The notes under the pieces are model-generated. The model was not told the origin of the DNA, did not search any database, and saw nothing but the letters and a program-made list of their open reading frames with translations. Both the position numbers and the translations under genes were made by a program. From the NCBI GenBank assembly GCA_938002655.1, contig CALLAC010000001.1:62001-126000 (forward strand): a stretch of DNA of 64,000 nt, given 5' to 3'. The DNA is from an uncultured Cytophagales bacterium. GTDB taxonomy: Bacteria; Bacteroidota; Bacteroidia; Cytophagales; Thermonemataceae. Positions 1-64,000 of this stretch are shown here, piece after piece (within the stretch, counting starts at the first letter, position 1; each line of letters opens with the position of its first letter).

Positions 1-414
1 TTAGCTCGTTTTGCGTGGTTCAATGAAGGATTTACAAGGCTCAAACAATTCTTCAAACCTTTTTACCAACGTAAAAATTACTTTTCTTTGCTGATGATAG
101 GTGTTTTGAACGGATTGTTGCCTTGTGGGCTGGTATATATGGCAGTAATGGCTTCGTTGGTTTTAGCTGATGCCTGGCAAGGAATGCTCTATATGTTTTT
201 CTTCGGTTTAGGAACTATTCTAATGATGCAGAGCCTATCTGTTTACAAGAATTTGCTTTCTCAGCAATGGAGATTGAAACTTTTTAAGTTCTTACCTGCT
301 TTTGCCGTAATAGTGGGGGTACTGATGATTTTAAGAGGCTTGAATTTGGGTATTCCGTACCTAAGCCCCCATTTTGAAAAAGAAAGTACCGTAGAGTGTC
401 ATTCTACAAAATAG
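1..414 (+). CDS. Sulfite exporter TauE/SafE-like membrane protein (5' end outside window)
   Basis: The reading frame is open from the first base, so this is the C-terminal part of a larger protein that begins upstream. It contains a hydrophobic segment with the motif NGLLPCGLVYMA, typical of the TauE/SafE/DsbD-like transporter superfamily, where the Pro-Cys pair sits in a membrane helix. Two further hydrophobic stretches follow, then a short hydrophilic tail ending ECHSTK. In Bacteroidota such a gene often closes the ccoNOP-ccoGHIS cytochrome cbb3 assembly cluster, where it is thought to assist metal or copper delivery. That context lies outside the window, so the functional link is inference. 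The family call is fairly secure; the substrate is not known. Confidence 0.8.
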   Translation, partial: LARFAWFNEGFTRLKQFFKPFYQRKNYFSLLMIGVLNGLLPCGLVYMAVMASLVLADAWQGMLYMFFFGLGTILMMQSLSVYKNLLSQQWRLKLFKFLPAFAVIVGVLMILRGLNLGIPYLSPHFEKESTVECHSTK

Positions 415-419
415 ACAAC

Positions 420-668
420 TTAATATTGCCCTGTTTGTAGAATATAATCGTACCACTCAGACTGATTGGCTCTGCCTACATACAAGGTAATAATATGAAT
501 ATCTGCAAAAATCTGCGTTTTATCTTGTATAACTTTCTGCCCAAATACCTCCCTTTTTTTATTTCCACCAAAACAACCAGGTAAGCTCTTTGTAAAAGCA
601 TTTGAGCCGCCATATATGCATGGCGTTCGGGATTAGGGGTTGCTCCTAAAATGAGCGTTTTTTGCTTT
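420..668 (-). pseudogene. Decayed CoA-binding domain protein (YccU-like), frameshifted and internally deleted
   Basis: Read on the minus strand from about 668, the frame gives KTLILGATPNPERHAYMAAQ and continues to VVLVEIKKG, the classic Rossmann N-terminus of the CoA-binding YccU family. A run of seven A (plus-strand Ts 554-560) then breaks the frame; adding one A restores EVFGQKVIQDKTQIFADI and on to SEWYDYIL. The product then ends QTGQY. Family members normally have about 40 further residues between YDYI and a terminal MLxTGQY, so the two ends appear joined by an internal deletion. No ATG precedes the first lysine and an in-frame stop lies just upstream (689-691). The poly-A slip alone could be a sequencing error, but the missing segment and missing start argue for a real relic. 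Confidence 0.75.
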
Positions 669-731
669 CTAAATCCAAAAGCTACATCTTAATTGTTTAA
701 GAAAATTTTTTGCGTCAATTTTAGGACAAAA

Positions 732-1781
732 TCAATCAATTTCAATAACGACATCATCAGAAAGCGGGTGAGCTACGCAAGTAAGCACTACACCGTCTTT
801 AATTTCTTGCTCGGTGAGGCAGTCGTCTTCGGTCATCATTATTTTTCCTGAAATACACTTACCCATACAAGCCGTACAAAGCCCACTTTGGCAAGAATAG
901 GGCAAATCAATATCCAAAGCCAAAGCCGCATCTAAAATACTCTGATTAGGAGCAACTTTGAAATGGTAGGTTTCGCCGTTATACTTCACTGTAACTTCTC
1001 TTTCTATTATTCGGTTGTCATTTTCTTCAATTTTTCTTTGAGCCGACTCTTCAATGGAAGCTGTGAAACTTTCTTTTTTGGGCAGAGTTAAGTTTTTCTC
1101 TTTGCAAACTGCCTCAATGGTTTGCATCATACCCGCAGGTCCGCACATCCATTGCGAGAGTGGTAAATCTTGGGGAAGTTGGGCAAAAATTTGCTCAATT
1201 TTGTCTTTATCTAGCCTTCCTGTGAAGCCTTTCCAGCAGTTGAGTGGTTGGCTAAGAACATGTAAAACTCGCAGTCGGTTAGCATTTTGAGCCTCTAAAC
1301 GATTGAGTTCTTGTTTGAAAATAATGCTCTCTTCGTTTCGGCTTGCATAAACGAGCAAAATTCTGCTTTGCTGTTCAACGTGTAAAATAGATTTTATCAT
1401 TGAAATAATTGGAGTAATACCGCTACCACCTGCCCAAAATACATATTGAAAAGCATTTTCAGGCTTGATTTCAGGCGTAAAAACCCCCATAGGTTCAAGG
1501 CTTTCTAGAATATCACCTACTTGCAGGCTATCGTTGAGCAGGTTAGAGATTTTGCCGTCTTTTACGCGTTTGATAGCAATTTTGAGGTTTTTATCTGTAA
1601 AAGGCGAACTTGCCAGCGAGTAGGCTCGGCGAATGGTTTCACCGCCAAGATGCAGATTGAGCGTGAGAAATTGTCCTGCTTTGTAAGAAATAGCTTCGGG
1701 ACTAATATTTTCAAAAACTACACTGATAGTATCCGAGGTTTCGTGGATAATTTCTTGTACTTTGAGCTGATATTTTTTCAT
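732..1781 (-). CDS. PaaE-like NAD(P)H oxidoreductase with C-terminal 2Fe-2S ferredoxin domain
   Basis: A 349-residue flavin-dependent electron-transfer protein. Residues 1-100 form the FAD-binding barrel with the flavin motif RAYS (52-55). Residues about 110-225 are the NAD(P)-binding domain with GGSGITP (118-124) and CGPAGMM (213-219). The last 90 residues are a plant-type ferredoxin with cysteines at 297, 302, 305 and 335. This order (FNR then ferredoxin) is that of PaaE/PaaK, the reductase of phenylacetyl-CoA epoxidase, and of related reductases that feed hydroxylases. No paaABCD genes are nearby, so the physiological partner is unknown. It sits alone on its strand with an ATG start and diverges from the GWxTD gene. 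Confidence 0.9.
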   Translation of the reverse strand: MKKYQLKVQEIIHETSDTISVVFENISPEAISYKAGQFLTLNLHLGGETIRRAYSLASSPFTDKNLKIAIKRVKDGKISNLLNDSLQVGDILESLEPMGVFTPEIKPENAFQYVFWAGGSGITPIISMIKSILHVEQQSRILLVYASRNEESIIFKQELNRLEAQNANRLRVLHVLSQPLNCWKGFTGRLDKDKIEQIFAQLPQDLPLSQWMCGPAGMMQTIEAVCKEKNLTLPKKESFTASIEESAQRKIEENDNRIIEREVTVKYNGETYHFKVAPNQSILDAALALDIDLPYSCQSGLCTACMGKCISGKIMMTEDDCLTEQEIKDGVVLTCVAHPLSDDVVIEID

Positions 1782-1917
1782 TGCTTCAAGTTTTTTGCAA
1801 GAAAACTCTTGTGAAGGAATTTTTGTTGCAATTTAAAATTTTGTACAGAACTTGTAAATCGTTTTGTAAGTTTTGTTTTTAGAGAATTTTTGCATAGATT
1901 TGTCAAAATATACTCCT

Positions 1918-3156
1918 ATGCTTCGCAGCGTTTGGCTTTTCTGTTTGTTTTATTCTTTATCGAGCACAGCTCAAGATAATCGGGTGCTTACTATTTCGGG
2001 ATTTACCCTCCGATATCTAAGTTTAGACAATGACGATAAAATTCGTCTTTTTGTGCAAATTCCTCATAATCGGCATATGCCTGCTGATGCCGAGCAGTTC
2101 AAACAGCGTTTTGAACTTTTTTACCAAGTACGAGAAGATTTGGCTACTACAAGCAATTTACCTAAAAAAAGTGCCAAAGTAAAATGGCAGGAAACTAAGG
2201 TAAAAATTGACGAAAATGAAGGAATTAAGTTTTATGTTGATATTGCCAAAAGCGAAAATTCACCGACAGCTTTGCTTATTTTAGACTTTGTTGATTTGCA
2301 GGAGTCTAAAAAACATCAAGTGTCTTTTCGTATAGCATTTACACAGACCAAAGTACGCGAAATGTACGCTATTTTCAGAGAAAACGATGATTTTCCTCTT
2401 ATGAGTGGTTTTGTAAGAGTGAATGAAAAATTTCAGATTCGTAGCATAACAGGAGAACATTCTAATTTTTATGTAACTAAAATCAAGCATACATATCCTG
2501 CCGCACAATTGCCAATGAGTATCAGCAAGCCTGTTCAGAATAAAGAGCTAGAAGTAGAGCGTAGTTTTGAGGTCAAAAGCAATGAATGGCAACAATGGGA
2601 AGAAGGGCTGTATCTTATTAAGCAAAACAATAATGCTTTTTATGGATTAGGCTTACGCATAGAACCAACTGATTTCCCAAAAATTCGTAGCAAAGAACAA
2701 CTTGCCGAAGCTCTTGCCTATCTTGTAGCAACTTCGGAATTGAAAGAAATACAAGAAGCCGAAGATTTGAAAAAAGCTATCGATACTTTTTGGCTTTCTT
2801 TGGCAAGAGGAGACGTGGCAAAAGCCAAAGCAATGATACAAAAGTATTACGCTCGTGTTCGTAAGGCAAACTATCGCTTTGGTTCTTTTAAGGAAGGTTG
2901 GAAAACAGATATGGGAATGATTTATACTATTTTCGGTGAACCTGATGAGGTTGTTTGGGATAAAGATAGCCAAAAATGGTCTTATATCGGCAACAACAAC
3001 TTTCAAGCGGGCAGAAATTATACCAAAGTTACTTTCAATTTCTTACGCCGCCCCAATCAATTTTTTGAAGATTATTATCTTTTGGTGCGATATGTAGAAT
3101 ATGATGAAGTTTGGCTCAAAACCGTACAGGCACTTCGGCAGGGAGTAGGCTTGTAA
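1918..3156 (+). CDS. GWxTD domain-containing secreted protein
   Basis: This protein of about 412 residues starts at an ATG that directly precedes a typical signal peptide (hydrophobic core VWLFCLFYSLSSTAQ, cleavage expected near AQD). A longer frame could start at 1873 but would place a charged stretch ahead of the signal, so 1918 is preferred. The C-terminal third carries GWKTDMGMIYTIFGEPDE, the signature of the GWxTD domain (PF20094), known from Bacteroidota envelope proteins; the biochemical role of the domain is not established. The central region includes a helical stretch around residues 270-330. The AATTTTTGC element upstream resembles a -7 box. Not obviously in an operon. Confidence 0.88.
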   Translation: MLRSVWLFCLFYSLSSTAQDNRVLTISGFTLRYLSLDNDDKIRLFVQIPHNRHMPADAEQFKQRFELFYQVREDLATTSNLPKKSAKVKWQETKVKIDENEGIKFYVDIAKSENSPTALLILDFVDLQESKKHQVSFRIAFTQTKVREMYAIFRENDDFPLMSGFVRVNEKFQIRSITGEHSNFYVTKIKHTYPAAQLPMSISKPVQNKELEVERSFEVKSNEWQQWEEGLYLIKQNNNAFYGLGLRIEPTDFPKIRSKEQLAEALAYLVATSELKEIQEAEDLKKAIDTFWLSLARGDVAKAKAMIQKYYARVRKANYRFGSFKEGWKTDMGMIYTIFGEPDEVVWDKDSQKWSYIGNNNFQAGRNYTKVTFNFLRRPNQFFEDYYLLVRYVEYDEVWLKTVQALRQGVGL

Positions 3157-3271
3157 GTATCAAGATGTTTGACAAAAGAAAGCAAAAAAGATGAATTTCA
3201 AAACTTGAAATTTTCGTGAGCTAAACTTTTTTTGTATTTTTGCAATGAAAATCTAAAAAACCTTTATCTGT

Positions 3272-3745
3272 ATGATACAACGCATTCAAAGTGTTTTTTT
3301 AGCGGCAATTGCCTTTGTGATGACTTTTTTTCTCTTTTTACCTATTTGGACTAAAAAAGACCCAGAATCTGGTATAGAGCTTATCATCAATGCTGGTGGT
3401 TTGAAAAAACTCAAAGGCGAAGAAGTTTTGGAAGAAAAAGCTACTATCTATATTTTTATTTTAGCCTTTGTAGCGGTAATTTTGAGCATAATTTCGCTAC
3501 TGAGCTATCGTCATCGTCCGCGTCAGATTTTTCTTAATCTTATTAACTCGTTGATCATAGCTTCGGCTACGGTAGCTTCGGCTTTGTTTATCAATGATGC
3601 CGAAAAATTACTTTTACCTGAACAGAAAGGAGAGTTTCAGATAGGGCTTTTTTTGCCTGTGGTAGCACTTATCTGCAATATGATTGCCAATCGCTTTATT
3701 CGCAAAGATGAAAATTTAGTTCGTTCTGCTGATAGAATTCGCTAA
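3272..3745 (+). CDS. DUF4293 family membrane protein
   Basis: A 157-residue protein starting MIQRIQSVFL, the conserved start of DUF4293 (PF14126), a family found almost only in Bacteroidota. Four hydrophobic segments are visible: residues about 5-25, 60-80, 88-108 and 125-145. An extracytoplasmic loop lies after the first and a positively charged tail after the last. A perfect -7 box TATTTTTG occurs at 3235-3242, about 30 bases before the ATG. The stop codon overlaps the next start as TAATG (3743-3747), so translation is probably coupled to the RNase H gene. No biochemical function is known for the family. Confidence 0.88.
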   Translation: MIQRIQSVFLAAIAFVMTFFLFLPIWTKKDPESGIELIINAGGLKKLKGEEVLEEKATIYIFILAFVAVILSIISLLSYRHRPRQIFLNLINSLIIASATVASALFINDAEKLLLPEQKGEFQIGLFLPVVALICNMIANRFIRKDENLVRSADRIR

Positions 3746-4347
3746 TGGCTCAAAAATATTACGTAGTTTGGGAAGGAAAGAATAAAGGCATTTACAACTC
3801 TTGGCAAGAGTGTAAAAGCCAAGTAAAAGGCTTTCAAGAAGCCAAATACAAATCTTTTAAAACTTTGGCAGAGGCTCAAAGAGCCTTTGAAGAGCCTTAT
3901 CAAAATTTCATCGGCAAAAAAACTATCCCCAAGCCCGATTTGCCTTATCCTGAAGCTATTTGTGTAGATGCCGCTTGCAATGTTCAAACAGGTGATATGG
4001 AGTACAGAGGTGTGCACTATCCTTCGGGAAAGCTACTTTTTCATCAAAAAGGCTTTCAAGATGCTACCAACAATATAGGTGAATTTTTGGCAATAGTTCA
4101 CGCTTTGGCGTATTTACAAAAACAAAACTCCAATATTCCTGTTTTTACTGATAGCGAAACGGCTTTGAGTTGGCTCAAACGTAAAAAAATTAATACCCAA
4201 AAAGCTCTTACACCTTGCAATCAGCGTGTTTTTGAGCTAATTCGCCGAGCAGAAGCCTGGCTACAAAATAATTCCTTCGAAAATCCCGTTTTGAAATGGG
4301 AAACCGATAATTGGGGCCAAATCCCCGCAGATTTTGGGAGAAAATAA
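3745..4347 (+). CDS. Ribonuclease H family protein with N-terminal viroplasmin (HBD) domain
   Basis: A 200-residue protein. Residues 3-52 (YYVVWEGKNKGIYNSWQECK and following) match the caulimovirus viroplasmin / RNase H1 hybrid-binding domain, which grips RNA:DNA hybrids. Residues about 70-200 are the RNase H fold, with acidic residues D75 (CVDAAC), E113 (IGEFLA), D136 (FTDSE) and D196 (PADFG), the DEDD catalytic set. It therefore probably cleaves RNA in RNA:DNA hybrids during replication and repair. The domain order matches the Bacteroidota and eukaryotic RNase H1 type rather than E. coli RnhA. It overlaps the DUF4293 gene by one base and is followed 17 bases later by an ABC exporter. Confidence 0.9.
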   Translation: MAQKYYVVWEGKNKGIYNSWQECKSQVKGFQEAKYKSFKTLAEAQRAFEEPYQNFIGKKTIPKPDLPYPEAICVDAACNVQTGDMEYRGVHYPSGKLLFHQKGFQDATNNIGEFLAIVHALAYLQKQNSNIPVFTDSETALSWLKRKKINTQKALTPCNQRVFELIRRAEAWLQNNSFENPVLKWETDNWGQIPADFGRK

Positions 4348-4364
4348 GATAACTCGCCTAAACC

Positions 4365-6137
4365 TTGGAAAAAGAAAAAAGTAAAATCGGACGTATCGTT
4401 GATGCAAAAATCATCAAAAGGCTATATGCTTATACCAAGCCCTATCGCTTTACTTTTTATGCTGTCGTATTGCTCACGCTACTGATTGCCGTTTTAGGAC
4501 CTGTGCGTCCTTATCTAGTGCAATATGCCGTAGATAACTATATGATTGAAGGCAAAGAAAGCCAACTTCTGCAAATTACTTGGGCAATGATAGCCCTTTT
4601 GGCTCTACAAACCATTGTACAATATGCACATACATATTGTTCGGGTTGGCTTGGGCAAACTATTATCAAAGATATTCGTTTGCAATTGTACCAAAAGATT
4701 TTGAGTTTGCGGCTTAAATTTTTTGATAAAACCCCCATCGGTAGGCTCGTTACTCGCAATGTTTCTGATATTGAAACGCTCTCGAATGTTTTTGGTGATG
4801 GTATTGCCGCTATTGTAGCCGATATTTTGCAAATTTTGGCAATTCTGGTAATGATGTTTCTAACCAACTGGCGGCTTACACTGGTAAGTCTTTCGATGCT
4901 TCCATTTTTGCTTATCACTACCTACATCTTTAAGGAGAAAATCAAAGTAGCTTTTGCACAAGTGCGTACCGCTGTAGCTAATTTGAACGCATTTGTACAA
5001 GAGCATATATCAGGAATGAACATAGTGCAAATTTTTGCAATGGAGGAGCAAGAGGCTCAAAAATTCAATGAAATCAACAAGGAGCATCGAAAAGCCAATT
5101 TGAAATCGGTTTTGTATTATTCGGTGTATTTCCCTGTGGCAGAAATTATCAGCGCCGCAGGCACAGGGCTTTTGGTATGGTATGGGGCAAGCGAAGTGAT
5201 AGAAGAACATACAACCTTGGGCGTGCTTATTGCCTTTATGATGTATATTTCGCTGTTTTTCCGCCCGATACGAATGATAGCCGACCGATTTAATACGCTA
5301 CAGCTGGCTATTGTAAGCTCTGAAAGAGTGCTAAATCTTTTGGATAATCAGAAAGATGTAATGCCGAATGGAAATCTGCGTCCCGAAGGCTTACAGGGCG
5401 ATATACGCTTTGAAAATGTTTGGTTTGCCTACAACGATGAAGAATGGGTACTGAAAAATATTACTTTCCATGCTAAACCTAGCGAAACCATTGCTTTCGT
5501 AGGGGCAACAGGAGCAGGTAAATCATCTATCATTAACCTTATCAATCGTTTTTATGATATTCAGCGGGGGAAAATATTGATTGATAACGTGCCTATTGAA
5601 CAATACGACGTTGCCACTTTGCGTTCACATATAGGTGTAGTGTTGCAAGATGTCTTTCTTTTCTCGGGTTCTATTCGGGAAAACATAACTTTGGGTAATG
5701 CTGATATTTCTGATGAAACTATATGGCAAGCTGCCGAACTCGTAGGAGCTAAAAATTTTATTGAAAAACTCAATGGAGGTTTAGACTATCAAGTAATGGA
5801 ACGAGGAGCAACGCTATCCGTAGGACAAAGACAACTCATTTCTTTTATCAGAGCTATGGTCTATAAGCCTGAAATCATTATTTTAGATGAAGCTACTTCG
5901 TCCATAGATACAGAAACCGAAGAACTTATCCAAGAAGCCATTGCCAAACTAATGCAAGGAAGAACAGCGATTGTTATTGCTCATAGGCTTTCTACCATCC
6001 AACATGCCGATAAGATTATTGTATTGGACAAAGGTGAAATCAAAGAGATGGGCACTCACGAAGAACTGCTCAAACAAAACGGATATTATACCAAACTTTA
6101 TCAAATGCAATTTGCAGGAGAATATGCAAAAGTGTAA
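4365..6137 (+). CDS. ABC exporter half-transporter (fused permease and ATPase)
   Basis: A 590-residue MsbA/LmrA-type subunit: six predicted membrane helices in residues about 30-320, then an ATPase domain. Visible motifs are Walker A GATGAGKSS (380-388), signature LSVGQ (484-488) and Walker B IIILDEA (504-510), with the switch histidine in IVIAHRLST. It should work as a homodimer or with a second half-transporter exporting a hydrophobic substrate that cannot be named from sequence. The start is TTG at 4365: an in-frame TAA lies six bases upstream and no ATG precedes the first membrane segment. Probably co-transcribed with DUF4293 and RNase H; a strong hairpin overlaps its stop codon. Confidence 0.92.
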   Translation: MEKEKSKIGRIVDAKIIKRLYAYTKPYRFTFYAVVLLTLLIAVLGPVRPYLVQYAVDNYMIEGKESQLLQITWAMIALLALQTIVQYAHTYCSGWLGQTIIKDIRLQLYQKILSLRLKFFDKTPIGRLVTRNVSDIETLSNVFGDGIAAIVADILQILAILVMMFLTNWRLTLVSLSMLPFLLITTYIFKEKIKVAFAQVRTAVANLNAFVQEHISGMNIVQIFAMEEQEAQKFNEINKEHRKANLKSVLYYSVYFPVAEIISAAGTGLLVWYGASEVIEEHTTLGVLIAFMMYISLFFRPIRMIADRFNTLQLAIVSSERVLNLLDNQKDVMPNGNLRPEGLQGDIRFENVWFAYNDEEWVLKNITFHAKPSETIAFVGATGAGKSSIINLINRFYDIQRGKILIDNVPIEQYDVATLRSHIGVVLQDVFLFSGSIRENITLGNADISDETIWQAAELVGAKNFIEKLNGGLDYQVMERGATLSVGQRQLISFIRAMVYKPEIIILDEATSSIDTETEELIQEAIAKLMQGRTAIVIAHRLSTIQHADKIIVLDKGEIKEMGTHEELLKQNGYYTKLYQMQFAGEYAKV

Positions 6138-6175
6138 AAACGACTTCCTTTATTGAGAGAGTGAAGTCGTTTTTA
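6135..6175. terminator. Bidirectional terminator hairpin
   Basis: A perfect 13-bp stem, TAAAAACGACTTC (6135-6147) pairing with GAAGTCGTTTTTA (6163-6175), sits between the converging ABC exporter and SCP2 genes and includes the exporter's stop codon. A/T tracts flank both sides, so it can terminate both transcripts. Confidence 0.85.
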
Positions 6176-6190
6176 CAAAGTGATTATGTT

Positions 6191-6490
6191 TTATCCTCCG
6201 ATGAGTTGCATTACTTTCATAGCTACGCCCATATCTCCTTTTACTTTGATTTTGCCCATCATAAAGGCATTCATAGCATTCAGGTTGCCTTCTAATAATT
6301 TTACAGCGTCGCTTGCCGAAAGGTTTACGGTGCAATCAGCATCTTTGTCTTCTTGGCTGATTACATTGGGCACTTGCTTGGCATCGACATAGAGCGTGCC
6401 TTCGTCTGTTACGAATTTTACAGTTGCATTCAAACGGCTATCTTCGCCTACAATAGCAATGACTTTTTCTTGGAATACAGGAAAGTTCAT
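6191..6490 (-). CDS. SCP2 sterol-binding domain protein
   Basis: A 99-residue single-domain protein. The C-terminal part, running from CTVNLSASDAVKLLEGNLN to FMMGKIKVKGDMGVAMKVMQ, is the hallmark of SCP2 / sterol carrier protein-2-like domains, which hold fatty acyl chains or other lipids in a hydrophobic tunnel. It has no signal peptide and should be cytoplasmic. The length fits free-standing bacterial SCP2 proteins, whose role in lipid trafficking is presumed rather than shown. It is monocistronic: the neighbour downstream converges and the next upstream gene is on the plus strand beyond 90 bases. Confidence 0.88.
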   Translation of the reverse strand: MNFPVFQEKVIAIVGEDSRLNATVKFVTDEGTLYVDAKQVPNVISQEDKDADCTVNLSASDAVKLLEGNLNAMNAFMMGKIKVKGDMGVAMKVMQLIGG

Positions 6491-6580
6491 CTTGGTTTTG
6501 TGTTTATGGTTAAAAACAAACTTTTGTTTTGCAAAACTACAAAAACATTTATAAAAAAGCAGTAAAGTGATAATTTTTTT

Positions 6581-7480
6581 CTACCGAAACCTGTTCATTA
6601 CCAAAACACCCATAATAATAAGGCTCATACCTGCAAGATGAAACCACGTAATGCTTTCACCACTCAAAACACCTAAACTTACACCTACCAGAGGAATTAT
6701 ATATGTGACAGAACTCGCAAAAAGAGGCGAGGAGATTTGCAAAAGTTTGTAAAACAAAATAGAACTAATCCCCGAACCTACAATGCCCAAAATCATAACA
6801 TACGTGAGGGCTTCATAGCCTTTGCTATGGCTTTGCAGTGTGTTTAGGAAGTCTGTAAAGCCAAACAAAATACTATTTGCTACCAGCCCAACCATAAAAA
6901 TTGAAATGGTTGTGATATGGATAGGTTTAACTTCCGCTAAAAATTTCCCTGTCAGATTTACATTAAAACCATACCCTAGCGTAGCCCCTACAATCAGTAA
7001 GGCATAAGCATTAAATTGTAAGTTACCTTTCTGATAAAAAATGAGCATAGTTCCCAGTATACCCAAGAAAATACCAAGAACTTTTTGCCAAATAGCTTTT
7101 TTACGAAAAAAGGCAATACCCACTATAAATGTAAAAAAGGGAGTAAGCGAGTTAAGAATGCTGGCTACCGAACTGCTAATTTGCGTTTGAGCAATTGCGA
7201 AAAGAAAAGCAGGAATTAAATTCCCAAGCAAACCCGAAAGCAATAAAAAGCCCCATTTGCGAAAAGCCACTTGCCTAAAATGCCAAAAAAAGGGTATCAA
7301 TACTACTAAGAAAGCGGAAGCTATTCGCAAACTGGCTACTTGTATCGGCGAAAAAACTTCTAAACCTTTTTTGATAAGCAGAAAAGAAGTTCCCCAAATG
7401 GCAGAAAGAGCAATGAGTAAAATCCAAGCAGTAAGTGGGTATTTGTGTGTTTGTTGGGCAGATTGTGTGAGTGTAGGCAT
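6581..7480 (-). CDS. EamA/DMT-family drug-metabolite transporter
   Basis: About 299 residues with ten hydrophobic segments arranged as two EamA repeats. The first holds the typical ALSAIWGTSFLLIKKGLEVF and ASLRIASAF patterns; the second ends GVSLGVLSGESITWFHLAGMSLIIMGVLVM. DMT proteins of this type export amino acids, nucleosides or small metabolites, and the substrate cannot be predicted here. The ATG at 7480 is preferred over the TTG nine bases earlier. It is flanked by SCP2 (same strand, about 90 bases downstream) and the rpsU terminator, so it is probably a single-gene unit. Confidence 0.88.
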   Translation of the reverse strand: MPTLTQSAQQTHKYPLTAWILLIALSAIWGTSFLLIKKGLEVFSPIQVASLRIASAFLVVLIPFFWHFRQVAFRKWGFLLLSGLLGNLIPAFLFAIAQTQISSSVASILNSLTPFFTFIVGIAFFRKKAIWQKVLGIFLGILGTMLIFYQKGNLQFNAYALLIVGATLGYGFNVNLTGKFLAEVKPIHITTISIFMVGLVANSILFGFTDFLNTLQSHSKGYEALTYVMILGIVGSGISSILFYKLLQISSPLFASSVTYIIPLVGVSLGVLSGESITWFHLAGMSLIIMGVLVMNRFR

Positions 7481-7554
7481 AAAATTCAAAGCAAGGCTGG
7501 TATAAGCTGTTAAGGGCTTAACGCGGAAAAAGGAAATAAATTGTATCGAAAAAA

Positions 7555-7570
7555 CCCTGCTCTTGCAGGG
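7555..7570 (-). terminator. Terminator of rpsU
   Basis: Minus-strand hairpin CCCTGC-AAGA-GCAGGG followed by six T, beginning eight bases beyond the rpsU stop codon. This is a textbook intrinsic terminator. Confidence 0.88.
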
Positions 7571-7577
7571 CTTTGCA

Positions 7578-7769
7578 TTATTCTTCGGTCTGTTTCAATC
7601 TTTCGCGATAGGCGGCACGCAAGATAGTCCTACGACGAGTAACCGACTTCTTTTCAAAAAAAGCACGATTACGCAATTCACGCAATATGCCAGTTTTTTC
7701 AAACTTCTTTTTGAAGCGTTTGAGAGCCTTATCTATATTTTCGTTTTCTTTTACTTGTACTACAATCAT
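7578..7769 (-). CDS. rpsU: 30S ribosomal protein bS21
   Basis: 63 residues beginning MIVVQVKENENIDKALKRFK and rich in Arg/Lys, ending in an acidic-basic tail, as in bacterial S21. The ATG is fixed by a very strong Shine-Dalgarno sequence seven bases upstream (7777-7786); a longer open frame upstream is not coding. In Bacteroidota ribosomes bS21, with bS18 and bS6, sequesters the 16S anti-Shine-Dalgarno tail, which explains why most genes of the phylum lack an SD. A strong SD on rpsU itself is reported to let ribosomes lacking bS21 translate it preferentially, giving autogenous control. A promoter and terminator bracket it, so it is monocistronic. Confidence 0.97.
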   Translation of the reverse strand: MIVVQVKENENIDKALKRFKKKFEKTGILRELRNRAFFEKKSVTRRRTILRAAYRERLKQTEE

Positions 7770-7776
7770 TCTTTGA

Positions 7777-7786
7777 CACCTCCTTT
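7777..7786 (-). promoter_or_regulatory. Exceptional Shine-Dalgarno of rpsU
   Basis: The minus strand reads AAAGGAGGTG, fully complementary to ten bases of the 16S rRNA 3' tail (CACCUCCUUU), with seven bases between it and the ATG. I noticed no comparable SD at the other starts I examined in this window, which fits a regulatory rather than a routine role. Confidence 0.9.
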
Positions 7787-7799
7787 GTTTTTGGAACGG

Positions 7800-7831
7800 C
7801 AATATTAGGGAAAATTTTTTAAGCCTGCAAA
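7800..7831 (-). promoter_or_regulatory. Promoter of rpsU
   Basis: On the minus strand, TTTG (7828-7831), a 20-base spacer and TAATATTG (7800-7807), one mismatch from the Bacteroidota -7 consensus TAnnTTTG. The predicted transcript has a leader of about 25 bases, just enough to carry the SD. Confidence 0.65.
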
Positions 7832-7908
7832 TACTTTTTGTTTTTTTCTTTTTGCATTTACTCAATTTTTCGGAAATTGCAAGCCCAAAAGCAAAAAACT
7901 AAAAATGT

Positions 7909-8919
7909 ATGAAAATTATTGTGCCAATGGCAGGTTTGGGTAAGCGTATGCGTCCTCACACGCTTAGCACTCCCAAGCCGTTGTTACCTATCGCAGGAAA
8001 ACCAATCGTAATGCGGCTTGTAGAAGATATTGTACGTATTTGTGGGCAAAAAGTAGAAGAGATAGCCTTTGTAATTCACCCTAGTTTTGGAGAAAAAATT
8101 GAAAAAAATCTTTTAGCAGTAGCCGAAAGATTAGGCTCAAGAGGAAAAATTTACTATCAAGACGAACCGCTCGGTACTGCTCATGCTATTATGTGTGCAG
8201 GCGAGAGTTTGCAAGGAAATGTAGTAGTAGCTTTTGCCGATACGTTGTTTAGAGCAGATTTTCAGCTAGATACTACCAAAGATGGCATCATTTGGGTACA
8301 AAAAATTGAAGACCCTCGTCAGTTTGGTGTGGTAAAGCTCAATGAGCAAGGTGAAATTGTTGAATTTGTAGAAAAACCGCAAACTTTTGTTTCCGATTTG
8401 GCGATAATCGGTATTTATTATTTCAAAGATGGGGCTTATCTCAAAAAGCATTTGCAATATCTTTTAGATAATAACATCAAAGATAAGGGCGAGTACCAAC
8501 TCACCAATGCCCTTGAAAATATGAAAAATGAAGGTACAAGATTCAGTACAGGAGAAGTGATAGAATGGCTGGATTGTGGGAATAAAGATGTTACGGTTTA
8601 TACCAATCAGCGATATTTACATTTTTTACAGGAAAGAAATGAACCTTTGAGAGCCAAATCGGCTGAAATTGAAAATAGTGTCATTATTGAGCCTTGTTTC
8701 ATTGATGCAGGTGTAAAAATTACTAATAGTGTCATAGGCCCCTACGTTTCCATAGGTAAAGATACTTGTATTGAAAACTCTGTTATACAGAACTCAATTA
8801 TTCAAGAAAATTCGCATTTGGCAAACTTACATCTACAAAACTCCATGATTGGTAATTCGGTAAAGTGGGTAGCTCAATGGCTCAATGTAAGTGTAGGCGA
8901 TTTTAACCAAATTCTCTGA
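7909..8919 (+). CDS. Sugar-phosphate nucleotidyltransferase (RmlA/GlmU-like) with left-handed beta-helix tail
   Basis: 336 residues. The N-terminus MKIIVPMAGLGKRMRPHTLS and following KPLLPIAGKP are the nucleotide-binding loop and lysine of nucleotidylyltransferases; EKPQTFVSDLAIIGIYYF and EWLDCGN are further family motifs. The last 90 residues contain repeats of the type ENSVIIEPCFID, ITNSVIGPYVSIG and ENSVIQNSIIQ, a left-handed parallel beta-helix as in GlmU and archaeal glucose-1-phosphate thymidylyltransferases. It probably activates a hexose-1-phosphate with dTTP or UTP for glycan synthesis; the exact sugar is uncertain. Its stop overlaps the next start as TGATG, so it is coupled to rlmB. 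Confidence 0.87.
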   Translation: MKIIVPMAGLGKRMRPHTLSTPKPLLPIAGKPIVMRLVEDIVRICGQKVEEIAFVIHPSFGEKIEKNLLAVAERLGSRGKIYYQDEPLGTAHAIMCAGESLQGNVVVAFADTLFRADFQLDTTKDGIIWVQKIEDPRQFGVVKLNEQGEIVEFVEKPQTFVSDLAIIGIYYFKDGAYLKKHLQYLLDNNIKDKGEYQLTNALENMKNEGTRFSTGEVIEWLDCGNKDVTVYTNQRYLHFLQERNEPLRAKSAEIENSVIIEPCFIDAGVKITNSVIGPYVSIGKDTCIENSVIQNSIIQENSHLANLHLQNSMIGNSVKWVAQWLNVSVGDFNQIL

Positions 8920-9668
8920 TGCAAAAATCTATCAATCAAGATTTCATTTTCGGCATAAGGGCAATTATTGAAGCCATAAGGGCAGGAAAAGAAATTGATA
9001 AATTGCTTATCCAACAAGATATTGGCAAATCGGCACTCATGAGCGAATTATTGGGGCTTGCCAAAACAGAGCAAATTCCTTTGCAAAGAGTACCGATTTT
9101 CAAGCTCAATAAAATTACTGCCAAAAATCATCAAGGGGCTATTGCTTTTCTTTCAAAAATTGATTACGTAAGTTTTGAAAATATTTTGCAAAGCACTTTT
9201 GAGAAAGGCGAAGTTCCTCTTTTCTTGCTTTTAGATAGTATTACTGATGTTCGTAACTTGGGAGCAATAGCTCGCAGTGCAGAGGGCTTGGGAGTGCATT
9301 GTCTTATTGTTCCTGAAAAAAATTCGGCACAAATCAACAGTGATGCCATCAAAACTTCGGCAGGAGCCTTGCATCATTTGCCCGTGGCAAGAGTAAAAAG
9401 TTTATTGCATAGTGTAAAGTACTTACAAGAAGCTGGATTGCAAGTAGTTGCCTGTACTGAAAAAGCTACTGAAAACATCTATGAGGTGGATTTTTCTATT
9501 CCTACGGCTTTGGTAATGGGTGCCGAAGATACAGGTATAGCCACTGCTATTCTGAAACAATGTGAAAAGCTAGCCAAAATTCCAATGAAGGGAAAAGTAG
9601 ATTCCTTGAATGTTTCTGTTTCGGCGGGTATAGTGCTGTATGAAGTAATTAGGCAAAGACAGAAATAG
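8919..9668 (+). CDS. rlmB: 23S rRNA (guanosine-2'-O)-methyltransferase, RlmB/TrmH family
   Basis: 249 residues with the N-terminal substrate-binding segment (DFIFGIRAIIEAIRAGKEID) and the SPOUT methyltransferase domain. Motif 1 is DVRNLGAIARSAEGLG, motif 2 PTALVMGAEDTGI, motif 3 SLNVSVSAGIVLYE, which together form the trefoil knot that binds S-adenosylmethionine. RlmB modifies G2251 in the peptidyl-transferase centre; Bacteroidota proteins of this size and N-terminus are usually given that role, though other TrmH-family targets cannot be ruled out. The start overlaps the upstream gene by one base (TGATG). A clear terminator follows. Confidence 0.88.
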   Translation: MQKSINQDFIFGIRAIIEAIRAGKEIDKLLIQQDIGKSALMSELLGLAKTEQIPLQRVPIFKLNKITAKNHQGAIAFLSKIDYVSFENILQSTFEKGEVPLFLLLDSITDVRNLGAIARSAEGLGVHCLIVPEKNSAQINSDAIKTSAGALHHLPVARVKSLLHSVKYLQEAGLQVVACTEKATENIYEVDFSIPTALVMGAEDTGIATAILKQCEKLAKIPMKGKVDSLNVSVSAGIVLYEVIRQRQK

Positions 9669-9669
9669 C

Positions 9670-9699
9670 GAAGGCTTCACGTCAAAAAGTGAAGCCTTC
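9670..9699. terminator. Terminator between rlmB and the T9SS esterase
   Basis: Perfect 11-bp stem GAAGGCTTCAC / GTGAAGCCTTC with an eight-base loop, placed between converging genes two bases after the rlmB stop. There is no long T-run on either side, so part of its function may be RNA protection. Confidence 0.7.
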
Positions 9700-9703
9700 A
9701 AAG

Positions 9704-12352
9704 TTATTGCTTGACAATCTTTTCTACGAAAGTCTTTTCTTGGGTAATTATTTTGCAGTAGTAAGTATCAGGAGCAATTTGAGGTACTTGTACGAATGTA
9801 TCAGTAAAATATGAACGTTTTTCAAAAGTCACATTACTGATGATTTTGCCCATATTATCAAACACAATAATCTGCACATTACCCAAATACTTTCCTTGCA
9901 GTACAGCATTAAAGCCATTGCTACTGAAAGGATTGGGCTGAAGTGTAAGTTGAAGATTTTCGGGAGCAACGTAGAAAGTTCTTTCAACAGGTTCGGCAGG
10001 GTGATACACATTATTTCCTGCTTGGCTAGCTCGGATAGTTACAAAGCCAATGCTTCCAAAAATAACTTTTTTGCCATTTAAGCTAGCATTTCCACTGATT
10101 ACTTCTAAAGTTACAGGCAAGCCACTTGTAGCTGATACATTCAGCTCAAAACCGCTTTCGGTAATGATTTTATCTGAAATAGCTTCAAAATTAATGACTT
10201 GACTACGTTTAATCACTACAAAACTTTGCTCTACATCGGGGGCAGGCTCAAAGTAATAATTTCCTGCTTGCGAGGCTTTTATACGAATATTGCCCGCTTG
10301 ATTGAAATTTACTTGATTGCCCGAAACAGTAGCATTGCCCGATACCAACGTAAAAGTAATAGGCAAGCCTCTATCCGAAACGGCATTGAGCATAACAGGG
10401 CTTTCATCTACGTATTTGGTACTAATAGGGTCAAAGGTAATGGTTTGGGTGCCTCTTTGCACTGTAATAGTAAATACATTGCTTACCGAGCCACCTCTGC
10501 CATCGTTAGCAGTAATGGTGATGGTAGTTGTGTTAATATCTTGGGCGGTAAAGGTTACTTGATTGCCACTTTGCGTAATATTTACTATTCCCGAAGGTGC
10601 ATCAGTAATTGTGTAGGTAAGAGCATCGCCATCAGGGTCGCTGAAAATCGTTGAAATATCATTGATTACAAACGGAGCATCGGCATAACGAATCGTTTGG
10701 TTGCTTACAGGGTTAACTATCACAGGCGGGCGATTGACCGTTACTGTGAAACTTTGGCTACGCTTACAACCTGCCGCATCAGTGGCTTCTACGGTTATGG
10801 TAGTTGTACCGGGTCCTACAATAGCAAAACTGAGAATATTTCCTGAAATACTCGGATTGACAACACCTGCGGGTGAGGCAGTAGCCGTGTAGGTCATTGT
10901 GCTATTTTCGGGGTCGATAAAAGCACCTGTAAGGTTGATAGTAGGGTTCACATCTGAAATTTGATAGAGCTGGTTGGCAATGGGCGTACCAATGTTAGGA
11001 ATTTGATTGATAGTAACAGTTTGCGAAACAGGCGTGAGGGCACGAGCCAACCAACGGCTATAAGGCGTACAGGTAACCGAACGCACAGGAGCGGCAGGAT
11101 TCCAAGTGATGCTGATGCTATGGCTACGTGCATAGTTTGTAGTATTGATAGTGCCGCCTACTACCTGCCAATCGTAATAAAAATTACTGCTATTGCTAAG
11201 CGTATAGGTTTGGGTGAGGTCATCACTACAAACTACACTAGGACCACTCAAAGTTACATCAATGGGTTTAAGACGAAAATCGTAGAAAAAATCGCTACCG
11301 CGTGGTGCAATGTCGGTGTACAGATTGGAGCCATCGAAATGTACGCCGTGCCCGCGATTGGTGTAGCCCCAGAAACGATAAGGAGCATTGAGAGTAATAG
11401 CTCTTGCTCTCAAATCGTTACTGCCGTGTACCGTAGGCAGATTGAAACCAGGAAGCCAATTTATGTTAGAAAAGGGCTCGCCATTGTTATAGGGAACAAC
11501 ATTATCATCGGAGCTATGGAAATAGAGACCTGGTGCATCGTTTGGTCCTTCCATAAAGCCGGGTACGGTTTGTGGATAAGGGGGATCTTGTTTTCCTAAT
11601 GCTCCTGCAAAGCCCATTGCGGCATTGGCTTTACCACTTACGGGGTTTCCGTTTATATCTACTTTATTGTCGCCAATATCATCTAACCCACCCAAATCAG
11701 GACGCGTAGTCATATACAAGCGTGTAGAGGCGGGTCTTTCAGCATCTTTATCCATATAAATATTATGTAAGGCAATGAAAGCTCCTGCACTATATCCTGC
11801 AATGAAAATTTGGTTGGGGTCTACTTTATAGGTGCTGGCATTATTTCTGAAAAATCTCACTGCCGAACGCCCATCTTGTACCCCTCGATATACAGCCCGT
11901 TTAGAAAGTTCTTCGTTGCTGATGTTCATTCCCAAGCGGTAGTCAATGGTAGCAGTTACGAAGCCTCTGCGAGCAAAACTTTGGCAGAGTTGTACCATAC
12001 TGGTTTCGGTACGTGAGCCTGTTACAAAACCGCCACCAAAACAGAAAATAATGACAGGGCGTTTGCTAAGTGTATCGATAGTTTGGTTGGGCTGGTAAAT
12101 ATCCATTCGCAGTGTTACGATTTGCCCAGGAGGCGAGGTAACATTTCCATAACGTTCTTCATTTGCTAATTGATAGCCAAATAAATTGGTGGTAGTTACG
12201 TGAGGGATATTGGTGCTGAATACCACATTGTTGGTAACTGAAATTTGTGGAGCAGTAAAAATTTCAGTTTTGTAGCGATTGGGCAGAGGTTGTGCCATTA
12301 CCCAAGCCGTTGCTAACATTAGCAGAGAGGTAAATGATTTTTTCATAAGCAT
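9704..12352 (-). CDS. Secreted alpha/beta-hydrolase (esterase-like) with Ig/cadherin-like repeats and T9SS sorting domain
   Basis: 882 residues. After a signal peptide (core SLLMLATAWVMAQ) comes a carboxylesterase-type domain to about residue 360, with oxyanion loop FGGGF (105-109), nucleophile elbow GYSAG (Ser188), an Asp in SSDDNVVP and a His in GHGVHFDG. Residues about 365-460 are PKD-like; then come repeated cadherin/Ig-like modules (NPTINLTGAFIDPENSTMTY; DAPFVINDISTIFSDPDGDALTY) and two MBG-like repeats starting QTITFDPIS and QVINFEAIS. The last 80 residues (LTLQPNPFSSNGF through FVEKIVKQ) form a type A T9SS C-terminal sorting domain. It is predicted to be exported by T9SS and to hydrolyse esters outside the cell. 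Co-directional with the small secreted gene just upstream. Confidence 0.9.
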   Translation of the reverse strand: MLMKKSFTSLLMLATAWVMAQPLPNRYKTEIFTAPQISVTNNVVFSTNIPHVTTTNLFGYQLANEERYGNVTSPPGQIVTLRMDIYQPNQTIDTLSKRPVIIFCFGGGFVTGSRTETSMVQLCQSFARRGFVTATIDYRLGMNISNEELSKRAVYRGVQDGRSAVRFFRNNASTYKVDPNQIFIAGYSAGAFIALHNIYMDKDAERPASTRLYMTTRPDLGGLDDIGDNKVDINGNPVSGKANAAMGFAGALGKQDPPYPQTVPGFMEGPNDAPGLYFHSSDDNVVPYNNGEPFSNINWLPGFNLPTVHGSNDLRARAITLNAPYRFWGYTNRGHGVHFDGSNLYTDIAPRGSDFFYDFRLKPIDVTLSGPSVVCSDDLTQTYTLSNSSNFYYDWQVVGGTINTTNYARSHSISITWNPAAPVRSVTCTPYSRWLARALTPVSQTVTINQIPNIGTPIANQLYQISDVNPTINLTGAFIDPENSTMTYTATASPAGVVNPSISGNILSFAIVGPGTTTITVEATDAAGCKRSQSFTVTVNRPPVIVNPVSNQTIRYADAPFVINDISTIFSDPDGDALTYTITDAPSGIVNITQSGNQVTFTAQDINTTTITITANDGRGGSVSNVFTITVQRGTQTITFDPISTKYVDESPVMLNAVSDRGLPITFTLVSGNATVSGNQVNFNQAGNIRIKASQAGNYYFEPAPDVEQSFVVIKRSQVINFEAISDKIITESGFELNVSATSGLPVTLEVISGNASLNGKKVIFGSIGFVTIRASQAGNNVYHPAEPVERTFYVAPENLQLTLQPNPFSSNGFNAVLQGKYLGNVQIIVFDNMGKIISNVTFEKRSYFTDTFVQVPQIAPDTYYCKIITQEKTFVEKIVKQ

Positions 12353-12367
12353 TGCGTTTAAGAATGA

Positions 12368-12799
12368 TTATTTTTGAACTAAACGATAAGTTTTTTGTTG
12401 TAGGGCGGTGTCGGAGTGAAATTTTTTCTTAATTTCTTCATAGCGTTTCGGGCTCAATCCTTTTTCTTTGAGTTTTCTTACAAATTCTGCATCATACTTA
12501 TCTTTTTCAATTTGCAGACATTTTTGTATCTTTTGCATTTCTTGCTTTTCATTTTCTGATAGTTTAGGATCGTAGCCTGTGGCTTGTGCTTGCATAATCT
12601 CTGTCATTCTTTGTTCAGAAATTTTGCTTTGGGCTGCACAACGAGGCAAAAAAGTTGGCAAATCAAACGGGTTGCTTAGTTCATCCTGATAAAGATAATA
12701 AAACTTGATGAGTTCTTCATCTTTGAAATTTTGTGCCAATATGAATTGAACAGAACAAAAGAATATAGCAATTGTGATTAAATTTTTTTTCATAAGCAT
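12368..12799 (-). CDS. Small secreted protein of unknown function
   Basis: 143 residues with a clear signal peptide (MLMKKNLITIAIFFCSVQFILAQ). The mature part is charged, helical and contains two cysteines (PRCAAQS and QKCLQIEK), with a Lys/Glu-rich C-terminal half. I do not recognise the family. It is the first gene of a likely two-gene transcript with the T9SS esterase, 15 bases apart; the two share an identical nine-base double start, ATGCTTATG. A good promoter lies upstream (12829-12859). It may be an accessory or chaperone to the esterase, but that is only a guess from position. Confidence 0.75.
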   Translation of the reverse strand: MLMKKNLITIAIFFCSVQFILAQNFKDEELIKFYYLYQDELSNPFDLPTFLPRCAAQSKISEQRMTEIMQAQATGYDPKLSENEKQEMQKIQKCLQIEKDKYDAEFVRKLKEKGLSPKRYEEIKKKFHSDTALQQKTYRLVQK

Positions 12800-12828
12800 A
12801 CTTAAACTTTGCGTTCAAAAATGTTCTG

Positions 12829-12859
12829 CAAACATACAAATTTATTTTAAAACAAACAA
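12829..12859 (-). promoter_or_regulatory. Promoter of the small secreted protein / T9SS esterase unit
   Basis: Minus strand: -7 box TATGTTTG (12829-12836), a perfect match to TAnnTTTG, with TTG at 12857-12859 (20-base spacer) or TTTG at 12853-12856 (16-base spacer). The transcript would begin near 12821, about 22 bases before the ATG. Confidence 0.7.
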
Positions 12860-12966
12860 GTAGTAAAACAAAATTTTGTTTGGTAAATTTAGAATAAATC
12901 CAAGAAAAGAAAAATAAAGAAATTCTAAAAGTTTTTTTCGACTTATTTTATTTGGATTTTCAGAGT

Positions 12967-13535
12967 TTAACTATTTTGAAAGCTAATTCCTTTGTAAATG
13001 TTGCTTAGTGGTAGTTGAGTTCCTAATTTTTCAAGGGGAATATCATCGATGATATTTTCATAAAATCTGAAAATCTGAAAATTGCCATTTCGTTCATAAA
13101 TTTCTACACAAAGTACTTTGGAATAAATGAGCAAATAATACTGCAAAGTAGGAATTTTGAAGTATAGATTTTTTCTCTTGCATATTCTGGCTTTGTGTGC
13201 TTTCGGAAAGCATTTCTGCAATGAGCGAAGGGTATATGACAAAAGTTTGTTCATCATCAGTAGCATCTTCGGAGTGGCAAGCGAGTAAAATATCGGGATA
13301 AACGTAACAAGTAGATAAGTTTCAACTTTACATTTTCAGAAAATAACTCATCTTTTGGCTTGTAAGCACGTCTTGCAAATAGCTCCAAATGTTACCTGTG
13401 ATTTTATTATGTTTTTGGGTAGTTCCTGCCATAGCGAATACTTTGCCATAGTGGTAGAGAAAACGCTCTGCTGTTTCTTTTTCTGGCATTTCGTATTCGG
13501 CAAAGGTGTAGAGTTGTTTTTTCTTGTGTTTGCAT
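12967..13535 (-). pseudogene. Uma2-family (DUF820) endonuclease pseudogene with at least three frame breaks
   Basis: Conceptual minus-strand translation in shifting frames recovers a whole Uma2 protein. It starts MQTQEK (ATG 13533-13535), shifts at an A-run, then continues QLYTFAEYEMPEKETAERF and on through AMAGTTQKHNKITGN. A stop follows; a second frame gives YVYPDILLACHSEDATDDEQ and TFVIYPSLIAEMLSEST. A third frame supplies the C-terminus PTLQYYLLIYSKVLCVEIYE through GTQLPLSNIYKGISF. Order and spacing match intact Uma2 proteins, PD-(D/E)XK-like putative nucleases often found in many copies in cyanobacteria and Bacteroidota. Multiple independent breaks make this a genuine pseudogene rather than a single base-call error. 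Confidence 0.85.
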
Positions 13536-13566
13536 AAATCTTGATTTTGGTAAACTTACCCAATTT

Positions 13567-14199
13567 TTAGAAGATTTGTAACATTAGAAAAAACAAAATC
13601 TCACACAAATATAAGGTAACGGCAACTTTACTTGCTTGAAAGGATTTGGAAAAGGTGAAAATTATGTGAAAAACGAAAGCAGTGCCTGCCCAACCTATGT
13701 AATTTTGTAAAGGTACTACGCCTTCTGCCCAATCCCAAAAGTCAAAACGAATAGCAATAGGTTCAATGAGAACATCTAAACCCACTGTAAGCAAGGTGGC
13801 AAGCAATATGTGTAATAGGGTAGGAAGTTTGAAAAAACTTACTACTGCTTGGCTGGTGTAAATTACAATCAGCCAATTTATGGCAATGAGGAGTGGAACA
13901 CCCCAAATTTTATAGCCCAAGGTAGTTTTGTACCAATAATTTCCAAAGATGGCTTGTGTTTGCACACCGATAACTTCTATGCCAAAACCTGCAAGCATTA
14001 CAAAAAGGCAAACGGCAAGGAATATTTTTGTCCAAATTCGGTGAAAATAAAGCACCAAAGCCAAATTGGCAATTAAATGAAAAGGTACAAGAGAAAGAAA
14101 GATAGAGCGGGTATGCTCATAAGAGAGCCCTGCAAGCCCTACAAGATGCATTGCTATTAGTAAAAAAATAGCATGTTTTTCTGAAAGTTTAATCTTCAA
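13567..14199 (-). CDS. Carotenoid biosynthesis protein, CruF-like 1',2'-hydratase family (DUF422)
   Basis: About 210 residues, nearly all membrane: seven hydrophobic segments including HAIFLLIAMHLVGLAGLS, YKIWGVPLLIAINWLIVIY and LHILLATLLTVGLDVLIEP, the last two being the best conserved DUF422/CruF blocks, together with the acidic-aromatic RFDFWDWAEGVVPLQNY. CruF-type enzymes add water at C-1' of acyclic carotenoid ends. The TTG at 14199 is chosen because it overlaps the stop of the upstream PorE-like gene and gives a normal-length product; an ATG at 14238 would lie inside that gene. No other crt gene is adjacent, but a lycopene cyclase and a CrtA-like gene occur elsewhere in the window. Confidence 0.82.
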   Translation of the reverse strand: MKIKLSEKHAIFLLIAMHLVGLAGLSYEHTRSIFLSLVPFHLIANLALVLYFHRIWTKIFLAVCLFVMLAGFGIEVIGVQTQAIFGNYWYKTTLGYKIWGVPLLIAINWLIVIYTSQAVVSFFKLPTLLHILLATLLTVGLDVLIEPIAIRFDFWDWAEGVVPLQNYIGWAGTAFVFHIIFTFSKSFQASKVAVTLYLCEILFFLMLQIF

Positions 14200-16336
14200 A
14201 AATAGATTTGAGTAGCTCTTCTTGTTGATTGTTTTCATTTGCTTCGAGTATGTAAATGCTAATGCCATTATCTTTTTGAGTAGAGCCTTCAATTTGTAAG
14301 CGTTTTTTATCAATTTTTTTACTTACAAGGTAGTTTTGCACGGCTTTGGCTCTTTTTTCAGCTAAAACCAAATTTTGAGTTTCTTGTTTATTACCTTGTG
14401 CAAAAGCAATGATTTTAATGACTATATCAGGATTTTGTTCCATAGTTTTTTGTAAGACATCCAGTGCTATGGAGCTATTTTTAGTAGGTTTGTCGCTGTT
14501 TTTTTCGAATAAAATTTGCGTGAGGTACAATTCATTTTTTCGCAAAGGTTTGAGACGGAAAAGTTTGAAAGTACGGTCTTTTTTATCAGCAACTTTTATG
14601 ATTTCTGCATTTCCGAAATAGCCTTTTGCCCATAGAGAAACTTCGTAAAAGCCTTTATCGAGGTTTTTTTCAAACTTGCCGTCAGTATCTTGGTTGAAAA
14701 TTACTTTCTTGCTGGTCGTATTCACAATTCGCATAAAAACAGGGATTTTGCTCTGCGAAAAATCATCGATAGCTTTCAGGATTGTGATGTTTTTTCGTTC
14801 AGGGAAAAGGTCGATTTCTAGGGTATCGCCTTCGGGGTGGCTTGCAATTTGTTCGGGAATAAGGCTAATTTCTGCAGTTTCAAAGCCTTGTTTGTTGATG
14901 GTGAGTTGATAGTGGAGTTTTTTATTGAAAAAATGCCTTGTAATGCCGTTTACATCTGTAAAATAGACAGCGGTTTTCTGTTCGGTATTGATTTTAACTT
15001 CAGCTAGTGGTACAGGTTTGTTATTGCTTTCGTTGCGTGTGAAGATAATCATTTCGTTGAAGTTGCTTAAAGGCTTTCGGGCAATAACTTCGTAGATATC
15101 ATCTTTGCCGGGGCCATCGCCTCGGTTTGAAGAGAGAAAGCCTCTCTTGGTTTTAGGATTAAAATAAAAGCCGAAGTCGTCTTTGGTAGAATTGATGGGA
15201 TAACCCAAATTGACAGGTGCGAGCAGTTTTCCGCCTATGTTTTCTGCCATAAAAATATCCAATCCGCCTAGGCCGCCGTGTCCATTGGAAGCAAAATACA
15301 AATTGCCTTTACTATCTACAAAAGGGAAAACTTCGTGCCCACGTGTGTTGAAGGTTTCGCCAAGATTTTGAGGCTCGCTCCATTTGCCATTTTCAAAGTG
15401 AGAAACCCACAAATCCATTCCGCCGTGCCCGCCTGTTCTATCCGAAGCAAAATAAAGTGTTTTGCCATCGGGGCTCAGGGCAGGGTGCATTGTAGAAAAA
15501 TCAGCAGAATTGTGAGGGAATTCTTTTTCTTTCCCCCAGGTACCATCGGCTTGTTTGTAGGCAAAAAAGAGTTTTAATCTATTAAATTTGCTCTTTGAGG
15601 CAGATGCTTTGGCATCGGCAGTAGGTTTAGTTTTTTTTTGGCTATTGCGAGTGTAAATAATGGTATCGCCTTTGGGAGAAAATACCGCAGGACCTTCGTG
15701 ATAATTTGTTTTTTGCGAAAGTGGAAAAGGCTTTACTTTCTTTTTTTCATACATAAAAAGTTCTACAAAAGGCGAATTATCCCACTGAAATTGTATCTGA
15801 GAACGATAGTTTCGGTTGGAGGCGAAAACAATAGTATTTCCACAATAAACAGGTGAAAAATCGGACTCTGTGGAATTGAAAGGGGCTAAACGAATCTCAT
15901 AGTTCAAAGAGTCTTTGTAGAAGTCTTGTAAATTTTGATAAGCAAGCGAGAAAGAGAGAGCTCGGCTATCATCTTTTACTTGTTTGGCATAGGCATTGTA
16001 CCAAAGTTGGGCTTCGGCGTGTTTGTTGTTGCTGGCAAGAGCTTGGGCGTAGTAAATTTTATCTTCAGGGTCTGTAATAGGCGAATGGACTACCTTAGCA
16101 TACCAAATTTCAGCGTTTTCGGTATCTTGCAGTTTGCGGTAACAATGGGCAATTTTTTCTTTGATGATGATGTTTGACGTATCGTTTTGCAGAGCTTTCT
16201 GATACAACTCCAAAGCTTTGGCATATTGCATCTTCTTATAGGCTTTTTGAGCTTCCTCAAAATTTTTATCTGTTTTGTTTTGTGCCCAAAGTGTAAAGTT
16301 TAACAGAAACGCAACGTAGATGAAAAACTTTTCCAT
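14189..16336 (-). CDS. PorE-like OmpA-family protein (TPR, PD40 propeller, CRD, OmpA)
   Basis: 715 residues. Signal peptide (FFIYVAFLLNFTLWAQ); TPR repeats about residues 20-130 (AQKAYKKMQYAKALELYQKA); a WD40-like beta-propeller about 150-420 with PD40 blades such as MHPALSPDGKTLYFASDRTG and EVFPFVDSKGNLYFASNGHG; a carboxypeptidase-regulatory-like domain about 430-520; and a C-terminal OmpA-like peptidoglycan-binding domain from about 600 (TQILFEKNSDKPTKNSSIAL). This is the architecture of PorE, an outer-membrane-associated T9SS component, but Bacteroidota carry several paralogues, so it is called PorE-like only. It likely anchors a complex to peptidoglycan. Its stop overlaps the TTG of the CruF-like gene. 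Confidence 0.88.
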   Translation of the reverse strand: MEKFFIYVAFLLNFTLWAQNKTDKNFEEAQKAYKKMQYAKALELYQKALQNDTSNIIIKEKIAHCYRKLQDTENAEIWYAKVVHSPITDPEDKIYYAQALASNNKHAEAQLWYNAYAKQVKDDSRALSFSLAYQNLQDFYKDSLNYEIRLAPFNSTESDFSPVYCGNTIVFASNRNYRSQIQFQWDNSPFVELFMYEKKKVKPFPLSQKTNYHEGPAVFSPKGDTIIYTRNSQKKTKPTADAKASASKSKFNRLKLFFAYKQADGTWGKEKEFPHNSADFSTMHPALSPDGKTLYFASDRTGGHGGMDLWVSHFENGKWSEPQNLGETFNTRGHEVFPFVDSKGNLYFASNGHGGLGGLDIFMAENIGGKLLAPVNLGYPINSTKDDFGFYFNPKTKRGFLSSNRGDGPGKDDIYEVIARKPLSNFNEMIIFTRNESNNKPVPLAEVKINTEQKTAVYFTDVNGITRHFFNKKLHYQLTINKQGFETAEISLIPEQIASHPEGDTLEIDLFPERKNITILKAIDDFSQSKIPVFMRIVNTTSKKVIFNQDTDGKFEKNLDKGFYEVSLWAKGYFGNAEIIKVADKKDRTFKLFRLKPLRKNELYLTQILFEKNSDKPTKNSSIALDVLQKTMEQNPDIVIKIIAFAQGNKQETQNLVLAEKRAKAVQNYLVSKKIDKKRLQIEGSTQKDNGISIYILEANENNQQEELLKSIFED

Positions 16337-16459
16337 TCTAGTGATTTGAGTTTTGAGCTAAAATTACACATTTTAGGGCAAATGAAATCATTTTTTCGAC
16401 GAAAAGTTTTTTAATTTTGACAAAATCGCTATTTTCACATGCAAAATATAATTTTTCTG

Positions 16460-17299
16460 ATGCAATTTCAACATTCTATTGTTCAAGAACTTTACAAGAG
16501 CGATTACCGCATAGCTCGTGAGGTAATCCGAGAAATTAGGCAGTTAGGCTCGGCAGTAGAACAAGATTTGCTTGCTATCCTTGACGATGCCACCCAAAAC
16601 ATTGATTATTACGAAACATTGCCTCCTGACAAGGGCGGGTTTGCTCCTTTACACGCTATTTTGCTCTTGCGTGAAATTAGAAGCACCAAAGTGTGTAGGA
16701 AAATCTTACAAATGCTTCAAGGAGATGTTTTAGATATCGACCGCCTTTTTTATCCTGATTTTCTTACCGAAGAGGTGTGGACGTATATCTGCCATTTAGG
16801 ACATCAAGACCTCGACACCTGCAAGGGTATGCTTTTCGAAGGAAATGCTGATGTATATGCACGCATAGCCATTTCTACGGGGCTTGCTCAAATGGCTTTG
16901 CACTATCCTGAAAAAAGAGAGATTGTCAGAAAAATTTATCAAAAACTCTTAGAGTTTATTTTGTCGGAAGAAAGCCTTGAAATTTTAGCAGGTGCAGAAG
17001 GTATCTTCGGTGAAGAGCCTGACTTTGAAGCTGATGTGGAATTTATCTCTAATTTTGCTTGCGACCTTCTAGATGCCGATTTCCGTGAGTTTCAGGATGA
17101 ATTGAATAGCCTCTTTGAAAATGGATTGATTGACGAACAGATTTTAGAAGAAACCAATGCTGTTTTCAAAAAAAATCTATTATCCTACAAAAGCATTGAA
17201 GAGTTGTACCTGGACATGGAAAAAGCCGCTCAAAGTGCCCTACAAGAAGCTGATGAAAAAGACGATGATGAACCCAAAGTAAAAAAAATGAAAGAATAA
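16460..17299 (+). CDS. DUF1186 domain protein
   Basis: About 279 residues starting MQFQHSIVQELYKSDYRIAR; an ATG 21 bases earlier is possible but lies very close to a candidate -7 box (TATTTTCA, 16429-16436). The sequence consists of short helices resembling HEAT-like repeats, including FAPLHAILLLREIRSTKVCR, DFLTEEVWTYICHLGHQDLD and DVYARIAISTGLAQMALHYP, as in DUF1186 (PF06685). The C-terminus is strongly charged (EADEKDDDEPKVKKMKE). No signal peptide, so cytoplasmic. HEAT-like proteins usually act as binding scaffolds; no specific role is known for this family. Confidence 0.75.
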   Translation: MQFQHSIVQELYKSDYRIAREVIREIRQLGSAVEQDLLAILDDATQNIDYYETLPPDKGGFAPLHAILLLREIRSTKVCRKILQMLQGDVLDIDRLFYPDFLTEEVWTYICHLGHQDLDTCKGMLFEGNADVYARIAISTGLAQMALHYPEKREIVRKIYQKLLEFILSEESLEILAGAEGIFGEEPDFEADVEFISNFACDLLDADFREFQDELNSLFENGLIDEQILEETNAVFKKNLLSYKSIEELYLDMEKAAQSALQEADEKDDDEPKVKKMKE

Positions 17300-17300
17300 T

Positions 17301-17331
17301 TTGCAAAAAATAAAATTTTTCCTTACTTTTG
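17301..17331 (+). promoter_or_regulatory. Promoter of tRNA-Cys
   Basis: TTG (17301-17303), 20-base spacer, TACTTTTG (17324-17331): an exact match to the Bacteroidota sigma-A consensus, 12 bases ahead of the mature tRNA 5' end. Confidence 0.85.
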
Positions 17332-17343
17332 CAGTCCTTAAAG

Positions 17344-17417
17344 GGTCGAATGGCCGAGTGGCTAGGCAGAGGTCTGCAAAACCTTTTACAGCGGTTCGAA
17401 TCCGCTTTCGACCTCCA
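17344..17417 (+). tRNA. tRNA-Cys (anticodon GCA)
   Basis: Cloverleaf folds cleanly. The acceptor GGTCGAA / TTCGACC has seven pairs, the anticodon loop CTGCAAA reads GCA, and the T stem is AGCGG / CCGCT with loop TTCGAAT. The 3' end carries an encoded CCA (17415-17417). A dedicated promoter and terminator bracket it. Confidence 0.97.
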
Positions 17418-17425
17418 CAAGCATG

Positions 17426-17464
17426 CAGGAAAAAGGAAAACCAGTACAAGGTTCCTATTTCCTG
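17426..17464 (+). terminator. Terminator of tRNA-Cys
   Basis: Stem CAGGAAAAAGGAA (17426-17438) against TTCCTATTTCCTG (17452-17464), one mismatch, followed by a T-rich tract before folC. Confidence 0.75.
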
Positions 17465-17485
17465 TTTCTTTTTTATTGAAGCTCT

Positions 17486-18769
17486 ATGAATTTCCAAGAA
17501 GCAACTCATTTCCTTTTACAAAAACTGCCAGTTTTTCAAAATATTGGCGGAAAAGCCTACAAAAGCGGTTTGGAACGCATACAATTACTTTGCAAAGTTT
17601 TGGGGAATCCTGAAAAGCAGTTCAAATCCATTCATATCGCAGGCACCAACGGCAAAGGTAGCACTTCCCATTTTTTGGCATCTATTCTGCAAGAAGCAGG
17701 CTACAAAGTAGGATTAACTACTTCGCCGCATCTTAAATCTTTCACAGAACGCATAAAAATCAATGGAAAAGAAATAGAAGAGGCTGTACTTGCCGATTTT
17801 GTCAGTAAATACCAAGACCTGATAGAGCAGACCCAAGCCTCTTTTTTTGAAACAATGATTGCTCTTGCTTTTTGGTATTTTGCTGAAAAACAAGTAGATA
17901 TCGCCGTAGTAGAAACAGGTATGGGAGGGAGGCTAGATGCCACCAATATTATTTTGCCCGAAGTGTCTGTAATTACGACTATTGGCTACGACCATCAGCA
18001 GTGGTTGGGTGATACCCTTGCTCAAATTGCTTCGGAAAAAGCAGGTATCATCAAGCCTCAAACCCCCGTGGTTGTCAGCGAAAAGCAAGCAGAAACACAA
18101 GAAGTGTTTTGTGAAAAATCTTTGCAAGAAAATGCCCCTTTGCATTTTGCCCAAGATACTTTTCATTTGCTTGAAAGCCGTTTAGAAGTTCCTTTTTTGC
18201 ATCTTAACTTTCAAAATAAACATACCCAAGAAGTTATTTCTTTGCAATCGGCTTTGTTAGGGAATTATCAGAAAAAAAATTTAGTTGGAGTTTTGAAAAC
18301 TATTCAGATTTTGCAAGAAAAAGGATATACTATCTCTCTGAAAGCTATCCAAAACGGCGTAAAAAATGTATTGGAAAATACCGATTTACGAGGTAGATGG
18401 CAAATTTTAAGCCAAAAACCTCTCACTATTGCCGATATTGCTCATAATGAACAGGGAATTAGGGAAGTTGTAGAGCAAATCAATCAGACGCCTCATCAAA
18501 ACTTACACCTGGTGCTAGGGTTTGTCAATGATAAAAATGTAGAAAAACTGCTATCCATTTTCCCTGAAAAAGCTCTGTTCTATTTCTGCCAACCAAATAT
18601 TCAGCGGGCAATGCCTGTGGATAAAATTGCTTGTTTTGCAGATAAAACATTTTTGAAATACAAAGTTTTTAATAGTGTAAGAAAAGCCTATATTTTTGCC
18701 CAAAAACAGGCACAAGAAGAGGACTTGATTTTTGTGGGTGGGAGCACTTTTGTAGTTGCAGAAATTTAA
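17486..18769 (+). CDS. folC: Bifunctional folylpolyglutamate synthase / dihydrofolate synthase
   Basis: 427 residues of the Mur-ligase superfamily. The ATP loop is HIAGTNGKGSTSHFLASIL (about 50-68), followed by TTSPHLKSFTERIKING, the acidic VVETGMGGRLDATN, and HQQWLGDTLAQIASEKAGI. These identify FolC, which joins glutamate to dihydropteroate and extends folate polyglutamate tails using ATP. Full length for the family. The ATG at 17486 is preceded by the tRNA-Cys terminator, so it either has its own weak promoter or depends on read-through. nuoD follows after 99 bases. Confidence 0.95.
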   Translation: MNFQEATHFLLQKLPVFQNIGGKAYKSGLERIQLLCKVLGNPEKQFKSIHIAGTNGKGSTSHFLASILQEAGYKVGLTTSPHLKSFTERIKINGKEIEEAVLADFVSKYQDLIEQTQASFFETMIALAFWYFAEKQVDIAVVETGMGGRLDATNIILPEVSVITTIGYDHQQWLGDTLAQIASEKAGIIKPQTPVVVSEKQAETQEVFCEKSLQENAPLHFAQDTFHLLESRLEVPFLHLNFQNKHTQEVISLQSALLGNYQKKNLVGVLKTIQILQEKGYTISLKAIQNGVKNVLENTDLRGRWQILSQKPLTIADIAHNEQGIREVVEQINQTPHQNLHLVLGFVNDKNVEKLLSIFPEKALFYFCQPNIQRAMPVDKIACFADKTFLKYKVFNSVRKAYIFAQKQAQEEDLIFVGGSTFVVAEI

Positions 18770-18898
18770 TTTTTTTGATTTTTTTCAAGATCAAAAAAAA
18801 CTGTGCTATATGGATTGCTTAAACTTAAAACTTTTTCAAATTCATTTTTAGCCAAAGGGTAAAATTCTGTGTATCTTTACGAAATGCTTGAAATGCTT

Positions 18899-20113
18899 AT
18901 GTCCAAAGTACAGTATATTTATTGCGATGAGCATTTTCAGAACTCTGAACCAACCAAATTTCAGGAAGCAGATTTGGCTGATGATGAAATGCTTATCAAT
19001 TTTGGTCCTCAACACCCTTCTACACACGGTGTTTTGCGTTTGGAAGTGATTACCGATGGAGAGCTTGTCAAAAAAGTTGTGCCTCATATTGGTTATTTAC
19101 ACAGATGCTTTGAAAAACACGCCGAAGCCCTACCTTACAACCAAATTATTCCATACACCGATAGAATGGATTATGTAGCGGCAATGAATAATGAATGGGC
19201 TTTTGTGATGGGCGTAGAACGTATGCTTGGCATTGAAAAAGATTTGCCTAAGCGTATAGAATACATCAGGGTTTTGGTAGCAGAGCTTAATCGGCTGGCT
19301 TCGCATTTCATTGCTATTGGTACGTATGCCATCGATATGGGTGCTTTTACGCCTTTTTTGTGGATGATGCGTGATAGAGAGCATATCTTGCGTATGTTGG
19401 AATGGACTTGCGGAGCAAGATTGCTCTACAATTACATTTGGATAGGAGGGCTTTTCTACGATTTACCTATTGGCTTTGAGGAAAAATGCCAAGAATTTGT
19501 CCAATATCTTTTGCCTAAACTCAAAGAAACCGAAACCGTACTTTTGGAAAATAAAATTTTTATTCAAAGAACTGCCAATGTGGGCGTATTGCCCTTGCAA
19601 GTGGCTATCAATTATGGTGTTTCAGGACCTATTTTACGGGCTTCGGGGCTTAAATACGATTTGCGAAAAATAGACGCTTATTCTGTTTATTCGGAAATAG
19701 ATTTTGATGTACCCATAGGGCAGGGCATTGTAGGAAGTGTAGGTGATTGTTGGGATAGAACTTGGGTGCGTATGCAAGAATGTAAAGAAAGCGTAAAAAT
19801 TATTCAGCAATGTTTGCAAAAACTCACCACCGACTGCAAACGCAATAAAGAATTTGACCCACAGGCACTCGTTCCCAAGAAAATCCGCCCCAAAGCAATG
19901 GACTTCTATATCCGAGCAGAAAATCCCAAAGGTGAGCTTGGCTTTTTCTTTCGCAGTGATGGTAAATCAGATATTCCATTTCGTTGCAAAGCTCGTGGGG
20001 CTTCATTTTGCAATCTTTCGGTTTTGCCTGCAATTACTGAAAATGTGCTCATTGCCGATTTGATAGCCATCGTTGGCTCACTAGATTTTGTAATGGGCGA
20101 AGTAGATAGATAA
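18899..20113 (+). CDS. nuoD: NADH-quinone oxidoreductase subunit D
   Basis: About 404 residues of the 49-kDa subunit of complex I, a peripheral-arm protein that forms part of the quinone site. Hallmarks: NFGPQHPSTHGVLRLEVITDGE with the conserved His residues, IGYLHRCFEKHAE, the core DRMDYVAAMNNEW, and the C-terminus DFVMGEVDR. Four in-frame ATGs lie close together (18884, 18893 and 18899, plus a GTG at 18869). A -7-like TATCTTTA at 18872-18879 means the transcript starts near 18886, so 18899 is chosen. No other nuo gene is present on either side, unlike the usual nuoA-N operon. Confidence 0.95.
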   Translation: MSKVQYIYCDEHFQNSEPTKFQEADLADDEMLINFGPQHPSTHGVLRLEVITDGELVKKVVPHIGYLHRCFEKHAEALPYNQIIPYTDRMDYVAAMNNEWAFVMGVERMLGIEKDLPKRIEYIRVLVAELNRLASHFIAIGTYAIDMGAFTPFLWMMRDREHILRMLEWTCGARLLYNYIWIGGLFYDLPIGFEEKCQEFVQYLLPKLKETETVLLENKIFIQRTANVGVLPLQVAINYGVSGPILRASGLKYDLRKIDAYSVYSEIDFDVPIGQGIVGSVGDCWDRTWVRMQECKESVKIIQQCLQKLTTDCKRNKEFDPQALVPKKIRPKAMDFYIRAENPKGELGFFFRSDGKSDIPFRCKARGASFCNLSVLPAITENVLIADLIAIVGSLDFVMGEVDR

Positions 20114-20175
20114 ATCAAACATTTGAAATTTTAGATTGGAAGGCAAGAAGCAGGAAAATTTTTTGGCACAAATTA

Positions 20176-20207
20176 TTTGTTAGCTCATGTAAATTTTTGT
20201 ACCTTTT
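20176..20207 (+). promoter_or_regulatory. Promoter of the 7TM/PP2C phosphatase gene
   Basis: TTTG (20176-20179), 20-base spacer, TACCTTTT (20200-20207), one mismatch from TAnnTTTG. The transcript would start close to 20215, a few bases before the TTG start. Confidence 0.6.
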
Positions 20208-20225
20208 CACAAAAAGAATTTCAAT

Positions 20226-22334
20226 TTGTTTAAAGCGATTTACATAGCGAGTATTTTTTTGCTTTTGGGGCTTACGAGTTGCTGGAAAGAAAAACAGCAT
20301 TTTGTTGCCGAAAGAGGCATTTTAGACCTTTCCAAAGAGGAAAAAATAGAACTATTACGCCTGAAAGGAGAGTTTTTTTTTGCTTGGCAGAAAGAGCTTT
20401 CCCCCAAAGAAATACTGCAAAGCCAAACTTTTTTGCCTCTTCCTGCCGAGTGGAACAAAAAAGGCTATCCGCCGCAGGGCTTTGCCACTTATGGCCTACT
20501 TATCAAATTGCCACAGAAAAGTAAAGATTTGGGCTTGGAACTACCCAATGTAGCCACAGCATACCGCTTGTGGTTCAATGATTCACTTTTTACAAGTATG
20601 GGCAATTTTGCTACTTCGGCAGATAGTTCGGTGGCTTCTTATCAAAAGAACATTATCAAAATCCCTAATCATTTTCTTACAAACGATATTTTGCAAATTA
20701 CTATTCAAATCAGCAATTATGAGCATTTTCGTGGGGGTATTTATTTCCCTATGTATTTGGGAGCTTGGAATCAGATATACCAAAAAAATCAAAAAATACG
20801 CGATTTTGAGCTTTTCATAATTGGAGCTTTGATATTTATGGCGGTATTTCATAGTATTTTGTATTTTTTCCTTTCTCGCCGCCAAAGAAATCACGATTCG
20901 CTGTATTTGGTTATAATATGCTTGCTAGTAGTTTTAAGAACTTCTTTGTTGAGTGTGGGTTCGCAATATTGGCGTGAAATTTTCCCCCATAGCAGTTTTG
21001 AAGTGATGATGAGAACCGAATTTTTTTCGGTTTATGCTCTACCGCTTGCTATTTTGCTTTTTCTTGATGCTCTTTTGCCTGGTGTTTTGAGTCGAAAAGC
21101 CTTTCGGATCGCAGTGATTATGGCTGTTGGAATGCTTTTACTGGCTTTTTTGCCTATTCCTACGTACCTGCATACCATTCCTATCTATTATTTGGTGATT
21201 TATGCTTTGTATATTTTAGAAATTTATGCCTGCGTAAAAGCCAAACGCAAAGGAGTAAAAGAGGCATACTTGATTCTACTTGCCTTTCTTATGCCTCTGA
21301 TTTTTAGTTTTTTGGAAACATTGCATCATCAGGGCATCATTTTATTCAATTATGCCAATATTACTTTGTTAGGAATGATTTTGTTTTTGTTTTTTCAATC
21401 TTTTGTAATCTCTTATCGCATTGCTCGTGCCTATGCTCGTGTGGCTTATCTAAGCAAGAATTTGGAAAGAGAAGTTCTGAAAAGAACTCGTGAATTAGAG
21501 GAACAGAAAGAAGAGCTTACCCAGAGTAATATAGCACTAGAAAATGCTAAAAATGAAATTGAACGCACAAGAGAAAATATTTTATCGAGTATTCGCTATG
21601 CTCAACGGATACAGAATGCGATTTTGCCGAGCGAAAGATATATGAATAAATTTTTGAAAGAGTATTTTGTATTTTATCAGCCTCGTGATGTAGTGAGCGG
21701 AGACTTTTATTGGTTTCAGGGAGATGAGAATTGCTTTTACATTGCTGTTGCCGATTGTACAGGGCACGGCGTACCCGGAGCTATTATGGCTACTATGGCT
21801 AATATTAGTTTGGATTATGCTTTTTTCAGAAAAGAATACAAAGATTTGGGCGAATTACTTACTATTTTTGATAGAGGGCTTGTTAAGCTGCTTCACAAAA
21901 ACGTTCAGGCTGATGAAGAGCCTACCCAAGATGGTCTGGTAATTACTATTTGTAAAATCAATACTACTACGCTCGAAATGCAATATGCTTCGGCAAGTAC
22001 GCCTGTCTATGTCGTAAGAAAGGAAATGCTTATAGAGCTACCTTTTGATAAGCACATCATTGGAGGAAGCAGTAGAGAAACTAAAAACTTCATAGAGCAT
22101 AGCTTTCAGTTGGAAAAAGATGATATGATATATCTGTTTTCTGATGGCTATCAAGACCAATTCGGAGGTGAAAAAAAGAAAAAACTGGGCTATCGTAAGT
22201 TCAAAGAATTATTGCAGAAAGCCGCTTTATTGAAAATAAACGAACAAAAAGTTTTCTTGGAAAAAGAATTTAATACATGGAAGGGCAGTTATAGTCAGAT
22301 TGATGACGTGCTGATTGTAGGTATAAAAATATAG
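20226..22334 (+). CDS. Membrane PP2C (SpoIIE-type) phosphatase with 7TMR-DISM sensor
   Basis: 702 residues. A lipoprotein-like signal (SIFLLLGLTSC) leads into an extracytoplasmic sensor of about 170 residues, a 7TMR-DISM seven-helix region about residues 195-400 (FELFIIGALIFMAVFHSILYF onward), a coiled coil about 405-455, and a SpoIIE/PP2C serine phosphatase domain to the end. Catalytic metal motifs are SGDFYWF, VADCTGHGVPGA and DMIYLFSDGYQDQFGG. It should sense a ligand outside and dephosphorylate a Ser/Thr phosphoprotein inside. A SiaB-like kinase and SiaC-like target lie 2 kb downstream on the same strand, making SiaC the best candidate substrate. The start is TTG. Confidence 0.9.
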   Translation: MFKAIYIASIFLLLGLTSCWKEKQHFVAERGILDLSKEEKIELLRLKGEFFFAWQKELSPKEILQSQTFLPLPAEWNKKGYPPQGFATYGLLIKLPQKSKDLGLELPNVATAYRLWFNDSLFTSMGNFATSADSSVASYQKNIIKIPNHFLTNDILQITIQISNYEHFRGGIYFPMYLGAWNQIYQKNQKIRDFELFIIGALIFMAVFHSILYFFLSRRQRNHDSLYLVIICLLVVLRTSLLSVGSQYWREIFPHSSFEVMMRTEFFSVYALPLAILLFLDALLPGVLSRKAFRIAVIMAVGMLLLAFLPIPTYLHTIPIYYLVIYALYILEIYACVKAKRKGVKEAYLILLAFLMPLIFSFLETLHHQGIILFNYANITLLGMILFLFFQSFVISYRIARAYARVAYLSKNLEREVLKRTRELEEQKEELTQSNIALENAKNEIERTRENILSSIRYAQRIQNAILPSERYMNKFLKEYFVFYQPRDVVSGDFYWFQGDENCFYIAVADCTGHGVPGAIMATMANISLDYAFFRKEYKDLGELLTIFDRGLVKLLHKNVQADEEPTQDGLVITICKINTTTLEMQYASASTPVYVVRKEMLIELPFDKHIIGGSSRETKNFIEHSFQLEKDDMIYLFSDGYQDQFGGEKKKKLGYRKFKELLQKAALLKINEQKVFLEKEFNTWKGSYSQIDDVLIVGIKI

Positions 22335-22390
22335 GAAAGTATAACAAAATTTCTCAAAAAGCGTTATTTTGGCAGGCTTTTTCAATTTTT

Positions 22391-22975
22391 ATGGAAAATA
22401 TCACTTACACCGAAGCCGAAAAGCATAAAATATTTAATGAAGAGCTAATCCCACATTTAGCTTCTATGTATAATTTTGCTTTTCGGCTTACACTCAATGA
22501 AGATGACGCCAACGACCTTGTCCAAGATACTTATCTGAAAGCCTTTCGTTTCATAGATTCCTTTGAAAAAGGAACTAATGCCAAGGCTTGGTTGTTTAGA
22601 ATATTGAAAAATAGTTTCATCAACGATTTTCGCCGAAAAAGCAAGCAACCTTCTAAGGTAGACTATCAGGAAGTTGAAACTTACTATAATTCTGAAGAGT
22701 TTGAGCCTGAAATTGAAGCTACTACTGATTTACGCAACGAAACCGTCCAAGAGCTCATAGGCGATGAAGTTGCCAATGCAATCAATTCGCTTGACGTAGA
22801 TTTTAGAATTGCTATCATTCTTTGCGATATAGAAGGGTTTACATACGAAGAAATGGCAAAAATTCTGGACATTCCGATAGGTACAGTACGTTCACGTTTG
22901 CACAGAGCCCGTGGGCTATTGCGAGAAAAACTCACTGGCTATGCCAAAAAGCTTGGTTATTTGCAAAAATCTTGA
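22391..22975 (+). CDS. ECF-type RNA polymerase sigma factor
   Basis: 194 residues. Region 2 is visible as LTLNEDDANDLVQDTYLKAF (core binding) and KAWLFRILKNSFINDFRRKS (-10 recognition); region 4 as LDVDFRIAIILCDIEGFTYE with the helix-turn-helix EEMAKILDIPIGTVRSRLHRAR. The linker is acidic and long (NSEEFEPEIEATTDLRNETV). This is a SigE/RpoE-like ECF factor. It is followed after four bases by a zinc-type anti-sigma gene, the usual pairing, and preceded by the PP2C gene (56 bases). Targets cannot be read from the sequence. Confidence 0.93.
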   Translation: MENITYTEAEKHKIFNEELIPHLASMYNFAFRLTLNEDDANDLVQDTYLKAFRFIDSFEKGTNAKAWLFRILKNSFINDFRRKSKQPSKVDYQEVETYYNSEEFEPEIEATTDLRNETVQELIGDEVANAINSLDVDFRIAIILCDIEGFTYEEMAKILDIPIGTVRSRLHRARGLLREKLTGYAKKLGYLQKS

Positions 22976-22979
22976 AACT

Positions 22980-23252
22980 ATGAATTCGCAAGAAATTATA
23001 CCTAAATCGCAACCTTGTACTTGTTGCTGCATAGAAACGCTTTATACTATTCTTGATAACGAAAACGTTGTAGAAATTACGCCTCAGTTGGTAAATAAAA
23101 TTGAAAAATGCTTGCCTTGCTACGAAGAGCACAATTTGGAAAAATCCATCAAAGAATTATTGCAAAGTCGTTTGCAGAAAATTTCGCCACCCCAAGTACT
23201 TTTAGATACTATCAGAGCTAAAATAGAACTTATCAACAGATTGGTTCAATAG
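22980..23252 (+). CDS. Zinc-binding anti-sigma factor (RsrA-like, cytoplasmic)
   Basis: 90 residues starting MNSQEIIPKSQPCTCCCIET. It contains an early CCC cluster and the later block KIEKCLPCYEEH, a C-x2-C next to a His, as in ZAS-type anti-sigma factors, and a C-terminal block PPQVLLDTIRAKI typical of the RsrA/mycothiol-type family. It has no membrane segment, so it should act in the cytoplasm, binding the ECF factor and perhaps responding to thiol oxidation or zinc loss; the redox role is inference from the cysteines. The start at 22980, four bases after the sigma stop, indicates translational coupling. Confidence 0.82.
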   Translation: MNSQEIIPKSQPCTCCCIETLYTILDNENVVEITPQLVNKIEKCLPCYEEHNLEKSIKELLQSRLQKISPPQVLLDTIRAKIELINRLVQ

Positions 23253-23295
23253 TTGGTTTACTTCATGAAAAAAATTTTTATTTTCGGAGTATTTA

Positions 23296-23330
23296 CTTGC
23301 AAGAGCCTCCTTCCCGAATATACTTGCAAG
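23296..23330. repeat. Pair of TACTTGCAAG palindromic repeats
   Basis: Two copies of the self-complementary CTTGCAAG (23296-23303 and 23323-23330), each preceded by TA, lie in the 188-base gap after the anti-sigma gene. The same core recurs in the hairpin at 31249-31274. They may form a terminator-like structure or belong to a dispersed intergenic repeat family. Confidence 0.5.
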
Positions 23331-23440
23331 GTCTGCTATTTTGGGCAATACTTATTTTGTTGAAAAAAATACTTTTTTCTTGCCTTTTTGCTCTGAAAAG
23401 CATATATTTTCGCACCTAACCTCAAATTCATAAATAATTT

Positions 23441-24283
23441 ATGCTGTACAGCAAAGAGCATATCACAAGAATGTTGTTTTTGGATATTGAAACAGCACGA
23501 GCTACCCAAAGTTTTCAGGAACTTTCTGAAGGAATGCAAAAAATGTGGGAATATAAATCTCAAAATCTTGAGCCCAAAGAGGCTACTGCCGAAGAAAAAT
23601 ATTATGAAAGAGCCGCTATTTATGCAGAATTCGGACGAATTGTCTGTATTAGTTGTGGTTTTATCTATGAAAAAGATAAGCAGTTGTATTTCAAACTAAA
23701 ATCATTTTATGGTGAAAACGAAAAGCAAATTCTTGCAGAATTCAAGGAGTTTTTAGATAAAAAAGCAGGTAAAATTGATAGCTACGGCAATTTGATTGAT
23801 AAAAACGGCAAAAGAATTTTTGATACCAATGGCAATAAATTGAGCAACGAATGGCTTTTTCACTATTTGGTAGCTCATAATGGAAAAGAATTTGATTTTC
23901 CGTATTTATGCCGCAGGTACATGGTCAATCAGATGCTTTTGCCCGAAGCTCTTGAAATACGTGGTAAAAAGCCTTGGGATATTCTGCACCTTATCGATAC
24001 AATGGAATTATGGCGTTTTGGAGATGTAAAAAATTTTACAAGATTAGAACTTCTTTGCCATTTGTTTGAAATACCAACCCCCAAAGACGATATGGACGGC
24101 AGTATGGTAGGAAAAGTATTTTGGGAAGATAAAGATTTGTATAGAATTGCTCGCTACTGCGAAAAAGATGTGGTTGCCACAGCTCAACTTATGCTAAAAT
24201 TTAATTTGATGGATATTTTCCCACAAGAAAATATCGTCTACCCCGAAAGAAATGCTTACATCAACGGAATAATGATACCTTAA
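23441..24283 (+). CDS. PolB-like 3'-5' exonuclease with an unusual DxxG-repeat insertion
   Basis: 280 residues of the predicted DNA polymerase B exonuclease family (PF10108, DEDDy). Catalytic residues are D15 and E17 (FLDIET), D152 (KEFDFPYL) and Y239/D243 (YCEKDV). It lacks polymerase domains and should degrade single-stranded 3' ends. Residues about 111-136 form an insertion of three short repeats, IDSYGNL, IDKNGKRI and FDTNGNKL, before the VAHNGKEFDF motif. The gene is followed after three bases by the SiaB-like kinase gene, so the exonuclease, kinase and SiaC-like protein form one tight operon, an unexpected pairing for a nuclease. Confidence 0.87.
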   Translation: MLYSKEHITRMLFLDIETARATQSFQELSEGMQKMWEYKSQNLEPKEATAEEKYYERAAIYAEFGRIVCISCGFIYEKDKQLYFKLKSFYGENEKQILAEFKEFLDKKAGKIDSYGNLIDKNGKRIFDTNGNKLSNEWLFHYLVAHNGKEFDFPYLCRRYMVNQMLLPEALEIRGKKPWDILHLIDTMELWRFGDVKNFTRLELLCHLFEIPTPKDDMDGSMVGKVFWEDKDLYRIARYCEKDVVATAQLMLKFNLMDIFPQENIVYPERNAYINGIMIP

Positions 24284-24286
24284 ATT

Positions 24287-24820
24287 ATGCCATATTTGCT
24301 TGAAAACTTGTCCGAAGAAATATTATTTTTCTACAAAGGCATTTTTTCGTATCCTGTGATTGTGGAAATAAGCCATCATATTCGTAATGATTTGATGCTT
24401 GAAGATAACTTGCGTGAGAAACTTTTTGCCATTTTTGTAGAGCTTGCTCAAAATGTAAATTCTTATTCTTTACAACGTACCAAAGCCTCTATCATCAATA
24501 AAGAAGTAGGCGTTGGAGCTTTTTATATCATTGAATATAAAAACTGCGTGAAAATTGCTACGCTCAATCAGGTGAATGATGAGCAGATACAAAAATTAAA
24601 CGCCCGCCTGAATAAAATTAATGTCTTGGATAGAAAAGGATTGAGAGCCCTGAAAATGAGCTTTCGCAATGAGGCTATCCAAGATAAGGCAAACAGTGGA
24701 AATGTGGGTTTAGTAGAAGTTGCTCTCAAATCTGCTAATCCAATTTTACTCGAGGCCATTCATTTTCAGAATGCTCAGTATGCACTTATTACTACTCAAA
24801 TTAACAAAAAAACGGATTAA
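24287..24820 (+). CDS. SiaB-family protein kinase (DUF6272)
   Basis: 177 residues. The sequence matches SiaB-type histidine-kinase-fold Ser/Thr kinases: FYKGIFSYPVIVEISHHI near the start, the ATP-binding N-box FAIFVELAQNVNSYS (about 60-75), and a C-terminal VGLVEVALKSANPILLEAI. In Pseudomonas aeruginosa SiaB phosphorylates SiaC on a threonine and SiaA, a PP2C phosphatase, reverses this. Here the SiaC-like gene follows after three bases and a membrane PP2C gene lies upstream, so the same cycle is likely. No signal peptide. Confidence 0.85.
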   Translation: MPYLLENLSEEILFFYKGIFSYPVIVEISHHIRNDLMLEDNLREKLFAIFVELAQNVNSYSLQRTKASIINKEVGVGAFYIIEYKNCVKIATLNQVNDEQIQKLNARLNKINVLDRKGLRALKMSFRNEAIQDKANSGNVGLVEVALKSANPILLEAIHFQNAQYALITTQINKKTD

Positions 24821-24823
24821 ATC

Positions 24824-25219
24824 ATGCAAGATTTGATTATTAAAGGCGAAAAAAAGACTTATTTTACACCTGATGTAAATTTTTCAGCTTCTACGGGAAT
24901 TTGTACTATTGCAGGTGAGTCGTATCAAGAAGAAACTTTCGAGTTTTTTAATAAGCTGACAGCTTGGCTAGAAGAATATATCGTAAAAATACGCAAACCT
25001 ATTGAAATGAATTTCAAACTTACTTATTTTAATACTGCTTCGGCAAGAGCTATTCAGGAAATGGTGATTGTGCTCAAAAAGTATAAAGACCAAGGCGGAA
25101 ATGTGACTATCAACTGGTATTATGTAGATGAAGAAGATAGCACTTACGAAGAAGCCGAAGATATGCAAGCACAAGTAGGCATAAACTTCAATATGATAAA
25201 GATGGAAAGTAATTATTAG
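24824..25219 (+). CDS. SiaC-family regulatory phosphoprotein (DUF1987)
   Basis: 131 residues, full family length. The key segment is FKLTYFNTASARAIQEM, in which T71 aligns with the threonine of SiaC that is phosphorylated by SiaB (T68 in P. aeruginosa). In that system unphosphorylated SiaC binds and activates the diguanylate cyclase SiaD. No GGDEF protein is encoded in this window, so the output partner here is unknown. It is the last gene of the exonuclease-SiaB-SiaC operon, and its stop overlaps the convergent lycopene cyclase stop by four bases. Confidence 0.87.
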   Translation: MQDLIIKGEKKTYFTPDVNFSASTGICTIAGESYQEETFEFFNKLTAWLEEYIVKIRKPIEMNFKLTYFNTASARAIQEMVIVLKKYKDQGGNVTINWYYVDEEDSTYEEAEDMQAQVGINFNMIKMESNY

Positions 25220-26367
25220 CGTCTGTTTTTCCAATTTTCAAAAACTGCTTGCAAAAAGGGTTTCCAAGGCATAGCATTCATTATCTGTATTTCTTCGAGC
25301 CAACTGCTTTCTTCGTCTAAAAATCTAAAAATTCGCTTGATAGGGTGCTTGGCAAAAAGTATGCTGAACACTTCTTCGCTACTTATTCGGTTTTGTTCTA
25401 TTACGTTGAGCAAAGCACTATCATATAGCTGATATCGGGCTTTGGATTTGGGTAAAATAATTTTGTTGTTTTTATTAAGATTTTCTGCAATAAAACGTGT
25501 TTGCTTTTGTATTCTATCAAAGGCAAAGCCTGTACTAGCTTTTGCCGCACCTGCTCTTGTGCCAATGGGGATAATTCTTTGAGTTTTTTGGCTTACAAAA
25601 GGTGCATCAAACATAGGGATAACCCCAAATTCAGTTTCACTGATTTCATAGTTTGGCAAGCCTAAAATATTGTCAGCATAGTTTTTTAGTTCTATTAAGT
25701 ATTCTTGTGAGCTGAGCAAATGATTGGAAAACACGGTGAATTCTACCAAAGCCTCTTGCGAACTAAAAGGCAGTACATAACCAAATCGGACTTCACGCTC
25801 TTTTTGAGGCACGCGAAAATCCATATAATATATTCTATCTGCTTCAAATTTTGCTTCTTGTGTTTTCAGAAACCAGCCTTTGAAGTGCTGAAACCAATAA
25901 AAGTATCCTTTTTTTCGTTCAAAATTTTGAGGCAGTTGCCAAAGCCCATTGAAAGCGTATTTGGCTTTTATTTCGCCTTGGGAAGTCTGTAAAACAACTA
26001 CTTCGCTATTTTCTTTCATCTCATAAATTTCTGCTTGCAGAAATTCAAAATGGCTATTTTTCTGAATAAAATTTTGTACAAATTGATAAAAATCAATGCC
26101 CCGTATCATTTTGTAGCTATACGGTGCAATATCCAAAGTTTTTTCTAAAAAACGGCTAAAAAAAGCGATTTTCTGCCATTTACGAAAAATAATTTCTTCA
26201 AAAGGCGAACTATGTTTTTGCCAAAAACACCAAGTTCTATCGTTCTGATTTTTGAGGTTCTTATCTATGAGAAGTATTTTTTGGTTGCGTAAAGAAGTTT
26301 GAGCCAGATAAAATGCTAGACTCAATCCGGCCGCTCCTGTGCCTGCAATTACGTAAGGGTAAGTCAT
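25216..26367 (-). CDS. Lycopene cyclase (CrtY-type flavoprotein)
   Basis: 383 residues. The N-terminal dinucleotide-binding motif YVIAGTGAAGLSLAFYLAQ and the following LLIDKN, then DRTWCFWQ, are characteristic of CrtY/CrtL lycopene beta-cyclases; the internal IPMFDAPFVSQKTQRIIPIG and GAAKASTGFAFDRIQKQTRF are also conserved. The enzyme closes the linear ends of lycopene to beta-rings. It stands alone with the SiaC-like gene converging on it. Together with the CruF-like (13567) and CrtA-like (33836) genes it points to a partly cyclised, oxygenated carotenoid. Confidence 0.88.
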   Translation of the reverse strand: MTYPYVIAGTGAAGLSLAFYLAQTSLRNQKILLIDKNLKNQNDRTWCFWQKHSSPFEEIIFRKWQKIAFFSRFLEKTLDIAPYSYKMIRGIDFYQFVQNFIQKNSHFEFLQAEIYEMKENSEVVVLQTSQGEIKAKYAFNGLWQLPQNFERKKGYFYWFQHFKGWFLKTQEAKFEADRIYYMDFRVPQKEREVRFGYVLPFSSQEALVEFTVFSNHLLSSQEYLIELKNYADNILGLPNYEISETEFGVIPMFDAPFVSQKTQRIIPIGTRAGAAKASTGFAFDRIQKQTRFIAENLNKNNKIILPKSKARYQLYDSALLNVIEQNRISSEEVFSILFAKHPIKRIFRFLDEESSWLEEIQIMNAMPWKPFLQAVFENWKNRR

Positions 26368-26527
26368 AAATTTTGAGTTAAAGTTTTGTTTTTCAAAGAA
26401 TTTGTCTTAACTTTGGTGCAAATAAAAGATTTTCTTTTTCTCTTGAAGCATAATGAAGGTATCTTGTTTGCCTAAAAACATGATTTACGGGTTTTACGTT
26501 TTTACCAAAGATTAAAAATTTTTGTAA

Positions 26528-26902
26528 ATGCTTTTTTTGAAGTATTTCTTGAGCATTGTATGCTTGCTTGCGGTACTTTCCACAAGGGGGCAGTCTTTGG
26601 TAATGAGTGGAAACGAAATTTTTGAACAAGAAAACATTCCTCGTAAAAACAAAGAAAAAGACAAAAATACTGAAAAAAAGTATGTGAAAAACAAAGGCGA
26701 AGTCAAAATACCTATTCTTAAAAAAGAAAATAACAGCACGCCTACAACTACCCCCAACAAAGAAAATAAACCCAGTGAAAGCGATAAAAAACCTAAAATC
26801 AATACTATTTTACAAGAAAATCCACAGGAAAGCAATATCTTTGCAAAAGTTCTTTTCTTTATTGTAAAAATCTTTGCTTATCTTTTACAAATCTGGGCTT
26901 AA
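26528..26902 (+). CDS. Small secreted or membrane-anchored low-complexity protein
   Basis: 124 residues, not recognised. It begins with a hydrophobic signal (FLKYFLSIVCLLAVLSTRGQ), continues with a Lys/Asn/Glu/Thr/Pro-rich low-complexity middle (KNKEKDKNTEKKYVKNKG; NNSTPTTTPNKENKPSESDK) and ends with a hydrophobic segment (IFAKVLFFIVKIFAYLLQIW) likely to be a second membrane anchor. The shape, a disordered linker between two membrane segments, suggests a structural or tethering role. Coding status rests on the organised hydrophobic-linker-hydrophobic pattern; no homology is claimed. Confidence 0.55.
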   Translation: MLFLKYFLSIVCLLAVLSTRGQSLVMSGNEIFEQENIPRKNKEKDKNTEKKYVKNKGEVKIPILKKENNSTPTTTPNKENKPSESDKKPKINTILQENPQESNIFAKVLFFIVKIFAYLLQIWA

Positions 26903-27097
26903 TATTATTTACGTTCAAAAAGTTTAAAGGTCGAAGGTTTTGAGGCAAAAGTTTTACTTTGTTCAAATGTCTACTAAATTTTGTTTCCTGCTTCTTTTTT
27001 TTTACGCTTTGTGTCTGCATTTTTATCTTTGGTCAATTTCTAAAAAATACAAGATTATGCTTATCTTTGCGTTGAATGTGTATATTTTCTGCTCTCT

Positions 27098-28348
27098 ATG
27101 CTATTGCTTACTCGTCTGATTTGGGAAAGTTTTTCTTTTGCACTGCAAGCCTTGCGGGCTAATCTTTTGCGTACTATTCTATCGCTTTTGGGGGTAACAA
27201 TAGGGATTTTTGCCATTATTACTATTTTCACGGTGGTAGATTCTTTGGAACGCAGCATCAGGCAGAGCTTGGCTTTTTTGGGCGATAAAGTGATTTATGT
27301 ACAAAAATGGCCTTGGATTTTCGGACCTGACTATCCTTGGTGGCGGTACATCAATCGTCCCATAGCAAATCTAGAAGAAATGAAATTTTTAGAAGCAAAT
27401 CTAAAATCAGCATCAGGAGTAGCTTTGTACGTAGTACGCTCCAATGCTACTGTCAAATATTTGGGCAATAGTATGGAAGGAGTGAGCGTGATAGGTGTAA
27501 CTTATGGCTATTCGAAAGTCTCGGAAGTAAAAATTCGTGAAGGGCGGTATTTTTCACAAAAAGAAGCAGAAACAGGCAGAAATGTAGTTTTAGTTGGTGA
27601 TGAGGTTGCTAAAAAACTTTTTTCAGGGCAAAGCCCTTTGGGGAAGGAAATTCGTATCAAAGGGCGAAAATTTATTGTCATTGGCATTATGGAAAGAGAA
27701 GGAGAAAACTTTTTGGGGGCTCCTCGGCGAGATATTCAGTGTATTGTTCCGTATGCGGCTTTTACAAAAATGTATAAAATCAGCACCCTTGGCATTCAGC
27801 CAACTATTTCTTTGAAAGGTTTTGATGATGATAAAGATTTAATGATTCTTGAAGCAGAAATTCGCAGTTTGATGCGAATTAAAAGAGGCTTAAAGCCCAA
27901 AGATGAAGATAATTTTGCTCTCAACCGCCCTGAAATGATTGCCCGTGAAGTAAATAGCATTTTCAGTGTAATCAGCTTTGCAGGGGCAATTATTGGCTCT
28001 TTTGCAATATTAGTTGGCGTTTTTGGTATTGCTAATATTATGTTTGTTTCGGTAAAAGAGCGAACACATATCATTGGCATACAAAAGGCTTTGGGAGCAA
28101 AAAACTATTTTATTCTTTTTCAATTCCTTTTTGAAGCCATATTTTTAAGCCTTATAGGCGGAGCAATTGGTATAAGTTGGGTATTTTTGATAACGCTTAT
28201 CCCGCAAGATGCGCTTGAACTGCAAATGAGTTTGAAGAATGTACTCATAGGTTTTGGTGTTTCGGCTATGGCAGGAATTATCGCAGGGATTGTTCCTGCT
28301 TGGAATGCTTCTACCCTAGACCCCGTAGAGGCTATCAGAAGTAAGTAA
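27098..28348 (+). CDS. MacB/FtsX-type ABC transporter permease
   Basis: 416 residues with the MacB-like topology: a first membrane segment (LLRTILSLLGVTIGIFAIITIF), a periplasmic domain about 50-285, then three helices (AGAIIGSFAILVGVFGIANI; the segment around FILFQFLFEAIFLSLIGG; VLIGFGVSAMAGIIAG). The motif VKERTHIIGIQKALGA and the C-terminal WNASTLDPVEAIRSK are FtsX-family hallmarks. It needs a partner ATPase, which is not adjacent. A perfect -7 box TATCTTTG (27062-27069) sits 29 bases before the ATG. Substrate unknown; drug, lipoprotein or peptide export are all possible for the family. Confidence 0.9.
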   Translation: MLLLTRLIWESFSFALQALRANLLRTILSLLGVTIGIFAIITIFTVVDSLERSIRQSLAFLGDKVIYVQKWPWIFGPDYPWWRYINRPIANLEEMKFLEANLKSASGVALYVVRSNATVKYLGNSMEGVSVIGVTYGYSKVSEVKIREGRYFSQKEAETGRNVVLVGDEVAKKLFSGQSPLGKEIRIKGRKFIVIGIMEREGENFLGAPRRDIQCIVPYAAFTKMYKISTLGIQPTISLKGFDDDKDLMILEAEIRSLMRIKRGLKPKDEDNFALNRPEMIAREVNSIFSVISFAGAIIGSFAILVGVFGIANIMFVSVKERTHIIGIQKALGAKNYFILFQFLFEAIFLSLIGGAIGISWVFLITLIPQDALELQMSLKNVLIGFGVSAMAGIIAGIVPAWNASTLDPVEAIRSK

Positions 28349-28498
28349 TCTTTGCGTGTTTTTTGTCTTTTTTTGAACTTAAAAAAAGGTATAAAATTTG
28401 CTCTTTCCTAAAAAAAATCCTATTTTTGAACAATTTACAGATAAAAACGATATTCAAGACACATTATTCGCCTAGCCCTGAAAGATTTATAGTAAAAT

Positions 28499-28530
28499 TT
28501 TGCCAAAATTGCTTTTGTTTAGTATATTTA
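28499..28530 (+). promoter_or_regulatory. Promoter of the YbjN-like gene
   Basis: TTTG (28499-28502), a 20-base spacer and TATATTTA (28523-28530), one mismatch from TAnnTTTG, 19 bases before the ATG at 28549. This supports the short gene model over a longer open frame. Confidence 0.6.
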
Positions 28531-28548
28531 TCAGAAAAATTTACTTTT

Positions 28549-28992
28549 ATGTCTCATTTAGATTACATCAAAACCGTAGAAGATGCTTTCAAAAAGTTGG
28601 GAATTAACCCTAATGACGCCAAAGCCCCCATTCAGGGTGCTTGGATTTTGAAGCGAGGCTCGGCTACTATCCGAATAACACTCAACTCTACGCCCTCTTC
28701 CGAAGGTGAGCAAAAAACTCTCGTAATGATGGTACACATTTCGGAAATACCTCGTCGCAATCAAAGGCAATTTTATCGCCGCCTGCTAGAAATGAATAGC
28801 TCCTTTGTTACCGAAAGATTTGAAATTTTTGATAACGAAATTTACCTAACTGCCTCTCGTTATCTAGAAGGATTAGACTCTGACGAAGTAGTAGATATGA
28901 TGAAAGAAATCAGCGAAACAGCAGATTTTGTAGACAATAAAATTAAAAAAGAATTTTCTAATGCCTTCGGACCACCCCCACCTAAAAATTAA
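28549..28992 (+). CDS. YbjN-domain-like protein
   Basis: 148 residues starting MSHLDYIKTVEDAFKKLGIN. The alternating pattern, an N-terminal helix, beta strands (ATIRITLNS; KTLVMMVHISEIP), RRLLEMNSSFVTERFEIFDN, then a C-terminal helix DEVVDMMKEISETADFVD, fits the YbjN / type III-secretion-chaperone-like fold found widely in Bacteroidota as small cytoplasmic proteins. The tail is proline-rich (FGPPPPKN). Function is unknown, probably protein binding. An upstream in-frame extension to 28363 is rejected because a promoter lies inside it. Confidence 0.72.
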   Translation: MSHLDYIKTVEDAFKKLGINPNDAKAPIQGAWILKRGSATIRITLNSTPSSEGEQKTLVMMVHISEIPRRNQRQFYRRLLEMNSSFVTERFEIFDNEIYLTASRYLEGLDSDEVVDMMKEISETADFVDNKIKKEFSNAFGPPPPKN

Positions 28993-29046
28993 GTAAATGA
29001 GCTTGTTTGCAATAAATTTTTATGTCTCATCCAAACCATTACAACT

Positions 29047-29973
29047 ATGAAAAGAATTTGTTGGTTTTTCTTTCTTGCTTGTACAAATCTGTTACTAGCA
29101 CAAGATTTCAAAGTATTGCATAGCTATGGCGACAATACCTTGAAAGCCAATAAGAAAAAGATTTTCATTGGTACTTTGCTCAAAAGCTCTGATGTTATTG
29201 TTGTAGGTGAAAATAGTTATATCAACTTGATGCACGAGAAAACAGGTAAAACGCTTGAAATCAGGCAGAAAGGAGAATATTTGCTCAGTAAATTTAAAAT
29301 TCCTGCACAAGGCTCTTCTACATTTGCCAAATATGGCAATTTTGTACTTGGTGAAATGACTAAGGCAGAAAAGCAAAATATCAACAAAAATCATCGAAAA
29401 TATATGGCAATGACGGGGGCAGTTTCTCGTGAGCGAAAAGCTATTGCTATGGATAAAACTATACCTATGCTTGTACCTCCTGAAAGCGAAAACGTTTATT
29501 TGTTCGGTAATAGTGCAACCATTGCTTGGATAGGTGAAGAGGGCAAAAAATATAACATACGAATTAAAACGCTCAGCGGCGAAACAGTGGCTCTTTTAGA
29601 AGTTACTAAACCTAAATTTACTTTTGATTTTAGCTTGCTAAAAAAAGATAAAAATGGCTCGGGGAATTATGAAGTGATTGTCTATGAAGCAGAAAACGAA
29701 AATGTAAAAGGTAGTTTTAGCATTAGCCTTTTGGAAGCTCGCAACAAAAGCAACATAGAAAAGGAAATTAAAGACTTTCGCCCCGAAACAGCAATGGATT
29801 ATCTGATATTAGCTCGTTTCTTTGAAGAGAACAAACTGCTATTTGATGCTCTTTCTTGTTACGAAAAAGCCCTTGAAATACAAAACGATGAGCTTATCAA
29901 AACAACCTACATGGAGTTTTTGGTAAGAAACAGAATGGGTTATACATACGAAGAAAATCAAGAAAAGAAATAA
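29047..29973 (+). CDS. Secreted protein with FecR-like N-terminus and C-terminal TPR-like region
   Basis: 308 residues. The signal peptide is clear (RICWFFFLACTNLLLAQ). Residues about 20-110 (KIFIGTLLKSSDVIVVGENS, then the KTLEIRQKGEY pattern) resemble the FecR-type beta domain seen in Bacteroidota envelope proteins. The middle is Ig-like (NVYLFGNSATIAWIGEEGKK). The end (PETAMDYLILARFFEENKLL; AYEKA-like SCYEKALEI) resembles a single TPR unit. I do not know the function. The DUF2237 gene starts one base after its stop, so the two are probably co-transcribed. Confidence 0.72.
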   Translation: MKRICWFFFLACTNLLLAQDFKVLHSYGDNTLKANKKKIFIGTLLKSSDVIVVGENSYINLMHEKTGKTLEIRQKGEYLLSKFKIPAQGSSTFAKYGNFVLGEMTKAEKQNINKNHRKYMAMTGAVSRERKAIAMDKTIPMLVPPESENVYLFGNSATIAWIGEEGKKYNIRIKTLSGETVALLEVTKPKFTFDFSLLKKDKNGSGNYEVIVYEAENENVKGSFSISLLEARNKSNIEKEIKDFRPETAMDYLILARFFEENKLLFDALSCYEKALEIQNDELIKTTYMEFLVRNRMGYTYEENQEKK

Positions 29974-29974
29974 A

Positions 29975-30346
29975 ATGGGACAGCTAAATGTTTTCGGAGA
30001 GCCACTGAAAAGTTGTAGCGAAAAGCCTCTTACAGGCTACTTCCGCGATGGTTGTTGTAATACAGATGAAACGGATGTAGGCTCGCATACGGTATGTGCG
30101 GTAGTTACCGAAGAGTTTTTAATGTTTTCTTTGCAACAAGGCAACGACCTTATTACGCCTGCCCCTTGGTATCAGTTTGAAGGCTTAAAGCCAGGAGACA
30201 AATGGTGTCTTTGTGCGTCTCGTTGGCTGGAAGCCTATCGGGCAGGAAAAGCTCCTTTGGTGGATTTGGAGGCTACCAATGAAAAATGCCTTGAAATAAT
30301 TCCGATGGATATACTCTTGCAATTTGCAGTCAGAAAAAAGGCTTGA
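29975..30346 (+). CDS. DUF2237 family protein
   Basis: 123 residues. The DUF2237 (PF09996) pattern is evident: NVFGEPLKSCSEKPLTGYFR, then DGCCNTDETDVGSHTVCAVV, and GDKWCLCASRWLEAYRAGKA. Cysteines are abundant (eight), including a CC pair and CLC, suggesting metal binding or redox structure, though no activity has been established for the family. No signal peptide, so cytoplasmic. It starts one base after the preceding gene's stop and converges on the HAD phosphatase with a four-base gap. Confidence 0.85.
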   Translation: MGQLNVFGEPLKSCSEKPLTGYFRDGCCNTDETDVGSHTVCAVVTEEFLMFSLQQGNDLITPAPWYQFEGLKPGDKWCLCASRWLEAYRAGKAPLVDLEATNEKCLEIIPMDILLQFAVRKKA

Positions 30347-30350
30347 AATC

Positions 30351-30857
30351 TTACTTTTTCAAGAGCCATTCTACTGCTTTCCATAGATTTTCTGCAAGAA
30401 AATCTACTTGCAAAGCACTAGCAGAGCCAATTTTTATGGTTTTGATACCTAATTTCTGGGCGGGTATCATATCGCGGTCGCTATCGCCTATCATATAAGA
30501 AACAGAAGGTTCTATGTTGTAGCGAGCAATGGCTCGCTCAAAGAGTAAGCTCTCGGGTTTTCGGCTCAAAGAATTGGTAAAATCGGGGTGATAAGGCGAA
30601 TAGTAGAGCTCATCTATTAAATTTCCGCATTTTTCTTGTAGAAAATAGTGGCACTGCCAAACTTCTTGGGCGGTGTAAAGCCCTTTGGCTATGCCACCTT
30701 GATTGGTAATAACAATAAGCAAAAAACCTGCCTCTTTGAGCATCTGCAAGGCTTCGCAAACTTTGTATTCTAAAGTAAAACATTCAATTTTATAGACATA
30801 TTCGCCACGCTCTACATTCAAGACCCCATCTCTGTCTAGAAAAACGGCTTTGTTCAT
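30351..30857 (-). CDS. HAD-IIIA phosphatase, GmhB/HisB-N-like but lacking the zinc-site cysteines
   Basis: 168 residues of the HAD superfamily. Motif I AVFLDRDGVLN has catalytic D8 and D10; motif II is VITNQGGIAKG; motif III/IV is YMIGDSDRDM. It resembles D-glycero-D-manno-heptose-1,7-bisphosphate 7-phosphatase, an LPS-heptose enzyme, or histidinol phosphatase. In GmhB a CxH...CxC zinc loop normally precedes the KPxxxL motif; here that segment reads YYSPYHPDFTNSLSRKPESL and the cysteines are gone. The fold and phosphatase activity should be retained but the substrate call is uncertain. Confidence 0.82.
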   Translation of the reverse strand: MNKAVFLDRDGVLNVERGEYVYKIECFTLEYKVCEALQMLKEAGFLLIVITNQGGIAKGLYTAQEVWQCHYFLQEKCGNLIDELYYSPYHPDFTNSLSRKPESLLFERAIARYNIEPSVSYMIGDSDRDMIPAQKLGIKTIKIGSASALQVDFLAENLWKAVEWLLKK

Positions 30858-30951
30858 ACTACAACTTAAAAATACTTTGCAAAAATAGATGGAAAATTGA
30901 ATTTTTTGTGAAACATATTTGTTTTTTCTACAAAGTTAAAACAAGACTACT

Positions 30952-31221
30952 ATGGAATATCACATTCAAGTTGAAAATATCAAGTGTGGCGGCTGTATGA
31001 ATAGCATCAAAAAAGCGATTGCGGCTATTACAGGTGTTGAAAAGGTGGAGGTTGATAAAGAAACTGAAACTGTGAGCGTTTGGGGAGCAGAGAATTTGCA
31101 GACACAACTGGTAGAAAAACTCGCAGAACTTGGCTATCCCGAAAAAGGCAATAACAATCTTTGGCTCAAAGCCAAATCTTTTGTAAGTTGTGCTATAGGT
31201 AGAATCAATAAAGAAGATTAG
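30952..31221 (+). CDS. Heavy-metal-associated (HMA) domain protein
   Basis: 89 residues with one HMA ferredoxin-like fold: HIQVENIKCGGCMNSIKKAI contains the metal site C12-G-G-C15, followed by GVEKVEVDKETETVSV. Such proteins carry Cu(I) or other soft metals, often to a P-type ATPase. About 20 residues beyond the usual 68-residue domain include another Cys (SFVSCAIG). No P-ATPase is nearby. A terminator-like hairpin follows. Confidence 0.88.
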   Translation: MEYHIQVENIKCGGCMNSIKKAIAAITGVEKVEVDKETETVSVWGAENLQTQLVEKLAELGYPEKGNNNLWLKAKSFVSCAIGRINKED

Positions 31222-31248
31222 CAGAAAGATTGTTCGGCTATTTTTCAG

Positions 31249-31274
31249 ACCTTGCAAGCCTGTACTTGTAAGGT
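31249..31274 (+). terminator. Terminator after the HMA gene (CTTGCAAG-type palindrome)
   Basis: ACCTTGCAAG (31249-31258), six-base loop, CTTGTAAGGT (31265-31274), one G-T wobble, then TCTTATTTTTTT. It shares its core with the repeats at 23296-23330. Confidence 0.75.
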
Positions 31275-31354
31275 TCTTATTTTTTTCGTGTATTTGGAAA
31301 AATACTTTATTTTTGCAAGCGTTAAAGCAGAAGTTATACTCAAATTTGAAAAAA

Positions 31355-32563
31355 ATGCGTTTCCTACCTTCTTTTTTCCGAAAAAAAGACCCCAACAAGC
31401 CCAAAAAATCCAAACTTCGCGAATGGATAGATGCGATTGTTTTCGCTGTAGTTGTAGCTACTTTTTTGCGTTGGCTCTTGTTGGAAGCCTATACAATTCC
31501 TACGCCTTCTATGGAAGGTTCGTTGCTTACAGGAGATTTTCTTTTTGTAAGCAAACTGCACTATGGTGCTCGAACCCCTAAAACTCCTTTGCAGGTACCG
31601 CTTACGCATCAGAAAATATTTTTTACTAATATACCCTCTTATTTGGATTGGATACAACTGCCGCAGTATCGTTTACCTCATTTTTCAGAGGTAAAAAATG
31701 GAGATGTAGTAGTTTTCAACTATCCTGGTTTTGAAGAAAAGCAACCTCGCCATCCCGTAGATTTACGAACCAATTATATCAAGCGTTGTATTGCAATTGC
31801 AGGTGATACCATCGAAATTCGTAATGCCGATGTGTATGTAAATGGGAAGCGTTTCCCCGACCACGAGAAAACCCAATTTTCCTACAGCATTGAAGTAAAA
31901 GATGAAATTCCACAAGAAGAACTCGAAGAGTTGGGGCTTTTTGTAGGTGAAGATGTAGAAAATCCTGATATTGAATATTTGCCTACACAAAACCGCTATG
32001 TAGGTTTTTTGAATGTGAAAACTGCCGAGGCAATCCAACAACTGCCACAAGTGAAAAAAGTAGAAAAAATGATTATGCCCGCAGGCAGAAAAGAAGAGGC
32101 AGGGCAGACTATTCTCAATGATAAAGGCAAAGGTGAAGTTATTTTCGGTGAAAATGTGTACCCTGTATTTCCGCATAGTGCTAAATTTAATTGGAATAGG
32201 GATAATTTCGGACCACTTTGGGTACCTAAAAAAGGAACAACTATTCCTATCAATGAAAATACACTGGTGCTTTATGGCTTTACTATACAAGAATTTGAAG
32301 GTTATCGTAAAGGCGAAGTTGAAATCACTGATAATAATGAACTGATTATTAACAAAAAGCCTGTTAAAACTTACACTTTCAAACAAGATTATTACTTTAT
32401 GATGGGAGATAATCGTCACAACTCTCTGGATTCACGTTATTGGGGATTTGTTCCTGCTGACCATATCGTGGGGAAAGCCCTTTTTATATGGATGTCTTGG
32501 GAAAGTCGTGCCAAATGGTACAAAAAAATTCGTTGGAGAAGGCTTTTCAAAGCTATTCACTAA
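31355..32563 (+). CDS. lepB: Signal peptidase I
   Basis: About 402 residues, the long Bacteroidota form. After one membrane helix (IDAIVFAVVVATFLRWLLLE) comes box B with catalytic Ser52 (TIPTPSMEGSLL), box C/D with general-base Lys143 (NYIKRCIAIAGDTIE), a long insertion, and box E MMGDNRHNSLDSRYWGFVP. It removes signal peptides from Sec-exported proteins, many of which are encoded here. The ATG at 31355 is chosen because a perfect -7 box TATTTTTG (31308-31315) overlaps the only upstream alternative, a TTG at 31313. Confidence 0.95.
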   Translation: MRFLPSFFRKKDPNKPKKSKLREWIDAIVFAVVVATFLRWLLLEAYTIPTPSMEGSLLTGDFLFVSKLHYGARTPKTPLQVPLTHQKIFFTNIPSYLDWIQLPQYRLPHFSEVKNGDVVVFNYPGFEEKQPRHPVDLRTNYIKRCIAIAGDTIEIRNADVYVNGKRFPDHEKTQFSYSIEVKDEIPQEELEELGLFVGEDVENPDIEYLPTQNRYVGFLNVKTAEAIQQLPQVKKVEKMIMPAGRKEEAGQTILNDKGKGEVIFGENVYPVFPHSAKFNWNRDNFGPLWVPKKGTTIPINENTLVLYGFTIQEFEGYRKGEVEITDNNELIINKKPVKTYTFKQDYYFMMGDNRHNSLDSRYWGFVPADHIVGKALFIWMSWESRAKWYKKIRWRRLFKAIH

Positions 32564-32610
32564 CAGCTAATTAGAGTAGCGAGAATTTTGAACATTAAAC
32601 TGCAAGAACC

Positions 32611-33852
32611 TTGAATTTTCATTCACTGTATCATCTGATTGCCCAACGAATAGCCAATCCTAAAATACAAAAAAGTGTAGGTTTAGGTTTTTCAGTACTT
32701 GTCAGCAGAATGGCTGTGATAAGTGTAGCAATTACGATAGTGGTGATTTTGCTTTCTTTTGCAGTGCTTTTAGGCTTCAAAAACGCTATCAAAAGTAAAA
32801 TTTTTAGCTTTACAGGGCATATACGTATTGTAAAAACCAGCAACAATCAGTCTTTGGAAGAGCCTGCCGTACCTATTCAAACAGATATTTATCGGCAAAG
32901 AAAAAAAATTCCTTTTATAGAGCATCTGCAAGTGTATGCCCAAAAACCAGGCGTAATAAAAGTGAAAGAAAATGTGCAAGGAGTAGTTTTGAAAGGGGTA
33001 GGTGAAGACTACTGGAAAGATGATTTTGTAGAAAACTTACAAGAGGGACGTTGGCTCAATTTCAAGAAAGATACCGAAAGTAAAGAAACCCTGATTAGTC
33101 GAACTATTGCCCAAAAGCTCAATTTGAAATTGGGGGATTCACTTATTGTAATTTTTGTGCAAGAGCCACCTCGTTTTCGAAAACTTGCCGTAGTGGGTAT
33201 TTACGAGACAGGTATAGGTATTTTTGATGAAAAATTTTTAATAACAGACCTGAAAACCATTCAAAAAGTAAATAATTGGGGCGATAGCTTGGTGAGCGGA
33301 TATGAAATTTTTTTGAAAAATTTTGATAAACTTATCGAAAACTCACGGCAGTTAGAAAACTTACTACCATACGATTTAAGCCAGCAACCTGTTACTGCTA
33401 AATATTTTGATACTTTTGAATGGTTGGAACTTTTAGATAATAATGTTGTGATTATTTTGATTATCATTTTAGCTGTTACGGCTTTCAATATCATATCGGT
33501 ACTGCTGATAATGATGATGGAACGAACTAATATGATAGGTATTTTGAAGGCTTTGGGAGCTGAAAACCGACAAATCGAGCGAATTTTCTTGCTTCATGCT
33601 TGGCATATTATAGCAAGAGGCTTTCTGTGGGGAAATCTTCTTGCTTATTTTTTGTATTTGCTTGAATATCACGGAAAGTTTATTCCACTCGATACACAAA
33701 ACTATTTGGTAAGTTATGTGCCCGTAGAATGGAACTGGTTTGTTTGGTTTTTGGCAAATATAGGCACTTTTTTACTCATTAGCCTTGTGATGTGGCTTCC
33801 GATACGTTTTGTTGTGAGAATTCCACCTATAAAGGCTATTCGTTTTGTATAG
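32611..33852 (+). CDS. LolC/LolE-like lipoprotein-releasing permease (FtsX family)
   Basis: 413 residues. N-terminus MNFHSLYHLIAQRIANPKIQ and first helix (MAVISVAITIVVILLSFAVL) are typical of Bacteroidota LolCE proteins, followed by a large periplasmic domain and three helices near the C-terminus (IILIIILAVTAFNIISVLLI onward), ending PIKAIRFV. The cytoplasmic loop MERTNMIGILKALGAENRQI contacts the ATPase LolD, which is not adjacent. It should release lipoproteins from the inner membrane toward the outer membrane. The start is TTG; an in-frame TAA lies a few codons upstream. It overlaps the convergent CrtA-like stop by 17 bases. Confidence 0.87.
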   Translation: MNFHSLYHLIAQRIANPKIQKSVGLGFSVLVSRMAVISVAITIVVILLSFAVLLGFKNAIKSKIFSFTGHIRIVKTSNNQSLEEPAVPIQTDIYRQRKKIPFIEHLQVYAQKPGVIKVKENVQGVVLKGVGEDYWKDDFVENLQEGRWLNFKKDTESKETLISRTIAQKLNLKLGDSLIVIFVQEPPRFRKLAVVGIYETGIGIFDEKFLITDLKTIQKVNNWGDSLVSGYEIFLKNFDKLIENSRQLENLLPYDLSQQPVTAKYFDTFEWLELLDNNVVIILIIILAVTAFNIISVLLIMMMERTNMIGILKALGAENRQIERIFLLHAWHIIARGFLWGNLLAYFLYLLEYHGKFIPLDTQNYLVSYVPVEWNWFVWFLANIGTFLLISLVMWLPIRFVVRIPPIKAIRFV

Positions 33853-34552
33853 TGTCTGGGGTAAGTGGGATAATACCTTCGCCTTCTATCTTTTGTATAG
33901 CAAAGCGTGCAAATAACTCTTCTTTGTACCAACCGAGTTTTTTGGTAAGTTGAATCACTTTTTTATGCTCGGGACTTTTATAGGCATAATTATTCATAGC
34001 TTCCAAATTTTCCCAAACACTAAAAGTAGCCTGTTGAACAAGTGGCAATTCGCCGATACCTACTGAAAAAATAAGTCCTTCTCGGGCTTGTATATTTCTA
34101 CTTACAGGACGAACCATATACCAAAAATGCCAAATTTTACTCCACTTGATACTGGCTCTTGTAATGACTGCTATTTTGCCCTGATGATTTTGCTTGTCTT
34201 TTTGAGGCAAAAAGGGTTCTATGCCGTCCCATTTGCCGTGAACATTCAGTGTTTCTAAAAATAAGGTTTGGTATTTCAGGGCTTTTTCTTTGAGTTTGGC
34301 AAAAATATCTGAATATTGAAAGAATTGCTTGCAGGCTTGCTTATTTTCCCACACGCACAGCAATCCGTACAAGCTAAAATTAGGGAAAATACTAAAACCG
34401 CCTCTTCCACCACTGCCAAGCATTTTTACAAAAGATAAATCTTTCATTTCTTGAAGCAGTTTAGGTAGCCTTCCCATTTGTACAAATGCCCACCAAAGAT
34501 TTCCCAAACCCTTGTACTGAAAAAATGTAAGCGTAACAACTGGTTTATCCAT
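33836..34552 (-). CDS. Spheroidene monooxygenase (CrtA)-like protein
   Basis: 238 residues. The C-terminal half carries the CrtA signature: TRASIKWSKIWHFWYMVRPV, then GLIFSVGIGELPLVQQATFS, and a terminal GWYKEELFARFAIQKIEGEG. CrtA from purple bacteria oxidises C-2 of acyclic carotenoids (spheroidene to spheroidenone); Bacteroidota homologues are thought to act on the acyclic end of monocyclic carotenoids. The N-terminal part (TLTFFQYKGLGNLWWAFVQM) is a typical start for the family. It is isolated from other crt genes. The reaction here is inferred, not shown. Confidence 0.82.
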   Translation of the reverse strand: MDKPVVTLTFFQYKGLGNLWWAFVQMGRLPKLLQEMKDLSFVKMLGSGGRGGFSIFPNFSLYGLLCVWENKQACKQFFQYSDIFAKLKEKALKYQTLFLETLNVHGKWDGIEPFLPQKDKQNHQGKIAVITRASIKWSKIWHFWYMVRPVSRNIQAREGLIFSVGIGELPLVQQATFSVWENLEAMNNYAYKSPEHKKVIQLTKKLGWYKEELFARFAIQKIEGEGIIPLTPDTIQNE

Positions 34553-34635
34553 AGCTTGAAAAGGTTTATATGCAAAACAATTTTGAGAGAATTTTGTTAA
34601 AGGCTTTCAAAAAAGCTCAGCCTTGGGGGCAAGTA

Positions 34636-35532
34636 TTAAAATTCTCTAAAAAATGCAAGAATGTTATCTACTTCGTAATCCCAGTATTGGTAGTTGTGGG
34701 CGTATTGAAGAGGTAAGTTGAGCTTTACTTTCAGTTTAGGATGGTTTTTGCGTAAAGCCTCATAAAAAATTTGTGTTTGTGAGTAAGGGCAAACTTTATC
34801 TTGTTTGCCGTGTCCGAGATAGATAGGAGTTTTCCATTTATGAATTTGAAAGAGGATATTTTCTTCTTGTTTCCATCGTTTAGGAAACTGCTGAAAAGTT
34901 CCCATATAACCAATATGTACTCTATCTTGGGGGATTTTACTTTGGTCGTAATCGCCTGAAAGAGCGGCAACAGCTGTAAAAAGTTCGGGTTTTTCCAAAG
35001 CTACTACGGCTACGCCTCGTCCTCCTGTGGAAAGCCCTACAATAAAGTTTTTCTGTGTAGGTAACAACAGACAGTATTTTTCTTGCAAAAATCGAAATAC
35101 AGTATCTATAAGCCATTGCTTTTGAGGTTCTTTTCGCCAGTCGGCACGTGTTTCGGGGTACAATTTGCTCATATAGTTGCTTTTGCCCATTTCGGGCATA
35201 ATGAGGATGTATCCTTCGGCAAGGGCTTTTTGGCAAAGTGAACTTTTCTTGCACCAATCATCTTTGGGAAAAGCAAAGCCTTGTAAAATTAGCAGGTTGC
35301 CTTTGATGGGTGTTTTGGGGTCGGGTAGAGCTATATCTACAAGCCTTCCTGCAATTTGGAGGGTCTGAAAGTTCTGCAAACTATCACAAATAGATATAGG
35401 CTCTTTGATGGCATTGTTATGAGTAAGTATTTCCTGATTGATTTGCGATTGTTGCGGATTTTGGGTTGGTTGGAAAGATTTTTCGCTACAAGCCCAAGCA
35501 ATAAGCAAATAAAACCAAATTTGTTTTTGCAT
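34636..35532 (-). CDS. Alpha/beta-hydrolase lipoprotein (esterase D-like)
   Basis: 298 residues. It begins with a lipoprotein signal (YLLIAWACSEKS, lipobox AWAC). The catalytic Ser is in VGLSTGGRGVAV, the acid probably in LGHGKQDKVCPY, and the His in LQYAHNYQYWDYE. This is an esterase-D/S-formylglutathione-hydrolase-like alpha/beta-hydrolase that would sit in the envelope on a lipid anchor. Substrate unknown. It lies 10 bases downstream of the beta-helix lipoprotein gene on the same strand and may share its transcript. Confidence 0.82.
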   Translation of the reverse strand: MQKQIWFYLLIAWACSEKSFQPTQNPQQSQINQEILTHNNAIKEPISICDSLQNFQTLQIAGRLVDIALPDPKTPIKGNLLILQGFAFPKDDWCKKSSLCQKALAEGYILIMPEMGKSNYMSKLYPETRADWRKEPQKQWLIDTVFRFLQEKYCLLLPTQKNFIVGLSTGGRGVAVVALEKPELFTAVAALSGDYDQSKIPQDRVHIGYMGTFQQFPKRWKQEENILFQIHKWKTPIYLGHGKQDKVCPYSQTQIFYEALRKNHPKLKVKLNLPLQYAHNYQYWDYEVDNILAFFREF

Positions 35533-35541
35533 AGTAATTTT

Positions 35542-36903
35542 TCATCTTTCGAAAGCTCCTATATCGGGCGGATTTTTACGAGTTTTGCCCAAAATATCAG
35601 TTGTTATAGACGTAGCAATGCCCTTTCCTATGGCAGGCGAAGTAGAAGGCAAGCGGTAGTCAAATCGGCGAGGACTGCGAAAAAGCGAATCCGCAGGCAC
35701 ATTGAGCAAATTATTGTTTACATTAAGCACTTCTCGGAAGGTTTGGGTTTTGAAAATATTGTTGGCGGCAGAAAGATTGATGTTTTCGCCTATAAAAAGT
35801 ACTTCGTCTCGCAAATTTCCCCAAAAAATATTATTAAACAAACGCAATTGCATTTCTCCTGCTCCTGTTTCATTCAAAAATACACTTCCAGCCTCTTCTT
35901 GTCGATTGAAGAAAAATTCATAATTAGCAAGTGTACAATGCACCAGTTCATATTCTCCGCCATTGCTTGCCTGAAAAAGACGCAGAATCGCATTGTTGAG
36001 CAAGCAATTTCGCATAAAAATTTTAGAATTTACACTTGCTAAAGTTGCCTCTGAAGCACTTTGCAAAGTGGATCCTTCTAAAAGAACCTCTGCACTATCC
36101 ACAAAAACGGCTACTCTTGCGTTAGTAATTTTGGCAAAACGAATTTGGCTATTGGTACTGCTTTTTCGCAAACGTAAGCCTTGCCAAGCTCCTAAAAGAT
36201 TTTCAAAGCCCGCTTCCTTACGAAAATAACGAAAAACTACATTGCTATCTGCTGTGCCTTGTACCTTCAAAGTGCCTTTAATTTCTATTTTAGCATTGTT
36301 GAAGGCATAAATTTTTGTAGCGGCTTGTATGGTAAGCGTACAACCCAAAGGCACTTCTACGTTGCCTTTCAAAAGGTAGGGGCGTTGTTTTGTCCAAGTG
36401 GTATGGCAAGGCAAAGTGCCTGAAATTACGTGCACATTTTCAGCCCAAGTGAGCAGTTTTACGTTTTGTATTTGGTTGGGCAGTTCAAACATCAAAGAAT
36501 CATAGGCCTGATAAATTTCGTCTTGGTTACGATTTTGTATACGTGCAGAAACAATTACAAGCAGGCTATCTCTACCCAAAATGCTTACATTTTCAAAAAT
36601 TTTACTTTTCTCTGCATTTACGATAATCTCATAGTCGTCATTGTTGCCACCACCTAAAAAAATTCTCTTGATTTGCACAGCTTGGGCATTAGGATTATAG
36701 ACTTTGAGCCTTTTGCTTGCCACAGGCATACCTGCTACAATGGTATCGAAAATAATAGCATCTTCTGAAAACAACAAAGATTGAGGGCTGTTGGTAAACA
36801 TTTCGTTACGGGCTTTGCAGGCTCCAAAAAGGCTCAACGCAAAAGCAAAAAATACACACTTACTAACTTCATTTGATTTTTTACTAAAAATTTTTTCTCC
36901 CAT
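35542..36903 (-). CDS. Lipoprotein with right-handed parallel beta-helix
   Basis: 453 residues. The N-terminus has a lipoprotein-type signal (VFFAFALSLFGACKAR). Residues about 40-140 look like an Ig-like envelope module (IFDTIVAGMPVASKRLKVYN). The C-terminal half repeats hydrophobic-Asn patterns (KIEIKGTLKVQGTADSNVVF; SKIFMRNCLLNNAILRLFQA) and ends with YRLPSTSPAIGKGIATSITT and PPDIGAFER, a choice-of-anchor-Q / parallel beta-helix ending. It lies 12 bases downstream of ccmF on the same strand, so it is probably co-transcribed with it. Role unknown; beta-helix proteins often bind polysaccharide. Confidence 0.78.
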   Translation of the reverse strand: MGEKIFSKKSNEVSKCVFFAFALSLFGACKARNEMFTNSPQSLLFSEDAIIFDTIVAGMPVASKRLKVYNPNAQAVQIKRIFLGGGNNDDYEIIVNAEKSKIFENVSILGRDSLLVIVSARIQNRNQDEIYQAYDSLMFELPNQIQNVKLLTWAENVHVISGTLPCHTTWTKQRPYLLKGNVEVPLGCTLTIQAATKIYAFNNAKIEIKGTLKVQGTADSNVVFRYFRKEAGFENLLGAWQGLRLRKSSTNSQIRFAKITNARVAVFVDSAEVLLEGSTLQSASEATLASVNSKIFMRNCLLNNAILRLFQASNGGEYELVHCTLANYEFFFNRQEEAGSVFLNETGAGEMQLRLFNNIFWGNLRDEVLFIGENINLSAANNIFKTQTFREVLNVNNNLLNVPADSLFRSPRRFDYRLPSTSPAIGKGIATSITTDILGKTRKNPPDIGAFER

Positions 36904-36915
36904 CTGAATTTCAAG

Positions 36916-39552
36916 TTAAGCCGTCATTTCATGAGTTTCAGTATTTTGGGGCGTTTTCTTTCGGATTTTGAGCTTATTTGTCAGAGCAATTATCAAGCCA
37001 AGAACAACGATGAGTGAGCCTCCCCAAAGTAAATTGATTTGAGGCTGTTCGATAGCTTTCATAATGATATAGTCTTTTTCGCCGACATCAGCCGAGAAAA
37101 TCATTTCTCCTTTTTGCGTATCAATATTACGGAATGTAATTCTTGCTCCGATTTCAGGTAGAACATCAGATACATTTGCCATTTGGCTTGTAACCTGATT
37201 GACAACCAAAATAGGCTCGGCGGTATGAATTTGCCCATTTTTACCTAAAATCTTGATAATAGCTTTTACGGCAAGTTCGTCTTGGCTGAGTTTTTGAGCA
37301 TGAATTTCACGGATTGGCTCAACATTTTCCAAAATAGCTACAAAATCATTGAGTAGAAAAGTGTCTTTGACACGTACTCGTATCTCTTCGGTTTCGGTAT
37401 ATTCTCTGCCTTTGCTGGGGTCGGGGTAGATGCTACTCACGTGTGTATAGAGGTCTTTGGAAAGCATTTTGTAGATATCAGGCGAAGCTACCATTTCGCC
37501 TTGCCTGATGCCATTCATTTGTACTCTTGGGAAAAGATTAAATACTTTTCCACTTTCTTTGTGGCGATATTCTACTCGGTAGTAGATATTTTCGGGGCGT
37601 GTGCGAATGGTATCTCCTTTTTTGAAATACAATTTTCCATTGTAGAAAATATCTCGGACTACCACGAGTTTTTCGGGGTTATCTGCCAAACTTCTTACAT
37701 ATTTCTGATTGATATAACCTGGGTAATGTTCAGCTTCTACATACATTCCTTTGTAGGTAAGTTGATAGTTTCTCATTTCTGTTGGTTCTTCGAGCCAAAG
37801 CAAAACATTTTTTTTATTGAACTCTTCGGGGGCATCTTTACTAAATACTAGACCTGAATTGTTATCGGAAATAATTTTGGAATAACCCGCCGAATACATT
37901 ATGCCTAAAATCATTACAGCAAAGCCAATATGAGCCACCGCCCCACCTGAAAGAGAAGGTCTTTTACGGAAGATATCTACTATCAAGATTGAATTTGCTA
38001 TGATAGAATACCAAGAGGCAAAAATGATAAGAAAACTAAGCGTATATTTAACGTAAACAATACCTGCTTTTTTCCAGTTTTGGCTGAAATTTTGCAGTTC
38101 TTTTTGCCACGTTTCATTAGGCTCTAAAAGTATAACAAAAATTGCAGAAACAATCATAGATACCAAAAGTGGAAAAGTCAAGGTTTGGTAAAACTTTTTT
38201 TCTTTGGTATTTCTACGCCACCAATAGTATTGCCCCCAAACAGAAGCAATCGTAATGATGATAGCTAAAAAACCTTGTGAAATACCGTATAAATCCATCG
38301 GATTGGCGGGGGGAGCTTGTCCCCAAACAGGACGAGAAGTGAAAAATATCACAATAAAAGCCGCAAGGCTCAAAAGTATTGCACTGGTAAATGTCCAGAA
38401 TTCGGGAGTATAAGTAGTGATTTCTTTGGTATCGGCAGGTATTTTTTTCCAATTTTTTGCCATAATCCAGGCAGGTAGTGCCACAAAAACAGCCATCAGA
38501 AATATGAGTTGCCCGCTTAAACCTAAGTCGGTAAAGGAGTGTACTGAGGCATCACCAAGTACGCCGCTACGTGTGAGAAAGGTAGAATAAAGCACCAAAA
38601 AGAAAGTTACGGTAAGCAAAATAATAGAAGTTTTCAGCGAACTGCTACTGTTTTTGGCAGTGAGCATTGTATGTAATGCGGCAACAAGTGTGAGCCAAGG
38701 CACATAAACCGCATTTTCTACGGGGTCCCAGTTCCAATAGCCACCAAAGTTGAGGGTTTCGTAAGCCCAATAAGCTCCCATCATTATACCCAAACCTAAA
38801 ATAGCAATGCTGATGAGTGTCCAAGGTAAAGCAGGTTTTATCCATTCTTTAAGTTGGTTTCTCTGCAAACCTGCCAAAGCAAAAGCAAAAGGCACAAAAG
38901 TGATAGCAAAGCCTAAAAAAATAGTGGGTGGGTGAATGACCATCCAATAATTTTGCAGAAGTGGCGAGAGCCCTCCGCCATCGGCAGGAATAAAATTGGG
39001 ATTGTAAGTTTGGCGAAATGCAGGATTATACACAGGCAAATCTAAAACTTCGCGTGTGAGCACAAAAGGCGAACTGCCTATTTTGAATGAATCGGCGAAT
39101 ACAACGCCCAAAATCATTGAAGTCAGAAGTACTTGCAAAAAGCTGAATTGCCACATCACACTGCTTTCCCAAGATTTTAGTTGGGGAAGTAAGAGGAGGG
39201 CAATGAGTACATTCCAGAAAATCCAAATCAGAAAGCTGCCTTCTTGTCCTTCCCAGAAGCAGGCAATCATGTATTGAACAGGCAAGTTGTTGGAAGAGTG
39301 ATCGTAGGCATAGAAATACTCATACATTTGGTTATAGACAATCGCAAAAAGCGTAATAACTACTCCTATAATCGCGATACTATGTATCCAAAAGGCTCTT
39401 CGGGCAAAACTAGTCCAAGATTTTTGTTTACTTTCATCATAGTTTTTATTTTGAGCCAAAACATAGCCAATGGTTGCAAGAATAGCACTGGCAAAAGAGA
39501 TTAGCACTAAAAGATGCCCAAGGTTACCAATCCACAAATTAGGTTCTCGCAT
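36916..39552 (-). CDS. ccmF: Cytochrome c maturation heme lyase CcmF/CcsA-type
   Basis: 878 residues, many membrane helices. The tryptophan-rich WWD heme-handling motif is NFGGYWNWDPVENAVYVPW (about 268-286), preceded by conserved HPPT (207-210) and followed by STFLTRSGVLGDASVHSFTD. This is the heme-handling protein that attaches heme to apocytochrome c at the outer face of the inner membrane. The extended C-terminus includes a large extracytoplasmic domain and a last helix (INLLWGGSLIVVLGLIIALT), as in CcmF. No ccmE, ccmC or ccmH is adjacent. The downstream lipoprotein gene is 12 bases away. Confidence 0.93.
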   Translation of the reverse strand: MREPNLWIGNLGHLLVLISFASAILATIGYVLAQNKNYDESKQKSWTSFARRAFWIHSIAIIGVVITLFAIVYNQMYEYFYAYDHSSNNLPVQYMIACFWEGQEGSFLIWIFWNVLIALLLLPQLKSWESSVMWQFSFLQVLLTSMILGVVFADSFKIGSSPFVLTREVLDLPVYNPAFRQTYNPNFIPADGGGLSPLLQNYWMVIHPPTIFLGFAITFVPFAFALAGLQRNQLKEWIKPALPWTLISIAILGLGIMMGAYWAYETLNFGGYWNWDPVENAVYVPWLTLVAALHTMLTAKNSSSSLKTSIILLTVTFFLVLYSTFLTRSGVLGDASVHSFTDLGLSGQLIFLMAVFVALPAWIMAKNWKKIPADTKEITTYTPEFWTFTSAILLSLAAFIVIFFTSRPVWGQAPPANPMDLYGISQGFLAIIITIASVWGQYYWWRRNTKEKKFYQTLTFPLLVSMIVSAIFVILLEPNETWQKELQNFSQNWKKAGIVYVKYTLSFLIIFASWYSIIANSILIVDIFRKRPSLSGGAVAHIGFAVMILGIMYSAGYSKIISDNNSGLVFSKDAPEEFNKKNVLLWLEEPTEMRNYQLTYKGMYVEAEHYPGYINQKYVRSLADNPEKLVVVRDIFYNGKLYFKKGDTIRTRPENIYYRVEYRHKESGKVFNLFPRVQMNGIRQGEMVASPDIYKMLSKDLYTHVSSIYPDPSKGREYTETEEIRVRVKDTFLLNDFVAILENVEPIREIHAQKLSQDELAVKAIIKILGKNGQIHTAEPILVVNQVTSQMANVSDVLPEIGARITFRNIDTQKGEMIFSADVGEKDYIIMKAIEQPQINLLWGGSLIVVLGLIIALTNKLKIRKKTPQNTETHEMTA

Positions 39553-39649
39553 GGAATTTTATTTTGATTGTAGTGTTAAAAATACCAACAAGTAAACGAT
39601 TTCTTGAAGTAATGAGTTTTGGTTTTTTTGAAAATTTATGATTTTTTCG

Positions 39650-40627
39650 TCAAAAAACGGAAATCTGTCTATACGACCATTTTCTTTCGGCAGGTTCTTT
39701 GGATATTGCGAAAGAAAGTCCTATTTCGTGTAAGCCACCTATTCCTTTCAAAGAAAGTGGCAAACCATATGTGTAGGCGAGTCTGAAACCTTCTACTTTG
39801 AAGGCTGTCTGAAAGTTGAGTGTAGTATTTTGTGTTTGTAGAGGAATATTTCTACCCAAAATTCCTGTCTGAAAATAGGCTGTTTCAAAAAAAAGCCCCA
39901 TATCAAGCAAATGTAAGCTATTTTGGAAACTGTAAAATACAACAGGTGAAAGATGATAATTTTCGGTTTCATTGAGAGGTATTTTAATACCCAAATGCCC
40001 TGAAATACGGAAAGGAACACGAAATTCACTTCCTAAAAAATCTCTTTGTGGTTGGTTGAGATGAAAAGCCGAAAAACCTATCCAAGCATAGTCATTGTAC
40101 GCTAATATTCCTGTTGAAACATCAAGAAAGTCAATAGTTTGAGAGGGTAGTAGGGGTTCTTGGGTAGGATTTCCGCTTACACCTGTTTGTGTGAGCTGGT
40201 CGCTGTAAATTAAATTAAAGATGTTCAGATTTTTATTTCCATATCCTAAACTTACTGCCATTCGGATACGCCAATATTCTCCTGCGGGCAAAAGATATGC
40301 GTAAGCAAGATTTGTTTGTAAATTTCTAAAATTTCCTCCTGAGGCTACGCCTATGCGGTCAGTTTTGAAAAACAAGCCTATTGCATTGCGTTCGTCATCA
40401 AAGCTATGGTCGTAGCCGATGAAATTAGTTACCAGTCCTCCTGTAAGGCTCGGATAATGTACTGCATACAAAAAATCTGCTCTGCCCGAAACGCTCGTAC
40501 CTGTAAAAGCAGGATTTACAAATAAACGCCCTGAACCATATTGATTGGGAAAAATATCTTGTGAAAGGCTTTTCAAAGAAAAACAACAGCAGAGAAGTAT
40601 GAAAAGCTTTTGGACAAACAATCGCAT
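39650..40627 (-). CDS. PorP/SprF family type IX secretion outer-membrane protein
   Basis: 325 residues. Signal peptide (LFILLCCCFSLKSLSQ), then the family-defining start QDIFPNQYGSGRLFVNPAFT, alternating beta strands of an outer-membrane barrel and a C-terminal strand (GLPLSLKGIGGLHEIGLSFA). PorP/SprF proteins assist T9SS or gliding-adhesin delivery; Bacteroidota have many paralogues, each often paired with a particular substrate. Here the diverging neighbour is a 1,060-residue T9SS subtilase (promoters back to back), making that protease a plausible client. Confidence 0.9.
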   Translation of the reverse strand: MRLFVQKLFILLCCCFSLKSLSQDIFPNQYGSGRLFVNPAFTGTSVSGRADFLYAVHYPSLTGGLVTNFIGYDHSFDDERNAIGLFFKTDRIGVASGGNFRNLQTNLAYAYLLPAGEYWRIRMAVSLGYGNKNLNIFNLIYSDQLTQTGVSGNPTQEPLLPSQTIDFLDVSTGILAYNDYAWIGFSAFHLNQPQRDFLGSEFRVPFRISGHLGIKIPLNETENYHLSPVVFYSFQNSLHLLDMGLFFETAYFQTGILGRNIPLQTQNTTLNFQTAFKVEGFRLAYTYGLPLSLKGIGGLHEIGLSFAISKEPAERKWSYRQISVF

Positions 40628-40658
40628 TAGAAAGAGGTTTATTTTGCATACAACAAAG

Positions 40659-40686
40659 CAAAGTTAGCAACAATTTTCAAACCAAA
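40659..40686 (-). promoter_or_regulatory. Promoter of the PorP/SprF gene
   Basis: Minus strand: -7 box TAACTTTG (40659-40666), exact consensus, with TTTG at 40683-40686 (16-base spacer), 32 bases before the ATG. Confidence 0.65.
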
Positions 40687-40754
40687 ATTGGATTTTCTGT
40701 CTTTTTTATTTACCTTTCCGTAGTGAAAGGTATGTATCAGAAAAGCCGATTTCT

Positions 40755-43700
40755 ATGAAAAAACATATTACTTTTCTTTTTTTAGCAATCTTTTTAAGCA
40801 CTTATGCCTTTGCACAGTTGCGTTATACACCTTCGCAAGTTGTTTTCAAGCTGAAAGAAGGCTTTTATATTGAACCTGACTTTTTGCTTTCACTTTCGGT
40901 GCGTCTTGCAGAACGAGTTTTTCCTAATCATCAAGCTCCCAAGCAAGGCGAATTGGGGCGTTGTGGCTTACCCAAAGTAGATTTGAGCCGAATTTACTAT
41001 CTATACTTGAAAGATGGGGTAAGTGTAGAAAGTGCTTTACAAGTTTTACGCTCTCACAAAGCTGTGGAATATGCGGAGCCTTTGCGTTTGGCAGAACCAT
41101 TGCTTGTTCCTAACGATCCAGGTGCGAACACTCCCAGCTCGATACCTGCCGATTTTCATCAGTATTACTTAAATGTTATCAAGGCTTATGATGCTTGGGA
41201 TATTCAAACAGGTAATCCTGCGTCTGTTATTGGCATTATTGATTGGGGGTTTCGTACTACCCACGAGGATTTGATAGGTAACTTACACCCCGATTATATT
41301 GACTTGGGCAACAACGATTTCAATCTAAATTTACCTCACCCCTTTGGTTATCATGGTGGAGCTGTGGCAGGCATTGCTTCGGCTACGCCCAATAATAGCG
41401 TAGGGATTGCAGGGGTGGGCTATAATTGCCGTTATTTACCAGTAAAAGCCGTAAATGATGCTCTTACGGTACTTCGCTTTGCCGAATCAGTAGTGTATTT
41501 GGCAGATAGAAATGTGAAAGTTATCAATATGTCGTTTGGTTATTCAGGCGAGCCTGATGAATTTTGGGAAGATATTGTCAATTATGCTGTTATCAATAAA
41601 GATGTAGCTATGGTTGCCGCCGCAGGCAATAGCAGTAGCACAAGCCGATTTTGGCCTGCTTCTTATAAAAATGTAGTATCTGTGACAGGCTCTACGGCAA
41701 ATGATTTACGTTGGGGAGGAAGCAACTACAACTATGAGGTAGATATCACTGCCCCCAGTGAGTACATTCATACTGCTTACCATAATTGTTGTGCATACAG
41801 TGGTATTTTCAACAACGATAATTCTTATATTCCTGCGGTAAGCTACAATATGAGTGGGACTTCTTTTGCTGCTCCACAAGTTGCCGCCGCTATTGCTCTG
41901 CTTCGCACCCAATATCCAAGTTTAGATGCTATCCAAGCTATGGCGAGGGTAGTGGCTACTTCCGATAATATTGATGCTCTCAATCCTTCGGTAGCAGGAC
42001 TTATCGGCAAAGGTCGGCTTAATATGCTCCGAGCTCTAAATGAAACAAATGTAAAAGCCTTACGGATAGAAAATTACGAGTTTGTAAATAATGCTTTTCC
42101 TTTTGCAGGTGAAAATGCCCAAATGGTAGTAAATTTCAAAAATTTACTTTCCCCTACCTCTAATTTACAAGTAAACGTAGTTTCTCTTTCGCCGCTTGCG
42201 AGTGTGAGCAGTGGCAGTTTTGCTTTGGGAGCAATGAATACAAATGAAGTAAAAAATAATGCAAGTTCGCCTTTTATTTTGCAAATATTGCCTGCTACTC
42301 CTTACAACACTGAAATTGTTTTACGTTTTGATTTTCAAGACGGAACTTTTACTACTTACGAATATCTGAAAATTATTGTCAATCCTGATTATCTGCATTT
42401 AGATATCAATAAGCTCACGCTTCACGTGGGTAAAAAGGGAAAAATTGCTGAATATGTGTATCCTTACCGAAAAAGTGTAGGTTATACTACCTCCCAATAC
42501 AATACCATTGCTACCGCAGGCGGTTTTGTAGTAGCTACACATATGGATAGCCTTGCCAACTCTATTCCTCAATATATTGCAGGTGACCCTTTGCTTACCG
42601 AATTTGATATTGCAGGAGCTTTTACACATACCAAAACAGCCAATCATCAAGAAATTGTAGCTAATTTTGAAGATAATGTTATCAAAAGACCCAAACTAAA
42701 AATCCAGAAAAAAGCCTATGCCTACAAAAATGCTCCCAAAGAAAAATTTATCATCGTAGAGTATGATATTACCAATGACTCTAGCAGGACCATTCAGAAC
42801 TTATATGCAAGTGTTTTCACAGATTTTGATTTACAACAATATACCCAAAACCGAGCCGATTGGGACAATACTCGCAAAATGGGATATGTTTATCATTATT
42901 TAAACGGAATGTATGTAGGTATCAGACTGCTGACCGAACAAACACCCAATTATTATGCCTTCAATAATAATGGCAGTGGTGGCTCTTTGAATTTGTATGA
43001 CGGTTTTACAAAGTCTGAAAAATTTACTGCTATTTCTAATGGACTTCTACGTACGCAAGCAGGTACAACAGGGTTTGGTACAGATGTTTCTATTGCCGTA
43101 GGCGGAACCATTGCAAATTTAGCTCCCCAAGCTATGCGTAAAATTGCTTTTGCTTATGTAACAGGTGATAATTTGACAGAACTGCAAGCCAATGCTGATG
43201 AGGCTCTCAATACGTTTTTAGAAGTGAATACGACACCTCTACCTGATATTGCGAGCAGTTTTGTTGTTTGTAATGGTGATGATTTGGTATTGGCTCCTAG
43301 TAATGGCACTACTTTTGATTTTTACGATTCTTTCCCGCTGACTACTCCTATTCATACAGGTAGCTCTCTGACAATCAGCAATATTACTGCAAATCAAACC
43401 ATCTATGTTGTTGGAAAAGATAGATACTATCCAAGTCCTGTAAAAATTCTCAATATCACGGTAGCACCTGTTCATCATGCAGTAATAGTAGCTACTCCTT
43501 ATGCGGGTACTACTTGGCTTTTTGAAGATTATAGCGGTAATGTGGGTAGTTCTGAATGGAATTTTGGCGATGGGAATACAGCAACAGCAAATCCTGTGGT
43601 GCACACTTATGCCCAAGAAGGAACCTATCAGGTTTGGCTAAAAAGCACTAGTTTACAAGGTTGTAAAGATACTACTACCAAAACCATCAGTGCTGTACTT

Positions 43701-43937
43701 GCCTTAGATAGCGAGTTTGCCAATTTGCAGATTTATCCTAATCCTGTAAAAGATAAAATATTTGTGAAAGGGGTAAATAATTTTTCTTGGGAGCTGATAA
43801 ATATGTTTGGCAGTGTATTGCAAAGAGGCGAAAATCAAATTCTTCTTGGGAATGAAGTTGCGAATGGCTTATATTATCTGAAAATCAATTTACTTACAGG
43901 TGTGAGTAAAGTCTTCAAACTCCAAGTGCAAAGGTAA
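40755..43937 (+). CDS. Secreted subtilisin-like serine protease (S8) with PKD and T9SS sorting domain
   Basis: 1,060 residues. Signal peptide (FLFLAIFLSTYAFA), a propeptide-like segment to about 130, and a subtilase domain with Asp163 (GIIDWGF), His200 (GYHGGAVAGI) and Ser370 (MSGTSFAAPQ). After the protease comes a long extracellular region, a PKD domain (SEWNFGDGNTATANPVVHTY) and a type A T9SS sorting domain (LQIYPNPVKDKIF through YYLKINLLTGVSKVF). It should be exported through T9SS and degrade proteins outside the cell. It diverges from the PorP/SprF gene and has a palindromic repeat just after its stop. Confidence 0.93.
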   Translation: MKKHITFLFLAIFLSTYAFAQLRYTPSQVVFKLKEGFYIEPDFLLSLSVRLAERVFPNHQAPKQGELGRCGLPKVDLSRIYYLYLKDGVSVESALQVLRSHKAVEYAEPLRLAEPLLVPNDPGANTPSSIPADFHQYYLNVIKAYDAWDIQTGNPASVIGIIDWGFRTTHEDLIGNLHPDYIDLGNNDFNLNLPHPFGYHGGAVAGIASATPNNSVGIAGVGYNCRYLPVKAVNDALTVLRFAESVVYLADRNVKVINMSFGYSGEPDEFWEDIVNYAVINKDVAMVAAAGNSSSTSRFWPASYKNVVSVTGSTANDLRWGGSNYNYEVDITAPSEYIHTAYHNCCAYSGIFNNDNSYIPAVSYNMSGTSFAAPQVAAAIALLRTQYPSLDAIQAMARVVATSDNIDALNPSVAGLIGKGRLNMLRALNETNVKALRIENYEFVNNAFPFAGENAQMVVNFKNLLSPTSNLQVNVVSLSPLASVSSGSFALGAMNTNEVKNNASSPFILQILPATPYNTEIVLRFDFQDGTFTTYEYLKIIVNPDYLHLDINKLTLHVGKKGKIAEYVYPYRKSVGYTTSQYNTIATAGGFVVATHMDSLANSIPQYIAGDPLLTEFDIAGAFTHTKTANHQEIVANFEDNVIKRPKLKIQKKAYAYKNAPKEKFIIVEYDITNDSSRTIQNLYASVFTDFDLQQYTQNRADWDNTRKMGYVYHYLNGMYVGIRLLTEQTPNYYAFNNNGSGGSLNLYDGFTKSEKFTAISNGLLRTQAGTTGFGTDVSIAVGGTIANLAPQAMRKIAFAYVTGDNLTELQANADEALNTFLEVNTTPLPDIASSFVVCNGDDLVLAPSNGTTFDFYDSFPLTTPIHTGSSLTISNITANQTIYVVGKDRYYPSPVKILNITVAPVHHAVIVATPYAGTTWLFEDYSGNVGSSEWNFGDGNTATANPVVHTYAQEGTYQVWLKSTSLQGCKDTTTKTISAVLALDSEFANLQIYPNPVKDKIFVKGVNNFSWELINMFGSVLQRGENQILLGNEVANGLYYLKINLLTGVSKVFKLQVQR

Positions 43938-43950
43938 ATCGGATACGCCC

Positions 43951-43983
43951 AAACCTGATAGGTTTTTAAAACCTATCAGGTTT
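43951..43983. repeat. AAACCTGATAGG palindromic repeat
   Basis: A near-perfect 33-base palindrome, AAACCTGATAGGTTTTT / AAAACCTATCAGGTTT, 13 bases after the subtilase stop. A degenerate cluster of the same family lies at 49904-49987. It may act as terminator or be a dispersed repeat element. Confidence 0.75.
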
Positions 43984-44027
43984 GATATGTTGGCTCTTTT
44001 ATTTGCGTATAATTTTGCTCAAAAAAG

Positions 44028-44062
44028 CAAAGTGCTTGAATCTTAATTTTTCAAGCACTTTG
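44028..44062 (-). terminator. Terminator of tRNA-Phe (bidirectional hairpin)
   Basis: Perfect 13-bp stem CAAAGTGCTTGAA (44028-44040) / TTCAAGCACTTTG (44050-44062). On the minus strand a T-run follows it, ending the tRNA-Phe transcript; on the plus strand it could also stop subtilase read-through. Confidence 0.82.
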
Positions 44063-44075
44063 TTGTATTTTTTCG

Positions 44076-44148
44076 TGGTGTGGGGCGGAATCGAACCGCC
44101 GACACAAGGATTTTCAGTCCTTTGCTCTACCAACTGAGCTACCGCACC
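44076..44148 (-). tRNA. tRNA-Phe (anticodon GAA)
   Basis: Minus-strand cloverleaf: acceptor GGTGCGG / CCACACC, D stem GCTC/GAGC, anticodon stem AAGGA/TCCTT with loop CTGAAAA reading GAA, and T stem GGCGG/CCGCC with loop TTCGATT. The fifth acceptor pair is C opposite A, a mismatch; the rest pair normally. CCA is not encoded (the bases after discriminator A read CGA) and must be added enzymatically. It has its own promoter and terminator. Confidence 0.95.
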
Positions 44149-44171
44149 AAACATTTCTTTTCATAAAAGTG

Positions 44172-44201
44172 TTGCAAAATTATAGCAAAAAACTATTTTT
44201 G
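44172..44201 (+). promoter_or_regulatory. Promoter of the Fe-S oxidoreductase gene
   Basis: TTG (44172-44174), 19-base spacer, TATTTTTG (44194-44201), exact consensus, about 50 bases before the ATG. It lies inside the tRNA-Phe promoter on the opposite strand. Confidence 0.75.
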
Positions 44202-44205
44202 CAAA
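44175..44205 (-). promoter_or_regulatory. Promoter of tRNA-Phe, overlapping the opposite-strand promoter
   Basis: Minus strand: TTTG (44202-44205), 19-base spacer, TAATTTTG (44175-44182), exact consensus. Its boxes are interlocked with those of the plus-strand promoter, so RNA polymerase cannot occupy both at once. Confidence 0.8.
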
Positions 44206-44250
44206 AAAAATGCCGAAATTTTTTTCTTAAAACTTCTAAAAACACTCATT

Positions 44251-45582
44251 ATGAATTACTTATTTCAAATTCTTTTTGTTACCTGCTTAGCCGTAGCAGG
44301 TTATCTTATATTTCAAAGAGCCAACCTTATCCGAAGAACTATCTTACTTGGTAAAAGCACCAATCGCTCTGATAATCCTTTGCAACGCTGGAAAACAATG
44401 CTTCTTGTTGCTTTTGGGCAAGGTAAAATGTTCCAAAAACCCCTTGTAGGATTGATGCACTTTGTTATCTATGTAGGTTTTGTTATTATCAATATAGAGC
44501 TTCTTGAAATCATTTTAGATGGTATTCTTGGAACGCATCGACTTTTTGCTCCTATTGTTGGCAAAGAATGGTACACTTTGCTTATCAATAGCTTTGAGTT
44601 TTTAGCAGTAGGCGTAATTCTAGTATGTATAATATTTTTAGCTCGTCGTAATGTTTTGAAAATTAAACGCTTTTGGCAAAGAGAAATGACCAAATGGCCT
44701 CGTACCGATGCCAATCTTATTCTGACCTTTGAAATTATCTTGATGTTGCTTTTTCTGACTATGAATGCCGCTGATAGCGTTCTGCAAAACAAAGGTGTTC
44801 AGCATTACGAAAAAGTAGGTAGCTTCGCAATTAGTCAGTATCTTATGCCTTTTTTTGAACACATGAATGTAGGTTCACTCATTGTTCTTGAACGCATCGC
44901 TTGGTGGCTTCATATTCTTGGTATTTTAGGATTTGCTTTGTATGTAACATATTCTAAGCATTTGCACATTCTTTTGGCTTTTCCTAACACCTATTTTTCG
45001 AACCTGAACCCCAAAGGCAAAATAGAAAATATGCCTACTATCACCAATGAAGTAAAAATTGCCTTAGGACTTATCAATCAGAATGATGTACCTGCTACGC
45101 AAATTGCACGCTTTGGAGCAAAAGATGTCAATGACCTAACTTGGAAACAACTACTTGATGCCTATTCTTGTACCGAGTGTGGGCGTTGTACTTCTCAATG
45201 CCCTGCCAATCAGACGGGGAAACTGCTTTCACCACGTAAAATTATGATGGATACCCGCGACCGTTTGGAGGAAATTGGACGAAGTTTGGCAAAAGGTAAA
45301 ACTATTGAAGAGGCTCTTAATGACGGCAAATCGCTTTATGGCAATTACATCACCAAAGAAGAAATTATGGCTTGTAATACTTGCAATGCTTGCGTAGAGG
45401 CTTGCCCTGTAAATATAGACCCACTTTCTATTATCATTGATATTCGCCGCTTTATCACTATGGAAGAAGCCTCCACACCTGCTTCGTGGAACGCTATGTT
45501 TGCCAACTTGGAAAACAATATGGCTCCTTGGAAATTTTCTCCTGCTGATAGGTTTGAATGGGCAAGCAAACTCAATACCTAA
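44251..45582 (+). CDS. Membrane-anchored 4Fe-4S dicluster oxidoreductase (HdrD/GlpC-like)
   Basis: 443 residues. An N-terminal membrane region (about 1-250, several helices, related to the nitrate-reductase gamma type) is joined to a cytoplasmic domain with two 4Fe-4S clusters, CTECGRCTSQCP (about 307) and CNTCNACVEACP (about 374). Such proteins move electrons between a membrane quinone or heme and a second Fe-S partner, usually encoded next door with cysteine-rich CCG domains. That partner is not adjacent here; the next gene is a TPR lipoprotein. Electron donor and acceptor are therefore unknown. Confidence 0.88.
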   Translation: MNYLFQILFVTCLAVAGYLIFQRANLIRRTILLGKSTNRSDNPLQRWKTMLLVAFGQGKMFQKPLVGLMHFVIYVGFVIINIELLEIILDGILGTHRLFAPIVGKEWYTLLINSFEFLAVGVILVCIIFLARRNVLKIKRFWQREMTKWPRTDANLILTFEIILMLLFLTMNAADSVLQNKGVQHYEKVGSFAISQYLMPFFEHMNVGSLIVLERIAWWLHILGILGFALYVTYSKHLHILLAFPNTYFSNLNPKGKIENMPTITNEVKIALGLINQNDVPATQIARFGAKDVNDLTWKQLLDAYSCTECGRCTSQCPANQTGKLLSPRKIMMDTRDRLEEIGRSLAKGKTIEEALNDGKSLYGNYITKEEIMACNTCNACVEACPVNIDPLSIIIDIRRFITMEEASTPASWNAMFANLENNMAPWKFSPADRFEWASKLNT

Positions 45583-45585
45583 GCA

Positions 45586-46323
45586 ATGCTTCACTCGTCA
45601 AACATTTATCCGATATTGCCAATAGTTGTCTTAGGATTTTGGCTTGGCTCTTGTGGAAAATCTTCCCAAGAACTTACCCAAGAAGCTCGTAATCTTTTGC
45701 AAAAACAAAAATACGAAGAAGCAATTTTATTGCTCAACAAAGCTATTGATAAAAATGCTAAAAATGCCGAAGCCTTCAATGCTCGTGGGGTAGCTCTTTT
45801 TGAACTTGGTAAATATAATGATGCTCGTTTAGATTATGAACAAGCTATTCGTTTGGATAGCTCCAACTACAAACCTTATTACAATCTTGCCGAACTATAC
45901 AGAGTGCAAAAAAAGTATGCACAGGCTTTACAGTACTATCATAAAGCTATTCAAAAAAATGCCGAAGTGGCAGATTTGTACTTGAACAGAGGAGTTGCTT
46001 ACTACAATTTGCAGGATACTGCCCAAGCCCTTGCTGATTTTCGTAAGGCGGTAGGTCTGCAAAAAGATAACAAACTAGCTTGGTTCAACTTGGGTAATCT
46101 CTTATTTTTCTCTCAAAACCCTGAACATATTCAAGAAGCCGCTCTTTGTTTCGAAAAAGCCATCAATTTGGATACTACTTTCCAAAAAGCTTATGTGAAT
46201 TTGGCTCAAAGCTATTTGCGTCTGAACCAAAAAGAAAAGGCTTGCCAAAAACTTCAACAAGCCAAGGCAATGAATAATGCCGAAGCTGTTCAGTTGTATC
46301 AAATTTTTTGTACCCAACCCTAA
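45586..46323 (+). CDS. TPR-repeat lipoprotein
   Basis: 245 residues. Lipoprotein signal [14 protein letters not shown] with Cys as the predicted +1 residue. The rest is built of about six tetratricopeptide repeats ([60 protein letters not shown]). TPR lipoproteins serve as scaffolds for envelope complexes; the partner is not identifiable. The start follows the Fe-S oxidoreductase stop by three bases, so the two are co-transcribed. Confidence 0.87.
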
Positions 46324-46390
46324 ACAATTAGCTTCAATTTTCATTCTTTTTTTAGAATTTGCTAATTTTGTAAACAATTCGCTTACCAAG

Positions 46391-48175
46391 ATGAAAAATA
46401 TTCGTAATTTCTGTATTATTGCTCATATTGACCACGGCAAAAGTACCCTTGCCGATAGATTGCTGGAATGGACTGGTACCGTAGATAAACGCCAAATGCA
46501 AGACCAAGTGCTTGATGATATGGAGCTGGAGCGGGAAAGAGGTATTACTATCAAAAGCCACGCTATTCAGATGAAATATACCTATGAAGGCGAAATTTAC
46601 ACACTCAACCTCATAGATACCCCCGGACATGTAGATTTTTCTTATGAAGTATCGCGTTCTATTGCCGCTTGCGAAGGAGCTTTGCTTGTAGTTGATGCTT
46701 CGCAAGGCGTAGAAGCTCAAACAATTTCTAATTTGTATCTTGCCATTGGCAACGATTTGACGATCATTCCTGTACTCAACAAAATTGATTTGCCTGGGGC
46801 AATGCCCGAAGAAGTTTCCGACCAAATCATAGAACTTATCGGTTGCAAGCGTGAAGATATTATCAGGGCATCTGCCAAAGAAGGAATTGGCATCGATGAA
46901 ATTTTGAAAGCAGTGATTACACGTATTCCACCCCCACAAGGTGACCCCAACGCTAAACTACAAGCCCTTATTTTTGACTCCGTCTTCAATTCTTTTCGTG
47001 GTATAGAAGTGATTTTCCGTGTAAAAAATGGCACTATCCGTAAAGGTGATAAAGTGAAATTTGTCGCCACAGGCAAAGAATATATTGCCGAAGAAGTAGG
47101 TATCTTGAAACTGCAAAAAGAACCTCGTGAGCAAGTAGAATGTGGAGATGTAGGCTATCTGATCTCTGGTATCAAGCAGGCTCGTGAAGTAAAAGTAGGT
47201 GATACGATTACCCATGTTCAAAATCCAGCAGAGGCTATCAAAGGCTTTGAAGATGTAAAGCCGATGGTTTTTGCAGGTATCTATCCTGTGGAAACTTCTG
47301 AATTTGAAGATTTACGCGAAGCTATGGAAAAACTTCAACTCAACGATGCTTCGCTGGTATGGGAGCCTGAAACTTCAGCCGCTTTGGGTTTTGGCTTTCG
47401 CTGTGGATTTCTGGGAATGCTCCATCTAGAAATTGTGCAAGAACGCTTGGAACGCGAGTTTGATATGACTGTTATCACTACTGTGCCTTCGGTACAATTC
47501 AAGGTTTACACCAAAAAAGGTGAAGAAAAGCTCATTCAAGCCCCTTCCGATATGCCCGACCCTGTGTATATCGACCATATCGAAGAGCCTTTCGTACAAG
47601 TGCAAATCATTACCAAAGCCGAATACGTGGGTCCTATTATTACGCTTTGTATGGAAAAGCGTGGTGTAATCAAAAATCAAGTATATCTGACTACCGACAG
47701 AGTAGAACTTTCTTTCGAAATGCCTCTTGCTGAAATTGTATTTGATTTCTTTGATAAACTCAAAACTATTTCCAGAGGTTATGCTTCTTTGGATTATGAG
47801 CTGGCGGGCTGGCGTGAGTCAGATATGGTGAAGTTAGATATTATGCTCAACGGCGATACAGTCGATGCCCTTTCGGCTATTGTGCATCGCAAAAAAGCCT
47901 ACGAATGGGGCAAACGCCTGTGCGAAAAACTCAAAGATTTGCTCCCCCGTCAACAATTCGAAATAGCTATTCAAGCCGCTATTGGGCAAAAAGTAATAGC
48001 TCGTGAAACCGTCAAAGCTCTTCGCAAAAATGTACTTGCCAAGTGTTATGGTGGTGATATTACCCGCAAACGCAAACTTTTAGAAAAACAAAAGAAAGGA
48101 AAAAAGCGTATGCGTCAGATTGGTACCGTAGAAGTTCCACAAGAAGCATTTATGGCTGTGCTGAAATTAGAGTAA
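46391..48175 (+). CDS. lepA: Elongation factor 4 (LepA) GTPase
   Basis: 594 residues. G1 is [16 protein letters not shown]2 is in [14 protein letters not shown]3 DTPGHVDF, G4 NKIDLPGA. The C-terminal domain unique to LepA ends with [20 protein letters not shown] and [20 protein letters not shown]. It is a ribosome-bound translational GTPase thought to help under ionic or cold stress. A longer frame exists upstream but the -7 box TAATTTTG (46363-46370) and the family start [19 protein letters not shown] fix the ATG at 46391. Confidence 0.97.
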
Positions 48176-48189
48176 CCTGCCGAAAATCT

Positions 48190-49149
48190 ATGCAAACTTT
48201 CTACGAAGCTCACAAGTTTCCTGTTTTACCTTTTGCTATTGTCAGTAGCGGTACGTTTGATGGTGTGCATTTAGGGCATCAAAGTATTTTGCAAAAAGTG
48301 GTTGAAACAGCTCGCCAATACAACGGACAAAGCGTAATTGTTACCTTTTTTCCGCACCCACGAATGTTTTTTGGGCAAGAACTCAAATTGCTCAATACCC
48401 TCAACGAACGCATTGAACTCATTGCCCAAACAGGTATAGATTATCTGTTGGTACTCAAATTTGATGAACATTTGGCTAATTTTTCTGCCGAAGAGTTTGT
48501 TGAAAAAATTTATATCCAAACTACACACGCTCGAAAGCTCATTCTTGGCTACGACCACCACTTCGGTAAAGACCGTAAAGGTAACATAGATTTTCTGAAA
48601 GGCAATTTATATCGTTATCCTTTTGATTTACAAGAAATTGAAGCTAAACTTGTAGAACAAACGACTATTAGCTCCACAAAAATTCGGAATGCTCTTCTAA
48701 ATGGCGATATAAACACGGCTACAAAATATTTAGGTAGATACTACGCTCTTTCAGGCAGGGTAATAACAGGTGATAGAATCGGTAGAACAATTGGCTTTCC
48801 GACAGCCAACTTGCAAATATTAGAAAATTATAAACTTATTCCTGCCGAAGGAATTTATGCCGTTTGGGTAACAATCGGTGCTAGACGATATGGAGGAATG
48901 CTTTATATCGGAAAACGTCCTGTGATTGGTACAGACGCAGAGTTACGCATAGAAGTTAATATTTTTGAATTTGATGAAAATATCTATCATCAAACCATTT
49001 CCACAGAATTTGTAGCCTTTCTACGTACCGATCAGCCCTTTGAAAATTTAGAAGCCTTGCAAGCTCAACTTGTAGAAGATAAAAAAAATGCACTTCAGAT
49101 TTTGCAATATTCCCAAAGTGCATTTCCTTTTACAAGTAAATTAGCCTAG
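48190..49149 (+). CDS. ribF: Bifunctional riboflavin kinase / FAD synthetase
   Basis: 319 residues. The N-terminal nucleotidyltransferase domain holds SSGTFDGVHLGHQSILQKVV and LVLKFDEHLANFSAEEFVEK; the C-terminal kinase domain holds GDRIGRTIGFPTANL and PAEGIYAVWV. It converts riboflavin to FMN and FMN to FAD, needed by the flavoproteins of this window. Start ATG 14 bases after lepA, so co-transcribed. Its stop overlaps the stop of the convergent FxLYD-like gene by four bases. Confidence 0.95.
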   Translation: MQTFYEAHKFPVLPFAIVSSGTFDGVHLGHQSILQKVVETARQYNGQSVIVTFFPHPRMFFGQELKLLNTLNERIELIAQTGIDYLLVLKFDEHLANFSAEEFVEKIYIQTTHARKLILGYDHHFGKDRKGNIDFLKGNLYRYPFDLQEIEAKLVEQTTISSTKIRNALLNGDINTATKYLGRYYALSGRVITGDRIGRTIGFPTANLQILENYKLIPAEGIYAVWVTIGARRYGGMLYIGKRPVIGTDAELRIEVNIFEFDENIYHQTISTEFVAFLRTDQPFENLEALQAQLVEDKKNALQILQYSQSAFPFTSKLA

Positions 49150-49850
49150 AAATAACCGCTAAAAAAAGGAAATAGCTTTACTTCATGTACATTGCCTGAA
49201 ATATTTCGGAAAATAATTGAGAAATCATAAGTTTCGCCAGGAGCAAGCGATTTTACAAAATTATATTTGTCGTTACCCACAGTGAAATTATATTTTTCTA
49301 CTTGGGCTACTTTTCCTGCTTTATCGTATCCTACGACAACTATTGCAGGATTTTTGCAGGCTTCTTTGCCTGTAGTTTTGTAGGTGCCTTTAATTGCAAA
49401 GTTTTTGTTTTGTGGGCTGATACTTACATTAGAAAGTGTAGCCTTGAAAGGTACATTTTCTTTGAAAAGTAAGCCAGAGGCTTTAATTTTGCAAGAGCCA
49501 AATTGCCCTTTGATTTTACTTACATCTCTTACTCTTTGAAAAGGTGAAGTTTCGCCAGGGAAAATAATTTCAAGTTCGGCGGAGGTTGCATCTTTTGCCA
49601 TAGTACCTGCGTCGCGAGCTGTGAATCTATCTACACCAAGAGGTTTGCCTGCTTTATCGTAGTATTCAATTTCAATTTTAACAAAGCCTAAAGGATTGGA
49701 ATAAGTATTTTTTACCTCTCCCAATATCTTTACATAGCCACCTTCTTCTTTGGCAGACCACTGTGTAATAGTAACTTCTCTCTCTGTTTGAGCAAAAGTA
49801 CCGATTGTTGCAATCAAGAAAAGAGCAACGGGAAAAATTATTCTTTGCAT
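49146..49850 (-). CDS. Secreted protein with FxLYD-like domains
   Basis: About 234 residues starting MQRIIFPVALFLIATIGTFAQ, a clean signal peptide that sets this start over a TTG frame 54 bases upstream. Two related segments follow: GYVKILGEVKNTYSNPLGFV with YYDKAGKPLGVD, and KNFAIKGTYKTTGKEACKNP with YDKAGKVAQVEKYN, each a beta-sandwich of the FxLYD / DUF3426 kind found in extracytoplasmic proteins. Function unknown. It diverges from priA across a palindromic-repeat cluster. Confidence 0.78.
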   Translation of the reverse strand: MQRIIFPVALFLIATIGTFAQTEREVTITQWSAKEEGGYVKILGEVKNTYSNPLGFVKIEIEYYDKAGKPLGVDRFTARDAGTMAKDATSAELEIIFPGETSPFQRVRDVSKIKGQFGSCKIKASGLLFKENVPFKATLSNVSISPQNKNFAIKGTYKTTGKEACKNPAIVVVGYDKAGKVAQVEKYNFTVGNDKYNFVKSLAPGETYDFSIIFRNISGNVHEVKLFPFFSGYF

Positions 49851-49903
49851 ATTTTTGAGGTTTAGTTCTATATATAAAACGTAAGACTTTTGTAAAAGTT
49901 TCA

Positions 49904-49987
49904 AAAACCTATAAGGTTTTTAAAACCTTATAGGTTTTTCTTTTTAAAACCTCATAGGTTTTTCTTGTTTTTTTATGATAGGTTTTT
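49904..49987. repeat. Cluster of AAAACCTnATAGGTTTT palindromic repeats
   Basis: One full palindrome (AAAACCTATAAGGTTTT, 49904-49920, paired with AAAACCTTATAGGTTTT, 49922-49938), then a half copy AAAACCTCATAGGTTTT (about 49946-49962) and a shorter piece GATAGGTTTTTG (about 49977-49988). It is the same family as 43951-43983. The last piece also provides the TTG box upstream of priA. Confidence 0.75.
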
Positions 49988-50026
49988 GTAAAGTAAATTT
50001 TTCTATCTTTGCTCAAAAAGCCTACG

Positions 50027-52528
50027 ATGTTTGAGGATACTCCTGCTGAAAAAACGACACTTTTTGCAGATGTAATTCTGCCCTTACCTATTCCCAAACT
50101 TTTTACTTATCGCATTCCTTTCGAACTCAATGCAATTGTACAAGTTGGGGCAAGGGTTATTGTGCAATTTGGAAATAAAAAGGTGCTAACAGCAGTTATC
50201 GCCAAATTACATCAAACTCCACCCCAACATTATCAAGCAAAATATATTCTAGAACTATTAGATACTGAACCTGTTGTTACCTTCAAACAAATAGAACTAT
50301 TTCAATGGCTTGCAGACTATTATCTTTGTACCATAGGCGAAGTACTGAATGTCGCTTTACCTTCGGGAATGAAAATTACCAGCCAATCCATGATTGAGCT
50401 CAATCCTAATATTGCTTGGGAAAGTTTAGAACTCTCAGAAAAAGAAGAAAAATTGCTCCAATTGCTCAAAGAAAAGAAAACTCTTTCTTACAACGAAGCC
50501 GCTGTATTTTTAGAACTCAAAAATATTTATCACATCATCAAATCGCTTTCGCAAAAAGAGCTTATCATTGTATACGAGGAAGTAAAAGAACGCTATCAAC
50601 CTAAAAAAGTAAAAAAAGTACGCCTTACAAGAGATTATTTGGATAAAGCAGACCTCGAGAAACTTTTCAAATATTTAGAGCAAAAAGAAAGCAAGCAATT
50701 AGATGTTTTGCTTTTGTATTTACGAAATGTACCTGTTTTTAAGGATTGGACACTCAACGAAAATGGTTTAGAAAAATCTATTTTTCGCTCTAACCCTCAT
50801 ATTTCCAATTCTTCTTTGGAAACACTTATCAAGAATAGAGTTTTTGAAGAATTTGAAGTAATTGTTTCACGATTTGCTGATATTCAGCCTGCTGATAGTT
50901 ACGAGCTAAAACTTACTGCCGAACAAAGTGAGGTGGTAGATAAAATTATGGATTTATTTGCCGAAAAAGATACTGTATTATTGCACGGCATTACAGGCAG
51001 TGGAAAGACTGAAATTTACATTGACTTAATTCAGAAAGTGCTTGATTCTGGCTCACAAGTCTTGTATCTTTTACCTGAAATAGCTCTTACTACACAAATT
51101 GTAGCCCGCTTGCGAAAAATATTTGGCGATAAAATGGGCGTATATCATTCCAAATTTTCTGACAATGAAAGGGTAGAGGTTTGGAAAGGAGTACTTGGGC
51201 AGAAGTTTTCTTTTGTAGTAGGCGTAAGGTCGGCAGTATTTTTACCCTTTGATAATTTAGGCTTAATTATTGTTGATGAAGAACACGAACCTTCATACAA
51301 ACAGCAAGAACCAGCTCCTCGCTATCATGCTCGCGATGTAGCAGTAATGATAGCTCATCTGCAACATGCCAAAGTGCTTTTGGGCTCAGCTACACCTGCT
51401 ATTGAAACTTACTACAATGCTCAAATAGGTAAATATGGATTTGTTGCTTTACGCAAACGCTTTGGCAATGCTCAAATGCCTGAAATTGAAATTGTTGATA
51501 TGAAAGAGCAACGTAAGCAAAAGAAAATCAGGCAAAACTATTCCGAGCCGCTTTTGCAACATATCCAAGAAGCTATCCAAAGGCAAGAGCAAGTTATTCT
51601 TTTCCAAAACCGACGTGGCTACTCGCCTTATATCAATTGTGTAGATTGCGGCTGGATTCCCAAGTGCTCCAACTGCAATGTAAGCCTTGTGTATCATCAG
51701 CACGCAGGTGAATTGCGTTGTCATTACTGTGGTTTCAAAATGGCTACTCCGCAAACTTGTTTTGCTTGTGGTTCTACCAAAATAAAAAGTGTGGGCTATG
51801 GTACTGAAAAATTAGAAGATGATTTGAAACTGCTTTTGCCACATATACGTGTGCGTAGAATGGATTTGGACACTACCCGCCAGAAAAATGCTTATCAAAA
51901 CCTTATACAAGAGTTTGAGGCAGGGCAAATTGATGTGCTCGTAGGTACACAAATGGTAAGCAAAGGATTAGATTTTGATAAGGTAAGCCTTGTAGGTATT
52001 TTTGATACAGATAGGCTTTTGTATTTTGCTGATTTTCGTTCACAAGAGCGTGCTTTTCAATTGCTTACGCAAGTAAGTGGTAGGGCAGGAAGAAGAGAAA
52101 CACAGGGCAAAGTAATTGTGCAAACCAACAATCCCCAAAATGCAACTCTACAAAAAATAAAAACCAATGACTATGAAAAATTTTACGAAGAAGAAATCTT
52201 AGAACGAGAAAAATATCACTATCCGCCCTTTTCAAGACTTATTCGGATTGCTGTAAAGCACAGAGAAAAAGATTTTGCCCAAGACGCCTCTTTATACCTT
52301 GCCGAACTACTACGTGAGCAACTTGGCAAGCCTCGTGTATTAGGACCCGAAGCCCCACTGATTGATAGAGTTCGCAATCAGTATATCAAGCACATACTTA
52401 TCAAATTAGAACGCGAGAAAATCAATTTGAAGGCTGTCAAGAATTTTATCGCCCAACAATGCCAAAAAGTAATGTTGGATAAACGCTTCAAAAGCGTACA
52501 AGTAGTAATAGATGTAGACCCTGTTTGA
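50027..52528 (+). CDS. priA: Primosomal replication restart helicase PriA
   Basis: About 833 residues. N-terminal DNA-binding part with VILPLPIPKLFTYRIPFELN; helicase motifs GITGSGKTEIYIDLIQ (Walker A, about 320), LIIVDEEHEP (Walker B, about 415) and VSGRAGR; and the PriA zinc region with CVDCGWIPKCSNC and CHYCG...CFACGS, eight cysteines in four pairs. It unwinds stalled forks and reloads the replisome. The ATG at 50027 is chosen because the -7 box TATCTTTG (50004-50011) overlaps the upstream TTG. Confidence 0.96.
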   Translation: MFEDTPAEKTTLFADVILPLPIPKLFTYRIPFELNAIVQVGARVIVQFGNKKVLTAVIAKLHQTPPQHYQAKYILELLDTEPVVTFKQIELFQWLADYYLCTIGEVLNVALPSGMKITSQSMIELNPNIAWESLELSEKEEKLLQLLKEKKTLSYNEAAVFLELKNIYHIIKSLSQKELIIVYEEVKERYQPKKVKKVRLTRDYLDKADLEKLFKYLEQKESKQLDVLLLYLRNVPVFKDWTLNENGLEKSIFRSNPHISNSSLETLIKNRVFEEFEVIVSRFADIQPADSYELKLTAEQSEVVDKIMDLFAEKDTVLLHGITGSGKTEIYIDLIQKVLDSGSQVLYLLPEIALTTQIVARLRKIFGDKMGVYHSKFSDNERVEVWKGVLGQKFSFVVGVRSAVFLPFDNLGLIIVDEEHEPSYKQQEPAPRYHARDVAVMIAHLQHAKVLLGSATPAIETYYNAQIGKYGFVALRKRFGNAQMPEIEIVDMKEQRKQKKIRQNYSEPLLQHIQEAIQRQEQVILFQNRRGYSPYINCVDCGWIPKCSNCNVSLVYHQHAGELRCHYCGFKMATPQTCFACGSTKIKSVGYGTEKLEDDLKLLLPHIRVRRMDLDTTRQKNAYQNLIQEFEAGQIDVLVGTQMVSKGLDFDKVSLVGIFDTDRLLYFADFRSQERAFQLLTQVSGRAGRRETQGKVIVQTNNPQNATLQKIKTNDYEKFYEEEILEREKYHYPPFSRLIRIAVKHREKDFAQDASLYLAELLREQLGKPRVLGPEAPLIDRVRNQYIKHILIKLEREKINLKAVKNFIAQQCQKVMLDKRFKSVQVVIDVDPV

Positions 52529-52540
52529 TTGTGAGATTAC

Positions 52541-54841
52541 CTATTTGCTTACTTTTTGTATGTTTGTTTTGCCATTGCTACACACTATTTTTACAATGTA
52601 AATACTTTTGGGCAAATCACCAACCCAAATGCTATTGGTTTGGGTAGCTTCCAAAATCACTTGCCCTAATTGGTTGTAGAGTAAAATCTTTTCAATAAGA
52701 ACACTTGAACGGACATTGAGCGTATTTTCAACAGGGTTGGGGTATAACAAAAACTCCTGATCGGATTGTAAATAGTTTATGGAGTCAAAGGTGGTGAATT
52801 TCCAAGTATTTTGTCCTGAAAATCCTGTAAAAAAGTTCATCATTCTATCTCGAATAGCTCCATTTTCCATTTCTACGAAATAGCTTTGAGCAGGTTCAAA
52901 GTTTTGAGGTGTTTTGAAACGCAATTTTCTACCGCTAATATTTACTCCTGTATCACGTATTTCAAATTCGTGAAAAATTGCATTGTTTTCGACATTTTTT
53001 ATCCAAATTCTGCCCGAACCTGCAAAAATATTTTCATCAAAAATGATTTCCAAAGGGCTGTCTAAAACGACCTGACTGGCCAAATGGGCAGGGCGGAGTT
53101 CAACAATCTGGGGAGGAGTATCTTCTACAATCAGAGTATTGTCGTAAGAAAGAGTACTTTTGGCAACTAAAAATACACGCGGGTCAAAACTGATACTTGC
53201 TACTTGTGTAGGAAAAGAGATTATATGTTTTTGAAAATTCGCATTTTGGGCAAATCGTATGATGGTAGTATTGCCATTGATGTCGGTGATAGCAAGTTCA
53301 AAAGGCATCTTGAAAAAAGGTGTAACCGAAGGTTTAGAAGTGCTTTGCTCTGAAATGAGATGAAGGTAGCCATCTTTCCAGTTCCAAGTAATTTGGTAGG
53401 TAGGATACCCTTCGCCTCTGAACCATTGAGGCAGAAAATCTTGTGTGAGATTTACTCCTGTTACGTTTTGCACTACTTCTGCAAAAAGATTGTAATTGAC
53501 GTTTTGATGTTTGTAGGTATTGGTAAAAGTACTTATTGCTTGCCAAAAAAGAGCATCATTATTCACAAGGTAGCGGATCATATGTATCAGACAAGCTCCT
53601 TTTTGATAGATAAGTCGGTTATCAAACATTGCGGTGGTATTGAGCGAATCAGTAAGATAAACACTGCCGCCAGGCTGGCTCATTACATTATTTCGCCAAT
53701 TGTTATAGGTATTCTGAGCAGAAGCAAGACTTACAAAATGCTCACGATACAAGTATTCGGAATAAGTAGCAAAACCTTCGGTGAGCCCTATTTCGCTGAA
53801 AGAAAAAAGTGTGAGAGCATCTCCAAACCACTGATGAGCAAGTTCGTGGGCAATTACGGTATTCGGAAAGCTCATCATAGAAGACATAGTTTGGTTTTCG
53901 AGATAAAAGTTGTGTGGTACTTGGCAATGTCCGTACTTTTCATCGGCAAATGGATATTCGCCAAAAAGCTCGCAGAATTTTTCAAGCGTAGCTTTGGTTT
54001 GATTTAAATTGGTTTGATTGGCACTAACAGAGGTATTGTCGTAGAGATAATTGATAATTGGGATAGTTTTGGCATTGAAATTGGCATTTACAACATAATC
54101 GACGTATTCGCCTACGGCAAAAGAAATTAAATAGTAGGCTGTGGGATATTTACTTTCCCATTCATAACGTAATTTTCCGCCGCCAACATTCACAATTCGC
54201 TTTAATAATCCTTGCGAGCCTACTCGGTTGGTGGCAGAAGTAGTGATATACACCTTTACTGAGTCGGCTTTATCAGCAAGAATTTGCTTGACGGGCATCC
54301 AGTCGGCAGTGCCATAGGGTTGGCTCATTGTGTAAGTATATTTTTTGCCGTTGGGGGCAATTCTTTGGCAAAAGCCTGCATCAGGGTTGCTGTTATCTAC
54401 GGGTCCATTGCCACTGTAATAGATAATTGCCTCAAAAAGTTCACCTTCGTCGATAACACTTGTTAAGTTTACTTGAATTTCGTTATTGGTACGTGAAATA
54501 GCAGTACCTGTATGCGTAACATTCTTGACAACCACTGAGCTGATGGTATAGTTGGGGTGCAACTCAAAAGCAAAAGTAGTGATATCGGCATTGGCTTGGG
54601 CAAAAATACGTACATTGCCCGAAATAAAAGTAGTATTAGTTTCTACGTTGAGGTTCAGGTGATACTGCTTTACATCGTAAAGCATCATTTTGTTGTAGAG
54701 GTCTTGCGAAAAATTTAGCCTTTCGTTTTGCAAGCGAGCTAAATAGCTACGATGCAAGTAAGCCTCTTCAAGAAGCTGAGCTGGAATGGTAGAAAAAAGA
54801 AAAAAACTAAAAATAAACGTAAGAATTCGTTTCATAAGCAT
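52541..54841 (-). CDS. Secreted M1-family aminopeptidase with Ig-like and T9SS sorting domains
   Basis: About 766 residues starting MLMKRILTFIFSFFLFSTIPA (signal peptide). The peptidase domain carries the substrate motif LENQTM and the zinc site HELAHQWFGD with the second-shell glutamate in LTEGFATYSEYLY. Residues about 585-680 form a SbsA/Big_5-like Ig domain (EIIFDENIFAGSGRIWIKN), and the last 70 a type A T9SS sorting domain (FLLYPNPVENTLNV through SNGKTNIQKVSK). It should be secreted through T9SS and trim peptides from extracellular proteins, perhaps together with the subtilase. Confidence 0.93.
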   Translation of the reverse strand: MLMKRILTFIFSFFLFSTIPAQLLEEAYLHRSYLARLQNERLNFSQDLYNKMMLYDVKQYHLNLNVETNTTFISGNVRIFAQANADITTFAFELHPNYTISSVVVKNVTHTGTAISRTNNEIQVNLTSVIDEGELFEAIIYYSGNGPVDNSNPDAGFCQRIAPNGKKYTYTMSQPYGTADWMPVKQILADKADSVKVYITTSATNRVGSQGLLKRIVNVGGGKLRYEWESKYPTAYYLISFAVGEYVDYVVNANFNAKTIPIINYLYDNTSVSANQTNLNQTKATLEKFCELFGEYPFADEKYGHCQVPHNFYLENQTMSSMMSFPNTVIAHELAHQWFGDALTLFSFSEIGLTEGFATYSEYLYREHFVSLASAQNTYNNWRNNVMSQPGGSVYLTDSLNTTAMFDNRLIYQKGACLIHMIRYLVNNDALFWQAISTFTNTYKHQNVNYNLFAEVVQNVTGVNLTQDFLPQWFRGEGYPTYQITWNWKDGYLHLISEQSTSKPSVTPFFKMPFELAITDINGNTTIIRFAQNANFQKHIISFPTQVASISFDPRVFLVAKSTLSYDNTLIVEDTPPQIVELRPAHLASQVVLDSPLEIIFDENIFAGSGRIWIKNVENNAIFHEFEIRDTGVNISGRKLRFKTPQNFEPAQSYFVEMENGAIRDRMMNFFTGFSGQNTWKFTTFDSINYLQSDQEFLLYPNPVENTLNVRSSVLIEKILLYNQLGQVILEATQTNSIWVGDLPKSIYIVKIVCSNGKTNIQKVSK

Positions 54842-54997
54842 TTTGCAAAAAATTTTGCTCAAATTACAAATTTTTTTATTGTTCTATGTAACTTTTTGAA
54901 ATTTTTTGCGTAATCAAAGTAAAAGGCTACTCTTCTTGTCTTGTGACGAATGCGGTATTTCGGTAGAGTTAAATGAAAAACTTTATTTCGGTTGGCT

Positions 54998-55067
54998 GCA
55001 AAAAAACGAAAAGCCCGCAAGAAACTTCCGGGCATTTCAGTAGAGCTTAAATCTCAAACTTTATTTC
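54998..55067 (-). ncRNA. Candidate small RNA (promoter-to-terminator unit)
   Basis: Minus strand: TTTG (55100-55103), 19-base spacer, TAATTTTG (55073-55080) predicts a start near 55066. The unit ends in hairpin GCCCG / CGGGC (55013-55033) followed by TTTTCGTTTTTTT. No known RNA family is recognised and expression is not shown. Confidence 0.4.
55013..55033 (-). terminator. Terminator of the candidate small RNA
   Basis: Five-bp GC-rich stem GCCCG / CGGGC with a loop that can extend the pairing (AAG/CTT), then a T-rich tail on the minus strand. Confidence 0.6.
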
Positions 55068-55306
55068 CATTGCAAAATTAAATAAATTTTGCTTGTTTAC
55101 AAAAAAATCTTTATTTTTTTGCAAAATACCGATTGCAAAAATTGTATTTTTCAATCTTAAAATTGAAATTTATCTTGCAAAAAAGTGTATTTAATTACTA
55201 AAATTTTGCACGTTTATGAGTATTTTACTTTGTAAAGTGCTCATTTTGTTAAAGTTAAAAAAACTAATGCTTTGATTTTGAGATTTAAAAAAACATGTGT
55301 AACTTT

Positions 55307-56344
55307 TTATTTCTTTTTTTGAAAATGTTGCCAGCCTTGTGCTTGTATTTTTACCAAACTTCCTGAACGCAAAACTAACTGAACGTCTTTTTCAGGTTCG
55401 GTAAAGTAGCCAATGGTACTAATTTCAGGGTGTAGTTTGATTTTCTCGTAATCTTCTTGCCTGATGCTGAAAAGCAATTCGTAGTCTTCGCCACCATTCA
55501 AGGCGGCAGTAATAGGCGAAATATTAAAATCATTGATAGCAGTGTCGTAAGTTTCTTGGGCTATGGGGAGTTTGTCTTCGTAAACCATTGCACCTAAGCC
55601 TGATTGTGTACACAGATGCAGAATTTCAGAAGCTAATCCGTCAGAAATATCAATCATAGCAGTAGGAACAACTTTCAAATCAGCAAGTTCGTAGATTATA
55701 TCGGTACGAGCTTCGGGGCGAAGTTGCCTGCGTACCACATAATCTCTGCCTTCGAGTTGGGGTTGCATATCAGGATTGGCTAAAAAGACCTGTTTTTCAC
55801 GTTCTAGTACTTGCAAGCCCATATAAGCGGCTCCTAAATCTCCTGTAACACAAATAATATCGCCTTTGTGGGCTGTATTACGATAAGTGATTTTTTCTTT
55901 TTCAACCTCTCCCAAAGCCACTACCGAAATGAAAAGTCCGCTTCGTGAGGCAGTTGTATCGCCACCTACCAAATCTACTTTGTAGTTTTGGCAAGCTGTA
56001 TGTATGCCTTGGTAAATTTCTTGCAGAGTCTCTATCGAAAAACGATTGCTGACTGCCAAAGAAACTAGCACCTGCGTAGGGTGAGCGTTCATTGCGGCAA
56101 TATCTGAAATATTAACGGCTATGGCTTTGTAGCCCAAATGTTTCAGAGGCATATAGGTCAAATCAAAGTGTATGCCTTCTACAAGCAAATCAGTAGAGCA
56201 AACTAAATATTTTTCACCGATATCCCATACAGAGGCGTCATCACCTACACCTTTGATGGTTTGTGGATGAAAGAGTTTGGTTTTTTCGGTAAGAACTTTT
56301 ATCAAACCAAATTCGCCAAGCGTGCTGATTTCTGTGCGTTTCAT
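55307..56344 (-). CDS. thiL: Thiamine-monophosphate kinase
   Basis: 345 residues of the ThiL/PurM-like fold. Conserved blocks are GEFGLIKVLTEKTKL, KGVGDDASVW with the metal-binding Asp pair, LVCSTDLLVEGIHFDLTYMP, VSLAVSNRFSIETL, and LVGGDTTASRSGLFISVVAL. It phosphorylates thiamine monophosphate to the diphosphate cofactor using ATP. The ATG is the only good start. No thi operon is nearby and no TPP riboswitch is visible upstream. It follows the RND terminator, so it must have its own promoter. Confidence 0.95.
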   Translation of the reverse strand: MKRTEISTLGEFGLIKVLTEKTKLFHPQTIKGVGDDASVWDIGEKYLVCSTDLLVEGIHFDLTYMPLKHLGYKAIAVNISDIAAMNAHPTQVLVSLAVSNRFSIETLQEIYQGIHTACQNYKVDLVGGDTTASRSGLFISVVALGEVEKEKITYRNTAHKGDIICVTGDLGAAYMGLQVLEREKQVFLANPDMQPQLEGRDYVVRRQLRPEARTDIIYELADLKVVPTAMIDISDGLASEILHLCTQSGLGAMVYEDKLPIAQETYDTAINDFNISPITAALNGGEDYELLFSIRQEDYEKIKLHPEISTIGYFTEPEKDVQLVLRSGSLVKIQAQGWQHFQKKK

Positions 56345-56372
56345 TAGGAAAAAATATATATGTTTTCAAAAA

Positions 56373-56399
56373 GAGGACTTCGCTGAAAAGCGAAGCCTC
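56373..56399 (-). terminator. Terminator of the RND efflux operon
   Basis: Hairpin GAGGaCTTCGCT / AGCGAAGcCTC with a GAAA-type loop and one internal mismatch. T-runs follow on both strands; on the minus strand it ends the efflux operon before thiL. Confidence 0.82.
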
Positions 56400-56440
56400 T
56401 GTTTTTTTTACAAGCAAAGTTAGTAAAAGAAATGAAAATT

Positions 56441-59400
56441 CTATCGTACGATTTCCACTTCCGATTCTTCTTTTTTGTACAAAGAACCATTACTTGAAAG
56501 TACTGTTTCTGTTTCTTTTTTGGCAAAGAGTTTTTGTAAACGCATTTTCAAGTTTTGGGCAATCCAGTACATAAGGGGAACAAGTAGCAAAGTAAGTATA
56601 GTAGCAAAGCTCAGTCCGTAGATCATTGTCCAGGCGAGTGGTCCCCAGAAAGCTACGCTATCGCCTCCCAAATAGATATTGGGATTACCTTCGGCAAAAA
56701 GCGTTGCAAAGTCAATATTAAAGCCAATAGCAAGGGGGATAAGTCCTAAAATGGTAGACGTGGCAGTCATCAGCACAGGTGTCATCCGTTCTTTACCGGC
56801 CTCAATAATGGCTTCTCGGAGTGAGTATCCTCTTGCACGAAGCAAGTCAATAAATTCAATCAGTAGAATGCCATTTTTTACAGCTATACCTGCCAGCGAA
56901 ACAATTCCTACGCCAGTCATTACTATGGATATTTTCATGCCTGTAATAGCAATACCTAACAGCACCCCTATAATGCTAAACAGTATTTGAGCCAAGATAA
57001 TAAGTACTCGCGAGAAAGAGTTGAACTGCAAAAGCAAAATCGTAATAATAATTGCCACTGCAATAATAAGAGCAAAACTCAAAAAACTTTGTGTTTCTTT
57101 TTGTTGTTCTTGCTCGCCTCCCATACTTATATTGATAGTTTCAGGCAGGTTGTATTTATCTTTGAAAACAGCGATTTGCTTTTCTACTTCTTGCACCACA
57201 GCGGCGGGGTTGTAGCCTGCCAAAATATTGGAAGAAAGTGTGATGATTTTTTTATTGTTTTTACGCTTGATACCTCCAAAAGTGTTGTCATATTTCAAAT
57301 CGGCTATTGCTGAAATAGGCACCTGTCTCAAAACGCCTCCTTTTGCCATATCTCGGAAAGTAATTTTATGATTGATGAGAGCGGCGAGGTTATCGCGTTG
57401 TTCTTTGTTGTAGCGAAGCATAATGGGGTATTCGTCTTCGCCTTCTTTGAACTTGGATACTTCTTTTCCTAAAATAGCAGTGCTAATTTCGCTACCAATT
57501 TGTCCCGTATAAATTCCTTCACGTAAAGCTCTTTCTCTATCAATCACTACACGCAACTGGGGTTTATTTTTCTGAATATCGGATTGGAGCTTTTCAACGC
57601 CTGCGATTTGCTGATTTTCCAAAAAGGCTTGAAGCGAATCGCCTACCATAATGAGTTCATCTAAATCTTCACCTGTAATTTCTACGGCAATAGGCTTTCC
57701 TGTGGGCGGTCCGTTGCGTTCTTTTTCTACGGCAACCTTGATAGTATGGGGCAGTTCTATACTTTCTATTTCCTTACGAATTTTATCCATGTATTCCCAA
57801 GTAGATTGCCCATTACGTTTGGCAAACTCTACAAAAGCAATTTGTATTTTTCCTTTGTGTGGCTGTGGGCTACGGTCGTTTTGGTCTTCACTTGCCCCAA
57901 TAGTAACATTCGTAATTACAGAAGTTACCAAAGGATTGGGTTGGTTGTTGGGGAAAAGTACAGCATTCACACGTTTTTCCAAAACTTTCATCACCGAATC
58001 GGTGTAAGTTTGGTCTGTACCAATAGGAAGCGTAGCATAAACATAAATGAAATTCGGTTCGGCTTGTGGGAAAAACTCTACTGCTGGCTTACGCAAACCT
58101 ATGGCAATGAAGCTGAAAATAAACAAGAAAACAGCCCCCACCATAATCCAAGCAGGACGTTTGCCTTGTAATGTCCAAGATACCAAATTTTTGTATGCAT
58201 TTTGGGCCTTGGGCCAAAGTTTGTTTTGGAAAGCAAAAATAATTTTACTCAACACATATTTACTCAAAAGAAACAAAACAAACACTGTGAAAGTAAAATT
58301 GCCCAAGCCCTTTGAACCTGCAAGATGGAAAATGGTGCCTAAAAGGAAGAAAATAACCCCAACCCAAATTGTACCTTTGTTGCGTTGATAAAAATTGCCG
58401 ACTTTGCTTTGGGAAGAAACCTGATGAGGTTTCATAAAATCTACTGCAAATACAGGGTTGATAATGTAAGCTACAATCAGTGAAGCTACCAAAGTAACAA
58501 TCAGGGTTACAGGTAAAAAGTACATAAACTTGCCTACAATACCAGGCCAAAAAGCAAGCGGAATAAATGGAGCCAATGTGGTAGCAGTTCCTGCAAGTAC
58601 AGGAACAAATACCTCACCTGCGGCAGTTTTGGCGGCAGTTTTGATAGGTACTTTGCCATTGTTAAAAATGCGGTGTGTATTTTCAATCACTACAATGGCA
58701 TCATCTACTACTACTCCTAAAGCCAAAAGAAAGGCAAAAAGTACGATAAAATTCAGCGTAAAACCAATGGTAGGGAAAATCAGAAAGGCTAAAGCTACCG
58801 ATAAAGGTACAGAAAGAGCCACAAAAATAGCATTGGTTACCCCCATAAAAAACATCAAAATCACAGTAACCAAAATAAAGCCAATGATAATGGTATTGAT
58901 TAGGTCGTGTAGAGTAACACGTGTATTTTTGGATTGGTCTCCTGTGAAGTCTATTGCCAGAGCGGCAGGCAATTTGTTTTCGGCTTGCAACTGAGCAACT
59001 AATTCTTTGATTTTGTCTGCGGCAGAAATCAAGTTTTCTCCTCCTTTTTTAATTACGCTCAACGTCACTACGGGCTTACCATTCATACGAGCAAAACTTT
59101 CCTGCTCTTTGAAGCCATCTTTTACTTCGGCAATATCTTTCAGGTAGATGTTGCCACCTAAACCGCTTCCTACTACTAGGTTCTTGATAGTTTCTACATC
59201 TTTGAACTCTCCTGAAATATTTACTGAACGCCTTACGCCATCAATTTGAATAGTACCTCCGGGAATAGTAACATTTTCAGAACTCAAAGCTCGCTCAATA
59301 TCACTAAAAGAAATGGTTGCCGCTTCCATTTTGTACTTATCTACATTGATTTGGATTTCTCTATCCAAAGCTCCGATAATATCAACGCGACGGATTTCGG

Positions 59401-59926
59401 GGAAACCTTCAATTTTTTCTTCCAAAACTTCTGCATATTTTTTGAGCCTATCCAAGCCAAAATCTCCTGAAATATTCACATACATTATCGGAAACTCTGA
59501 GAAATCAATTTCTTGAATAACAGGCTCTTTGCGAAGCGAGCTATTAGGCAATTTGGGCTTGGCTTTGTCGACAGCGTCTTTTACACGTTGTTTGGCTTCT
59601 GCTACGCTTACATTGGTACCAAATTCAACGATAATGGACGAAAAACTTTCTACAGAGTTGGAGGTTACTTTTTTGATATCTTTAACAGACTTCAGCTCGT
59701 CTTCAATGGGTTTGGTAACCAAGTTTTCCATATCTTTGGGCGAAGCACCTACGTACGTATTCTGCACGTAAATGGTAGGCACAACAATATCGGGAAACTG
59801 CTCTTTGGGAATTTTCTCGTACGAATACAAACCCGCTATTACCAAAAAGATGGTAATGGCATAAATGACGGTTTTATTATCTATTGCCCAGCTGGAAGCA
59901 AAAAATTCTTTGACTTTGTGGTTCAT
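56441..59926 (-). CDS. RND efflux pump inner-membrane transporter (HAE1/AcrB-like)
   Basis: 1,161 residues, longer than the usual 1,040. Twelve membrane helices in two blocks: the first after the N-terminal helix (NKTVIYAITIFLVIAGLYSY), the second with ALGVVVDDAIVVIENTHRIF carrying the paired Asp residues of the proton relay. Pore domains include IPKEQFPDIVVPTIYVQNTY and SNSVESFSSIIVEFG. It forms a trimer that, with the adaptor and TolC-like protein encoded upstream, exports drugs or other toxic compounds. The additional length comes partly from an extended cytoplasmic tail (AKKETETVLSSNGSLYKKEE). Confidence 0.94.
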   Translation of the reverse strand: MNHKVKEFFASSWAIDNKTVIYAITIFLVIAGLYSYEKIPKEQFPDIVVPTIYVQNTYVGASPKDMENLVTKPIEDELKSVKDIKKVTSNSVESFSSIIVEFGTNVSVAEAKQRVKDAVDKAKPKLPNSSLRKEPVIQEIDFSEFPIMYVNISGDFGLDRLKKYAEVLEEKIEGFPEIRRVDIIGALDREIQINVDKYKMEAATISFSDIERALSSENVTIPGGTIQIDGVRRSVNISGEFKDVETIKNLVVGSGLGGNIYLKDIAEVKDGFKEQESFARMNGKPVVTLSVIKKGGENLISAADKIKELVAQLQAENKLPAALAIDFTGDQSKNTRVTLHDLINTIIIGFILVTVILMFFMGVTNAIFVALSVPLSVALAFLIFPTIGFTLNFIVLFAFLLALGVVVDDAIVVIENTHRIFNNGKVPIKTAAKTAAGEVFVPVLAGTATTLAPFIPLAFWPGIVGKFMYFLPVTLIVTLVASLIVAYIINPVFAVDFMKPHQVSSQSKVGNFYQRNKGTIWVGVIFFLLGTIFHLAGSKGLGNFTFTVFVLFLLSKYVLSKIIFAFQNKLWPKAQNAYKNLVSWTLQGKRPAWIMVGAVFLFIFSFIAIGLRKPAVEFFPQAEPNFIYVYATLPIGTDQTYTDSVMKVLEKRVNAVLFPNNQPNPLVTSVITNVTIGASEDQNDRSPQPHKGKIQIAFVEFAKRNGQSTWEYMDKIRKEIESIELPHTIKVAVEKERNGPPTGKPIAVEITGEDLDELIMVGDSLQAFLENQQIAGVEKLQSDIQKNKPQLRVVIDRERALREGIYTGQIGSEISTAILGKEVSKFKEGEDEYPIMLRYNKEQRDNLAALINHKITFRDMAKGGVLRQVPISAIADLKYDNTFGGIKRKNNKKIITLSSNILAGYNPAAVVQEVEKQIAVFKDKYNLPETINISMGGEQEQQKETQSFLSFALIIAVAIIITILLLQFNSFSRVLIILAQILFSIIGVLLGIAITGMKISIVMTGVGIVSLAGIAVKNGILLIEFIDLLRARGYSLREAIIEAGKERMTPVLMTATSTILGLIPLAIGFNIDFATLFAEGNPNIYLGGDSVAFWGPLAWTMIYGLSFATILTLLLVPLMYWIAQNLKMRLQKLFAKKETETVLSSNGSLYKKEESEVEIVR

Positions 59927-59973
59927 AACAGTATAAATTGAAGTGTAAGCTTACTTTTTGACAAACTTTAACT

Positions 59974-61083
59974 TTACATTTTATAGCTAATCAAGTCGCC
60001 ATCGTTAAGGTCTTGATAGCCCGTAGTGATAATTTTATCACCTGCTTGCAATCCACTTAAAATTTCGGCAGAGCGATTGTAGATTTGCCCTACCTCTACT
60101 TTTCGTCTACGAGCTATTTTTTGTCCGTTTTCTTCTACGGCTACCATTACGTATGTACCTTCTAAACTATTTTGCAGTATATTGATAGGTACTATGATTG
60201 CAGAATTTTTAGCATAGTTTTTTACTTTCAAGGTTGCTATCATATTAGGCTTGAAGTCTTGGTCAGAAGGAATAGCTACTTCAACACGGAAACTGCGAGA
60301 GATGTTGTTGATAGTTTGAGCAATAAAAGCTACTTTGCCTTTTACATTTTTTTTCAAATCAGGAATGTGTACTTCTACTTCTGTACCTTGTTTAATTTGC
60401 CCACTATAGGCTTCAGGAACTTCGGCAACGGCTCGCAATTCGCTAGTATTGACGATTTTGATGCCTGGCATACCAGGATTTGCCATTTCACCTACTTTCA
60501 TCATTACATCTTCTACTACTCCTGCCATTGAAGCTACTACACGTGTTTTGCTGTATTGCTCTTGGAGTGTAGCGAGTTGTTGTTCGAGGCTTTCTAGATT
60601 GGTTTTTGCTTGCAAATAAGCTATTTCAGTGCCTACTTTTTGCTCCCAAAGGGCTTTCTGCTTCTCATATACGGTACGTGCCAGCTCTATTTGAGCTTTG
60701 AGGGGTTGCATATTTTTGAGAATGAGACTGCCGTCAATATCAGCTACAACCTGCCCTGCGGCTACGAAATCGCCTCTGCGTACATATACGCTTTTCACGA
60801 CGCCTGGTGTTTGGGCACTCACATTGACAATTCTATCGGTTTCCAGACGTCCTTGAATTTCAATGTAATTGGCGAAATTGGAAGTTTGCAGTGCTGTTAC
60901 TACCACATTCTTGGCTTTCATGATTTTGGTGCTTGTGCCCAGTTCTTTTTCTAATTGAGCAATTTTTGCTTCAATTTCTTGCTTTTGTTTTTTCAAAGCC
61001 TCTAATTCGGCTTTTTTGTCTTTTTTTTCTGCATTGCAGGCTATTAAAAGCAGAGCCAATACCAAATGCTTTGTCGATTTCAT
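59974..61083 (-). CDS. RND efflux periplasmic adaptor (lipoprotein)
   Basis: 369 residues. Lipoprotein signal LVLALLLIACNAEKK, a coiled-coil start (AELEALKKQKQEIEAKIAQL), and a hairpin/lipoyl domain with GVVKSVYVRRGDFVAAGQVV and the mirrored half RVVASMAGVVEDVMMKVGEM, then beta-barrel and membrane-proximal domains (GQIYNRSAEILSGLQAGDKI). It bridges the RND trimer (47 bases downstream) and the TolC-like channel (25 bases upstream). The lipid anchor holds it in the inner membrane. Confidence 0.94.
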   Translation of the reverse strand: MKSTKHLVLALLLIACNAEKKDKKAELEALKKQKQEIEAKIAQLEKELGTSTKIMKAKNVVVTALQTSNFANYIEIQGRLETDRIVNVSAQTPGVVKSVYVRRGDFVAAGQVVADIDGSLILKNMQPLKAQIELARTVYEKQKALWEQKVGTEIAYLQAKTNLESLEQQLATLQEQYSKTRVVASMAGVVEDVMMKVGEMANPGMPGIKIVNTSELRAVAEVPEAYSGQIKQGTEVEVHIPDLKKNVKGKVAFIAQTINNISRSFRVEVAIPSDQDFKPNMIATLKVKNYAKNSAIIVPINILQNSLEGTYVMVAVEENGQKIARRRKVEVGQIYNRSAEILSGLQAGDKIITTGYQDLNDGDLISYKM

Positions 61084-61108
61084 ATGTGTAAGGGTTTCTG
61101 TGGCAAAC

Positions 61109-62488
61109 CTATGGTAAGTATTGTCCGAGTTTTCCGAGAGCTTTATCCAAATCTACTTTAGCAATAAGGGCATCGTACAAGGCGGCAAAATAATTGGTTT
61201 CCGCTTCTTTGTAGGCAGTTTCGGCATTGATGATATCCGAGCTTGAACCTACGCCCTGCCTGTATTTGATTTCGGAAACTCGCAACACTTCTTTGGCAAG
61301 CTCGATATTGCGTTTCTGAGCTTCTAGAGCTGTCAGAGCGTTTTTAAGTGTAATTTGAGCTTGTCGGGTTTGGAAATCAATAGTTTTTTGAAGATTTTGC
61401 TTATCTTGTTGCAGTTTCAAAATTTCAAGGCGTGTTTGTTGGATTTGATATTTTCGTTGCATACCATTGAAAATCGGTACATTCAACTGCAAACCTACGG
61501 TACCATAGCCAAGCCAACGATTGGAGAAATCGCCAACATTCGAAAAATATCTTGCTCCTGTGGCATACCCCATCTGTCCGATAGCTACCAAACTCGGATA
61601 CGCTCCGATTTGTTTGTTTTTGAGATTGAGTTTATTCAAAGTTATAGCGGTTTCAAGAATTTGGTATTCAATTCTGTTCTGATATTCAGCTTTTGCATCG
61701 CTATCATAGATTTGCTCTAACTGATAGTCGCGTATAGAGCCATCCACTTCCAAGGCTTCTTCTACGGGCATGCCCATCTGAAATTTGAGTAGCTCTTTGC
61801 TCAATTCAATCAGGCGGTCTACTTTCATTTTTTCCGCTCTTAGGTTATTGGCAGTAACTTCCAAACGCGTAACTTCAATGTTTTCAGCAAAACCTTGTTG
61901 GTTGAGGGCTTTTACATCTTTAACAAGGCTATCCAGACGAGCAATGTTGGCATCAATGAGTTTGGCACGCTCTTGGGCTACGAGCAAAGAATAATAGGCT
62001 TTGGTAACATTTTCGATAGTAGTCATTTTGTTGGCTTGTGTAGTTTGTTTGGCGAGTTCTTTGTTCTTTTTAGCCGCTTGTAAGCCTACAAAATACGAGC
62101 CATTGAAAATGAGCTGGCTGATAGTAATACCTGCATCACCTTGATAGCGAGGAGCAAAAATACCTCTGACAGGCACAAATTCGGCGTTAGGGTCGGGGGG
62201 CGAGCCTGTCCCCTGTGCCAAAAAGAAAGCAGGCAAGAAAGCTGGTCTGAGTTCGAAATTGTAGAGCAATTGAGCCGAGCCATTGATTTGGGGCAAACCA
62301 ATGCCCAAATATTCTTGATTTTGGGCTTGTGCAATTTGCTCATCAAGTGCAGATTTTTGCATGAGAGCAGTATTTTTGCAGGCATACTCTATACACTGCT
62401 GTAAAGTCATGATTCGCTTTTCTTGGGCAAAAGCACTTTGCCACAAAAGCAGTCCTAAAAATCCAAAGCTCAAAAATAGTCTTTTCAT
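61109..62488 (-). CDS. TolC-family outer-membrane efflux channel
   Basis: 459 residues. Signal peptide (LFLSFGFLGLLLWQSAFA), then two OEP repeats with long helices: LQQCIEYACKNTALMQKSAL, AKAYYSLLVAQERAKLIDAN-like segment (TKAYYSLLVAQERAKLID), and the second-repeat equivalent KYRQGVGSSSDIINAETAYK. It forms the trimeric barrel and periplasmic tunnel of the pump. It lies 18 bases downstream of the tetR gene and 25 upstream of the adaptor, so all four are one operon. Confidence 0.93.
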   Translation of the reverse strand: MKRLFLSFGFLGLLLWQSAFAQEKRIMTLQQCIEYACKNTALMQKSALDEQIAQAQNQEYLGIGLPQINGSAQLLYNFELRPAFLPAFFLAQGTGSPPDPNAEFVPVRGIFAPRYQGDAGITISQLIFNGSYFVGLQAAKKNKELAKQTTQANKMTTIENVTKAYYSLLVAQERAKLIDANIARLDSLVKDVKALNQQGFAENIEVTRLEVTANNLRAEKMKVDRLIELSKELLKFQMGMPVEEALEVDGSIRDYQLEQIYDSDAKAEYQNRIEYQILETAITLNKLNLKNKQIGAYPSLVAIGQMGYATGARYFSNVGDFSNRWLGYGTVGLQLNVPIFNGMQRKYQIQQTRLEILKLQQDKQNLQKTIDFQTRQAQITLKNALTALEAQKRNIELAKEVLRVSEIKYRQGVGSSSDIINAETAYKEAETNYFAALYDALIAKVDLDKALGKLGQYLP

Positions 62489-62506
62489 AAGGCTTTTATT
62501 TTTGCA

Positions 62507-63157
62507 TCATAGCGGGTTGAAGGTACTTGTTGTAGAAAAATTGAACGATTTTTCATATTTCTGCAAGGTGCTTTCTAGAACGTTCAGCCCTTTGCTTGTA
62601 ACTATTCCACGAATAAAATGTTCTAAAAAAGTTATTTGTAAATTTATCAGATCAAATTTGTTCGGTGGAAATAGCTGAATATCAAAAGACATTTCTATTT
62701 CTGTAACACGCAAAATAGCCAAAGCCTCTACGTCCAAATCCTGACGATATAGACCTTCGGAAATACCTTGTACCAAATTTTTACGCACTTGGGCAATAAT
62801 AAAATTATGTTTATGAGCTTGCCACAAAGTCCAAGTTTTGGGGTGGTAGCGTTGCAAATCAAAAAAAACCGAAGGATTTACGCCTTTGAGCCGATTTTTA
62901 AGGTGTTGGCTCATCAGAATTACCTCATCAATGGCATTTTCGGCATATTCAGAGATTTTGCAGATTTCTTCTTCGTCTTGCTGAAAATGTCTGTCTGCTA
63001 CTTCTTCTACAAGGGTATCTTTATCCTGAAAGTATTGGTAAATAGTTTTTTTAGAAATGGCAAGTTCGCGAGCAATATCATCCATTGTGATACTCTTGAT
63101 ACCATATCGCATAAATAGCTCTTCGGCTTTGGCAAGTATGCGTTCTCTGTTTTCCAA
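62507..63157 (-). CDS. TetR-family transcriptional regulator of the efflux operon
   Basis: 216 residues. The N-terminal HTH is visible as RILAKAEELFMRYGIKSITM followed by DDIARELAISKKTIYQYFQD and KDTLVEEVADRHF, the TetR pattern; the C-terminal ligand domain is helical and not class-specific. As first gene of the efflux operon it likely represses its own transcript and is released by the pump's substrate. Start is TTG (63155-63157): an in-frame TGA lies nine bases upstream and the next ATG would remove most of the first helix. A -7 box TATTTTTG is at 63183-63190. Confidence 0.9.
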   Translation of the reverse strand: MENRERILAKAEELFMRYGIKSITMDDIARELAISKKTIYQYFQDKDTLVEEVADRHFQQDEEEICKISEYAENAIDEVILMSQHLKNRLKGVNPSVFFDLQRYHPKTWTLWQAHKHNFIIAQVRKNLVQGISEGLYRQDLDVEALAILRVTEIEMSFDIQLFPPNKFDLINLQITFLEHFIRGIVTSKGLNVLESTLQKYEKSFNFSTTSTFNPL

Positions 63158-63466
63158 GTCTGCTCAAAGTTTAGGTTTCACGCAAAAATATTTTAGGCAC
63201 AAAACTACGGAAACTTAAAAAATGTTTCAAGTTTCTTGTGTTTTTTTTGTAAAACTTTTGTTAAAAAAAAATGAAGCGATTTTTGAAAATAGTTTGTTTG
63301 TCGGAAGTCAAAAAGTACAAAATTGCCTGATGATTGCCTGATGTTTGATACTTGTGTATTTGCCTACTGCTTTTGCCTGCTTGTTGAATAGAAGAAAGAT
63401 TTTTTTCGTAATTTTTTGAAAAACCCAAAAAAGTTATGCAAATTGCGGCAAAAAATCAAAAAAGCT
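63158..63466. other. Divergent promoter region between tetR and ndk
   Basis: About 310 bases without a gene. It holds the tetR -7 box TATTTTTG on the minus strand (63183-63190) and an exact tandem repeat of the 11-mer ATTGCCTGATG (63322-63332 and 63333-63343). No clear two-box promoter for ndk is seen. Confidence 0.55.
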
Positions 63467-63886
63467 ATGGCAGGAAATAGAACTTTTTCAATGATTAAAC
63501 CTGATGCTGTGCAGGCAGGAAATATTGGTGCTATTTTGAAAATGATTGAAGAGGCAGGCTTCCGTATTTCAGCAATGCGTATGACCCAACTTTCCAAACA
63601 AAGAGCAGGACAATTTTATGCTGTGCACAAAGAAAGACCTTTCTATGATGAACTCTGCGAGTATATGTCTTCGGGGCATATTGTGGCTTTGATTTTAGAA
63701 AAAGATAATGCCGTAGCTGATTTCCGCAAACTAATTGGTGCTACCGACCCCGCCAAAGCCGAAGAAGGTACTATTCGCAAACTTTTTGCAAAATCGATTG
63801 AAGCTAACGCTATTCATGGCTCCGATTCTGATGAAAATGCTGAAACAGAGGCTTCTTTCTTTTTCTCTAAAATGGAACAATACTGA
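63467..63886 (+). CDS. ndk: Nucleoside diphosphate kinase
   Basis: 139 residues. The start [20 protein letters not shown] is the NDK signature, chosen over a longer open frame that begins with a poorly structured TTG extension. The phosphate-accepting histidine is in [20 protein letters not shown] (about His116). Other conserved blocks are [20 protein letters not shown] and [20 protein letters not shown]. The enzyme balances nucleoside triphosphate pools by ping-pong transfer through that histidine. Confidence 0.97.
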
Positions 63887-63966
63887 AAAGCAACCTGCAA
63901 ACTAAGCAAGGTTTAGCATCAAAAATTCTTTAATTTCTAAATCATTGAATTCTAAATACGTGTGCA

Positions 63967-64000
63967 ATGTTGGAACGTTATAGCTTGAAAATTGCTTCGG
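63967..64000 (+). CDS. Possible start of the next gene (truncated by window end)
   Basis: An ATG at 63967 opens MLERYSLKIAS and runs off the window. It lies 80 bases after ndk in a typical intergenic spacing. Eleven residues are too few for a family call, so this is only a marker that a gene may begin here. Confidence 0.35.
   Translation, partial: MLERYSLKIAS

What the first reader, a model, noticed from the sequence alone, without database searches (positions are those of the whole stretch)
20226..25219. SiaABC-like phosphorylation switch beside an ECF sigma/anti-sigma pair, with an exonuclease in the SiaBC operon
Seen: on one strand, a membrane PP2C phosphatase with 7TMR-DISM sensor, an ECF sigma factor, a zinc-type anti-sigma, then exonuclease-SiaB-SiaC spaced by only three bases each. 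Known: in Pseudomonas, SiaA (PP2C) and SiaB (kinase) set SiaC phosphorylation, and SiaC controls the cyclase SiaD. No GGDEF gene is present here. Inference: SiaC may have another output, perhaps the sigma/anti-sigma pair or the co-transcribed exonuclease. This would be a partner switch with a novel endpoint.
Basis: partly seen in the sequence, partly recalled or inferred. Interest (0 to 1): 0.62.

Follow-up and report, generated by a model that had tools for sequence, protein, structure and literature searches.

The report
Phospho-switch operon with an exonuclease
A bacterium of the hot-spring genus Raineya carries a protein on/off switch known from Pseudomonas, but its genome shows none of the enzymes that switch is known to control; here the switch genes sit in a fixed group with a gene for a nucleic-acid-cutting enzyme, so the switch probably has other targets.

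Summary
The genes are as described, but the six-gene grouping occurs in only 3 of 8 genomes of the family. The conserved unit is exonuclease-SiaB-SiaC: 8 of 8 genomes, four genera, with mostly unrelated flanks in five, and SiaB-SiaC fused into one ORF in three. The sigma factor exists in all eight but sits elsewhere in five. The own genome has 7 SiaC, 5 SiaB-like and 16 SpoIIE (PP2C) genes and no detected GGDEF; in the order sample 95 of 148 genomes have SiaC and none of those 95 has GGDEF. So the output is very probably not a diguanylate cyclase. Following the SiaD stalk that SiaC binds in Pseudomonas, I found similar stalks on GGDEF, class III cyclase, histidine kinase and, in Cytophagales, small membrane-type proteins, once fused to SiaC. 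The own genome has one such protein, but it tracks another SiaC paralogue. For the window's SiaC the best candidate client is the exonuclease (inferred, about 0.4). Sigma control is unlikely. Other SiaBC paralogues also have fixed neighbours, so adjacency alone does not prove regulation. New variant of a known kind.

The parts
20226..22334 (+). SiaA-like membrane phosphatase gene: 7TMR-DISM sensor plus SpoIIE/PP2C domain; one of 16 SpoIIE genes in the genome; next to exonuclease-SiaBC in 3 of 8 family genomes
22391..22975 (+). ECF sigma factor, SigH-like (below cut-off); ortholog in 8 of 8 family genomes, elsewhere in five
22980..23252 (+). small anti-sigma candidate, RsrA-like (below cut-off); start moved from 22911 by comparison with relatives
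23253..23440 (+). 188-bp AT-rich gap; possible separate promoter for exonuclease-SiaB-SiaC (weak; the scan of the region is not clearly above shuffles)
   Evidence: inference
23441..24283 (+). PF10108 3'-5' exonuclease with acidic motifs intact (FLDIET, HNGKEFD, YCEKDV; DEDD type by recall); candidate client of the switch
24287..24820 (+). SiaB-family kinase; E-x2-Q-N box kept, glycine box altered (SGNVG; GAGLG in the Pseudomonas protein)
24824..25219 (+). SiaC-family phosphoprotein; Thr71 lines up with Thr68 of Pseudomonas SiaC
25034..25036 (+). codon of Thr71, predicted phosphorylation site
   Evidence: counted from the ORF start

Best explanation
The window holds one of several SiaB-SiaC phospho-switches of a Raineya genome with no detected diguanylate cyclase. 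Its conserved core is the operon exonuclease-SiaB-SiaC. Most likely SiaB phosphorylates SiaC on Thr71, a PP2C of the SiaA type (perhaps the gene next door, perhaps another of the 16) removes the phosphate, and one phospho-state of SiaC, or the SiaB-SiaC pair, acts on the co-encoded exonuclease. Shown: gene content, conservation, orthology, domain matches, key residues, no GGDEF detected. Inferred: that the genes form one transcript, phosphorylation, which phosphatase, and that the exonuclease is the client. The ECF sigma/anti-sigma pair is probably an incidental neighbour.
For: Exonuclease, SiaB and SiaC are together in 8 of 8 family genomes. In the five more distant ones exonuclease and SiaB are kept 5 of 5 each, the seven other flanking positions 1 of 35. 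SiaB and SiaC are one ORF in G083, G070 and G041, beside the exonuclease. The exonuclease-linked SiaC form one clade (99/96; 100/95). Thr71 and the exonuclease acidic motifs are kept. A fused SiaB-SiaC of a relative (L220) models as Pseudomonas SiaC (TM 0.90) and SiaB (TM 0.73). No GGDEF in the genome. The one SiaD-type stalk protein of the genome tracks another SiaC paralogue and is undetected in three family genomes that keep this operon.
Against: Outside the family the exonuclease stands without SiaB-SiaC beside it in 99 of 99 genomes examined, so it works without the switch there. Other SiaBC paralogues have equally fixed neighbours (iron-sulfur protein 5 of 5; SpoIIE upstream and an ABC exporter downstream 4 of 5 each), so a fixed neighbour need not be a client. 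The exonuclease has no recognisable SiaC-binding stalk. The glycine box of this SiaB is altered in 8 of 8 members, which may weaken kinase activity. No binding or activity data.
Confidence: 0.4

Rival explanations
1. The exonuclease is a passive operon companion. This SiaBC acts on an unlinked, unrecognised partner, and exonuclease and SiaBC are merely co-expressed.
For: The exonuclease occurs without SiaB-SiaC beside it in 99 of 99 examined genomes outside the family; another SiaBC pair sits by the housekeeping gene RuvB in the close species; no SiaC-binding stalk in the exonuclease.
Against: The adjacency survives rearrangement of nearly all flanking genes in five genomes and survives the SiaB-SiaC fusion.
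Confidence: 0.27
2. This SiaC, like its paralogues, converges on the single SiaD-stalk protein of the genome (G000:C2:38428-38658), which replaces the cyclase.
For: It is the only stalk match in the own genome at E 0.01. The stalk carries the motif that SiaC Thr68 contacts in Pseudomonas SiaD (passages of PMC8457831). The stalk gene directly follows SiaC in 9 genomes (8 of other families, and G111 of the own family) and is fused to SiaC in G008.
Against: Stalk-linked SiaC of six other-family genomes group with the RuvB-locus paralogue, not with the exonuclease-linked one (85/75). The stalk is undetected in G083, G041 and G070, which keep exonuclease-SiaBC and lack the RuvB-locus paralogue.
Confidence: 0.17
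3. SiaC or SiaB controls the adjacent ECF sigma/anti-sigma pair, a second layer on an RsrA-like anti-sigma.
For: Adjacent in 3 of 8 family genomes; SiaC resembles an anti-sigma factor antagonist in fold (passages of PMC7647112), and SpoIIAB is among the weaker fold matches. For one given SiaC, a SpoIIE within 4 kb is expected in only 4.6% of random layouts.
Against: In five of eight genomes the sigma gene is elsewhere, followed by a small gene that matches the window anti-sigma in three of the five, with no match to the window SpoIIE within about 1.5 kb. With 16 SpoIIE and 7 SiaC genes, some SiaC has a SpoIIE within 4 kb in 29% of random layouts. Nearest named relatives are SigH and RsrA, below cut-off.
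Confidence: 0.06
4. c-di-GMP is made by a cyclase too diverged for the GGDEF profile, or missing from the assembly, and SiaC acts on it as in Pseudomonas.
For: The assembly is 97.5% complete, so a gene could be missing.
Against: The same search finds GGDEF in 180 of 345 genomes of the phylum sample, including domains right beside SiaC in G268 and G276, but in 0 of 95 SiaC genomes of the order sample.
Confidence: 0.03

Closest known systems
SiaABCD of Pseudomonas aeruginosa (PP2C SiaA, kinase SiaB, phosphoprotein SiaC, diguanylate cyclase SiaD)
   Same: PP2C, SiaB-family kinase and SiaC with the matching threonine; sequence matches of the window's SiaC group and SiaB to 6kko; fold match for the fused SiaB-SiaC of the relative L220.
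   Different: No SiaD or any GGDEF detected in the genome; several SiaC paralogues; an exonuclease in the SiaBC group; SiaB-SiaC fused in three relatives; SiaA, SiaB and SiaC score below the NCBIfam equivalog cut-offs.
Bacillus-type partner switch (RsbU/RsbW/RsbV, SpoIIE/SpoIIAB/SpoIIAA; recalled)
   Same: Phosphatase, GHKL kinase and small phosphoprotein logic; SpoIIAB among weaker fold matches.
   Different: Its defining output is a sigma factor held by the kinase; the sigma factor here has its own anti-sigma candidate and is not linked to SiaBC in five of eight relatives.
PF10108 predicted 3'-5' exonucleases
   Same: Profile match and acidic motifs.
   Different: In 99 of 99 other order genomes examined it is not beside SiaB-SiaC.

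Membership tests
SiaABCD system | SiaC-family protein with a phosphorylatable Thr (Thr68 of Pseudomonas SiaC) | tested here: met
   PF09345, 125.2 bits; Thr71 aligned with Thr68; the motif is kept in 49 of 49 family SiaC rows (52 found, one dropped as cut short, two lost to duplicate labels). Phosphorylation itself not testable
SiaABCD system | SiaB-family kinase | tested here: met
   NF038262, 104.1 bits against cut-off 85; 6kko_A match E 2.6e-6. Kinase activity not testable; glycine box altered
SiaABCD system | PP2C phosphatase SiaA in the operon | tested here: inconclusive
   SpoIIE domain upstream, but three genes lie between it and SiaB and it is linked in 3 of 8 genomes only; NF038263 192 bits against 700
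SiaABCD system | SiaD diguanylate cyclase (GGDEF with SiaC-binding stalk) | tested here: not met
   No GGDEF in genome; a stalk protein without GGDEF on another contig
Sigma-factor partner switch | Sigma factor bound and released by the GHKL kinase | not testable with these tools
   Binding not testable; linkage to the sigma pair is not conserved
PF10108 exonuclease family | Profile match with acidic motifs | tested here: met
   58.9 bits, cut-off 24; first and third motif in 12 of 12 aligned rows, strict second pattern in 11 of 12 (G056 has HNGKEFDIP)
ECF sigma with zinc anti-sigma | Recognised zinc anti-sigma domain | tested here: inconclusive
   No Pfam match; RsrA model below cut-off

The most novel reading that the evidence does not exclude
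SiaC is a general, portable phospho-switch adaptor and not a c-di-GMP regulator as such. Its partner stalk has been joined to diguanylate cyclases, class III cyclases, histidine kinases and, in Cytophagales without GGDEF, to small membrane-type proteins, and different SiaC paralogues in one cell serve different clients; the window's paralogue has taken on an exonuclease, linking environmental signals to nucleic-acid turnover.
Probability: 0.35. Interest if true: 0.8.

Novelty: new variant of a known kind. Interest (0 to 1): 0.58.

Why it matters
The only worked-out SiaC output my paper searches showed is a diguanylate cyclase, yet a bacterial order rich in SiaC genes shows no GGDEF domain beside them. 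The data give testable candidates for what SiaC controls there: a stalk-bearing protein whose gene directly follows or is fused to SiaC, and for the window's paralogue an exonuclease. If right, a family named for biofilm c-di-GMP control becomes a general signalling module.

Tried and rejected
Sigma/anti-sigma as output: rejected as main reading because the link is seen in 3 of 8 genomes only.

Altered SiaB glycine box as a mark of the exonuclease-linked clade: within the family it is (8 of 8 against 0 of 32), but the same variant is in 16 of 88 SiaB of the named loci, 12 of them not exonuclease-linked; 36 of 88 fit the usual pattern and the rest neither simple pattern. Not used as main evidence.

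Second exonuclease-SiaC link: in G005 (L168) a SiaC lies about 1.5 kb from the exonuclease, without SiaB and with a thioredoxin-like gene (named from its sequence, no profile run) between them; counted as no link. In L063 (G031) a SiaB lies about 4 kb from the exonuclease.

Structure of the exonuclease: mean pLDDT 52.5, too poor for a fold search; not used. A read-through chain exonuclease-SiaB-SiaC was aligned, but the alignment misplaced rows, so it was not folded. Relative orientation in the fused SiaB-SiaC model is not reliable (pTM 0.54).

Promoter/terminator scan: 25 promoter-like sites against 18.6 (sd 4.4) in shuffles, 7 terminator-like against 4.6 (sd 2.5); no conclusion.
Full report
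OBSERVATION. The six genes are present as described on the + strand. The coordinates are good; the anti-sigma most likely starts at 22980. Exonuclease, SiaB and SiaC genes are each separated by 3 bases and lie in one frame.

ORGANISM. The nearest named loci are Raineya orbicola SPSPC-11 (L218, 92% identity in SiaC) and a Raineya MAG (L219); their contig lengths, 77928 and 15019, equal those of the G025 and G097 contigs, and the tool places G025 and G097 in the own genus. R. orbicola is a slightly thermophilic hot-spring isolate (PMC5982127, title and start of abstract in a search listing). The own assembly has 2.64 Mb in 44 contigs, 97.5% complete.

GENOME CONTEXT. The own genome has 7 SiaC, 5 SiaB-like DUF6272, 16 SpoIIE/PP2C and no GGDEF. 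In the order sample 95 of 148 genomes have SiaC and 1 of 148 has a weak GGDEF match, in G030, which has no SiaC; so 0 of 95 SiaC genomes have GGDEF. The search can see GGDEF in this phylum: 180 of 345 genomes. In that sample 20 of 345 have SiaC and 14 of these 20 also GGDEF, several with a single weak match; the six without are G000, G019, G064, G078, G192 and G476. So outside the order SiaC and GGDEF do occur together, and in G268 and G276 a complete SpoIIE-SiaB-SiaC-GGDEF run exists. A 2005 census already noted no diguanylate cyclases in four Bacteroidetes genomes (PMC1183210, passages seen).

WHAT IS CONSERVED. In all 8 family genomes (G000, G025, G097, G056, G083, G070, G041, G111; the tool held 8 for this family) the exonuclease lies directly upstream of SiaB and SiaC. 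In G083, G070 and G041 SiaB and SiaC are one ORF of 329-347 aa that, as called, overlaps the exonuclease end. SiaA, ECF and anti-sigma precede it only in G000, G025 and G097. In the five distant genomes exonuclease and SiaB are retained 5 of 5 each; the other seven positions looked at (-5 to -3, +1 to +4) 1 of 35. Outside the family 100 order genomes have an exonuclease match; 99 sites were fetched and examined (G043 was not), some with flanks of only 1.5 kb or cut by contig ends; none has SiaB-SiaC beside it; the two partial cases, G005 and G031, are told under tried and rejected.

CONTROL THAT TEMPERS THIS. Other SiaC paralogues also have fixed neighbours in the same five genomes: a CCG iron-sulfur protein 5 of 5, a 148-aa protein without Pfam family 3 of 5, SpoIIE upstream and an ABC exporter downstream 4 of 5 each. 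In a tree of 63 SiaC rows eight groups, the exonuclease-linked one among them, are each one side of a branch; four rows without a marker neighbour beside the RuvB group and others were assigned to groups after the first tree, and one row stayed ungrouped. So either each SiaC paralogue has its own partner gene, or SiaBC pairs are simply embedded in stable operons. The authors of PMC8457831 suggest that DUF1987 (SiaC) proteins commonly modulate adjacent proteins (passage seen), so the general idea is in print.

SIGMA PAIR. The ECF ortholog is present once in 8 of 8 family genomes and in five lies elsewhere, with a small gene after it and no match to the window SpoIIE within about 1.5 kb. The small gene matches the window anti-sigma in G056, G083 and G111; in G041 and G070 it is a similar-sized gene without a match at 1e-4.

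PROTEINS. SiaC Thr71 aligns with Thr68 of Pseudomonas SiaC (Thr68 as target of SiaB and SiaA: PMC7647112, abstract and passages). SiaB keeps E-x2-[QE]-N in 40 of 40 family SiaB; the glycine box is [ST]GN[VI]G in the 8 exonuclease-linked ones and [GT]AG[LI]G in the 32 others. The fused SiaB-SiaC of L220 models at mean pLDDT 80.5, pTM 0.54 and matches 6kko SiaC (TM 0.90) and SiaB (TM 0.73, rmsd 5.1), with SpoIIAB weaker.

A LEAD OUTSIDE THE WINDOW. In Pseudomonas SiaC binds motifs on the SiaD stalk; Thr68 contacts Ser82 and Gln86 (PMC8457831, abstract and passages). In other Cytophagales the gene after SiaC encodes a protein of about 160-205 aa with a similar stalk (typically ITKVSD..Q.KL), then a hydrophobic segment (read from the sequence; no membrane predictor was run) and no GGDEF. 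A profile of 11 stalks finds Pseudomonas SiaD (7e6g_A) first, E 4.4e-5 for the chain, over both SiaD motifs, ARISDRYQ and IARISDGFQ; the single best stretch alone is weak (i-Evalue 0.0099), and unrelated nucleoporin coiled coils follow at 0.012. In 61 chosen genomes (33 SiaC-positive and 25 SiaC-negative of the order, 3 of the phylum), at E 1e-6 or better 18 of 33 against 0 of 25 match (Fisher p 2.4e-6, ignoring kinship). Four of the 18 (G020, G009, G006, G111) gave rows to the profile; without them 14 of 29. Several SiaC-negative genomes are small and related to each other. Thirteen SiaC-positive genomes have no match at 0.01. Of the 18, nine have the stalk gene directly after SiaC (G020, G009, G006, G111, G028, G003, G002, G011, G016), one (G008) has SiaC and stalk in one 324-aa ORF, one (G005) has it after SiaB, seven have no SiaC within about 1.5 kb. 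By Pfam other stalk-bearing proteins carry GGDEF (L301), Guanylate_cyc (L332) or HisKA/HATPase (L303, L324); L333, L325 and L326 look alike by eye. The own genome has one stalk protein, G000:C2:38428-38658, 181-aa ORF, without Pfam family. No stalk match exists among the window's 56 called ORFs or the six genes.

WHICH SiaC DOES THE STALK SERVE? Of ten SiaC directly linked or fused to a stalk in the order, G111's belongs to the RuvB-locus paralogue group of the family; six more (G003, G016, G006, G009, G028, G020) group with it (85/75, moderate support); G002 and G011 are unresolved; the G008 fusion is a long branch elsewhere. In the family the stalk is found in exactly the five genomes that have the RuvB-locus paralogue and in none of the three that lack it; for 8 genomes a perfect 5:3 agreement has a chance of 1 in 56, and G111 is only 81% complete. 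The exonuclease-linked SiaC is in all eight. Hence the stalk is unlikely to be its (sole) partner.

MECHANISM. Most likely: SiaB phosphorylates Thr71, a PP2C reverses it, and one state of SiaC acts on the exonuclease. Every step after gene content and conservation is inference. The phosphatase could be any of 16. Rivals are listed with confidences.

NOVELTY. Searches of the paper library for SiaA-D (29 papers, 20 listed, three of them opened), DUF1987 (1 paper), DUF1987/SiaC/Bacteroidetes/SpoIIE (2 papers, PMC9239204 not opened), SiaC with exonuclease/Cytophaga (2 unrelated), DUF6272 and the NCBI family names (none) and SiaC with stalk/histidine kinase/adenylate cyclase (48 papers, 8 listed, none of the 8 with SiaC) showed no SiaC output other than SiaD in what I saw. 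Of the three opened papers I count PMC8457831 and PMC7647112; the third opened paper, PMC1183210, came. The library lacks most subscription papers.

Noticed in passing
L316:1255-1800:- (G000:C2:38428-38658): Uncharacterised 181-aa protein with a SiaD-type SiaC-binding stalk and a hydrophobic segment instead of a GGDEF domain; in the own genome followed by a Dfp-like flavoprotein gene, in G025 and G097 by a gene of similar length.
   Followed up: partly
L327:829-1803:+ (G008): SiaC and the stalk protein in one 324-aa ORF.
   Followed up: yes
L332:1378-2325:+ and L333:1411-2391:+: SiaD-type stalk in front of a class III nucleotide cyclase domain (Pfam for L332, by eye for L333); in L303 and L324 (Pfam), L325 and L326 (by eye) in front of a histidine kinase.
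   Followed up: partly
L016:5784-13927:-: SpoIIE-PAS-HAMP sensor, SiaB, SiaC and a 1066-aa ABC transporter in one run; the same order is in L254, L291, L292, L293, L295 and L297, and with one gene between SiaC and the transporter in L286 and L287.
   Followed up: partly
L014:6239-7996:-: CCG iron-sulfur protein, SiaB and SiaC adjacent in 8 of 8 family genomes.
   Followed up: partly
L228, L235, L236, L238, L239, L241, L244, L247, L248: Tandem arrays SiaB-SiaC-SiaB-SiaC-SiaC in Bacteroidales bins, mostly from rumen samples.
   Followed up: no
L298:3774-4739:-, L299:3762-4730:-, L300:3935-4903:-: A second SiaB-SiaC fusion lineage, next to SpoIIE and the stalk gene, then a response regulator in L298.
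   Followed up: partly
window 23768-23866: Insertion of about 30 residues in the exonuclease (residues 110-142, repeats of the type DxxGNxxD), in G000, G025 and G097, shorter in G056, absent from the other genera of the family.
   Followed up: no
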